Shown: in pieces, positions 1 to 32,249 of the stretch | How positions within the stretch are numbered: position 1 is the stretch's first letter | Layout of the letters: every line of letters starts with the position of its first letter | Source of the DNA: Alphaproteobacteria bacterium | GTDB lineage: Bacteria; Pseudomonadota; Alphaproteobacteria; UBA9219 | Length of the DNA: 32,249 bases | Direction: 5' to 3' | NCBI GenBank assembly: GCA_028866275.1 | Contig: JAGWIK010000021.1 | Span: 1-32,249, forward strand | The notes under the pieces: generated by a model | Told to the model about the DNA's origin: nothing | What the model saw: the letters and a program-made list of their open reading frames with translations, nothing else | Database searches by the model: none | Translations under genes and position numbers: made by a program

Positions 1-60
1 CCCCCCCAGCGGGGAGGGTTAGGGAGGGGGGCGGCGAAGCCGCTGCCGCCGCGTCATCAA

Positions 61-438
61 TCATTTGCCGTCCTTTATATAGTCGTCCAGCAACGCGTCG
101 GCGGCCTTGCACCTATCCGTCGTCGTCTGGCGTTTCATCATCGCGTCGGCGGCTTTTTCATCCGCGCGCGCTTCCTCGCGCGCCGCTGCTATTTGATTTC
201 TCGCCGCTTCCTCGCGCAGCTGCGCCGTGCGTTCGATTTTTGCCACCGCGTCATTCTGCCGCGCCACGGCGGCGGCGAAATCGTCGTTGGCGGCGTGGCA
301 TGCCGTGCCGTCGGCGCGCGCGTCGGCCAGCAAGGCATGCAAATGCGCGTTGGCCAGATATAAATAAACCGCCGCAACGACAATCACGAACGCGATTGCC
401 AAACCGATGCCCATCATCATCTTACCGACCGGATTCAT
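61..438 (-). CDS. Spanin-like (Rz-type) membrane protein
   Basis: A 125-aa protein with one N-terminal membrane helix (about residues 8-29), then a long Ala/Arg/Glu-rich segment (about 45-105) that should form a coiled coil. This is the architecture of inner-membrane spanins (Rz), which span the periplasm and help disrupt the outer membrane at lysis. It is the last gene of the lysis cassette, after the endolysin and two small membrane proteins, and its start overlaps the end of the preceding gene by 17 bases. No lipobox-containing outer-membrane partner was found inside or beside it. The spanin role is inferred from architecture and position, not from a recognised signature. Confidence 0.6.
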   Translation of the reverse strand: MNPVGKMMMGIGLAIAFVIVVAAVYLYLANAHLHALLADARADGTACHAANDDFAAAVARQNDAVAKIERTAQLREEAARNQIAAAREEARADEKAADAMMKRQTTTDRCKAADALLDDYIKDGK

Positions 439-676
439 CGTCGCCTCCCGCCTGCATTCTGCGTTGCATGCCCTGGCCCCATGACGCCGCGCCGCCGCCC
501 GCCAATAAATAACCCAACCCCTGCCCGTAAGGATCGGGGTCGAACAATTGCTTCATCACCACGGTGCGGTACACCGACAATATGACGAACGTCACCACGC
601 CCAGACACAGCAACACCAGATGCGCCTCGACCCCGCTGTCGCGGGAATCGACCATGCGCGCGATAAATTTTTTCAT
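422..676 (-). CDS. Small single-TM phage membrane protein, holin candidate
   Basis: An 84-aa protein with one clear hydrophobic helix (about residues 19-40), a charged N-terminus and a hydrophilic Gly/Arg/Asp-rich tail. It starts one base after the stop of the upstream membrane-protein gene and overlaps the spanin-like gene, so it belongs to the lysis cassette. The endolysin has no signal peptide or signal-arrest helix, so the cassette needs a holin; this protein and the one upstream are the candidates. I do not recognise a named holin family. Confidence 0.55.
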   Translation of the reverse strand: MKKFIARMVDSRDSGVEAHLVLLCLGVVTFVILSVYRTVVMKQLFDPDPYGQGLGYLLAGGGAASWGQGMQRRMQAGGDDESGR

Positions 677-677
677 G

Positions 678-1010
678 TTACGGCCCCATGAAATGAATGA
701 TATCGCGTACGCTTTTGCCGTTCATGAACAGGGCCGCGATAACCAGAAAAATCGCCCATCCTGTAACGCGCCCGGCGGTCGCGGCCACCGTCATCCACGC
801 CGTGCGTTTCATCACGCGCAGGGCGCGCAGCAAATCGCGAATGTCGCGAATGTCGGCGGCCGCGCCTTCGTCGCCCAACCCGATGGCGGCCAACGCGTCG
901 GCCGCGCCCTGCTGCGCCACGGCGCGCAGATAATCGGCCTGCCGTTCCACGGGCAAAGCGCAAAAATTCACGCCGCGCTGCGCCGCCAGCATTTTGGTCA
1001 GCACATCCAT
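678..1010 (-). CDS. DUF6127-like small membrane protein of the lysis cassette
   Basis: A 110-aa protein from the ATG at 1010. A further in-frame start lies upstream, but it would overlap most of the end of the endolysin gene, so 1010 is preferred (one base after the endolysin stop). The N-terminal half is helical and soluble. The middle has acidic and Arg-rich stretches (DEGAAADIRDIRDLLRALR), followed by one membrane helix near the C-terminus (about residues 71-92). The layout 'DEGA..DI.(D/E)LR.LL' plus a C-terminal helix recalls DUF6127, a small family in alphaproteobacterial prophages and GTA-like clusters. A holin or lysis accessory role is inferred from position only. Confidence 0.55.
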   Translation of the reverse strand: MDVLTKMLAAQRGVNFCALPVERQADYLRAVAQQGAADALAAIGLGDEGAAADIRDIRDLLRALRVMKRTAWMTVAATAGRVTGWAIFLVIAALFMNGKSVRDIIHFMGP

Positions 1011-1011
1011 G

Positions 1012-1494
1012 TCATCCCCTGTTCCACAACCGCGCTTCCGCCGCGCGCCGGCGCGCCAGGCCGCCGAACACTTCGCCATTGGCGCGGTTCCACCGCATCA
1101 ATTGCGCCGGAACCTGTTCGTACCAGCCGCGATTGAGCAGTTTTAACAAAGTCGAGGATTCCAGATTGGCGATCCCGACATTGAAGGTAAAACACACCAA
1201 TGCCGAAAATTGGTTGTCCGACAAAGGCACGGCGGCCAATCGCGTCACGGCGCGTTCGAACAAACGCAAATCCTCGTCCAGCAATTGTTCGGCTTCGGCC
1301 GGCGTGATGCGCATGCCCGCGCGCACCGTGCGCGTATGGCCATAGCCGATCGTCCATATTTTTCCGGGGCACAGATAGGGCGTCAGATGCAACCCTTCGA
1401 ACGATTTAATCAGGTCGATGCCGTCGTCGTTGATGCGGCGTGGAAAAACGGTCGCGGCGGTGGGAACGCCGCCCGGCGTTGCGGAAATATCCAT
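1012..1494 (-). CDS. Phage endolysin, GH24 muramidase
   Basis: A lysozyme-fold muramidase that cleaves peptidoglycan glycan strands at lysis. The catalytic pattern Glu-8aa-(Asp/Cys)-5aa-Thr is visible: E33 in SFEGLHLTPY, C42 in LCPGK and T48 in WTIGYGHT. The Cys variant at the second position is known in phage lysozymes. The family's later segments (FNVGIANLESSTLLKLLN and GGLARRRAAEARLW) are present. Of two adjacent ATGs (1497 and 1494), 1494 is chosen because AGGAG sits five bases upstream; a further start at 1536 would overlap the previous gene. There is no signal peptide or N-terminal membrane helix, so export probably depends on a holin. The 160-aa length is normal for the family. Confidence 0.92.
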   Translation of the reverse strand: MDISATPGGVPTAATVFPRRINDDGIDLIKSFEGLHLTPYLCPGKIWTIGYGHTRTVRAGMRITPAEAEQLLDEDLRLFERAVTRLAAVPLSDNQFSALVCFTFNVGIANLESSTLLKLLNRGWYEQVPAQLMRWNRANGEVFGGLARRRAAEARLWNRG

Positions 1495-1508
1495 CATGAC
1501 TCCTGACC

Positions 1509-2102
1509 TTATGCTTTGCTGATGCGCACGCGCCATGTGCCCGACGCCAATGTCACGGCGCTGCCGGTCGAATTGACCAAACGGATAACCGCGCTGTTGG
1601 CGGCGTTGACGTAAGCGGTGGCCTGAACGCCCTGCAGATCATAAGGCGCGGCCACGGCGGCAAAATCGCCCAACGCCGCGCCGGTGACGGTAATCGCCGC
1701 CGACGTCGCGCCGGAAGACGCCGCAATCGCGCCGGGATTCCACGTCGCCGTGCCGTCGATTTTCGGCGTGTCCAGCAAGGCCCAGGCCGAACCGGTATAA
1801 TATAAAAACCGGTTGCCGTTGCGCGTCCACGCCACCCATCCCGCCGCCGGCGTCTTGATCGACCATCCGCCGTAATATCCCGCCACGCAATTGGCATATC
1901 CCGTCCACGCCCCCGTGGGCGACGCGGCGATAATGTAACTGTCGCCGGTGGCGGGCGACGCCGGCGGCGTTGCGATGGTGTAATCGATGACCGACGGTTG
2001 AACCAGAAAATCGATATCGTTCAACGCGGCGTTATGGGTGATTTCCTTTTGCGCCTGCGACGACGCGATATAGCTTAACGCCAGCTTGGGCGATGTTGTC
2101 AT
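1509..2102 (-). CDS. DUF2793 domain tail-associated protein
   Basis: A 197-aa protein whose N-terminus reads LALSYIASSQAQKEITHN, followed by ALNDIDFLVQ. This is the hallmark of DUF2793, common in alphaproteobacterial prophages and placed just after the tail-tip gene. The domain covers roughly residues 1-110, with the typical GDSYIIA, W and GG segments. The C-terminal 85 residues are Ala/Ser/Thr-rich and probably beta-structured. It is likely a virion or tail-fibre-type surface protein; host binding is inferred. It is separated from the tail-tip gene by a 191-bp gap holding a large inverted repeat. Confidence 0.8.
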   Translation of the reverse strand: MTTSPKLALSYIASSQAQKEITHNAALNDIDFLVQPSVIDYTIATPPASPATGDSYIIAASPTGAWTGYANCVAGYYGGWSIKTPAAGWVAWTRNGNRFLYYTGSAWALLDTPKIDGTATWNPGAIAASSGATSAAITVTGAALGDFAAVAAPYDLQGVQATAYVNAANSAVIRLVNSTGSAVTLASGTWRVRISKA

Positions 2103-2146
2103 TTGTGCGGTTCCTTTTGTAAGGGTAATTCCCCCGTTACAGAACC

Positions 2147-2250
2147 GTCATCCCGGGCTTGACCCGGGATCCAGCGGCCAGCGTCTGCTGGTCAAAAAAT
2201 CATGACGCGCGGAAACGCTTTTCTGGATCCCGGGTCAAGCCCGGGATGAC
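2147..2250. repeat. Pair of REP-like palindromes in inverted orientation
   Basis: A 28-bp unit at 2147-2174 is repeated as its exact reverse complement at 2223-2250, with 48 bp between. Each unit is itself a palindrome: ATCCCGGG and its complement around a five-base loop. The unit resembles the palindromes at 15474, 15922 and 17151 but has a longer CCCGGG stem and a TCAAG/CTTGA loop. This is the only non-coding stretch of any size inside the phage operon. It could act as a mRNA-stabilising or attenuating structure between the tail-tip and DUF2793 genes. Confidence 0.85.
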
Positions 2251-2293
2251 GACTCTTTTTTGGGGGGTATCTGGTTTCTTGTTTTCCTGAGAT

Positions 2294-5200
2294 CTACACA
2301 ACCGCCACGCCTGCATGGCCATTGCCGTAACGCGAACTGACCTGATAAATCATGACGGTAAAGCTTGACGGAACAGACGCGCCCCAATCCGCCGTCTGTT
2401 GCGCGGCGGTGTATGTCACGGTCGGCGACGTCAGGCCGGTAAAGGCGCGCATCACGGCGCCGCCATTCATGATATCGGCTTCGTACAGTTCCTGCGGCTC
2501 GTCCAGCGGCACGTCGATATAATCGACCCATTCGGCGTTCAATCGCGCGCGCCGCGCCCATGTCAGGGTCAAATCGCCGGTGGTGCCGAGGCTGCGCGCG
2601 CCTTTGATATTGGCAGGCGACAAAGGACAGATGGTTTGCAGGCCATAGGTAAAAACATTATCGGTGGCCGTGCCCAGATTTTGTCCGGTGGCAACAGCGC
2701 GGAAATCATAGGCTATGTTGCGGTCGGTCAGTCTGGCGGCAATAAAATCCACCGCGCCATTCTGCAACAGCACGAAATCCTCGCCGGCGGCGTGTGATCC
2801 CGTCGCGCTTTCCGTGCCGCGCCGTCCGCGCAGCAGATTGCTTAATTGATAAAGGCCGGGGCCGATCAGCGTAGCGGTCTGGAACTGGATAATCTCGCGG
2901 CCCAGCAGGGCCGCATTGGCGCCGTTGGTCATGTCGATGAAGCCGCAACTCGACAGGCTGCCTTGCGTCACCTGCACCGTCACGCTGTTGGCGTTATCGG
3001 CATAATAACCCGACCCGTCGCCCAGAACAGTGGCCGCAATGCCCGCCGTCGCCGCCAGCTGCAGCGCGCCGATGGCATCGTATGAAACGCCGTCGCTCGA
3101 CCGCATGACCGTCGCGCCGTTCCACCCTGCATGGGCCGTGGCGGTGACGTAAACGCCGGCTTCGTCATCGCTCGACCGCAACAACGGCAAATCCATCATG
3201 TATAAAACCGGCGGGGATGATGTCATGGCCGCGGCGGCCAGATTCCGTCCGCCATCCGCCACCGCCGCGCTGGCCAATGTCGCGGCGTAATTGTAAAAAC
3301 CTTCGACCTGCAACAACCCGCCGCTTTGCGTGACGGACGCGATACGCAGATTATTGCCCGTGCCGAGATCGATGACATCGCCGGGGTCGAGCGCAAGCCA
3401 CGCGCGCGATAATGAAACGCGCACCAAGTCGCGCTCCGCCCACATGGTGTAAAGCCGCGCTTCGGCGACCTGTTTGGCGGTTTCGGCGTCGCAAATAACG
3501 GGCAGGGATATTTTTTGTACCGCGCGCGCCGCCGTCGCGATGCGCCGCGCGCGTTGGCTGTTGACTTCAAAATTGCGGCCGGGATCGATGTAATCGACGT
3601 CGATTTCGCGCGGCAGATCCATTTCCTGCGCGCGTTGCGTCAACAGGCCCGGCGGCTGTGTCTTGCCGTCGAAGGCGGCGCGCCATTCGGCGCTGGCAAC
3701 GGTGGCCACTGCATTGCCGCCGCGCGGCACGGCGACCAACATGCCGTCGCTTTCCACCAGATCGAACGGGGCATAGGCCTGTAACGGTTCGATGGCGCTG
3801 CGCGCGCTCATCGGTTCCGATAAAACATAACCTTGCACTGTGTCGGCATCCAGCGCCGACACATTGTAATCGGCGGCCGCATAACCGGCGCGGTTCAGGA
3901 TGTCGGTGACAATGGCGGCGATGCTGCCGTCGGCGTTGCGTTGCAAAACCGCGCATTGTTCGATGTCGTATGAAAACCCGCCTTCGCCGACGACCAATAA
4001 ACGTCCGGCATCCAACCGCGTCGCGTTGAAATAATTGACGATGGCCGCACCGCCCGAAACCGTGGCGGCGTCCAGCGACAAAGCGAACGACCCGTTGCCA
4101 AGCATGATTTCCGACAAACGGAAATTGCCTTCGTAAACGCTGCGCCCCGCCACGATGATACGGTCGCCATAAAATGCCGGCGCGTTGGCCGTGCCCGTGC
4201 CGTAACTGTTGGTGAAAATTTGCCACGCGCGCGTTATGGTCGCCGCTGTCGCCGTGGGTTCGAACGACATCATGCGCATGTCGGCGACGTTCCCGTAAAA
4301 CAATGTCCATTCGCCGCTGGCGGTGGGGATGAAACAGGCCGACGGGCCGCTGCCTGTCCCTAAGGATAGGCCGGACGCGACGGTATAGACGCCGCCCAAC
4401 GCCACGGCCCCGCCGCGCCACGTCACCAGCCGCGCCTGCAAAGTCAGCGTATTGGCGACGTTGTCAATCCAGACATAGGCCAACAGCCCGTCGGCATAGG
4501 GCGTGAAGGCCGCGCCGTAAAACACCGCCGTTGTCGATGTGCCGCCCCATAATGGTGTGAACCCCAGATCGGTGACGCCGGTTCCGGCGCGCGCGAAAAT
4601 ATGCAGCCCGCGATTGCCGCCGGACGCATCGTCAATCGCGAAATGCAAAGCATCGATCCAGCCGATAGGCTTGATGCTCGACGACCGCGACAGCGCCGCG
4701 CCGTAAACCGCGCCGAATGTCTGCGCCTGCGTGTCGTAAATCGCAAAAAAATGCGACATGCCCGACGCGTTTTGCAGATACAGCGCGATAAACCGCCCGT
4801 CGGGCGACAAGGCCCATGCGCAATCCGACGGCGACGCGGCGGTGAAAGACGCGCTGGCGACGCTGTACAGCAAAGCGGGGGTATCGGTGCCGACATCGAA
4901 CGCCTTGACGGTAAAGGTCACGCTGCTGCCGCTGGCGCTGTATCCGCCGATCAAAACCGTCTGCGCGCCGTCGCCGGACAGAATGACGGGCGCCATCGTG
5001 CCGCTGACCATCCCCATATTCCGTTGCGATAGCTGCGCATCGACATTGCCTTGCAAGACGGGGTTCGCGCTGACGGTGGACGGCGTGATCTCGAATGTCA
5101 GGTTGGGCAGGCGATTGCCAAAAGTCGACAATTGCAGATTGTCGAACACGATATAGGCGATGCCCTGATAGGACGGCACGGAACCCGCGCCGAGGATCGA

Positions 5201-5695
5201 CTGCATGAACGCGTCCGGCGTCTGGCCCGCCGCGCCGGTGTAAATCACCGCGCTGTCGCACAGGCCGGGCGACCACAGGCCGTTTTGGTAAATGATCGTG
5301 CTGTCGGCCCATATGGTGGCGATGCCGCCGATGGGGCCCGCGCAAATGCCGACCGCGCAATGCACGCTGTAGGTATAGGTCGTCGTCGTCACCGCGGAAC
5401 CGCCGCCTTTGCCGACCGAACTGTCATGCTGCGTCTGCATCAAATCGGTCGACCAGATAACATTGCCCGCCACCCGCGCATGGCCGTAAATGACGGGAAT
5501 GCCCGCGCCATAGCGCGAATCCTGCACCGACAGATTTTGCAATTGCGGGCCGGTGACATGCGTGCCCAGCCCCAATTTGCCGTCGACCACGCCGCCGAAT
5601 TGCGCGCCAAGACCCCCCAGCACCGCGCCGCCGATACCGGGCAGCAGGGCGTTGCCGACGGCAGCGCCGGCGGTTTTCAAAATGATGGATGCCAT
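2294..5695 (-). CDS. Phage tail-tip / host-specificity protein (GTA gp15-like) with inserted propeller-like segment
   Basis: An 1133-aa protein. The N-terminus is Gly/Ala-rich and hydrophobic (1-45), then a conserved block (about 50-85; NLSVQDSRYGAGIPVIYG) typical of GTA gp15-type and alphaproteobacterial prophage tail proteins. A Phage-tail_3-type region lies at about 580-800 (around YAPFDLVESDGMLVAVPRGG), and a beta-rich, fibronectin-like C-terminus follows. Residues about 235-575 differ from the usual plan. They carry repeats such as AWALSPDGRFIALYLQ, which read like beta-propeller blades and occupy the place where GTA gp15 has its TIM-barrel domain. It is expected at the tail tip, contacting the host surface. 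It lies 16 bases downstream of the NlpC/P60 gene. Confidence 0.85.
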   Translation of the reverse strand: MASIILKTAGAAVGNALLPGIGGAVLGGLGAQFGGVVDGKLGLGTHVTGPQLQNLSVQDSRYGAGIPVIYGHARVAGNVIWSTDLMQTQHDSSVGKGGGSAVTTTTYTYSVHCAVGICAGPIGGIATIWADSTIIYQNGLWSPGLCDSAVIYTGAAGQTPDAFMQSILGAGSVPSYQGIAYIVFDNLQLSTFGNRLPNLTFEITPSTVSANPVLQGNVDAQLSQRNMGMVSGTMAPVILSGDGAQTVLIGGYSASGSSVTFTVKAFDVGTDTPALLYSVASASFTAASPSDCAWALSPDGRFIALYLQNASGMSHFFAIYDTQAQTFGAVYGAALSRSSSIKPIGWIDALHFAIDDASGGNRGLHIFARAGTGVTDLGFTPLWGGTSTTAVFYGAAFTPYADGLLAYVWIDNVANTLTLQARLVTWRGGAVALGGVYTVASGLSLGTGSGPSACFIPTASGEWTLFYGNVADMRMMSFEPTATAATITRAWQIFTNSYGTGTANAPAFYGDRIIVAGRSVYEGNFRLSEIMLGNGSFALSLDAATVSGGAAIVNYFNATRLDAGRLLVVGEGGFSYDIEQCAVLQRNADGSIAAIVTDILNRAGYAAADYNVSALDADTVQGYVLSEPMSARSAIEPLQAYAPFDLVESDGMLVAVPRGGNAVATVASAEWRAAFDGKTQPPGLLTQRAQEMDLPREIDVDYIDPGRNFEVNSQRARRIATAARAVQKISLPVICDAETAKQVAEARLYTMWAERDLVRVSLSRAWLALDPGDVIDLGTGNNLRIASVTQSGGLLQVEGFYNYAATLASAAVADGGRNLAAAAMTSSPPVLYMMDLPLLRSSDDEAGVYVTATAHAGWNGATVMRSSDGVSYDAIGALQLAATAGIAATVLGDGSGYYADNANSVTVQVTQGSLSSCGFIDMTNGANAALLGREIIQFQTATLIGPGLYQLSNLLRGRRGTESATGSHAAGEDFVLLQNGAVDFIAARLTDRNIAYDFRAVATGQNLGTATDNVFTYGLQTICPLSPANIKGARSLGTTGDLTLTWARRARLNAEWVDYIDVPLDEPQELYEADIMNGGAVMRAFTGLTSPTVTYTAAQQTADWGASVPSSFTVMIYQVSSRYGNGHAGVAVV

Positions 5696-5711
5696 GTCGT
5701 TATCCGTGTCG

Positions 5712-6119
5712 TTATTTGCGGAAACGGTAAATGCCGGTCAGGCGGTGTTGCCAATAAATGCCGATACTGGTTTCGACGACTTTGCCGGCGGGCGCGAAGG
5801 CGTGGATCATCGTGTCCGCCGATGTCGCCAGCGCGACATGCTGCGGCTGGCCGTCGTAACGGAATAACAAAATGTCGCCCGCCATTATCGCGCCCACGGC
5901 TTCCGCGCCGTGCGCGTGCAAAGCCTCCACCAAGCTGAAACCGTCGGGACGGCGGCCGTAATCGTTGCGGTCTTGCACATCCTTGCCCGCCGCGCGCAAT
6001 GCGATAACAACCAAACCGATGCAATCCAGACCCGCGCCGGGCGCGCGGCCCTGATGATGAAAAGGCGTGTTCAGGCAGGCGCGCGCGGCGGCGGTCATGC
6101 GTTCCGTGTCGATCGTCAT
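5712..6119 (-). CDS. NlpC/P60 family tail peptidase (GTA gp14-like)
   Basis: A 135-aa cysteine peptidase of the NlpC/P60 fold, the usual tail-associated cell-wall hydrolase in GTA and lambdoid tails. The catalytic Cys is C33 in the motif GLDCIGLV and the His is in QPQHVAL (H94). The GDILLFRY strand between them is also typical. The chosen ATG at 6119 overlaps the stop of the DUF2163 gene (ATGA), the usual layout for this pair. The reading frame is open upstream to 6506 but that part is antisense-like and has no homology. It probably cleaves peptide bonds in the murein during DNA entry. Confidence 0.88.
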   Translation of the reverse strand: MTIDTERMTAAARACLNTPFHHQGRAPGAGLDCIGLVVIALRAAGKDVQDRNDYGRRPDGFSLVEALHAHGAEAVGAIMAGDILLFRYDGQPQHVALATSADTMIHAFAPAGKVVETSIGIYWQHRLTGIYRFRK

Positions 6120-6958
6120 GTCGGATACTGCAAAATATTGCCCACACCGGGCACATAAGGGAAACCGCCGAAATGCGCGGCGTTGGCGAACGTGTTTTTG
6201 CAGGTGGTAAAACGTTTGTCGCAGCCGGGATAGACGCTGTAGGCATCGCCCGCCTGAACGGCATTCGGCATCGGCAGCCACAGGGTGAAAGTCTGCGTCG
6301 GCAGATCCCAGTTTTTGACTTCCATGCTTTGTCCCGCATTGGCGCCGCTGGCCCATGTCAATTTGCCGTAATTGAACGCGCCGGTCGCCGCCATTTGCGC
6401 GCTGTCGGCGAATGTCGCGCTGTCGGTCGCGGCGGTCACGCTGCCCGTCACGGTTTGCGCGGCGATATCGACGCCGCATCGCGCGTCGCCCAGATCGAAC
6501 CGGCATTCCGGCGTGTAATAATCGCCGACGGGCCGTTGCAATAAATCATGCAGGCCGCGCAATTCGGCGACATAATGGGTGACGGCGCGCGTCACCTGGC
6601 CCAGCCAGCCGCGGCGCAGCTGCACCGCGCCCATGGTCGTATCGGCCCAGTTGCAGGCATAAACATCGACGCGCGCGAAATCGTAGAATCCCGCGGCGAT
6701 GTCGGCGTCGGCGATGTCGGCGCTGTCCAGAATGCCGGTGATGTCGAGATTATCGACCGCCAGCCCGGCGCGGCTTTCGATGGAACTGGGCGTCACCGCG
6801 CCGTCGGCCAGATAGGTGACGTCGTCCAGCGTCATGTCGTTGTCATGCGTGGTAAAGGCCTTGATAACCCCGTCGGCGCGCGTGATTTTGACGAGATAAG
6901 CCAGCGTCGTCAGTTCGCCCGACAGATGGGTTTGCAAAGCGGCGGAAATATTTTTCAT
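6116..6958 (-). CDS. DUF2163 tail hub protein (GTA gp13-like, BR0599 C-terminus)
   Basis: A 280-aa protein. The N-terminal part (about 1-165) matches DUF2163, including LAYLVKITRADG, FTTHDNDM and RRGWLGQVTR. The C-terminal part matches the phage BR0599 domain, ending in PGCDKRFTTCKNTFANA and FGGFPYVPG. Four cysteines are placed as in lambda gpL-type hub proteins: C152 and C161 in ECRFDLGDARCG, and C246 and C253 in GCDKRFTTC. In that family they hold an iron-sulfur cluster, so the same is likely here. It sits at the distal end of the tail tube, between DUF2460 and the NlpC/P60 peptidase. Confidence 0.9.
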   Translation of the reverse strand: MKNISAALQTHLSGELTTLAYLVKITRADGVIKAFTTHDNDMTLDDVTYLADGAVTPSSIESRAGLAVDNLDITGILDSADIADADIAAGFYDFARVDVYACNWADTTMGAVQLRRGWLGQVTRAVTHYVAELRGLHDLLQRPVGDYYTPECRFDLGDARCGVDIAAQTVTGSVTAATDSATFADSAQMAATGAFNYGKLTWASGANAGQSMEVKNWDLPTQTFTLWLPMPNAVQAGDAYSVYPGCDKRFTTCKNTFANAAHFGGFPYVPGVGNILQYPT

Positions 6959-6961
6959 GTT

Positions 6962-7588
6962 TCAGACGCGAATTTCGACAATCGGCACATCGGCCTGATA
7001 GGCGGCATAATTCTCGGCGGACAGCGACAGCACATCGGTATCAAAACGCACCGGCACGTCGAAGGTAAAACCCGCCGTGATGCTTTGCCCCGCGGCGGGC
7101 GCGGTGGCGAAGGTGACAAGCCCGGTCGTCGTGTCGATGCTCCATCCGGTCGTTTGCTGCGCGCCGTCGATGCCGATCATGACGCTGCCTGCCACCGGTT
7201 TGGCGATGGGCCGCGCCAGCGTGACGCCGCCGCTGCTGTAATTCTTGATCAGCTGGAACAGCAATGTCGCGCCGTCGCCGGTGGCGATGGTCTGGTCGGT
7301 GAAAGCGGGCGCTGAGATATTGTCCGCCGCGCTGGAATAATCGCTCCAGTCCTTCAGGCGGAACCCGCGCGCGCGGCCGGCGCGGGCGTGGAAGAAATTC
7401 AATAACGCGGCGGCGTCGGCGGCCGAACGCACCGCGTCGCGCGCGTCATAGGTGCGGCGCGCCTGCGCCCAGTTCTGGTTGCGGCGTTCGTATCCGCTGT
7501 CGATGACGATGATTTCGGTGGAAAAATTCGGCCCGCCGCGCGACCCGAAACCGACGCGCAGGGGGATTTCGATATCGTCGAATGCCAT
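6962..7588 (-). CDS. DUF2460 distal tail protein (GTA gp12-like)
   Basis: A 208-aa protein with the DUF2460 signature. The start (MAFDDIEIPLRVGFGSRGGP) is followed by ERRNQNWAQARRTYDARDAV, a helical region, RARGFRLKDWSDY, and a C-terminal beta region ending VDVPVRFDTD-like (DVPVRFDTDVLSLS). DUF2460 proteins are the distal tail proteins of GTAs and related siphoviruses, linking tube and hub. The start at 7588 overlaps the previous stop (ATGA). The frame is open further upstream, but only antisense-like sequence would be added. Confidence 0.9.
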   Translation of the reverse strand: MAFDDIEIPLRVGFGSRGGPNFSTEIIVIDSGYERRNQNWAQARRTYDARDAVRSAADAAALLNFFHARAGRARGFRLKDWSDYSSAADNISAPAFTDQTIATGDGATLLFQLIKNYSSGGVTLARPIAKPVAGSVMIGIDGAQQTTGWSIDTTTGLVTFATAPAAGQSITAGFTFDVPVRFDTDVLSLSAENYAAYQADVPIVEIRV

Positions 7589-7926
7589 CAGCGTATCCTC
7601 TGGCTTGCGGTCAGGGCGGCATATTGCGCGCCGGCCATTTGCGCCGCGCTGGATAAAAATCCGCCGGCTGCGTCCCTGATCGTGCCCGACGCGCCGCCGC
7701 CGGTGAAAAAATTCACCGTGTCGAACGCGTTCGTCAGCCACGGCGTCGATGTCGTTTTTTTGGTTTTGGCGCGTTTGGCGGCGATGCGCGGGTCTTTGAT
7801 AGCGCGGTTCAACCCGGCGACGCTGTCGCGCAGGGCGCGCGCCTCGCGCAACATCAGGGCGTTTTCGCCGCGCGCCAGTTTCGCGGTCGTCGCGGCCAGC
7901 GCGTCGATGGAACGGGGTGTTTTCAT
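7588..7926 (-). CDS. Unrecognised 112-aa protein in the tape-measure position
   Basis: No family is recognised. The N-terminal 55 residues are helical and Ala/Arg/Lys-rich. A short Lys/Thr linker follows, then a hydrophobic Gly/Ala-rich C-terminal half (about 63-112; VNFFTGGGASGTIRDAAGGF). It lies between the DUF3168 tail terminator and DUF2460, where GTAs and lambdoid phages have the tail tube protein, two chaperones and a tape measure, normally over 1.5 kb in total. It is too short for a usual tape measure. It may be a very reduced tape measure, a remnant left by deletion, or an unrelated tail protein. Its ATG starts one base after the previous stop, so it is very likely translated. Confidence 0.6.
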   Translation of the reverse strand: MKTPRSIDALAATTAKLARGENALMLREARALRDSVAGLNRAIKDPRIAAKRAKTKKTTSTPWLTNAFDTVNFFTGGGASGTIRDAAGGFLSSAAQMAGAQYAALTASQRIR

Positions 7927-7927
7927 G

Positions 7928-8338
7928 TCATGTGCTTTGCGTGATGATGGAAAAACGCGCGGCGGCGTGGGTGGTCAGCCCGTCGCTGTCCAGCGCGATG
8001 TCGCCGCTGTGAAATTCGCAGGACAGAAAAACCTGATCCGTCACGGTCAAGACGGCGCGATGCAGCGCGGCATACAAAGCGGCGAAAATAGCGCGCGCTT
8101 CCATGCCGCCGCGATAACGCGACCAGATGTCGAGCGTCACGATCTGTTCGAACCCGGTTTCGGTTTTGGCGTCGTGCGGCAGAATATGCGACGCGCCATA
8201 GGTGACATAGGGAAACGCCGCCCCCGGCGGGACATGGTCGTACAAAGCGGGCGTCGCGCCCAGCACGCCTTGCACGCCCGCGTCCGCGGCCAAGGCCGCG
8301 ATGACGGCCTGTTGCACGGCGAATAAAGCGTCGGTCAT
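7928..8338 (-). CDS. DUF3168 tail terminator (GTA gp8-like)
   Basis: A 136-aa protein of the DUF3168 family. The pattern includes ALFAVQQAVIAALAADAGV, a YDHVPPGAAFPYVTYG strand, and TLDIWSRYRGGMEAR before a C-terminal helix and strands. In GTAs and HK97-like phages this protein caps the tail tube where it joins the head. It overlaps the head closure gene by four bases (ATGA), fitting the standard order connector, closure, terminator. No tail tube gene follows, which is unusual. Confidence 0.88.
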   Translation of the reverse strand: MTDALFAVQQAVIAALAADAGVQGVLGATPALYDHVPPGAAFPYVTYGASHILPHDAKTETGFEQIVTLDIWSRYRGGMEARAIFAALYAALHRAVLTVTDQVFLSCEFHSGDIALDSDGLTTHAAARFSIITQST

Positions 8339-8664
8339 AAAGGCCCGCCTTCCTCGGCCAGAATGGTGATGAAATGGTCGCTTTCGTCGTTATTCATCAC
8401 GGCATGAATGTTGAAAGCGCGGGTGTTGTACAAAACCCGCATGTCGGACGTGATGGCGACGTCGCCGCGCCACCGCAGGGTGATTTTGTGCGTCACCCGT
8501 CCTTCCAGATGCGCGGCGGCAAAGGTTTCGCGGCCCGATACCGGCATGATATCGGCCCATACCGTCGCCAGCGTGACCCATGCCAGCGCATAGCCGCCCG
8601 CGCCGTCGGGCGTCGGCTGTTCCTGCTGGATGGAAATCTGTTTACGCATATCGCCGATTTTCAT
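8335..8664 (-). CDS. Phage head closure protein (SPP1 gp16 / GTA gp7-like)
   Basis: A 109-aa protein starting MKIGDMRKQISIQQ, with the typical DGAGGYALAWVTLATVWADI, SGRETFAAAH, the THKITLRWRGD strand and a C-terminal HFITILAEE segment. This is the head-tail adaptor or stopper family that seals the portal after packaging. The length is normal. It precedes the DUF3168 gene with a four-base overlap and follows the connector gene by 51 bases. Confidence 0.9.
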   Translation of the reverse strand: MKIGDMRKQISIQQEQPTPDGAGGYALAWVTLATVWADIMPVSGRETFAAAHLEGRVTHKITLRWRGDVAITSDMRVLYNTRAFNIHAVMNNDESDHFITILAEEGGPL

Positions 8665-8715
8665 TTTTTCTTGTCACCTTTTTAACTGCTTCGTCGCCGG
8701 ATGCGCGCGCCGCCA

Positions 8716-9387
8716 TTACGCGCCCGAATAGCGAATGCGATAGGGGTCGAGCAGGGCCTCGATCACCAACGGCACGGGCACGGCTGGCATAATGACCGTG
8801 CCGCCGCGCGCGCTGGGCGCGGTGGCGGCGTCGCCGCGATGTTCGTACCAATGCGCGACCAGTTGACGAATGGCGGTTTTGATGGGCTCCGGCACCGCCG
8901 TGCCGTCATCGCCGTATCCCGCGACATACTGGATGACGATGCCGTTGGTCAGGCGCGTCGGCACCGGCCATACCGCGCCCATTCTTAAAGCAAGCCGCCC
9001 CGGTTCGCGCACGGTATCGACGAAATAATTGCCGCTGTCCCATAGCGTGGCGTTGTCGCCGTCGTCGTAATAGGTGACCGAGGCGACGCTTTGCAGCGGC
9101 GCGCGCGGCAGGCTGATATAATTGACCTTGTCCAGCCCCGTGATCGGCCCTTGCCGCACGCCGTCCCACCATTTTTCCACGGCGCCGGGCCACAGGTCGA
9201 GCGCCATCTGCCATGTCTGGGTGATAAAGGCGCGGCCCGTATATTTTTCCGCCCATTGCCGCGCGCCGGTGATCAACGCCGTCACCAGCGTGTCGTCGGC
9301 CGTCGTGTCGATGCGCGCCTGTTGTTTGGCGTCGGCCAGCAGCACGGGTTCGGCGGCCGGCGGGGTGAGGAGAGCGAAAGATGTCAT
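8716..9387 (-). CDS. Phage head-tail connector (HK97 gp6-like, phiE125 gp8 family)
   Basis: A 223-aa protein. The N-terminal half has helices typical of gp6-like connectors (LLADAKQQARIDTTADDTLV, then ITGARQWAEKYTGRAFITQTW). The middle beta region has the conserved SVTYYDDGDNAT, and the helical C-terminus has IKTAIRQLVAHWYEHRGD. These proteins form a ring beneath the portal. The gene comes immediately after an intrinsic-terminator-like hairpin at 9410-9437, so its expression may depend on read-through. Confidence 0.9.
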   Translation of the reverse strand: MTSFALLTPPAAEPVLLADAKQQARIDTTADDTLVTALITGARQWAEKYTGRAFITQTWQMALDLWPGAVEKWWDGVRQGPITGLDKVNYISLPRAPLQSVASVTYYDDGDNATLWDSGNYFVDTVREPGRLALRMGAVWPVPTRLTNGIVIQYVAGYGDDGTAVPEPIKTAIRQLVAHWYEHRGDAATAPSARGGTVIMPAVPVPLVIEALLDPYRIRYSGA

Positions 9388-9409
9388 GAAAAAACCGGGT
9401 CAGGAAGAG

Positions 9410-9437
9410 AAAAAGGCCGGGGTGAAACCCGGCCTTT
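9410..9437 (-). terminator. Intrinsic terminator-like hairpin between virion protein and connector genes
   Basis: On the minus strand AAGGCCGGG pairs with CCCGGCCTT around a short loop and runs directly into five T's, the classic rho-independent layout. It lies inside the morphogenesis operon, after the small virion protein gene. It matches the hairpin at 11724-11745 in stem type. Confidence 0.7.
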
Positions 9438-9455
9438 GCCATATCGGCCGGCGCA

Positions 9456-9863
9456 TTATTGCGTCGGCGCGTTGCGCGGGTAGCCGGCGATGACATAGGC
9501 GGCGCTGGCCGCGCCCGATGTCGCGCCCGTCGTCGTCATGACGATTTGCAGGTAACGCAGGCTGCCGATATAGCCGATCTGCTGCACGCTGTTCGCGCCC
9601 GCGCTGCTGTTGACGGCGGACAGGTTGGCGGCGGCGTCGAGATCGGTGCCGTAGACGCACGGAACCCATGTCACGCCGTCCGCCGACTGGTTGACCGACG
9701 GCGTGTGCGTGCCGTCGGTATAGGCGCCGAACGCGACGGTTATGACGGCGCCGTCATAGCCGCGCAGATCGACAGTCGCGCCGGTGGCGGTGCCGTTGAC
9801 GCGTACGGCGGGGGGCAGGGATTGGGTCATCATCTGGTTACGAAGAAGGTCGCGGATAGCCAT
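9456..9863 (-). CDS. Small beta-rich virion protein, possible capsid decoration or fibre
   Basis: A 135-aa protein just downstream of the major capsid gene. After a short charged N-terminus it is Thr/Gly/Ala-rich with alternating strand-like segments (VDLRGYDGAVITVAFGAYTD, SADGVTWVPC, YLQIVMTTTG). This reads like the beta-sandwich small proteins found after capsid genes in many siphoviruses. An AGGAG lies eight bases before the ATG. A capsid-decorating role is inferred; no named family is recognised. A major tail protein is a possible alternative, but the position upstream of the connector argues against it. Confidence 0.65.
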   Translation of the reverse strand: MAIRDLLRNQMMTQSLPPAVRVNGTATGATVDLRGYDGAVITVAFGAYTDGTHTPSVNQSADGVTWVPCVYGTDLDAAANLSAVNSSAGANSVQQIGYIGSLRYLQIVMTTTGATSGAASAAYVIAGYPRNAPTQ

Positions 9864-9899
9864 GGAGATTGCTCCTGATAAAAAAGGGAAGAGGGTCGG

Positions 9900-11120
9900 T
9901 TACGATGCCGAGAAGCTCAGCAACTTGATCGCTTCGAAATTCACCACGTCGCCGCCGGTGCGTTTGGTGCAGCGGAACTTGATAAAGGGCGCGCCGGTAT
10001 AGGGGTCGCGCAGGATGCGCATGCCGATGCGGTCGACGATCGTATAGCCTTCCTTGAAGCTGCCGAACGCCAGCGAGAAGCTGCCGGCCGCAACCGCGGG
10101 CATGTCTTCGCCCAGCACGACCGGGAAGCCCAGCAACGTGGCGGGTTGTCCCTGTTGCAGCCCCGGCTGCCAGATATAGGCCTGCGTGGTGTTTTCCTTG
10201 AATTTGCGGATCATGTCGGCGACGGCGCGCGGCATGACCCATACCGCGTCGGGGTGGTAACCGACGCGCAATTGATGCATCAGGTCGAACAGGCAGTCGG
10301 CCGGATTGGACGACGCGAAGGCGCCCGCCGCGCCTGTGGCGACATATTGCAACACGCCCCATGGCCGCGTGGCGTCGGCGATAGGCTGGGCGGTATAAGT
10401 GGTGAATCCGCGCGGCATGCCGATGCCGTCGCCGACGACAAAGGCGTTGTTTTCGGCGCGCGAGAATTTGGCCGAGATTTTATTGATCAGCCATTCCTCG
10501 ACATTGATGAAGGCGTCGTCCAGCAGTTTCTGCGTCGCCTTGGGCTGCGCGTATAATTCATGCGCCGGGATGCGGATGCGGCCCAGAAGCCCTTCGTTGG
10601 TGTCGGCCGGCACGCCGAGTTCCGAAATCCATTGCGCCACGGGTTCGTTGGTGTCGCGCAGCATTTCGACGGCTTCGGTCGATATCGTCATCACGGTGGA
10701 AATCTGGCGCATCGGCGTGGTGTCGTATTGGCGCGTCACGATGCGGTCGGACAGTTCCGGCGGCACCATATATCCGCCTTCGGCGTTGTTGATGATTTCC
10801 AACGCTTTGGATTCATAGGCGGCCAGGGGGGATTCAAGCCCTTTGGCGACGTAATTCAGAAACGCGGTTTTATGCGCGCTGTCGCCGGCGGCCGCGCCGC
10901 CGTTCTTGCCGGGGCGGCGCAGCGCGGTTTTAAGGTTCGCGATGTCGTCTTGCAGCTTGTTGATGCTGCTGTCCATGCGGCCCAGCTGTTCGCTGTCCAG
11001 AACGTCGCCGCTGCCGCGCCGTTCGATGTCGGACAGGCGGCGGTCGTTGACGGATTTATACTCTTCGAATGCCCGGGCCAGCGTTTCGGTGGCCGAGCGC
11101 ACTTCGCTCATTTCGATCAT
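9900..11120 (-). CDS. HK97-fold major capsid protein (GTA gp5-like)
   Basis: A 406-aa capsid protein. Residues about 1-100 are helical and coiled-coil-like (ALRRP, SINKLQDDIANLK), matching the delta/scaffold domain that the prohead protease removes. The HK97 fold follows, with GGYMVPPELSDRI, VDNEPVAQW-type (DTNEPVAQWISELG), INVEEWLINKI, ENNAFVVGDG, a P-loop-like GMPRGFTTY and the C-terminal KFRCTKRTGGDVVNFEAIKLL. A Shine-Dalgarno AAGGAAA lies seven bases before the ATG. It follows the protease by 21 bases. It forms the icosahedral shell that holds the packaged DNA. Confidence 0.95.
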   Translation of the reverse strand: MIEMSEVRSATETLARAFEEYKSVNDRRLSDIERRGSGDVLDSEQLGRMDSSINKLQDDIANLKTALRRPGKNGGAAAGDSAHKTAFLNYVAKGLESPLAAYESKALEIINNAEGGYMVPPELSDRIVTRQYDTTPMRQISTVMTISTEAVEMLRDTNEPVAQWISELGVPADTNEGLLGRIRIPAHELYAQPKATQKLLDDAFINVEEWLINKISAKFSRAENNAFVVGDGIGMPRGFTTYTAQPIADATRPWGVLQYVATGAAGAFASSNPADCLFDLMHQLRVGYHPDAVWVMPRAVADMIRKFKENTTQAYIWQPGLQQGQPATLLGFPVVLGEDMPAVAAGSFSLAFGSFKEGYTIVDRIGMRILRDPYTGAPFIKFRCTKRTGGDVVNFEAIKLLSFSAS

Positions 11121-11141
11121 GTGGTTTCCTTTTGTTGGTGG

Positions 11142-11699
11142 TTATTTGTCGGTCAGGGCGCGCGCCGCGCGGTATAACCGGGCGGCGGCGTTTTTCAGAT
11201 CATCCTGTTGCCGGTTGTCGCCGGTTCCCGCTTTTTTGACTTCGCTGACGCGGGCCGCTTCGTTGGCGGGGAATGTCACCAGCGAGATTTCGAACAAATC
11301 GACATCGGTCAGCAGCCGCGCTTTTTTCGCGGCGTCGATGCGGCTCGACACCACGCGGTAGCCGATCGACAGGCCGGACAGCGCGCCGATTTTCAGAAGT
11401 TCGTAGGCTTCCGCGCCTTTTTGCGCGCGCAGGGCCAGCCGTCCTTCGACGCGCAGCCCGTTGGCATCTTCGGCGATCTGTTGCCAGATGCCGATGGGTT
11501 GCGTCGGGTCGTGCATCCACAGCAATGCGGGGGCGCGGCCCTGTTGACGCCATTTCGACAGGGTGCGGCGGAACGCGCCCGCCGCGACGATTTCATTTTG
11601 TTGATCGAGCTCGCCGAACACGCTGGCATAGCCCGTGAAAATCCCGTCGCCGCCCAATGTCTTGACATTGAGCGCGCAGGACATGTGTTTGATGTCCAT
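11142..11699 (-). CDS. HK97 family prohead protease (GTA gp4-like)
   Basis: A 185-aa serine protease that removes the capsid delta domain during maturation. The family marks are FTGYASVFGELDQQNEIVAAGAF-type start (residues 21-43), the catalytic His in LLWMHDPTQPIG (H63), the catalytic Ser in GALSGLSIGY (S111) and the acidic strand DLFEISLVTFPANEAA (E137). Length is typical. It lies directly upstream of the capsid gene and directly downstream of an intrinsic-terminator-like hairpin. Confidence 0.95.
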   Translation of the reverse strand: MDIKHMSCALNVKTLGGDGIFTGYASVFGELDQQNEIVAAGAFRRTLSKWRQQGRAPALLWMHDPTQPIGIWQQIAEDANGLRVEGRLALRAQKGAEAYELLKIGALSGLSIGYRVVSSRIDAAKKARLLTDVDLFEISLVTFPANEAARVSEVKKAGTGDNRQQDDLKNAAARLYRAARALTDK

Positions 11700-11723
11700 G
11701 TCGTTCCTGTTTTTATGGATATG

Positions 11724-11745
11724 AAAAAGGCCGGTCGCCCGGCCT
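11724..11745 (-). terminator. Intrinsic terminator-like hairpin after the immunity-like gene
   Basis: On the minus strand AGGCCGG pairs with CCGGCCT around a four-base loop, followed by a run of T's. It closes the portal plus immunity-like unit and separates it from the protease-capsid genes. It uses the same stem sequence as the hairpin at 9410-9437. Confidence 0.7.
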
Positions 11746-11761
11746 GTTGGTGGTTTATCGG

Positions 11762-12115
11762 TCAGACGGTTATCGTTTTTCCATCGAAGGAAAGATGATA
11801 GGATTCGTAACCGTCAGGCGAGGCCACGCATTCAATTTGTCCCGCATCGCCAAAAGACAGAAGCAGGGAATTGGTTGCGGTGCTGGCGGCATGTTCGATC
11901 CGCCGTCCGATCAACTGCATGATGTCGGCTTGCCGAACGGGCGGTGAAAGCATCTGGGCGGTTTTCCCGGGCTGCGTATAGCGCAATGAGGATTCCACAA
12001 TAACGGATGCGCGCTTTTCGAAATGCAGGCTGATCTGATTGATGTTAAAGCAAATCATTTCCAGCGTACTGCCATTCAGCAGCGACAGGTCAACATCTTT
12101 TGGAAAACTGTACAT
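11762..12115 (-). CDS. Small immunity-like protein (DUF6188-type layout)
   Basis: A 117-aa protein with no role in normal head assembly. The layout is an N-terminal strand, then LEMICFNINQISLHFEK and a RASVIVESSLRY strand, a middle LIGRRIEH, and a C-terminal LLLSFGDAGQIEC..YESYHLSFDGKTITV. The 'YESY...G..I.V' ending recalls small proteins (DUF6188-like) that often serve as immunity proteins for polymorphic toxins. That family call is from memory of the pattern and is tentative. Base composition is visibly more AT-rich than the neighbours. It starts five bases after the portal stop with an AGGA site, and a terminator follows, so it is paired with the portal gene. The likely job is protecting the host from the portal's C-terminal tip. 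Confidence 0.6.
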   Translation of the reverse strand: MYSFPKDVDLSLLNGSTLEMICFNINQISLHFEKRASVIVESSLRYTQPGKTAQMLSPPVRQADIMQLIGRRIEHAASTATNSLLLSFGDAGQIECVASPDGYESYHLSFDGKTITV

Positions 12116-12120
12116 GGCCG

Positions 12121-13839
12121 TTATCCTGTGAGCGCCCCGGACGGAAATGGAATATGGGTTTCCGGCCGCGTGCCTGGTTTCATTGTTGACGGGTTAATGG
12201 GCTGCCATCCGCCATTATCCATAGGTTTTTCAAGTTTCCAATAGCCATTCGGATACTGTTCGGTTGGATCCATTTTTCGCACCCTCCACCCATCTGGAAT
12301 ATCGGTAGGCGGCTCTTGAGGCGGATTTGTCGGTTGCGCGAAGTTCGGTGAGGGTTTGGGCGCGCCAACCTCCGGCTCTTCCATCGGCGGCGGCAATTCT
12401 TCGATTGGCGGGATTTCCTGTACAAGCCGGTCGCCGGGGCCGAAGGTGAATTGTCCATTTGTCGGGTCGCGGTAAGGGTTGAATTTGACGTTAAAAAAAG
12501 CGGCGGGATGTCCAGCCTCCTTATGCGGGCCGTCGAGTCCGTCGTCGGCCGCGCTGTTTTCGTCGCCGTCGTTTTCGCCGCCGGTGTTGATGCCGCCGGT
12601 GTTGATGCCGCCCGGACTATCGCCGCCCGGTATCGGGCCGTAGCCCGCCGCCTGGCGTTTTTCATTGGGTGTCAGGAAGGTGGCGTTTTGCAATTTGTCC
12701 CATTGTGCCTGTCGTTTGTCGGTCAGGGCCGGGATTGCGTCGGGGTCGAAGTCGAGTTCGGGAATGCCGTCGCGGGTTTCGAACATCGGGCTTAGCCAGT
12801 GATCGACGCCCGCGATGATGCGGGTGACAAGCGGCAGCGCGGTTTCTTCGTAAAAAGCGAGGCGCGCCTGTTCGACATTGGCGTAAGTCTGCGCGTCGGG
12901 AATGCCGATCAGCTGCGCCGGAATGCCGAAAGCCAGCGCGATGTCGCGCGCCGCCGCGGAGCGCCCCGCCAGCCAGTCCATGTCTTTGGGGCTGAGGCTC
13001 ATTTCGCGCCAGTCCAGCCCGCCTTCGAGGATAAGGGGGCGTCCGGCGTTGCGGTCGCCCTGATACAGCATGCCCATTTCTTCGCGCAGCCGTTGCATCT
13101 GGTCGTCGGACAGGGTCGAAGGCCCGCCGTCTTTGGGCGCGTAAATCAACGCGCCGGACGGCCGCGCGCCCTGATTGAGCAGCGCCTGATTCCAAGCACC
13201 CGCGGCGTTGTGCTGGTCGATGGATAGCAAGGCCGCTTCCATCGGGGCGAGCCCGTACCAGTCGTCGAGCGGGTTGAAGGTTTTCAGATGCAAAATGTCG
13301 CAATCGCCGGTGACGGGGTCGGCGTTCCATGTCGTGGTCTGGCCGTTGACGCTGTATTGATAGGCTTGCGGCATGCCGCTGGGCCCCGGCACGATTTTCA
13401 TGCGGTCGGGGCGCAGGCTGTACAGTTCGATGGGCGCGGCATCGTCGCGCGGGCGGATGGCTTCGATATAGGCGTTGCCGGAAATCTGCAGATTGGCGTA
13501 GATATTTTCCATAAAACTGACGCCGTCCTGCAACGGGTTGGGATGCGCCAGCAGGTCGAGCAGCGGGTGCGTGTCGATTTCGTGCCCGTGCGCGTCGTAT
13601 AAAAGCCACGGCACGGCGGCGCAGGCTGTCGCGATATGCATGACGCAGCGATAGGCGACGCTGTTTTTGCGGAAACCCTCTTCGGCCAGATTGACGGATT
13701 TGCGCGGCGTCCATTGCGGCTGGCCGACATGGCTCCATGCGATCATGGGGCTGGCGCGGCTGGCTTTTTGCGCAGGCTGGCCTTGCGCAGCGGTTGATTT
13801 CGGGCGCAGGAAGGATTTCATGAGTCGGGGGAGTCTCAT
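12121..13839 (-). CDS. Phage portal protein with toxin-like C-terminal extension
   Basis: A 572-aa protein. Residues about 30-405 are a HK97/lambda-type portal: [84 protein letters not shown] and the ending [20 protein letters not shown] usual portal would end here. It continues with a GGINT repeat and acidic linker (406-450), then [16 protein letters not shown] (454-469), a Pro-rich stalk (476-513) and a 59-aa terminal module (514-572; [20 protein letters not shown]). The second half is less GC-rich. This resembles the pre-toxin motif and tip of polymorphic toxins. The activity of the tip cannot be named. Confidence 0.88.
12577..12606. repeat. Two tandem 15-bp repeats in the portal linker
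   Basis: Two exact 15-bp copies, followed by a partial third, encode GGINT repeats on the minus strand. They mark the boundary between the portal core and its C-terminal extension. Confidence 0.8.
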
Positions 13840-13872
13840 GCGGGCGGCCTTTGTTGTGACGGGGTAACGGTA

Positions 13873-15201
13873 TTATAAGCTGCGGATGCGCGGTTCGCCG
13901 CGCGGTGTTTCGGAAAGGTCGGTGAGCGCCCAGACCAGCGCGTCGACGCGGTCGGGCGATTTTTCCATGTGGCCGCTGGCGGTAAAACGGCACATCTGGT
14001 CTTCGAGAAGCGGCAACGGCCCGACATGGCGCACGCGCCGTTGTTCGTAAAGCGCGGCGACGGGCAGGGCGCGGTCGACCTTGTTGCGCAAGGCCCGCAC
14101 GGGTTTGAACAGGATATGCGGCGCTTTATGGCGCAGGATTTTTTCGACCAGATCGCCGCCGGCGTTGGTTTCGGCCACGATCATGTGCGCATCCATGTCG
14201 GTGTACAGCATCACCGCGCGTTCGGCCCATGCGTCGGGCGTGTATTTGCCCGACCAGTCGGACAGCACGTATATCAGCCCGTCCGCGCCGCGTCCGGCGG
14301 CGATGATGCCGGTTTCGTCGCTGCCCGACCCGCTGGACAAAGCGGGGTCGATGGCCACCACGATGCGGCGCAGGTCGGGGGCCGTGTCGACGCGCAATGT
14401 GTCAAGCTGGGCATGGTTCCACAACGCGCCGTCGGTGTCGGTCAGAAGTTCGGCGTCGAGTTCCTGCCGGCCCAGCCTTGTGCCCGCGTAACGTTCCGTT
14501 AATTGGCGCATGACATGGGGCGACAGGTTTTCGGCATTGTCTTTAGTACGGCCGTGGGTCAGGTGGACGTCGTCGTTTTTGCGTTTGAATAAATCGCGCA
14601 GCATTTCAGTGTTCCTTGGCGTTGTCGTGACAATGACGCGCGGGCTGTCGCCCAGGCGCAGCCCGAACCAGAGTTGGTCAAAAACCTCGCGGCCGCCGTC
14701 CGGCCCCGGCCACGCGCCGACTTCGTCGCACCACGCGCGGTGATGTTGCGGGCCGCGCAGCCTTTCGGGCCGGTCGGCGGAAAATAATTTGAACCGGCTG
14801 CCGTTGGTCAGCAGCAATTCACCCATCGACCGGTTCCATTTCGCGACGCAGGACGGCGGCAGCGCGCGTAACAATCCGCTTTCGCCCTCGACGCAGGTGT
14901 CGCGCGCGTCGGCATAGGTCGGCGCCACGATGGCGACGCGCACATTATTGTGCCACAGCGCGTAATACGCGACGTCCTCGGCCCCCGTGCGCGTTTTGCC
15001 CCAGCCGCGCCCCGCCAGAATCAGCCAGATGCGCCAGTCATTCCCCGGCGGCGTGATCTGTTGCGGGCGCGCCGCTTTCAGCCAGCGCATCCGGTTCACA
15101 AAGGCCTGCAAGCCGGACAGCGGCAAATTCGGCAAGCAGGCCGCGCGCGTCGTCCAGCGCGGCGCGTCGTTCGTCGGCTTCGCGGCGTCGGGTTTCGTCA
15201 T
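13873..15201 (-). CDS. Phage terminase large subunit (GTA gp2-like)
   Basis: A 442-aa DNA-packaging motor. The ATPase domain has Walker A AGRGWGKT (63-70), Walker B RAWCDE (D159, E160) and a coupling motif VTTTPR (191-196). The RNase H-like nuclease domain has D285 in VAIDPALS, E344 in VAETNAGGD and D417/D420 near DRVDALVWAL. All expected catalytic acids are present, so it should be active. A weak GAAAGAAG site precedes the ATG at 15201, which overlaps the small terminase-like gene by 134-164 bases depending on its end; a later ATG at 15090 is an alternative because homology begins around there. Confidence 0.93.
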   Translation of the reverse strand: MTKPDAAKPTNDAPRWTTRAACLPNLPLSGLQAFVNRMRWLKAARPQQITPPGNDWRIWLILAGRGWGKTRTGAEDVAYYALWHNNVRVAIVAPTYADARDTCVEGESGLLRALPPSCVAKWNRSMGELLLTNGSRFKLFSADRPERLRGPQHHRAWCDEVGAWPGPDGGREVFDQLWFGLRLGDSPRVIVTTTPRNTEMLRDLFKRKNDDVHLTHGRTKDNAENLSPHVMRQLTERYAGTRLGRQELDAELLTDTDGALWNHAQLDTLRVDTAPDLRRIVVAIDPALSSGSGSDETGIIAAGRGADGLIYVLSDWSGKYTPDAWAERAVMLYTDMDAHMIVAETNAGGDLVEKILRHKAPHILFKPVRALRNKVDRALPVAALYEQRRVRHVGPLPLLEDQMCRFTASGHMEKSPDRVDALVWALTDLSETPRGEPRIRSL

Positions 15202-15334
15202 CTTCTTTCGGGGCGAGGCGTTCGAGCAGGATTTTGGCGGCCTGAATCCGCGACGTGTCGCTGTCGCTGGATTGCATAACGAGATTGAGCGTCGCCAGAA
15301 TGGTGGCGGTGTCCGGTGTTTCGAGGTCTGTCAT
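15038..15334 (-). CDS. Small terminase-like / DNA-packaging protein
   Basis: A 98-aa helical, charged protein upstream of the large terminase, where the small subunit normally sits. The middle (about 25-65; SRIQAAKILLERLAPKEDDE, then RRREADERRAALDDARGLLAEF) resembles short proteins ahead of terminase genes in alphaproteobacterial prophages. The ATG at 15334 is preferred over a TTG at 15358; neither has a strong Shine-Dalgarno. Its 3' end overlaps the large terminase in another frame. A promoter lies 40 bases upstream. Function is inferred from position. Confidence 0.6.
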   Translation of the reverse strand: MTDLETPDTATILATLNLVMQSSDSDTSRIQAAKILLERLAPKEDDETRRREADERRAALDDARGLLAEFAAVRLAGLCEPDALAESGAPATDHAAGE

Positions 15335-15373
15335 TCGGGAAATTCGTTCGGGACGCAATGCGCCGTGGCACTG

Positions 15374-15402
15374 TCAATACTACGGGGCGCGGGGCAAGTC
15401 AA
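15374..15402 (-). promoter_or_regulatory. Sigma70-like promoter for the phage morphogenesis operon
   Basis: Reading on the minus strand, TTGACT (15402-15397) and TATTGA (15379-15374) are separated by exactly 17 bases, in a short AT-richer stretch. It is placed about 40 bases before the small terminase start, upstream of about 15 kb of co-directed genes. Confidence 0.5.
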
Positions 15403-15426
15403 GGGAAAAATCACATTCGTGGTGAG

Positions 15427-15439
15427 AAATATCATATTT
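15427..15439. promoter_or_regulatory. AT-rich palindrome upstream of the phage promoter, candidate operator or UP element
   Basis: AAATAT-C-ATATTT is a perfect palindrome around a single base, in an otherwise very GC-rich region. It lies 25 bases upstream of the predicted -35 box. Regulator binding is a guess; no repressor gene is in the window. Confidence 0.35.
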
Positions 15440-15473
15440 TGTGGCGGGGGTGCGGAAGGGGGTGTGCGGAAGG

Positions 15474-15500
15474 CTGGATTCCGGTTTGCGCCGGAATGAT
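15474..15500. repeat. REP-like palindrome (variant copy)
   Basis: An ATTCCGG...CCGGAAT stem around a TTTGCG loop. It is a diverged copy of the units at 15922 and 17151. It lies in the 301-bp stretch 15335-15635, which also holds the phage promoter, the AT-rich palindrome and a CtrA-type box but no gene. Confidence 0.7.
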
Positions 15501-15527
15501 GGTTCTTCTGGCGATGGGGTTTGTTTT

Positions 15528-15542
15528 TTAACCGCTTGTTAA
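15528..15542. promoter_or_regulatory. ctrA box: CtrA-type box TTAA-N7-TTAA
   Basis: A perfect TTAA-N7-TTAA match lies 94 bases upstream of the ATG at 15636. CtrA, the alphaproteobacterial cell-cycle and motility regulator, recognises this pattern, and TTAA is rare in DNA this GC-rich. Confidence 0.5.
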
Positions 15543-15635
15543 GATATGGGGCGCATTCTGAGGGGCACGATCAGGATGATCGGGTTTTACAAACCCCAGG
15601 ACAGGGTGTAATCTCCGCCGCGGAGAAGGAAGCCC

Positions 15636-15872
15636 ATGGTCGATTCGATTTCAAACGTCCCCAGTTCGGTATCGTTGCAGCGCGCGCAAACCGCCGCCAG
15701 CACCGCCCTGCGCAACAACAATGTCGGCACGACCACCATTATTCAGGCGCAGCGCGCATCGAACGCCACCGCGCCGATCACCACGGCTTTGGCCGTGCCG
15801 CAATCGGCCAAGACCGGCGGGTCGGGCAATGTCAAGGTGCCGCGCGGCAGCCTCGTCGACGTTTTGGCGTAG
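15636..15872 (+). CDS. Small 78-aa protein, unrecognised
   Basis: A 78-aa polar protein rich in Ala, Ser, Thr and Asn, starting MVDSISNVPSSVSLQRAQTA. The N-terminal half looks helical and the C-terminal half is low complexity. A strong GGAGAAGGA site precedes the ATG, and a CtrA-type box is upstream, so it is probably a real gene under cell-cycle or motility control. No family is recognised. It has no signal peptide or membrane helix. It is the only plus-strand gene between the phage operon and mltG. Confidence 0.6.
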   Translation: MVDSISNVPSSVSLQRAQTAASTALRNNNVGTTTIIQAQRASNATAPITTALAVPQSAKTGGSGNVKVPRGSLVDVLA

Positions 15873-15921
15873 CTGTTTTCCTTCGGCTTCGGTTTTTCGT
15901 CTTTCATAATGCATAAAAGGC

Positions 15922-15949
15922 CTGGATCCCGGCTTGCGCCGGGATGACG
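15922..15949. repeat. REP-like palindrome
   Basis: ATCCCGGC and GCCGGGAT pair around TTGC. The unit matches 17151-17177. Translated on the minus strand it gives the VIPAQAGIQ peptide string, a known by-product of this dispersed repeat class. It sits in the 212-bp gap 15873-16084 with no gene. Confidence 0.85.
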
Positions 15950-16102
15950 CTTTCTGCTGCGCGGGATGGAAAGCGGTTGGCGTAACGAAGGTGCTTCCCT
16001 TTATTGTTCAAGAAAGCAGGTGGGATGCCCGACTGCGCCGAGATGATGTTTTTTGCTGCGCGGGTTTCGGTGCGTAGGGCGGGATTAAAAGCGGTTGGCG
16101 TT
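15922..16102. repeat. Diverged tandem duplication: REP unit plus lipoprotein gene end
   Basis: Segment 15931-15983 and segment 16031-16102 share, in the same order, GCGCCG.GATGA, TTGCTGCGCGGG-type (TCTGCTGCGCGGG in the first) and AAAGCGGTTGGCGT. The second copy carries a degenerate palindrome and contains the last codons of the lipoprotein gene. The first copy looks like a duplicated gene end. Confidence 0.55.
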
Positions 16103-16495
16103 GACGCAATTGGCGACGGCATAGCCGCATTGTTCGTTGGGCGCGAACAGGCTGTCGGACGGGCCGATGTAATTGACCCGCGTGACGATGCCGTCGGTCA
16201 TGACGATGTCGACGGTGCAATCGCTTCTGTCGCGCGTATTGTTATGCAGGCTCAGGCTGCCGATTTTCTGCGTTTCGCTTTGGCTGTCGCCGCTGCCGTC
16301 GGTTGACGGATAGGCCCAGACTTCGGTGTTGCCGGCATGCGCTTTCTTTTTCGGGATGCCCATGCAGGCCAGCACGTCTTGACGCGACATGTCGAGCATG
16401 TGCGTTTTGGCGGCGGCGGCATCGTCGGAACGCTGCATCGCGGCGCAGGCGGCGAGCAGGGGGATGAAGGCGATCAAGGCGAGGCGGGGATGCAT
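16085..16495 (-). CDS. Small BamE/SmpA-like lipoprotein
   Basis: A 136-aa protein with a lipoprotein signal: a short charged start, a hydrophobic run (LALIAFIPLL) and a lipobox LAAC with the lipidated Cys at 17. The segment SRQDVLACMGIPKKK, followed by TEVWAYPSTD, has the 'dV....G.P....g.e.W.Y' rhythm of BamE/SmpA-fold proteins. Five further cysteines and a late conserved-looking NEQCGYAVANCVN suggest disulfides in the periplasm. The reading frame continues upstream but only as antisense-like sequence. The fold call is tentative; the lipoprotein call is firm. Confidence 0.75.
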   Translation of the reverse strand: MHPRLALIAFIPLLAACAAMQRSDDAAAAKTHMLDMSRQDVLACMGIPKKKAHAGNTEVWAYPSTDGSGDSQSETQKIGSLSLHNNTRDRSDCTVDIVMTDGIVTRVNYIGPSDSLFAPNEQCGYAVANCVNANRF

Positions 16496-16536
16496 GCGGC
16501 ATTGTTGCCGTGTCGCCGCGTGTCTGTAAATGGGAT

Positions 16537-17049
16537 TTATTTTCCCATCCCGTAATGGCGGGCCAGTTGCGACAGGCCTTCTTGCAGCGCGGGGATGTCG
16601 CGGGGCGCGGGCTGCATGTCGTGGCAGATGACGGCGACGGTGACAGCGCCCGCGCGCAGCGGCAGGGCGGCGAGCGCGTTGCGCCAGCGGCGGTAGGCTG
16701 CTTCCTCGCCGTCGCTGCGTTCGCGTTCGGCGCGGAAAAAATCGCGCGCATTGGCCATGCCGCTGTAACTCGCCACGGTGCGCGACGCGATGGCGGCGGC
16801 GTGATAATCGGATTTGAAGCGCATGGCGGCGTCGGTTTGCACGGGCGTGACGATGTTGCGTAACGCGAGGATGTCGATCAGATGTTCTTCGGTCGCGCGG
16901 GCGGCGACAATGCCCGCGCGGGCGGTCAGTTCCAGCGCGCGGCCCGAATGTTGCCACCGTTCGGCGGGGCCGTGATCGCCGCCGCCCGCGATTTTGCGGA
17001 ATCTTTTGTCGGTGGAAACGGGGGCGCGGCGGGAACGGGACGGGGGCAT
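16537..17049 (-). CDS. Possible DUF6456-related regulator
   Basis: A 170-aa soluble protein starting MPPSRSRRAPVSTDKRF. The ATG at 17049 is chosen for a GAGGA site seven bases upstream; an in-frame start at 17121 also exists. The central region (about 40-125) is helical. The C-terminus (VAVICHDMQPAPRDIPALQE, then GLSQLARHYGMGK) resembles the end of DUF6456, a helical domain of alphaproteobacterial DNA-binding proteins that usually ends in 'LD.LA.HYG'. The usual helix-turn-helix partner is not seen. It is 41 bases upstream of the lipoprotein gene on the same strand. The family call is weak. Confidence 0.55.
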   Translation of the reverse strand: MPPSRSRRAPVSTDKRFRKIAGGGDHGPAERWQHSGRALELTARAGIVAARATEEHLIDILALRNIVTPVQTDAAMRFKSDYHAAAIASRTVASYSGMANARDFFRAERERSDGEEAAYRRWRNALAALPLRAGAVTVAVICHDMQPAPRDIPALQEGLSQLARHYGMGK

Positions 17050-17150
17050 GGGCGGATCCTCGGGGCTGGGGTGGGCCGGAACAAGGATTTGTGATTTATC
17101 CCATTGCCTGTTTTTTGTCAAGGAAGTTTCCCACTATCGGGCCGGGTTTT

Positions 17151-17177
17151 CTGGATCCCGGCTTGCGCCGGGATGAC
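17151..17177. repeat. REP-like palindrome
   Basis: An ATCCCGGC/GCCGGGAT stem around TTGC, nearly identical to 15922-15949. It sits 7 bases beyond the 3' end of the nucleotidyltransferase gene, in the 135-bp gap before the DUF6456-like gene. Confidence 0.85.
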
Positions 17178-17184
17178 GACGGAT

Positions 17185-18381
17185 CTATCGGGCACATGTC
17201 TGTGCGTAGGCGAGGCACGCCGCGCGGTCGGGGCGGAAATCGGACATAATCCACCATTGTTCGGTTTCGCGGAGGATGTCGCCCATTCGCGGGCCGGGCT
17301 GGACGCCGAGTTTGAGGAGATCTTCGCCTTTGACCGGGAAGGCGGGATTTTCCCAGGCGCCGATAGTTTGACATGCGGCGTCGAGGGGGTCGTCGAGCAG
17401 GGCCAGCGCGGCGCGGCAATGGTCGGGATTATGGCGATAGAGGATGCGGCGCAACGGTATAGGGTCGAGATGGCCGCGCAATTGCGCGGGCAGGGTCGCA
17501 TAGGCGCGCAAGGCGTCGCCGTCGCGCGTCGACAGTTTGAGCCGCGCGGCCACGGCGGTTGCGGTTTTATCATCCGGCGGCAGCAGGGCGGCGAGGCGCA
17601 GCAGCGCGTCGGGCGGCGCGTTTTTGGCGAGAAGATGGCGCAGGCGCGCGACATCGGCGGCTTCGGGCGTGAAGGCGCGGGTCACGCCGCATTCCATCAT
17701 CAATTGCCATGCCGGCGCGGGGTCGGGCGCGGCCAGCAGTTTCAGCGTTTCGCGCGCGACGCGTTCCGCCGACAAACGCGGCATCAGGGCGGCGAGGGCG
17801 CGGCAGGCAGCAAGCGCGTCGGGGTCGGCGTCGCCGCGTCCGAACCAGGCGTAAAAACGGAAGAAGCGCAAAATACGCAAGACGTCTTCGCGGATGCGGG
17901 CGGAGGCGTCGCCGATAAAACGCACGCGGCCCGCGCGGGCGTCGTCGATGCCGTTGAAATAGTCGTAAACCGCGCCGTCGCCGTCGGCGTACAGCGCGTT
18001 GAAGGTAAAGTCGCGCCGCGCCGCGTCGGCGCGCCAGTCTGTGGTAAAGGCGACATCGGCGTGGCGGCCGTCGGTGGCGACGTCGCGGCGCAGCGTGGTG
18101 ATTTCATAGCCTTTATGGTCGATTACGGCGGTGACGGTGCCGTGGGCGAGGCCGGTGGGCACCGACTTGATGCCGTGCGCGGCCAGAATATCCATGACCT
18201 GTTGCGGCGGCAGGGTCGCGGCCATGTCGATATCGCCCGCGGCGCGGTTCATGACGATGTCGCGCACCGCGCCGCCGACGATGCGGGCTTCGCCGCCGCT
18301 GTGGCGCAGCGCGTCCATGATGCGCCGCACGGCGGGGGTCAGGATGAGGTCGCGTTGCGGCGGCGCGAGGAAGGCGGTCAT
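17185..18381 (-). CDS. CCA-adding enzyme / poly(A) polymerase family nucleotidyltransferase
   Basis: A 398-aa class II nucleotidyltransferase. The signature GGAVRD (36-41) and the catalytic Asp pair D50/D52 in GDIDMA are intact. The nucleotide-binding motif RRDFTFNALY (122-131) and the EDVLRILRFFRFYA segment (165-178) follow, then a helical C-terminal body. It most likely adds or repairs the CCA end of tRNAs. The start at 18381 overlaps the stop of the HAD gene (ATGA), so the two are translationally coupled. The length is normal for alphaproteobacterial members. A NUDIX gene, often adjacent in this class, is absent here. Confidence 0.93.
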   Translation of the reverse strand: MTAFLAPPQRDLILTPAVRRIMDALRHSGGEARIVGGAVRDIVMNRAAGDIDMAATLPPQQVMDILAAHGIKSVPTGLAHGTVTAVIDHKGYEITTLRRDVATDGRHADVAFTTDWRADAARRDFTFNALYADGDGAVYDYFNGIDDARAGRVRFIGDASARIREDVLRILRFFRFYAWFGRGDADPDALAACRALAALMPRLSAERVARETLKLLAAPDPAPAWQLMMECGVTRAFTPEAADVARLRHLLAKNAPPDALLRLAALLPPDDKTATAVAARLKLSTRDGDALRAYATLPAQLRGHLDPIPLRRILYRHNPDHCRAALALLDDPLDAACQTIGAWENPAFPVKGEDLLKLGVQPGPRMGDILRETEQWWIMSDFRPDRAACLAYAQTCAR

Positions 18382-18983
18382 GACACGATGATGCGGTGGC
18401 GCACGAGCTGCATCATCGGCACGTCGTGCGGGTAATTGCCATAGGCCCAGCCGGTGTCGAACGGGCCGTGGGCGTCCAGCCACGCCTTGACGCGTTCGGC
18501 TTTGACGGCGCGCACGCAATTGCCGTTGACCATCTCGCCCGTCACCACGCCGTTTTCGACGCCGATATCGGTGCAGATCAGCGCGTCATAGGGCACGTCG
18601 AGCGCGGCGGCGCGCAGCATGGCGGGCAGGTAGAGATCGAGCCCGCCCGAGGCGATGACGATGGTGTCGCCGTGGGCGCGGTGGTCGCGCAACGCGTCCA
18701 GAACCGGTTTGTTGGCGGTTTGCCATGCCGCGGCGCGCGTCGCGGCGTCGGCAAGGTCGGCGATTTTTTTGCCGCCCAGCAATGTGCGGATGAGGCGGGA
18801 TTTGAGAAAGGTGCGCGTTTCGGGTTTGTGGCCGCGCGCGCGTGCGGCGGCCAGTGCGGCAGCGGCCTTGGCCAGCGCGGCGGCGGTCGCCGCCGTGCCG
18901 GCGACGAAAGCAAGATAGGGCATGAAGCTGTCGCCCGTGATCAGCGTGTGGTCGAAATCGAAAATGGCAACGGATTTGGGCAA
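18378..18983 (-). CDS. HAD-IB family phosphatase
   Basis: A 201-aa haloacid dehalogenase superfamily protein. Motif I is IFDFDHTL (nucleophile D9, acid D11). A helical cap follows, then motif II IASGGLDLYLPAML, the VTGEMVNGNCVRAVKAERV region that supplies the motif III Lys, and motif IV GNYPHDVPMM, where Asn stands in place of the first Asp. This is the SerB-like subfamily IB layout. The substrate is unknown; phosphoserine or a phospholipid headgroup precursor are both possible. It is transcribed divergently from mltG and overlaps the downstream nucleotidyltransferase by four bases. Confidence 0.85.
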   Translation of the reverse strand: MPKSVAIFDFDHTLITGDSFMPYLAFVAGTAATAAALAKAAAALAAARARGHKPETRTFLKSRLIRTLLGGKKIADLADAATRAAAWQTANKPVLDALRDHRAHGDTIVIASGGLDLYLPAMLRAAALDVPYDALICTDIGVENGVVTGEMVNGNCVRAVKAERVKAWLDAHGPFDTGWAYGNYPHDVPMMQLVRHRIIVS

Positions 18984-19053
18984 GGTTATTTTCCTTATTC
19001 TTGACCTTGTCCCGTTATATCATCATGTTGGGGTCAGGGAATTCCAAAAACGC

Positions 19054-20070
19054 ATGAAACGCTTGTTCTGCAAAAAAACCGGATCGACCGGACATGCCGC
19101 GCGGCTGATGCTGACGCTGGCCGTCATGGCCGGATTCGCGGGGGCCGTGGGCGCGGGCGTCGGGATGGTCGCGCCGGGGCCTTTGGCGGCGGGCAAGACG
19201 GTGATTGTCGCGCATGGCGAACGCGCCGCGGCTATTGCCGGGCAATTGGCCGATGCCGGGGCGGTTTATGCCGGCCCGTTGTTTCATATCGCGGCGCGGC
19301 TGGTCGCGCCGGGGCATTTGATGGCGGGCGAATATGACATCCCCGCCCATGCCAGCCCGTTGGATATCGCGCGCATGATGCGCGACGGCAAGTCTGTCGT
19401 GCGGCTGTTCACGGTCGCCGAAGGGTTGACGTCGGCGGAAGTCGTCGCGCTTTTGAACAAGGATGCCGCCCTGACCGGCGACGTGGCGGCGATACCGCCC
19501 GACGGGTCGTTATTGCCCGAAACCTATCGCTATGATTTCGGCGATACGCGGGCGTCCCTGATCGCCCGCATGCAAAAGGGCATGCGCGAAAAACTGGCGG
19601 CGTTATGGGCGGCGCGCGACGGCGATGTGCCGCTGGCGTCGCCGCAACAGGCGGTGATTCTGGCGTCTGTCGTCGAAAAGGAAACGGCCAGACCGGAAGA
19701 ACGGCCGCGCATCGCGGGCGTGTTTTACAACCGGCTGCGTATCGGCATGCGGTTGCAGTCCGACCCCACGGTGATTTATGCGTTGACGCATGGCGCGGGC
19801 GATCTGGGACGGGCTTTGACGCATGGGGATCTGGCGGTCAATTCGCCTTATAACACTTATGTGGCCGATGGATTGCCGCCGGGGCCGATATGCAACCCCG
19901 GCGCGGCGTCTTTGCTGGCCGTTTTGCATCCCGAACATAATGATTATTTATATTTCGTCGCCGATGGCAGCGGCGGGCATGCGTTCGCCGCCAGCCTGAA
20001 GGCGCAGGACGACAATATCAATCATTGGCATGCCGCGACGGAGAGCAAGGCCACGGGGAAACGGAAATGA
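19054..20070 (+). CDS. mltG: Endolytic murein transglycosylase MltG
   Basis: A 338-aa inner-membrane enzyme that cuts nascent glycan strands and limits their length. It has one N-terminal membrane helix (about 17-40), a LysM-like region, the conserved VAEGLTSAEV (121-130), LLPETYRYD, and the catalytic Glu in ASVVEKETARPEER (E208). Later motifs FYNRLRIGMRLQSDPTVIY, NSPYNTY and GLPPGPICNPG are all present. The start at 19054 has no strong Shine-Dalgarno; the frame is open upstream, but antisense to the HAD gene. Its stop overlaps the YggS gene start (ATGA). fabF, its frequent upstream partner, is not present. Confidence 0.95.
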   Translation: MKRLFCKKTGSTGHAARLMLTLAVMAGFAGAVGAGVGMVAPGPLAAGKTVIVAHGERAAAIAGQLADAGAVYAGPLFHIAARLVAPGHLMAGEYDIPAHASPLDIARMMRDGKSVVRLFTVAEGLTSAEVVALLNKDAALTGDVAAIPPDGSLLPETYRYDFGDTRASLIARMQKGMREKLAALWAARDGDVPLASPQQAVILASVVEKETARPEERPRIAGVFYNRLRIGMRLQSDPTVIYALTHGAGDLGRALTHGDLAVNSPYNTYVADGLPPGPICNPGAASLLAVLHPEHNDYLYFVADGSGGHAFAASLKAQDDNINHWHAATESKATGKRK

Positions 20071-20714
20071 CGATTGCGGATAATCTGGCCGCAAATCTTG
20101 CCGATGTGAAGGCGCGCGCCGGCGGGGCCGCGGTCATTGCGGTCAGCAAGACGCATGGCGCCGCGGCGGTGCGCGAGGCTTTGGCCGCGGGCCAGCGGAT
20201 GTTCGGCGAGAACAGGGTTCAGGAAGCGGCGGCGAAATTTCCCGCGCTGCGCCGCGATTATCCCGATATCGAATTGCATCTGATCGGCCCGTTGCAGACC
20301 AACAAGGCGCGCGACGCGGTCGGGTTGTTCGACGTCATTCAGACGGTGGATCGTGAACATCTGGTCGATGCGTTGGCGGCGGCGATGGCGAAAACCGGAC
20401 GGCGTCCGCGTTTTTACGTTGAAGTCAATATCGGCGCGGAGCCGCAAAAAGCCGGAGTTGCGCCGACGGCGGTGGGCGCGTTTCTGGATTATTGCCGCGC
20501 CGCCGGCGTGGCGATTTCGGGTTTGATGTGCATTCCGCCGCAGGGCGTGGATCCGCGGCCTTTTTTTACGCGGATGCGGGATTTGGCGGCGCAATATGAT
20601 TTGCCGCATGTGAGTATGGGGATGAGCGGCGATTTCGAGATTGCGGTCGCGTGCGGCGCAACAGAAGTCAGGGTGGGGACGGCGATTTTCGGGGCGCGGG
20701 CGGGCGCGGCGTGA
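20067..20714 (+). CDS. YggS family pyridoxal phosphate homeostasis protein
   Basis: A 215-aa PLP-binding alanine racemase-like barrel (PLPBP/YggS/PROSC). The PLP Lys is K28 in VIAVSKTH. The further signatures FGENRVQE, HLIGPLQTNKAR, VNIGAEPQKAG, SGLMCIPP, the phosphate-binding MGMSGDFEIAV and the terminal RVGTAIFG are intact. It has no known catalytic activity and helps maintain PLP and amino acid balance. Its start overlaps the mltG stop, so it is co-translated with mltG. Length is slightly short but normal. Confidence 0.95.
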   Translation: MTIADNLAANLADVKARAGGAAVIAVSKTHGAAAVREALAAGQRMFGENRVQEAAAKFPALRRDYPDIELHLIGPLQTNKARDAVGLFDVIQTVDREHLVDALAAAMAKTGRRPRFYVEVNIGAEPQKAGVAPTAVGAFLDYCRAAGVAISGLMCIPPQGVDPRPFFTRMRDLAAQYDLPHVSMGMSGDFEIAVACGATEVRVGTAIFGARAGAA

Positions 20715-20894
20715 TTCCGGGAAACGGGCTGGCTTGGCTATGGCTTGACTATGGCTCTGGTGACCGGGTTTTTGGAAAAGACAGCGCGTTTCCCGTTGCA
20801 ACAATTCGATTCCAACTTATCGGGAAATGCTCTAGTTTCTGTGGGAAGTCGGCCGGCAGGCCGGCGGCAGTCCATATCCAACCCCCGTTGTCCC

Positions 20895-21722
20895 ATGCCC
20901 GTCCCGTCTTTCCTGAAAAAATTCGATACCGTCAATTTGCGCCTGCGCGTGATATCGGCGGCTATTCTTATTCCCGTCACGCTGATTTGCGTGTGGCTGG
21001 GCGGTATCGCTTTCGGCGCGTTTGTGACCTGCGTCGTCACCCTGGGGCTTTACGAATGGCTGCGGCTGGTGGGGCAGAAATTCAGCGCGCGCAATATGGG
21101 GATCGCCTGCGCCATGCTGGCGGCGTTGATGACCGGCGGGTGGTTGATTTCGCCGCCTTTCGGCGCGATGCTGGGTGTCGTCGCCACGCTGGCTTTGTTC
21201 CTGTTGGCGTCGGGCGAGGATCGCGCGGGATGGATTGCGCTGGGCATTCCCTATCTGGGCGGCTCGGGGCTGGCTTTGATCGCGTTGCGCGACATTCCCG
21301 ATATCGGCGCGGCATTGGTTTTGTTTTTGCTGGTCACCGTGTGGGGCACGGATATCGGCGCTTTCGTCGCCGGCAAGATATGGGGCCGCGCCAAACTCGC
21401 GCCGTCGATCAGCCCCAGCAAGACCTGGGCCGGTCTGGCGGGCGGGATGATTCTGGCCGCCTTGTGCGGGTATATTGCCGCCGTGGTTCTGGGCGCGCGG
21501 CGTCCCGATATCGCGTTGATGTTGTCGCCCGTGCTGGCGGTGATCGCGCAGGTCGGCGATTTGTTCGAGTCGCATTTCAAGCGTCGCGCCGGCGTCAAGG
21601 AAAGCGGCGATTTGATCCCGGGGCATGGCGGCGTGCTCGACCGCGTCGACGGCCTGATTTTCGCGGGCGTGTTTTTGATTTTGTTCCAGATTTCGGTAGC
21701 GCAACAGATTGATTGGTGGTGA
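20895..21722 (+). CDS. cdsA: Phosphatidate cytidylyltransferase CdsA
   Basis: A 275-aa membrane enzyme that makes CDP-diacylglycerol from phosphatidate and CTP. It has about seven hydrophobic helices. The family signature region is present: SPSKTWAGLAGG, then DLFESHFKRRAGVKESGDL and IPGHGGVLDRVDGL, with the metal-binding acids. The ATG at 20895 is preferred over an upstream ATG at 20745 because the latter adds about 50 residues with no membrane character. The 180-bp gap 20715-20894 has no gene. uppS, which normally precedes cdsA, is absent. It is followed by dxr after three bases. Confidence 0.95.
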   Translation: MPVPSFLKKFDTVNLRLRVISAAILIPVTLICVWLGGIAFGAFVTCVVTLGLYEWLRLVGQKFSARNMGIACAMLAALMTGGWLISPPFGAMLGVVATLALFLLASGEDRAGWIALGIPYLGGSGLALIALRDIPDIGAALVLFLLVTVWGTDIGAFVAGKIWGRAKLAPSISPSKTWAGLAGGMILAALCGYIAAVVLGARRPDIALMLSPVLAVIAQVGDLFESHFKRRAGVKESGDLIPGHGGVLDRVDGLIFAGVFLILFQISVAQQIDWW

Positions 21723-21725
21723 GGT

Positions 21726-22925
21726 ATGAGTTCGGTTCATAAGGCGGTTTCCGCGGCGCAACGCCGCAAGGTGGCGATTCTGGGATCGACCGGATCGGTC
21801 GGGCAGCAGACGGTCGATTTGTTGGCGCGCGCGGCGGATGATTACGAAGTGGTCGCGTTGACCGCCAACAAAAACGCCGGAAAACTGGCGGAACAGGCCA
21901 AGGCATTGCGGGCGGGCATGGCCGTCGTTGCCGATGATGCGCAATATGGCGCGTTGAAGGATGCGCTGGCCGGAACTGGTATCAAGGCTGCCGCGGGCGC
22001 GCAGGCCGTGATCGAGGCGGCGCAGGCCGACAGCGATTGGGTGATGTCGGCGATCGTCGGCGCGGCGGGGTTGCCGGGCACGCTGGCGGCGGCGCGGCGC
22101 GGGGCGACGATTGCCTTTGCCAACAAGGAAACGCTGGTTTGCGCCGGGCCGTTGATGATGAAGATGGTGGCGGAATGCGGCGCGACCCTGTTGCCGGTGG
22201 ACAGCGAACATAACGCCATTTATCAGGTTTTCGATTTCGACCATCGCGACGGCATCGCGCGGTTGATTTTGACGGCGTCGGGCGGGCCGTTCCGCACCGC
22301 GTCGCGCGCCGAGATGGAGCGCGTCACGCCCGAACAGGCGGTCAGGCATCCGGTGTGGAGCATGGGCGCGAAAATTTCCATCGACAGCGCGACCTTGATG
22401 AACAAGGCGTTGGAAGTCATCGAGGCGCATTTCCTGTTCCAGATGCCGCGCGAACAGATCGACGTTCTGGTGCATCCGCAATCGGTCATCCACAGCATGG
22501 TGGAATATAAAGACGGGTCGGTGCTGGCGCAGCTCGGTTCGCCCGACATGCGGACGCCGATCGGCTATTGCCTGGCCTGGCCCGACCGTATGGAAACGCC
22601 GGTGCCGCGGCTCGATCTGGCCAAGGTGGCGCAGCTGACATTTGAGAATCCGGACCCCGTCAAATTTCCGGCTTTGCGTTTCGCGCAGGAGGCGATGCGG
22701 CTGGGCGGCACGGCACCCGCGGTTCTGAGCGCGGCCAACGAAGTCGCGGTGCAGGCGTTTTTGGACAAGCGCATCGGGTTTCTGGACATCGAACGCGTGA
22801 ATGAAGCGGTGATGGCGGCGATGCCCGCCCTTGAATTGACGGGGCTTGATATGCTGGCCGACGCCGATGCGCAGGCGCGGAAGCGCGCCGCGGATATTGT
22901 CGCGGCGACGAAAGGGCGCGCATGA
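21726..22925 (+). CDS. dxr: 1-deoxy-D-xylulose 5-phosphate reductoisomerase
   Basis: A 399-aa enzyme of the MEP isoprenoid pathway that converts DXP to MEP using NADPH. The dinucleotide-binding loop is GSTGSVGQQT (20-29). The metal ligands lie in VDSEHNAIYQV (D159, E161), and the active-site loop SGGPFRT (185-191) and the NKET motif (FANKETLV) are present. The C-terminal helical domain is complete. A GTGAGGT site precedes the ATG. It overlaps aroB by four bases (ATGA). In most proteobacteria rseP follows dxr; here aroB does. Confidence 0.97.
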   Translation: MSSVHKAVSAAQRRKVAILGSTGSVGQQTVDLLARAADDYEVVALTANKNAGKLAEQAKALRAGMAVVADDAQYGALKDALAGTGIKAAAGAQAVIEAAQADSDWVMSAIVGAAGLPGTLAAARRGATIAFANKETLVCAGPLMMKMVAECGATLLPVDSEHNAIYQVFDFDHRDGIARLILTASGGPFRTASRAEMERVTPEQAVRHPVWSMGAKISIDSATLMNKALEVIEAHFLFQMPREQIDVLVHPQSVIHSMVEYKDGSVLAQLGSPDMRTPIGYCLAWPDRMETPVPRLDLAKVAQLTFENPDPVKFPALRFAQEAMRLGGTAPAVLSAANEVAVQAFLDKRIGFLDIERVNEAVMAAMPALELTGLDMLADADAQARKRAADIVAATKGRA

Positions 22926-24067
22926 ACGCGTTGGCGGAAACCGCGCGTTTTGTTTCCGGCAAAATTTTGCGCGTCGATATTCCCCCGTCGGGCGCGACGG
23001 CTTATGACATTGTCATTGGCCACAGTATATTGGCGGAAATCGGCACGTTGCTGCGTCTGCGGCTTGGCGCGCGGCGGTGCGTGATCGTGACCGACAGCAA
23101 TGTCGAGCCGCTGTATCGCGCCCGGTGCGAGGCGCGGCTGGCCGCCAGCGGGCACGAGGTTGTGGGTTGCGTGACCTTGCCGGCGGGCGAGGCCAGCAAG
23201 GATTTCGCGCATTTGCAGAAAACGCTCAAACAGATTTTGGGCTTCGGCATCGACCGCCAAAGCATTCTGGTCGCATTGGGCGGCGGCGTGGTCGGCGATA
23301 TGACGGGGCTGGCCGGCGCCCTGGCCCTGCGCGGCGTCGGCGTCGTGCAGGTGCCGACGACCTTGTTGGCGCAGGTCGACAGCTCGGTCGGCGGCAAGAC
23401 CGGCATCGATACCGGCTACGGCAAAAACACCGTCGGCGCTTTTTCGCAGCCGAAGCTGGTCGTCGCCGATGTGGCATTGCTGGATTCATTGCCCGAACGA
23501 GAGATGCGTGCCGGTTATGCCGAGATTGTCAAATATGGCATCATTCGCGACGAGGCGTTTTTCCGTTGGTGTTTGGGCCATGGCGGCAAATTGCTGAATG
23601 GCGATCACGGCGCGCAGGTGCAGGCTATCGAGGCGAGCTGTGCCGCCAAGGCCGCCATCGTCGCCGCCGACGAACGCGAGGCCGGGGAACGCGCGCTATT
23701 GAATTTCGGCCATACTTTTGGTCATGCGATGGAAGCGGCGATGGGGTTCGGCGGCCGGTTGAATCATGGCGAGGCCGTGGCCGTCGGCATGATCTTGGCG
23801 ATGCGGTTGTCGGCGCGGCTGGGCCTGTGTTCCCCCGATGATTCCGACGCGGTGCGGATGCATCTGGCCGATGTCGGGCTGCCGGTTTCGCCGCCGCCTT
23901 TTTCGTGGAATGTCGATGAATTGATGCGTTTCATGACACAGGATAAAAAGGCCGAGAGCGGCCGTCTGACCTTGATTCTGTCGCGCGGCATCGGCAAGGC
24001 TTTCGTCGCGCGCGATGTCGATCCCGCCCCCGTGCGCCAATTATGGGAAGAGGTTTTGCCGCGATGA
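22922..24067 (+). CDS. aroB: 3-dehydroquinate synthase
   Basis: A 381-aa enzyme of the shikimate pathway that cyclises DAHP to 3-dehydroquinate, using NAD and a metal. The NAD-binding loop ALGGGVVGDMTG (118-129), the VPTTLLAQVDSSVGGKTGI block (144-162), and the metal ligands E201 (AEIVKYG), H264/H268 (NFGHTFGHA) and H282 (NHGEAVA) are all present. The start overlaps dxr and the stop overlaps the AAA+ gene, both by ATGA. aroK, its usual partner in alphaproteobacteria, is not here. Confidence 0.97.
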   Translation: MNALAETARFVSGKILRVDIPPSGATAYDIVIGHSILAEIGTLLRLRLGARRCVIVTDSNVEPLYRARCEARLAASGHEVVGCVTLPAGEASKDFAHLQKTLKQILGFGIDRQSILVALGGGVVGDMTGLAGALALRGVGVVQVPTTLLAQVDSSVGGKTGIDTGYGKNTVGAFSQPKLVVADVALLDSLPEREMRAGYAEIVKYGIIRDEAFFRWCLGHGGKLLNGDHGAQVQAIEASCAAKAAIVAADEREAGERALLNFGHTFGHAMEAAMGFGGRLNHGEAVAVGMILAMRLSARLGLCSPDDSDAVRMHLADVGLPVSPPPFSWNVDELMRFMTQDKKAESGRLTLILSRGIGKAFVARDVDPAPVRQLWEEVLPR

Positions 24068-24960
24068 CCGTGACGCCGAATTACGTCATTTCCGACGCCG
24101 AGCTTGACGGGCTGTTGTCGCGTTATACCCGCGACATCACGGCGCAGCAGCGCGCCGGCCGTTTCGACCCCATTACCGGACGCGACGAAGAGCTCGACCA
24201 TATGGTGTTGATCCTGTTGCAGCGGTTGCGCAAGAATGTGATGTTGCTGGGCGGCGCCGGCGTCGGCAAGACGGCGCTGTTTATCGGTCTGGCGCAGTTG
24301 ATCGAACAGGACAAGGTGCCGGCCCTGCTGCGCGGCGCCCGCGTCATCGAGCTGGAAATGTCGATGATCGGCGCCGGGTCGCAGTCGCGCGCCGATCTGG
24401 AAGGGCGGTTGATCCCCATCATCAAGGGCGTGGCCGAACGCAACGCCGCGCGCGACGCGGGAACGGGCAAGACGCCGCCGATTATTTTCTGCATCGACGA
24501 AATCCATCAATTGATGCTGGGGTTCAAGGCGTCGAGCTATGCCGGCATCGCCGATTTGATGAAGCCTTATCTGACCGCGGGCGATTTGTTCGTGATCGGC
24601 GCGACGACGCGCGAGGAATATGAGGATTATGTCACGATTGAACCCGCCATCGACCGGCGTTTCCAGAAAATATTCCTCAGCACGCCCGATGTCGCGATGA
24701 CGCTGACCATTTTGATGAATCTGAAAGGCAATTTCGAAAAACATTACGGTATCGAGATATCGCGGGAATCTTGCGCCCATGTCGTGCGCATGACCGACCG
24801 CTATATCCGCAACCGCAATAATCCGGACAAATCGATTTTGGCGCTCGACCATGCCTGCGCGCGCTTTATCAAGGGCGGCGGCGAGGGCGCGCTCGATCGT
24901 TTATCGATCGAGGCGGCGGTGGCGTCCGAAGCGGGAATCGATGCCGCCGCGGTGAAATAG
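24064..24960 (+). CDS. Stand-alone ClpA/ClpB D1-type AAA+ ATPase
   Basis: A 298-aa protein corresponding to a single Clp/Hsp100-type AAA+ module. It starts with FDPITGRDEELDHMVLIL, then Walker A GGAGVGKT (63-70), Walker B IIFCIDE (140-146), sensor GATTREEY (179-186) and the arginine finger pair AIDRRF (R198, R199), followed by a helical C-terminal subdomain. The Clp N-domain, middle domain and second AAA+ ring are absent. The pore-loop segment reads GAGSQSRADLEGRL in place of the Clp GxKYRGEFEERL, so the conserved substrate-pulling Tyr is missing. It may be a remodelling or regulatory ATPase; the substrate is unknown. It is coupled to aroB by a four-base overlap. Confidence 0.85.
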   Translation: MTVTPNYVISDAELDGLLSRYTRDITAQQRAGRFDPITGRDEELDHMVLILLQRLRKNVMLLGGAGVGKTALFIGLAQLIEQDKVPALLRGARVIELEMSMIGAGSQSRADLEGRLIPIIKGVAERNAARDAGTGKTPPIIFCIDEIHQLMLGFKASSYAGIADLMKPYLTAGDLFVIGATTREEYEDYVTIEPAIDRRFQKIFLSTPDVAMTLTILMNLKGNFEKHYGIEISRESCAHVVRMTDRYIRNRNNPDKSILALDHACARFIKGGGEGALDRLSIEAAVASEAGIDAAAVK

Positions 24961-25052
24961 CGGGCTTTGACCACCTATGAAGATATGCCATTTGATTGAT
25001 AATGAAGGGTAATTTTGGCCGGTTGCGCATGCGGACGGTTTAAGGGGGCTAT

Positions 25053-25067
25053 TTAAGCCTTCATTAA
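25053..25067. promoter_or_regulatory. ctrA box: CtrA-type box TTAA-N7-TTAA
   Basis: A perfect match lies 61 bases upstream of the secreted protein start at 25128, within the 167-bp gap after the AAA+ gene. It has the same spacing as the box at 15528. Confidence 0.5.
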
Positions 25068-25127
25068 GCAAGCTGTTGTAAGGTGGGATTGTCGGAATAT
25101 ATTTTTTATTTTTTTGCGGAGAAACGC

Positions 25128-25802
25128 ATGGCCAAATTCTTTTATGACCGGTTGATGCGGGGCCTGGCCCCTTTATCTTTGCTGGCCTTGGCGGCCGTAT
25201 TGGGTGCCGCGCCGGCCTATGCCGCATCGGCGGGCGGGTTCAATTCGACGACCGACGATGTGACTTTTTCCGCCAACGGCAATGCGATTATGTCCTTGCA
25301 TGACGGCAAGACGCCGGGGACTTCGTTTGGCGTCACATTCAGCGGGCCGATTACCGAGGGCAGCACGACGCTGAAAACGGACGGATCCATGGTCGTCGGC
25401 AATAGCGCCCAGTTCGTCAGCGGATTGACGATAGGCAATACGGGGCCGCTGAAGGACAAGGACGCGGCCACTGTCATGAGCCTGACCAGCGCGCCGTCAT
25501 GTCAGTCCTCCCAGATGATGACGAAAAACAGCGATGGCAGTTTCAGCTGTATCGGCCTGCAGGTCACGGAAGGCATATCCGCGACGGCCTCCGGTGTCGG
25601 CGGGGCGCACAGCCAAAGGGTATCGACTTCGCGGCCGCACGCTTTTTGCATGCTGGGGGCGGTTCAACATGACGGGCACGATAGTAATTGCGAAATCGGC
25701 GGGTTCCCTGGAGGAATCTGGACGCTGGAAGCGGATAACGGCATCGCCGGCACGACGTCGGGGACGACGAACTGCGCGGCGACCTGCTTCGATTTCCAGT
25801 AA
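25128..25802 (+). CDS. Secreted protein A, tandem paralogue with variable C-terminus
   Basis: A 224-aa exported protein. The signal peptide (about 1-33) has a hydrophobic core LSLLALAAVLGA and a cleavage site AYA-AS. Residues about 33-82 (GGFNSTTDDVTFSANGNAIM onward) are almost identical to the neighbouring paralogue. The rest is different, with several Cys: SAPSCQSSQMM, DGSFSCIG, HAFCMLG, SNCEIGG and the end CAATCFDF. The C-terminal order of Cys, Trp and a CxxxC end recalls phage- or pilus-tip-like variable domains. A GCGGAGAAA site precedes the ATG. It is likely a surface or pilus-associated adhesin; this is inferred. Confidence 0.75.
   Translation: MAKFFYDRLMRGLAPLSLLALAAVLGAAPAYAASAGGFNSTTDDVTFSANGNAIMSLHDGKTPGTSFGVTFSGPITEGSTTLKTDGSMVVGNSAQFVSGLTIGNTGPLKDKDAATVMSLTSAPSCQSSQMMTKNSDGSFSCIGLQVTEGISATASGVGGAHSQRVSTSRPHAFCMLGAVQHDGHDSNCEIGGFPGGIWTLEADNGIAGTTSGTTNCAATCFDFQ
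25181..25360 (+). repeat. Direct repeat copy 1: shared 5' module of the secreted paralogues
   Basis: A 180-bp segment that matches 25914-26093 with seven mismatches by my count. It covers the end of the signal peptide and the constant N-terminal domain. Confidence 0.9.
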
Positions 25803-25860
25803 CCGGGCGGGGGGCGGGGCCGCCGTTGGCCCTGATTTTATTGGTCGGATGGAGGTGCAC

Positions 25861-26571
25861 ATGACAAACTATTCCCACGGTCTGATGCGGTCCGGCGCAG
25901 GTTCCATGCTCGTGCTGGCCTTGGCGGCTGTATTGGGCGCCGCGCCGGCCTATGCCGCATCGGCGGGCGGGTTCAATTCGACGACCGACGATGTGACTTT
26001 TTCCGCCAACGGCAGCGGGATTATGGCTTTGCATGACGGCAAGACGCCGGGGACTTCGTTTGGCGTCACATTCAGCGGGCCGATTACCGAGGGGGGCAGC
26101 ATCTTCAACACGAACGGAACCCTTGGCGTCGGTACGATGTCTCCAAAAGCCGAACTGGACGTCAACGGGGCTGTCAGGGCTTCGGCCGCAAATATCGTTG
26201 TGAATACGGCGTGTTCACCCGAAGGCGCCATGGCGTATGACGAATCCAACCATGTGCCGGTTTATTGCAGTAGCGGGGGCTTGTGGACGAACACGTTGCC
26301 CCTAATTACGGTTTTGCATACATGTAACCCGACGCCGAACAGCGACGCCGCAAACGTTGACTGCTTTGCCACATGCCCGACCGGTACTTATGTAATAACC
26401 GGTGGATGCTGGGTTGGCGGTTGGGGAACGTCGACGCCAAGCTCGAACCAACCCTGGGGGGCTACTCAATGGCATTGCTCGGCGTCCAAGCTTGGGGCTG
26501 GCTCATTGGGTCTTCAGGTCACCGTGGTGTGTTCGTCTTCCGCCAGTTATCAGCAGGTGATCAACCAGTAA
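25861..26571 (+). CDS. Secreted protein B, tandem paralogue with shufflon-like segment
   Basis: A 236-aa exported protein with a signal peptide ending APAYA-AS. It has the same constant module as protein A, then PKAELDVNGAVRASA, a segment type frequent in tail-fibre and collar-like proteins. The next part (ACSPEGAMAYDESNHVPVYC, then SSGGLW) follows the C-x(n)-G...C-SSG-W pattern of PilV shufflon C-termini. The C-terminal 100 residues hold further Cys (HTCNPTPN, DCFATCPTGTY, GGCWVGGW, WHCSASK, VVCSSS) that may be paired. A strong GGAGGT site precedes the ATG. The likely location is the cell surface or a pilus or fibre tip. Confidence 0.75.
   Translation: MTNYSHGLMRSGAGSMLVLALAAVLGAAPAYAASAGGFNSTTDDVTFSANGSGIMALHDGKTPGTSFGVTFSGPITEGGSIFNTNGTLGVGTMSPKAELDVNGAVRASAANIVVNTACSPEGAMAYDESNHVPVYCSSGGLWTNTLPLITVLHTCNPTPNSDAANVDCFATCPTGTYVITGGCWVGGWGTSTPSSNQPWGATQWHCSASKLGAGSLGLQVTVVCSSSASYQQVINQ
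25914..26093 (+). repeat. Direct repeat copy 2: shared 5' module of the secreted paralogues
   Basis: The partner of 25181-25360, offset by 733 bp. The sharp loss of similarity right after the repeat in both genes suggests tandem duplication followed by replacement of the 3' part. Confidence 0.9.
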
Positions 26572-26650
26572 CGCGTTTCCGTCGGAAACCGTTCCGGGTT
26601 TTCGCGGCCCGGCCCGTGCGCGGTGCGCCGCGGTTTGACGGCACGTCGGT

Positions 26651-27313
26651 TTAGCCGCGCGTTTCCGTGACGACCCACGCGCTGTCCGGCGTTTGCGCAT
26701 CACGGGTGAAAGTCCAGACATCGGTGACTGTTTCAGCCGTACCCGTGCCGCCGCCGATCGTCTTGCCCGCCGCGTCGAACAAGGTGTTTTCCTGCGTGCT
26801 GGTGAAGGTGACGGTCGCGAAACATTTCGTTTCGTCGGCGTGCGCGGCCGTGACTTCGGCCTCGTCGATTTTCAATATGCGGGTTTGCGCGCTTTGTCCG
26901 GCGGCGCGGCGCGCGTCCGCGGCCTGTTGGAAATGGGCCAGCAGCGCAGGCGACATTTTGTCGGCGACGCCGTCGAACGTGCCTGCGGCATAGGCTTCGA
27001 CGATGGCGGTGAAGCTGGCGCGCGCCTGTTGCAGGAATTGTTTTTCGTCGAAACTGGCGTCCGCCGTTTTGATTTGGGCCAGCCCGCCCGCAAGCGACGT
27101 CGGCGGCGGTGCGGCGCGAAAAGACAGGGCCGGTGCAGATGGAGCGGCGGCCGGGGTGCGCGCGCTGAACGACGCGTCGGCGTCGGGCGGCGGGCCAAAG
27201 GGGTTCGGACGTTGCGGGTCGTCTTCGTTTTTATTGCCCAGCACGCTCCACAGGCGCGCGACCAGCACGACGGCGATAACGGCGTAGACGATGATGTCGA
27301 GATCGATATGCAT
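26651..27313 (-). CDS. Tim44-like domain protein (TimA-type)
   Basis: A 220-aa protein with one N-terminal membrane helix (about 7-24), a charged and Pro/Ala-rich linker (28-75), and a Tim44-like domain (about 85-220). That domain begins FDEKQFLQQARASFTAIVEAYAAGTFDGV and ends TVTDVWTFTRDAQTPDSAWVVTETRG, both typical. These proteins are inner-membrane factors related to mitochondrial Tim44. The gene is divergent from secB across an 87-bp gap, the usual arrangement in alphaproteobacteria. The frame is open upstream to 27895, antisense to secB, and that part is not used. Confidence 0.9.
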   Translation of the reverse strand: MHIDLDIIVYAVIAVVLVARLWSVLGNKNEDDPQRPNPFGPPPDADASFSARTPAAAPSAPALSFRAAPPPTSLAGGLAQIKTADASFDEKQFLQQARASFTAIVEAYAAGTFDGVADKMSPALLAHFQQAADARRAAGQSAQTRILKIDEAEVTAAHADETKCFATVTFTSTQENTLFDAAGKTIGGGTGTAETVTDVWTFTRDAQTPDSAWVVTETRG

Positions 27314-27400
27314 GGGGCGATTATAGCGCGGCGGTCGTTGCAGAGAAGGAAAAAGCATGGCAGAAGATGGGGAAGCTTTTTCTCCAGCCTTGTTGTTATC

Positions 27401-27880
27401 ATGACCGACATTCAAACGCCGCCCGCGCCTGCGCAGATCCAGATCGGCCTCGGGGCGCAGTATATCAAGGATTTTTCTTTTGAAAATCCGTATGCGCCGC
27501 GGATTTTTGCCGACCTGCAGGCGCCGCCGCAATTGGGAGTCACGGTTGATGTGATGACACGCGGCCTGAGCGAAGGGGCATATGAATCCGTTTTGAAGCT
27601 TAAGGTCGATGCGAAGGCGGGTGACAAGGTGGTTTTTATCGCCGAATTGGCCTATGCCGGCGTGTTCGGGCTGCCGGCCCATTTGCCCGAAGAACAGATC
27701 GCCCTGTTTCTGTTGGTCGAGGCGCCGCGATTGCTGTTTCCCTTTGCGCGGGCCATTATCGCCAATGCCGTGCGCGAAGCCGGATTCCCGGCCGTGACGT
27801 TGCAGCCTATCGATTTTATGTCGCTTTACGCCGCGCAACGCGCCGGTGTGGGGGCGATGACGGCGGCGGGCGCGGCCTGA
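27401..27880 (+). CDS. secB: Protein-export chaperone SecB
   Basis: A 159-aa cytosolic chaperone that holds precursors unfolded and hands them to SecA. The family marks are visible: QYIKDFSFENPYAP (20-33), the long strand VMTRGLSEGAYESVLKLKVDAK, VFIAELAYAGVFGLP, VEAPRLLFPFARAIIANAVREAGFP, and the ending LQPIDFMSLYAAQ. Length is standard. The ATG at 27401 has no strong Shine-Dalgarno, but no other start fits. It is divergent from the Tim44-like gene and upstream of the flagellar operon. Confidence 0.96.
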   Translation: MTDIQTPPAPAQIQIGLGAQYIKDFSFENPYAPRIFADLQAPPQLGVTVDVMTRGLSEGAYESVLKLKVDAKAGDKVVFIAELAYAGVFGLPAHLPEEQIALFLLVEAPRLLFPFARAIIANAVREAGFPAVTLQPIDFMSLYAAQRAGVGAMTAAGAA

Positions 27881-27910
27881 CGCGACGGCGGCCATGGCCG
27901 AGGTTGCGTA

Positions 27911-27960
27911 TATAATGACTTGTTAACCATCTTTCGTTAACAATTGGGGCAGGCTATAAA
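27911..27960 (+). promoter_or_regulatory. Probable fliL operon promoter region with CtrA half-sites
   Basis: TTAACCAT (27923-27930) and TTAAC (27937-27941) form two CtrA-type half-sites ten bases apart in their TTAA cores, not the seven of a full box. TATAAT lies at 27911-27916 and TATAAA at 27955-27960. TTAACCAT is a known variant in alphaproteobacterial flagellar promoters. The exact start point cannot be set; the 138-bp gap 27881-28018 has no gene. Confidence 0.4.
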
Positions 27961-28018
27961 AGGTTCCGGGCGTGATTCTGGCGTCCGCCTTGTTTTCTGT
28001 TTTCCGTGAGGCATCATC

Positions 28019-28570
28019 GTGGCTGAAGACGCAAAGAAAAAAGACGGCGAGGAAGAAAAAGCCGAAGGCGCGCCCGACGCCGAAGCCGCGGCGGCGGAAG
28101 AAGCCAAAGCCAAGGCCGCCAAGAAGAAAAAGATGTTTATCATCATCGGGGCGGTGGCCGTTCTGGTCATGCTGCTGGGCGGCGGGGCCGGCTATTATTT
28201 CATGTCGAAGAAGTCGGATGCCGACAAGGTCGCCGCTGCGGCCGCCGCGGCCGATGCCGACACCAAGCCGGTTTATTATTCGCTGGGCGACATGATTGTG
28301 AATTTAAGCGGGCAGGGCAACCACCCGCATTATCTGAAGGTCAAGATAAGCCTGGAATTGGCCGACGCCAAGGATTTGCCGCTGATGGACACGCTGAAGC
28401 CGCGCATCATCGACAGTTTTCAGGTTTATTTGCGCGAATTGCGCATCGAGGATTTGCGCGGGTCGGCCGGATTGTACCGGCTGCGCGAGGAATTGTTGAT
28501 GCGCGTGACCGAAGCGGCGCAGCCCGTGCGCATTCGCGACGTTTTGTTTGAACAAATGCTGGTCCAGTAG
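28019..28570 (+). CDS. fliL: Flagellar basal-body protein FliL
   Basis: A 183-aa inner-membrane protein that supports stator function. A charged Lys/Glu/Ala cytoplasmic tail (1-38) precedes one membrane helix (about 39-62) and a periplasmic FliL domain (about 85-183), including YYSLGDMIVNLSG, HYLKVKISLELAD, LKPRIIDSFQVYLRELRIEDLRGSAG and the ending VRIRDVLFEQMLVQ. The start is GTG with GTGAGG upstream. It is the first gene of fliL-fliM-DUF6468-motE-like and has candidate CtrA half-sites upstream. Confidence 0.95.
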   Translation: MAEDAKKKDGEEEKAEGAPDAEAAAAEEAKAKAAKKKKMFIIIGAVAVLVMLLGGGAGYYFMSKKSDADKVAAAAAAADADTKPVYYSLGDMIVNLSGQGNHPHYLKVKISLELADAKDLPLMDTLKPRIIDSFQVYLRELRIEDLRGSAGLYRLREELLMRVTEAAQPVRIRDVLFEQMLVQ

Positions 28571-28586
28571 CCAGAGAGCGAGCGAT

Positions 28587-29639
28587 ATGGCCGACGAAAA
28601 GCCTGAATTAAGCGAAGAAGAAAAGATGGCTGCCGAATGGGCGGCCGCCGAAGGCGGCGGCGCGGGCGGCGATGCGCGCGTTTTAAGCCAGAACGAAATC
28701 GACAGCTTGCTCGGCTTCGGCGATATCGGCACGGGCGATCAGGAAAATTCCGGCATTATGGCGTTGATCAACAGCGCGTTGGTCAATTACGAACGCCTGC
28801 CGATGCTCGAGGTCGTGTTCGACCGGCTGGTGCGCATGATGTCGACCAGTTTGCGTAATTTTACGTCCGATAACGTCGAAGTCAGCCTCGACCAGATCAC
28901 GTCGGTGCGTTTCGGCGATTACCTGAATTCGATTCCGTTGCCCGCTATGTTGTGCGTGTTCAAGGCCGAGGAGTGGGACAATTCCGGCCTGATGACCGTC
29001 GACAGCGCGATGATTTATTCCATCGTCGACGTCTTGCTGGGCGGGCGGCGCGGCACGGCGCAGATGCGCATCGAAGGCCGTCCCTATACCACCATCGAAC
29101 GCAATCTGGTCGAACGTCTGGTGCGCGTGGTCCTGGCCGACATGTCGGGCGCGTTCGATCCTTTGTCGCCGGTGACGTTCCGTTTCGACCGGTTGGAAAC
29201 CAATCCGCGTTTCGCCACCATCGCCCGCCCCGCCAACGCCGCCGTGCTGGCCAAGCTGCGCATCGATATGGAAGATCGCGGCGGGCGCATCGAGATTTTG
29301 ATTCCCTATGCCACGCTGGAGCCTATTCGCGAGCTTCTGCTGCAGATGTTCATGGGCGAAAAATTCGGCCGCGACAGCATTTGGGAAACCCATTTGGGCA
29401 ATGAATTGCTGGTCACCGATATGAAGATGCGCGCGGTGCTGGGCGAGGTCAGCGTGCCGTTGTACGAAGTCATGAACTGGAAGCCGGGGTCGCAATTGAT
29501 GTTGAATGTCAAGCCCGACGACATGGTTTCGTTGCGCGCGGGCGATGTGACGTTGTTTCAGGGCCACATGGGGTCGTTGAACGGCCATGTCGCGGTGCGC
29601 GTCGAGAAAACCACCTTGCATGACCGGGAGGATGATTGA
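28587..29639 (+). CDS. fliM: Flagellar motor switch protein FliM
   Basis: A 350-aa C-ring protein that sets rotation direction. The CheY-binding motif LSQNEIDSLL is at 33-42, placed after an acidic Ala/Gly-rich extension longer than usual. The middle domain includes LEVVFDRLVRMMSTSLRNF, VLLGGRRG and IERNLVERLVRVVL. The C-terminal SpoA domain, LGEVSVPLYEVMNWKPGSQL to GHVAVRVEK, is intact. The ATG at 28587 follows the fliL stop by 16 bases; an earlier start at 28548 would overlap fliL and lack homology. Its stop overlaps the next ATG. Confidence 0.96.
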   Translation: MADEKPELSEEEKMAAEWAAAEGGGAGGDARVLSQNEIDSLLGFGDIGTGDQENSGIMALINSALVNYERLPMLEVVFDRLVRMMSTSLRNFTSDNVEVSLDQITSVRFGDYLNSIPLPAMLCVFKAEEWDNSGLMTVDSAMIYSIVDVLLGGRRGTAQMRIEGRPYTTIERNLVERLVRVVLADMSGAFDPLSPVTFRFDRLETNPRFATIARPANAAVLAKLRIDMEDRGGRIEILIPYATLEPIRELLLQMFMGEKFGRDSIWETHLGNELLVTDMKMRAVLGEVSVPLYEVMNWKPGSQLMLNVKPDDMVSLRAGDVTLFQGHMGSLNGHVAVRVEKTTLHDREDD

Positions 29640-30145
29640 TGGGCGATTGGATCGGCATCGCGCTCGACCTTGTTTTGATCGTTCTGGTCGGCGTCGGCAT
29701 TGTGCAGGCGGTGCGGCTGATCAACCAGCTGCGCGATTTGCGCGCCGGGCGCGCCGAGATGGAACGGTTCGTGCGCGATTTCAACAGCGCCGTGATGCGC
29801 GCCGAGGCGGGGATTAAAGGCTTGCGTGCCGCCGCGCGCGATACCGGCGACGATCTGGAAAAACTGGTGGAAAAAGGCACGCTGATCCGGGACGAGCTGA
29901 CCTATATTATCGAAAGCGCGGACAGCGTGGCCGAACGGCTGACGGTGGCGGCGTCGGGTGTTCTGCATGCCTCGCCTGCCGCGAAAACGGAAGGCAAGGC
30001 GCAGTCCGGAGGCAAAGACGCTTCGTCGGCCATCGCGCCGCCTCCGCCGCCCGCGCCCGCGCAAGGTCAGGCCGCGCCGTCGTCGCGGGCTGAAAAAGAA
30101 TTGATGCAGGCCCTGCAGAAAATGACCAAGGGGGGCGGCGCGTGA
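29639..30145 (+). CDS. DUF6468 flagellar-associated membrane protein
   Basis: A 168-aa protein with one N-terminal helix (about 6-24; LDLVLIVLVGVGIVQAV), then a helical coiled region with LINQLRDLRAGRAEMERFV and RAEAGIKGLRAAA (about 25-105), and a Pro/Ala-rich tail. This is the DUF6468 layout, found between fliM and motE-like genes in Rhodospirillales-like bacteria. The role is unknown but motor-linked by context. GGGAGGAT precedes the ATG, which overlaps the fliM stop as TGATG; its own stop overlaps the next gene by GTGA. Confidence 0.85.
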   Translation: MGDWIGIALDLVLIVLVGVGIVQAVRLINQLRDLRAGRAEMERFVRDFNSAVMRAEAGIKGLRAAARDTGDDLEKLVEKGTLIRDELTYIIESADSVAERLTVAASGVLHASPAAKTEGKAQSGGKDASSAIAPPPPPAPAQGQAAPSSRAEKELMQALQKMTKGGGA

Positions 30146-30897
30146 AAAAATTTTTGCTGAATCCGCGTTTTCTGCTGCCGTTGACCGTCGTGGTCGGCGT
30201 GATGGTCATGGGCATGCGCGCGGCCGATATGTGGTCGACCCTTGAGTCGGGGCGTTTGTCTTTGCATCCGGCTTTGGCGCAGGATGCGTCGTCTTCGTCT
30301 TCATCCTCGTCTGCGGCTGCGGCGGGATCGTCGGCGGCTGCGGCAGGCGCGGCGCCCGCGGCCGCGGCGGATTCGGGTTCGTCATCGGCTCCGGCAGCTG
30401 CCTCGTCGGCCTCGTCGTCCTCGGCGACCAATGGCGAGACCGGCTTGAATATGCCTGAATTGACGCCGCCGCCCGATGCCGATGCCGGGCCTGCGGAAAT
30501 GGATGTGTTGAAACAGTTGGCGGCACGGCGCGCCGAACTCGATAAACGCGCCCATGCGCTCGATACGCGCGAGGCTTTGATCAAGATCGCCGAACAGCGC
30601 GTCGATCAAAAGATCAAGGAAATGGAAACGCTGAGATTGCAATTGCAGGGCATGGTCAATCAGGCCAATGGGGCGCAGCAGGCGCAGCTCGACAATCTGG
30701 TCAAAATTTACGAAACCATGAAGCCGGCGGACGCCGCCAAGATTTTCGATACGCTCGACATGCCGGTGCTGCTGGGCGTCATTCAGCGCATGAAACCCGC
30801 CCGCACCGCGCCGGTTCTGGCTTTGATGACGCCGGACAAGGCGCGCGACGTGACGGTGGCGTTGACCAAGCAGGATCAGTTGCCGCAGGTTAAATAG
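30142..30897 (+). CDS. MotE-like flagellar protein (MgtE N-terminal domain)
   Basis: A 251-aa protein. An N-terminal membrane helix or signal (about 10-26) is followed by a low-complexity Ser/Ala/Pro region (48-97), a coiled coil (about 115-175; LKQLAARRAELDKRAHAL), and an MgtE_N-type domain (about 180-247) with LVKIYETMKPADAAKIFDTL and MKPARTAPVLALM. MotE proteins are periplasmic chaperones for the stator protein MotC in alphaproteobacteria. The GTG start at 30142 overlaps the DUF6468 stop (GTGA). The Ser/Ala linker looks like slippage-prone repeats (TCGTCT, GCGGCT). Confidence 0.85.
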   Translation: MKKFLLNPRFLLPLTVVVGVMVMGMRAADMWSTLESGRLSLHPALAQDASSSSSSSSAAAAGSSAAAAGAAPAAAADSGSSSAPAAASSASSSSATNGETGLNMPELTPPPDADAGPAEMDVLKQLAARRAELDKRAHALDTREALIKIAEQRVDQKIKEMETLRLQLQGMVNQANGAQQAQLDNLVKIYETMKPADAAKIFDTLDMPVLLGVIQRMKPARTAPVLALMTPDKARDVTVALTKQDQLPQVK

Positions 30898-30922
30898 GGC
30901 AAAGACGGGCTTTTCTATCCCC

Positions 30923-30950
30923 TTGCTCTTTATGTGAAACAGCCTATTTA
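30923..30950 (+). promoter_or_regulatory. Sigma70-like promoter for the thioredoxin gene
   Basis: TTGCTC (30923-30928), a 16-base spacer and TATTTA (30945-30950) lie 28 bases before the ATG at 30979, in the 81-bp gap after the motE-like gene. Confidence 0.4.
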
Positions 30951-30978
30951 TGGGGGAATAAACCGAAAGGCTCGCCCC

Positions 30979-31908
30979 ATGCTTTCCTCGCTTTCGCCTG
31001 CGCCCGCCGATGTTCCCGCCGATGCCGCCGTCAAGGATGTGACGATGGCGACCTTTGTCGCCGATGTCATCGAGGCATCGAAAACCGCCGTCGTGCTGGT
31101 CGATTTCTGGGCGACCTGGTGCGGGCCGTGCAAGCAATTGACGCCGGTTCTGGAAAAAATCGTGCGCGAGTCCAAAGGGAGCGTGCGGCTGGCCAAGGTG
31201 GATGTCGACCGCAACCAGCCCATCGCCCAGCAAATGGGGGTGCAGTCGGTGCCTTCGGTGTTCGCCTTTGCCGGCGGGCGGCCCGTCGACGGTTTTGCCG
31301 GCGCGTTGCCGGAACCGCAAATCAGGGCGTGGCTTGATCCGCTGGTCAAAAACGCCGGTTTGGGCGGCGATGACGAAAAAGCGGGTATCGAGTCGGCGTT
31401 GCAGCAGGCGGGCGAATTTCTGGCGGCGCATGATGTCGCGACGGCGCATGCCGTTTATTTGGATGTTCTGGATCGCGATCCGGCCTGTGCCGCCGCCTAT
31501 GCCGGTCTGGCGCGGTGCGCTTTGGCGGAAAACGACATCGCAACGGCGCGCCGGATTCTGGACGGCGTGCCGGCGGAGCTGGCCAAGCATAAGGATATAG
31601 CGCCCGTGCGTACCGCTTTGGAGCTGGCGGAACAGGCGGGGCAGGGCGGCGATGTGGCGGCGTTGGAAGCCGTGGCCGCGAAGAATCCCGCCGATCATCA
31701 GGCGCGGTTCGATCTGGCGATGGCGTGCTATGCCGCCGGACGGCGCGAAGAGGCGGTCGATCATTTGCTGGACATCGTGCGTCAGGCGCGGACATGGAAC
31801 GACGATGCGGCGCGCAAACAGCTGGTCAGGTTTTTCGAGGCTTTCGGGCCGATGGATCCGTTGACCCTGTCGGCGCGCAAGCGTTTGTCGTCGATTTTGT
31901 TTTCATGA
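30979..31908 (+). CDS. CnoX/YbbN-type thioredoxin with TPR tail
   Basis: A 309-aa protein. The thioredoxin domain (about 18-135) has an intact active site WCGPC (47-51) and cis-Pro P92 in QSVPSVFAF. The rest is helical TPR-like repeats (about 150-300; AAYAGLARCALAENDIATA). This is the CnoX (YbbN) layout, a chaperone-redoxin that protects oxidised proteins and passes them to GroEL. Enterobacterial CnoX lacks the CXXC, while alphaproteobacterial members keep it, as here. AAAGG precedes the ATG. A LON-domain gene follows after seven bases, a familiar alphaproteobacterial pair. Confidence 0.92.
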   Translation: MLSSLSPAPADVPADAAVKDVTMATFVADVIEASKTAVVLVDFWATWCGPCKQLTPVLEKIVRESKGSVRLAKVDVDRNQPIAQQMGVQSVPSVFAFAGGRPVDGFAGALPEPQIRAWLDPLVKNAGLGGDDEKAGIESALQQAGEFLAAHDVATAHAVYLDVLDRDPACAAAYAGLARCALAENDIATARRILDGVPAELAKHKDIAPVRTALELAEQAGQGGDVAALEAVAAKNPADHQARFDLAMACYAAGRREEAVDHLLDIVRQARTWNDDAARKQLVRFFEAFGPMDPLTLSARKRLSSILFS

Positions 31909-31915
31909 GCGCCGA

Positions 31916-32249
31916 ATGACCAGCGCGTACCCGCCCCCGCCGTCGCTTGATTCATTGCCCGCCGTTCTGCCGGTGTTTCCGTTGGCGGGGGCGGTGCTGC
32001 TGCCGCAGGCGCGGCTGCCGTTGAATATTTTCGAACCGCGCTATCTGGCGATGGTCGAGGACGCGTTGGGTCACGGGCGTTTGATCGGCATGATTCAGCC
32101 CAGCGGCGATGAAAACGCCGCCGTGCCGCCGCTTTATGCCGTGGGATGCGCCGGACGGATTACGTCATTCAGCGAAACCGACGACGGGCGCATGATGATC
32201 GTGTTGACCGGCCTGTGCCGTTTCCGCGTCGCGGCGGAGCTGCCGTCGA
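31916..32249 (+). CDS. LON substrate-binding domain protein (partial, cut by window end)
   Basis: An open frame from the ATG at 31916 to the window edge encodes about 111 residues without a stop. The translation has VLPVFPLAGAVLLPQARLPL, then NIFEPRYLAMVEDALGHGRLIGMIQP, YAVGCAGRITSFSETDDGRMMIVLTG and CRFRV. This is the N-terminal domain of Lon protease, in the stand-alone form common after thioredoxin/CnoX in alphaproteobacteria. The ATPase and protease domains are not expected. It is seven bases after the cnoX-like stop. Confidence 0.9.
   Translation, partial: MTSAYPPPPSLDSLPAVLPVFPLAGAVLLPQARLPLNIFEPRYLAMVEDALGHGRLIGMIQPSGDENAAVPPLYAVGCAGRITSFSETDDGRMMIVLTGLCRFRVAAELPS

Follow-up and report, generated by a model that had tools for sequence, protein, structure and literature searches.

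How could a GTA-like gene cluster that keeps its head, neck and tail-tip genes in order work when the genes for the tail tube, its chaperones and a normal tape measure are missing? The question is raised by the window, our name for the whole stretch of DNA analysed, which is the entire contig C16 (32,249 bases) of an alphaproteobacterial genome (G000; 2.19 Mb in 78 contigs). An earlier note on this DNA had pointed out the gap and offered three ways around it: an extremely short tail, a 112-residue protein that does the tube's job alone, or a tube encoded elsewhere. The best explanation of our results, to which we give a probability of about two in three, is that the cluster specifies a type I gene transfer agent (GTA), a gene-delivering bacterial particle akin to tailed viruses, which retains only the two ends of its tail.

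Organization of the cluster

On the minus strand of the window, genes run from terminase to lysozyme in the order of the RcGTA head–tail cluster, with a gene for a 117-residue protein between those for the portal and the protease:

13873–15201, minus strand: large terminase (Pfam Terminase_6N, 9.3e-21; Terminase_6C, 4.5e-14)
12121–13839, minus strand: portal protein with a C-terminal extension (Pfam Phage_portal, 3.1e-84, residues 60–397 of 572)
11142–11699, minus strand: prohead protease (Pfam Peptidase_S78, 1.9e-33)
9900–11120, minus strand: major capsid protein (Pfam Phage_capsid, 3.7e-78)
9456–9863, minus strand: conserved 135-residue protein, probably capsid decoration (phrog_5707, 1.6e-16)
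8716–9387, minus strand: head–tail adaptor, gp6-like (Pfam PF05135, 1.5e-14; PHROG head–tail adaptor, 3.5e-30)
8335–8664, minus strand: stopper or head closure protein (Pfam Phage_HCP, 1.1e-27; RcGTA stopper Rcc01689, 2.9e-5)
7928–8338, minus strand: tail terminator (Pfam PF11367 Tail_completion_gp17, 1.6e-24; PHROG 'tail terminator', 3.9e-17)
7588–7926, minus strand: 112-residue protein, putative miniature tape measure (C-terminal profile score 14.3)
6962–7588, minus strand: distal tail protein, DUF2460 (Pfam, 1.3e-75; TIGR02217, 6.7e-67; RcGTA Rcc01695 by phmmer, 5.9e-58)
6116–6958, minus strand: baseplate hub, DUF2163 / phiJL001 Gp84 type (Pfam PF09931, 7e-55; PF09356, 5.7e-29)
5712–6119, minus strand: NlpC/P60 tail peptidase (Pfam NLPC_P60, 8.6e-10; TIGR02219, 7.1e-15, below cut-off)
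2294–5695, minus strand: baseplate megatron-like protein (Pfam Phage-tail_3, 3.5e-36; Rcc01698_C, 7.5e-25; NCBIfam GTA_megatron, 3.6e-160, below cut-off)
1509–2102, minus strand: tail fibre-like DUF2793 protein (Pfam, 4.2e-24)
1012–1536, minus strand: lysozyme (Pfam Phage_lysozyme, 2.5e-46, scanned on 1012–1491)

The terminator family PF11367 is the one formerly called DUF3168, and the window's terminator also gives weak matches to SPP1 gp17 structures (E 0.024–0.026). DUF2793 is named as a tail fibre in PMC10883770. Around the gap, the stopper and terminator genes share an ATGA overlap (as read from the window sequence), one base separates the terminator gene from that of the 112-residue protein, and the latter overlaps the DUF2460 gene by one base. 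The tight junctions that had been remarked upon earlier are thus real in the window, but they do not extend to its relatives, several of which carry inserted ORFs at this interval. GC content at third positions is 0.79 for the 112-residue protein's gene and 0.71–0.85 for the other cluster genes, except for the 117-residue protein's gene (0.58).

Set beside a type I GTA, the cluster has ordered homologues from terminase to megatron, with the megatron and peptidase falling below NCBIfam cut-offs, and lacks tube g9, chaperones g10 and g10.1 and a full tape measure g11. Each genome with a cluster-type DUF2460 gene has a single copy of it, inherited with the host lineage, and this single copy, together with a cluster tree that follows the bacterial families, fits a GTA. 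Among the few loci that extend far enough upstream, a CCA transferase gene precedes the cluster in three genomes (G000, G005 and G014) and was not found within 5 kb upstream of the terminase in another (G023). Judged from sequence, the cluster most likely encodes a type I (RcGTA-like) GTA, one with an ultra-short tail.

Search for the missing tail genes

Between the terminator and DUF2460, the window holds the gene for the 112-residue protein and nothing else. Whole-genome homology searches of G000 detected no tail tube (PF06199 or profile A1), no chaperones (PF11836 and PF09550) and no match to profile A5 of GTA-type tape measures. Control loci were the best 80 DUF2460 loci among the matches listed from titled genome records, 27 of them with a stopper match and 53 without. 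Among these best 80 of the matches listed, a tube match precedes DUF2460 in 25 of the 27 stopper-positive loci; the other two are L124, which is apparently from the window's own order, and L191, in which the interval from terminator to DUF2460 measures 7.3 kb. The distance from the end of the stopper to DUF2460 is ~2.0–2.3 kb in Rhodobacterales controls versus ~0.75 kb in the window. Family scans, whole-genome searches and controls together confirm that this GTA-like cluster has no tube, no chaperones and no tape measure of the normal kind.

To place the gap in a wider setting, we used 33 genomes of the window's order, divided among families f1 (24, including G000), f2 (5) and f3 (4); these relatives, like the related metagenomic contigs, are in many cases fragmented, and some are only 62–82% complete. 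The start of the 16S gene, taken together with 500 preceding bases, comes closest to Azospirillum (~88%) among plasmid records, a match that supports no more than membership in Alphaproteobacteria. DUF2460 was detected at E ≤ 1e-30 in 24 of the 33; within f1, 16 of 24 genomes have a best copy belonging to the cluster type (~55% identity or more), and G007 has only a more distant one. PF06199 finds a tube in six genomes, namely all five of f2 and G029, and profile A1 adds one in G027; A1 includes the G027 tube itself, and the G027 protein taken alone passes the PF06199 cut-off (1.8e-6). Tubes detected by either route therefore total 5/5 in f2, 2/4 in f3 and 0/24 in f1, and the f2 tube of G024 matches the solved RcGTA tube Rcc01691 (4.1e-18). 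The chaperone families are similarly distributed, with PF11836 in 5/5 f2 genomes and 0/28 others, and PF09550 in 5/5 (four over the cut-off) and 0/28. Profile A5 picks up tape measures of GTA length only in three f2 genomes (G024, G026 and G028), where proteins of 212–224 residues are encoded between DUF2163 and the peptidase; it has no match in G032, whose contig part is without that region, or in G030, whose contig is short. In f1 and f3, A5 matches only phage-type frames of 433–872 codons and one 136-codon piece in G023. The PF11367 terminator is present in 15 of the 33 genomes, 14 of them over the cut-off; the fifteenth match, in G027, is weak (6.9e-4) and lies on a contig other than that of its cluster. 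The stopper (PF05521) occurs in 23 of the 33 and was not found in G027 or G029.

These searches, positive for a tube in seven of the nine sister-family genomes and in none of the 24 of f1, speak against a homologous tube gene elsewhere in the genome, which the earlier note had allowed for. A tube made of some other protein, whether stacked terminator rings, an unrelated protein of tube fold encoded at another locus or one supplied by a resident prophage, is in our judgement improbable. In its favour, the RcGTA proteins for stopper, terminator, tube and distal tail all adopt a single fold, with no more than five hexamers making up the tube (PMC7296036), and RcGTA genes are spread over five loci (PMC10883770); moreover, DUF2460 occurs at two further loci of G000, whose tape measures have 1006 and 1012 residues. 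Weighing against such a tube, no PF06199 or A1 match appears, by sequence homology, in G000 or in the 23 other f1 genomes; the tape measure appears to have shrunk, as expected with the tube gone; and the terminator, which was not found by PF11367 in seven f1 genomes (clade A, below), can hardly be the tube there.

Gene loss across the order

In a tree of six joined proteins, the clusters follow the bacterial families: those of f2 group together (support 100), as do those of f1 (100), and f3 joins f1 (100), with weaker support for the whole-order node (69) and for the grouping of f3 (34). Within f1 there are two clades. Clade B (support 84) contains the window, G002, G004, G005, G006, G012, G013, G015 and six contigs from viral collections, and a counterpart of the 112-residue protein, hereafter the mini protein, is present wherever enough of the region is available. 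The contig of G015 starts inside the mini protein, and in L015, a clade B contig, the 533 bases before DUF2460 are occupied by another ORF, after which the contig ends. G008, from outside the tree sample, also has a terminator and a mini protein. Inserted ORFs stand before or after the mini protein in G002, G006, G008 and G004, and the terminator of G004 is on another contig.

Clade A (support 100) contains G014, G016, G017, G018, G020, G022, G023 and contig L020. No PF11367 terminator was found in its seven genomes, and neither terminator nor mini protein was found in the stopper–DUF2460 interval of the six members with an available upstream region (G014, G017, G020, G022, G023 and L020), in five of which the two genes abut or nearly so. 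The stopper frame of G020 has one in-frame stop codon, followed by ~0.2 kb. Among the eight clade A loci scanned, no ORF was positive for the C-terminal tape-measure signature described below. In f3, G025 has a stopper, a terminator and a 121-residue protein with no tube found, and in G029 and G027 a tube is accompanied by a protein of 115 or 128 residues, with no stopper or cluster terminator found.

We put at about even the chance that these arrangements reflect the stepwise conversion of a long-tailed into a nearly tail-less GTA within one order of alphaproteobacteria. The full tail genes of f2 would mark one step; one or two ring proteins with a mini tape measure, as in f3 and one half of f1, would mark another; and the third would be that of the other f1 half, where terminator and tape measure are both missing and the stopper gene adjoins the one for the distal tail. 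On this proposal, the link between adaptor and tip would consist of interchangeable rings of one fold, and a tail could be functional without any tube.

Alternatively, the cluster could be a slowly decaying relic that yields no infective particles, with head and lysis genes possibly kept for another reason. Decay would be in keeping with the way in which tail genes disappear step by step within the order, the inserted ORFs at many junctions in relatives and the stop codon in the G020 stopper gene, as well as with the negative DUF2460 search in nine of the 33 genomes (among the nine is G030, whose short contig carries other genes of the cluster) and with the failure to find a terminase in the available stretch before the G029 portal gene. 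We nevertheless regard a relic as unlikely. Tail-tip genes, which would be useless without a working tail, cover the full query length in most clusters uncut by a contig end, and in the window's clade they are under purifying selection. Measured as medians over pairs, with 6 to 9 members for each gene and synonymous sites near saturation, pN/pS is 0.23 for DUF2460 and 0.27 for DUF2163, compared with 0.33 for the terminator, 0.36 for both stopper and adaptor, 0.26 for the 135-residue protein and 0.68 (range 0.39–0.86) for the mini protein, whose gene is the fastest evolving of those tested. Good conservation of tail-tip proteins despite loss of the tube argues against a dead relic, as do the single cluster-type copy per genome and the tree that follows families.

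Two small proteins

The 135-residue protein encoded at 9456–9863 had been named as a place where the missing tube might turn up. Its model is a beta sandwich (pLDDT 71.6) and the weak matches obtained include 8cjz_B, a protein that decorates capsids (E 0.083), and 3j4u_H, a capsid entry from a Bordetella phage (E 1.1e-3); most matches in the fold search are generic beta sandwiches. Because its orthologue in f2 clusters occurs alongside the true tube, so that tube-bearing clusters hold both, we rejected the 135-residue protein as the tube; it is probably a capsid decoration protein.

Searched against Pfam and PHROGs (limit E 1), NCBIfam (limit 0.1) and PDB sequences (limit 1), the 112-residue protein gave no match, and neither it nor the 135-residue protein matches PF06199. 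Its family comprises 13 complete sequences of 98–135 residues (from the window, seven genomes and five viral-collection contigs), all with open frames, and a fourteenth, also open, that is cut by a contig end (G015). Conservation is concentrated in the N-terminal region and at the C-terminus. A class-wide search of 385 genomes with the alignment of the 112-residue protein matched only G000 and G013.

To compare C-termini, we built a profile from the C-terminal 24 residues of 26 tape measures, none of them from the 112-residue protein's family (24 came from titled records and two from f2). Anchored at the C-terminus, it was scored against the ends of 5240 other ORFs, each 120 codons or longer and drawn from every locus collected; tape measures among these controls were assigned by position and length rather than by family match. 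The window protein scores 14.3, a value equalled or beaten by 25 of the 5240 controls. These 25 all have the appearance of tape measures: 24 end no more than 1.1 kb upstream of DUF2460, and the remaining one is G026's tape measure, from f2. Shuffling the protein's own C-terminus gave 14.3 or better once in 20,000 trials, and among 280 window ORFs of at least 40 codons it is the sole positive. Among controls other than tape measures the top score is 0.3, which is exceeded by ten of the 13 family sequences (L087, L089 and L017 lie lower, at −0.3 to −3.5) and by two of the three short proteins of f3 (that of G025 scores −11.8). By hhalign, the 13-member alignment matches tape measures through the C-terminus only (E 1.8e-4, probability 48.7), and the short f3 proteins do not match them. 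AlphaFold predicts a confident helix at residues 7–42 and a C-terminal helix, the latter within a C-terminal half of low confidence; the N-terminal helix would thus span ~36 residues, compared with 113 in the RcGTA tape measure.

The 112-residue protein is best read as a miniature tape measure, with a short N-terminal helix, a C-terminal anchor and most of the middle gone. As a candidate for the tube it was rejected, since it carries the C-terminal signature of tape measures, and for the same reason the proposal that it does the tube's job alone finds no support. It could instead have no relation to tape measures beyond a similar C-terminus and be, for example, a novel chaperone or connector of the tail; the lack of a family match, the restriction of the alignment to the C-terminus, the failure of the full-length profile A5 to pick it up and its fast evolution would all accord with such an origin. 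We think this doubtful and give it a little less credence than a relic, because the signature is specific to tape measures among the controls and because it also closes the gene immediately preceding DUF2460 in many of the GTA and phage loci that we examined.

That the gap is an artefact of assembly or annotation, or a recent deletion in a single strain, is scarcely credible even for one contig of a 78-contig assembly, because a small open frame holds the same place before DUF2460 in 12 relatives (seven genomes and five viral-collection contigs), and partly in G015, and because in the window the overlapping junctions lie in the contig interior. The gap is common to relatives and, as the earlier note had supposed, is not recent decay; the relatives examined for gene order, 12 of which keep the small protein between terminator and DUF2460, do show the deletion that the earlier note had asked about, but it is old, family-wide and accompanied by shortening of the tape measure.

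Proposed particle

The ancestors of the window's family would have lost the tube gene together with the two chaperone genes, and their tape measure would have shrunk to ~100–135 residues. The resulting particle would consist of the portal, the adaptor, single rings of stopper, terminator and distal tail protein, and the baseplate; the five tube rings of RcGTA would be absent, placing the head almost directly on a needle-like tip. Such an arrangement implies that the terminator docks directly on the distal tail protein, and this contact is inferred, as are the particle's shape and its delivery of DNA. The C-terminal helix of the 112-residue protein, the part that it has in common with RcGTA g11, would anchor in the distal tail or baseplate, and the N-terminal helix of ~36 residues would lie in the channel that the distal-tail and terminator rings form, filling it and helping to keep the DNA plugged.

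The dimensions are roughly compatible with this scheme. An alpha helix rises 1.5 Å per residue, and so shortening from 113 to 36 residues corresponds to ~12 nm. Five lost rings, at the published pitch of 38.3 Å, taken here as the ring spacing, correspond to ~19 nm, a length of the same order. Of the three options first offered for this locus, an extremely short tail is the one that fares best, and the earlier interpretation as a whole is partly supported.

More broadly, whether a tail counts as long or short is judged from its genes, and conversion between the two has mostly been a matter of guesswork. The related genomes seem to show intermediates in which the tape measure shrinks as the tube disappears, and they suggest an evolutionary route from a long-tailed to a nearly tail-less particle. 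Should the particle prove functional, nature would have provided a minimal DNA injector, in which the need for a tube is directly testable.

Comparison with known systems

Type I GTAs have been described in Rhodobacterales, Caulobacterales, Sphingomonadales, Parvibaculales and Hyphomicrobiales (PMC9662315), and an earlier survey found clusters in two unclassified orders as well, with one genome each (PMC6821227); those two orders could be near that of the window. In the portions of the literature searched, mostly outside subscription papers, we noticed no description of a tube-less type I GTA. One survey retained only clusters with 14 of 17 RcGTA genes (PMC10883770). Such a requirement would discard tube-less lineages, and GTAs may therefore be more widespread than counted.

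RcGTA of Rhodobacter capsulatus (g1–g15) shares with the window the gene order from terminase to megatron and the families of the hub, peptidase, megatron and DUF2793 fibre, and the window's stopper and distal tail proteins match solved RcGTA proteins. By contrast, homologues of g9, g10 and g10.1 were not found in the window, and its tape measure has 112 residues rather than ~220. As described in PMC7296036, g11 comprises a helix of 113 residues, strands and loops that together cover 83 and a C-terminal helix of 20, and it runs inside the tube and distal tail rings. This published architecture suggests which parts the 112-residue protein kept and lost: it shares the C-terminal signature, the place before the distal tail gene and a predicted, much shorter N-terminal helix, whereas it is about half as long, is missing nearly all of the middle and has no tube around it. 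Closer to the window, the f2 clusters (G024, G026, G028 and G032) have orthologous, matching head and tip genes and the 135-residue protein, but they keep the tube and both chaperones, and in G024, G026 and G028 the tape-measure gene has moved to the interval between DUF2163 and the peptidase.

A functional parallel may lie in podoviruses, for instance P22 with its tail needle. The neck and tip genes of the window are of siphovirus and GTA type, unlike those of podoviruses, and family scans of the main cluster genes named no podovirus tail family. Nevertheless, the particle would work in a similar way, with the head almost touching the tail tip and a rod plugging the channel, and the RcGTA tape measure itself is reported to be similar to the P22 needle (PMC7296036).

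ORFs inserted in the clusters of relatives

In relatives of the window, ORFs are inserted at junctions of the GTA-like cluster; these are listed here with two adjoining genes of the window.
L095 (a locus of genome G026), 13245-13889: inserted junction ORF
L085 (a locus of genome G002, clade B of family f1), 7060-7653: inserted junction ORF
L085, 9368-9934: inserted junction ORF
Window, 13839-12121 (-): portal gene with a C-terminal extension
Window, 12115-11762 (-): DUF6188 gene, adjoining the extension

Judged by eye, motifs like DPSNGQFTSG or DQPRVPAGNPDGGQWT are common to the inserted ORFs, and the portal extension has a similar motif. A Colicin E5 ribonuclease domain was recognised in one inserted ORF, narrowly passing its cut-off at 2e-5; another matched CHAP weakly and did not reach the cut-off. 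The inserted ORFs with shared motifs look like exchangeable antibacterial toxin/partner modules within a GTA cluster.

The interval between the 135-aa protein and adaptor genes holds an ORF of 470-540 aa in some relatives, at these positions.
L018, 2229-3647
L091, 6858-8297
L095, 6589-8199
L097 (locus reversed), 4363-5820

L018, the one ORF of this group that was scanned, gave a glycosyltransferase 9-like match (1.2e-4, just under the cut-off). Other relatives (loci L020, L092, L100 and L103) carry an ORF of ~320-500 aa in this interval that looks fibre-like; a Pfam scan of the L092 ORF returned no match.

Gene displacement and possible remnants

In three clusters of family f2 (L094, L095 and L096), the tape measure gene no longer precedes DUF2460: it has moved to a place between DUF2163 and NlpC, ahead of the peptidase gene, and a reverse-strand lipoprotein-like ORF adjoins the displaced gene. 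The stopper gene of clade A genome G020 (locus L104, about 7034-7354) has one in-frame stop codon. Directly before the window terminase gene lies a short frame, possibly a small terminase remnant.
Window, about 15195-15335 (-): frame of ~46 codons

Other tail clusters in the window's genome

The genome containing the window, G000, has two more phage-type tail clusters, L004 (G000:C40) and L005 (G000:C53), which resemble one another; their tape measures are 1006 and 1012 aa long. By eye only, the megatron-like protein of L005 seems to contain an intein-like insertion.
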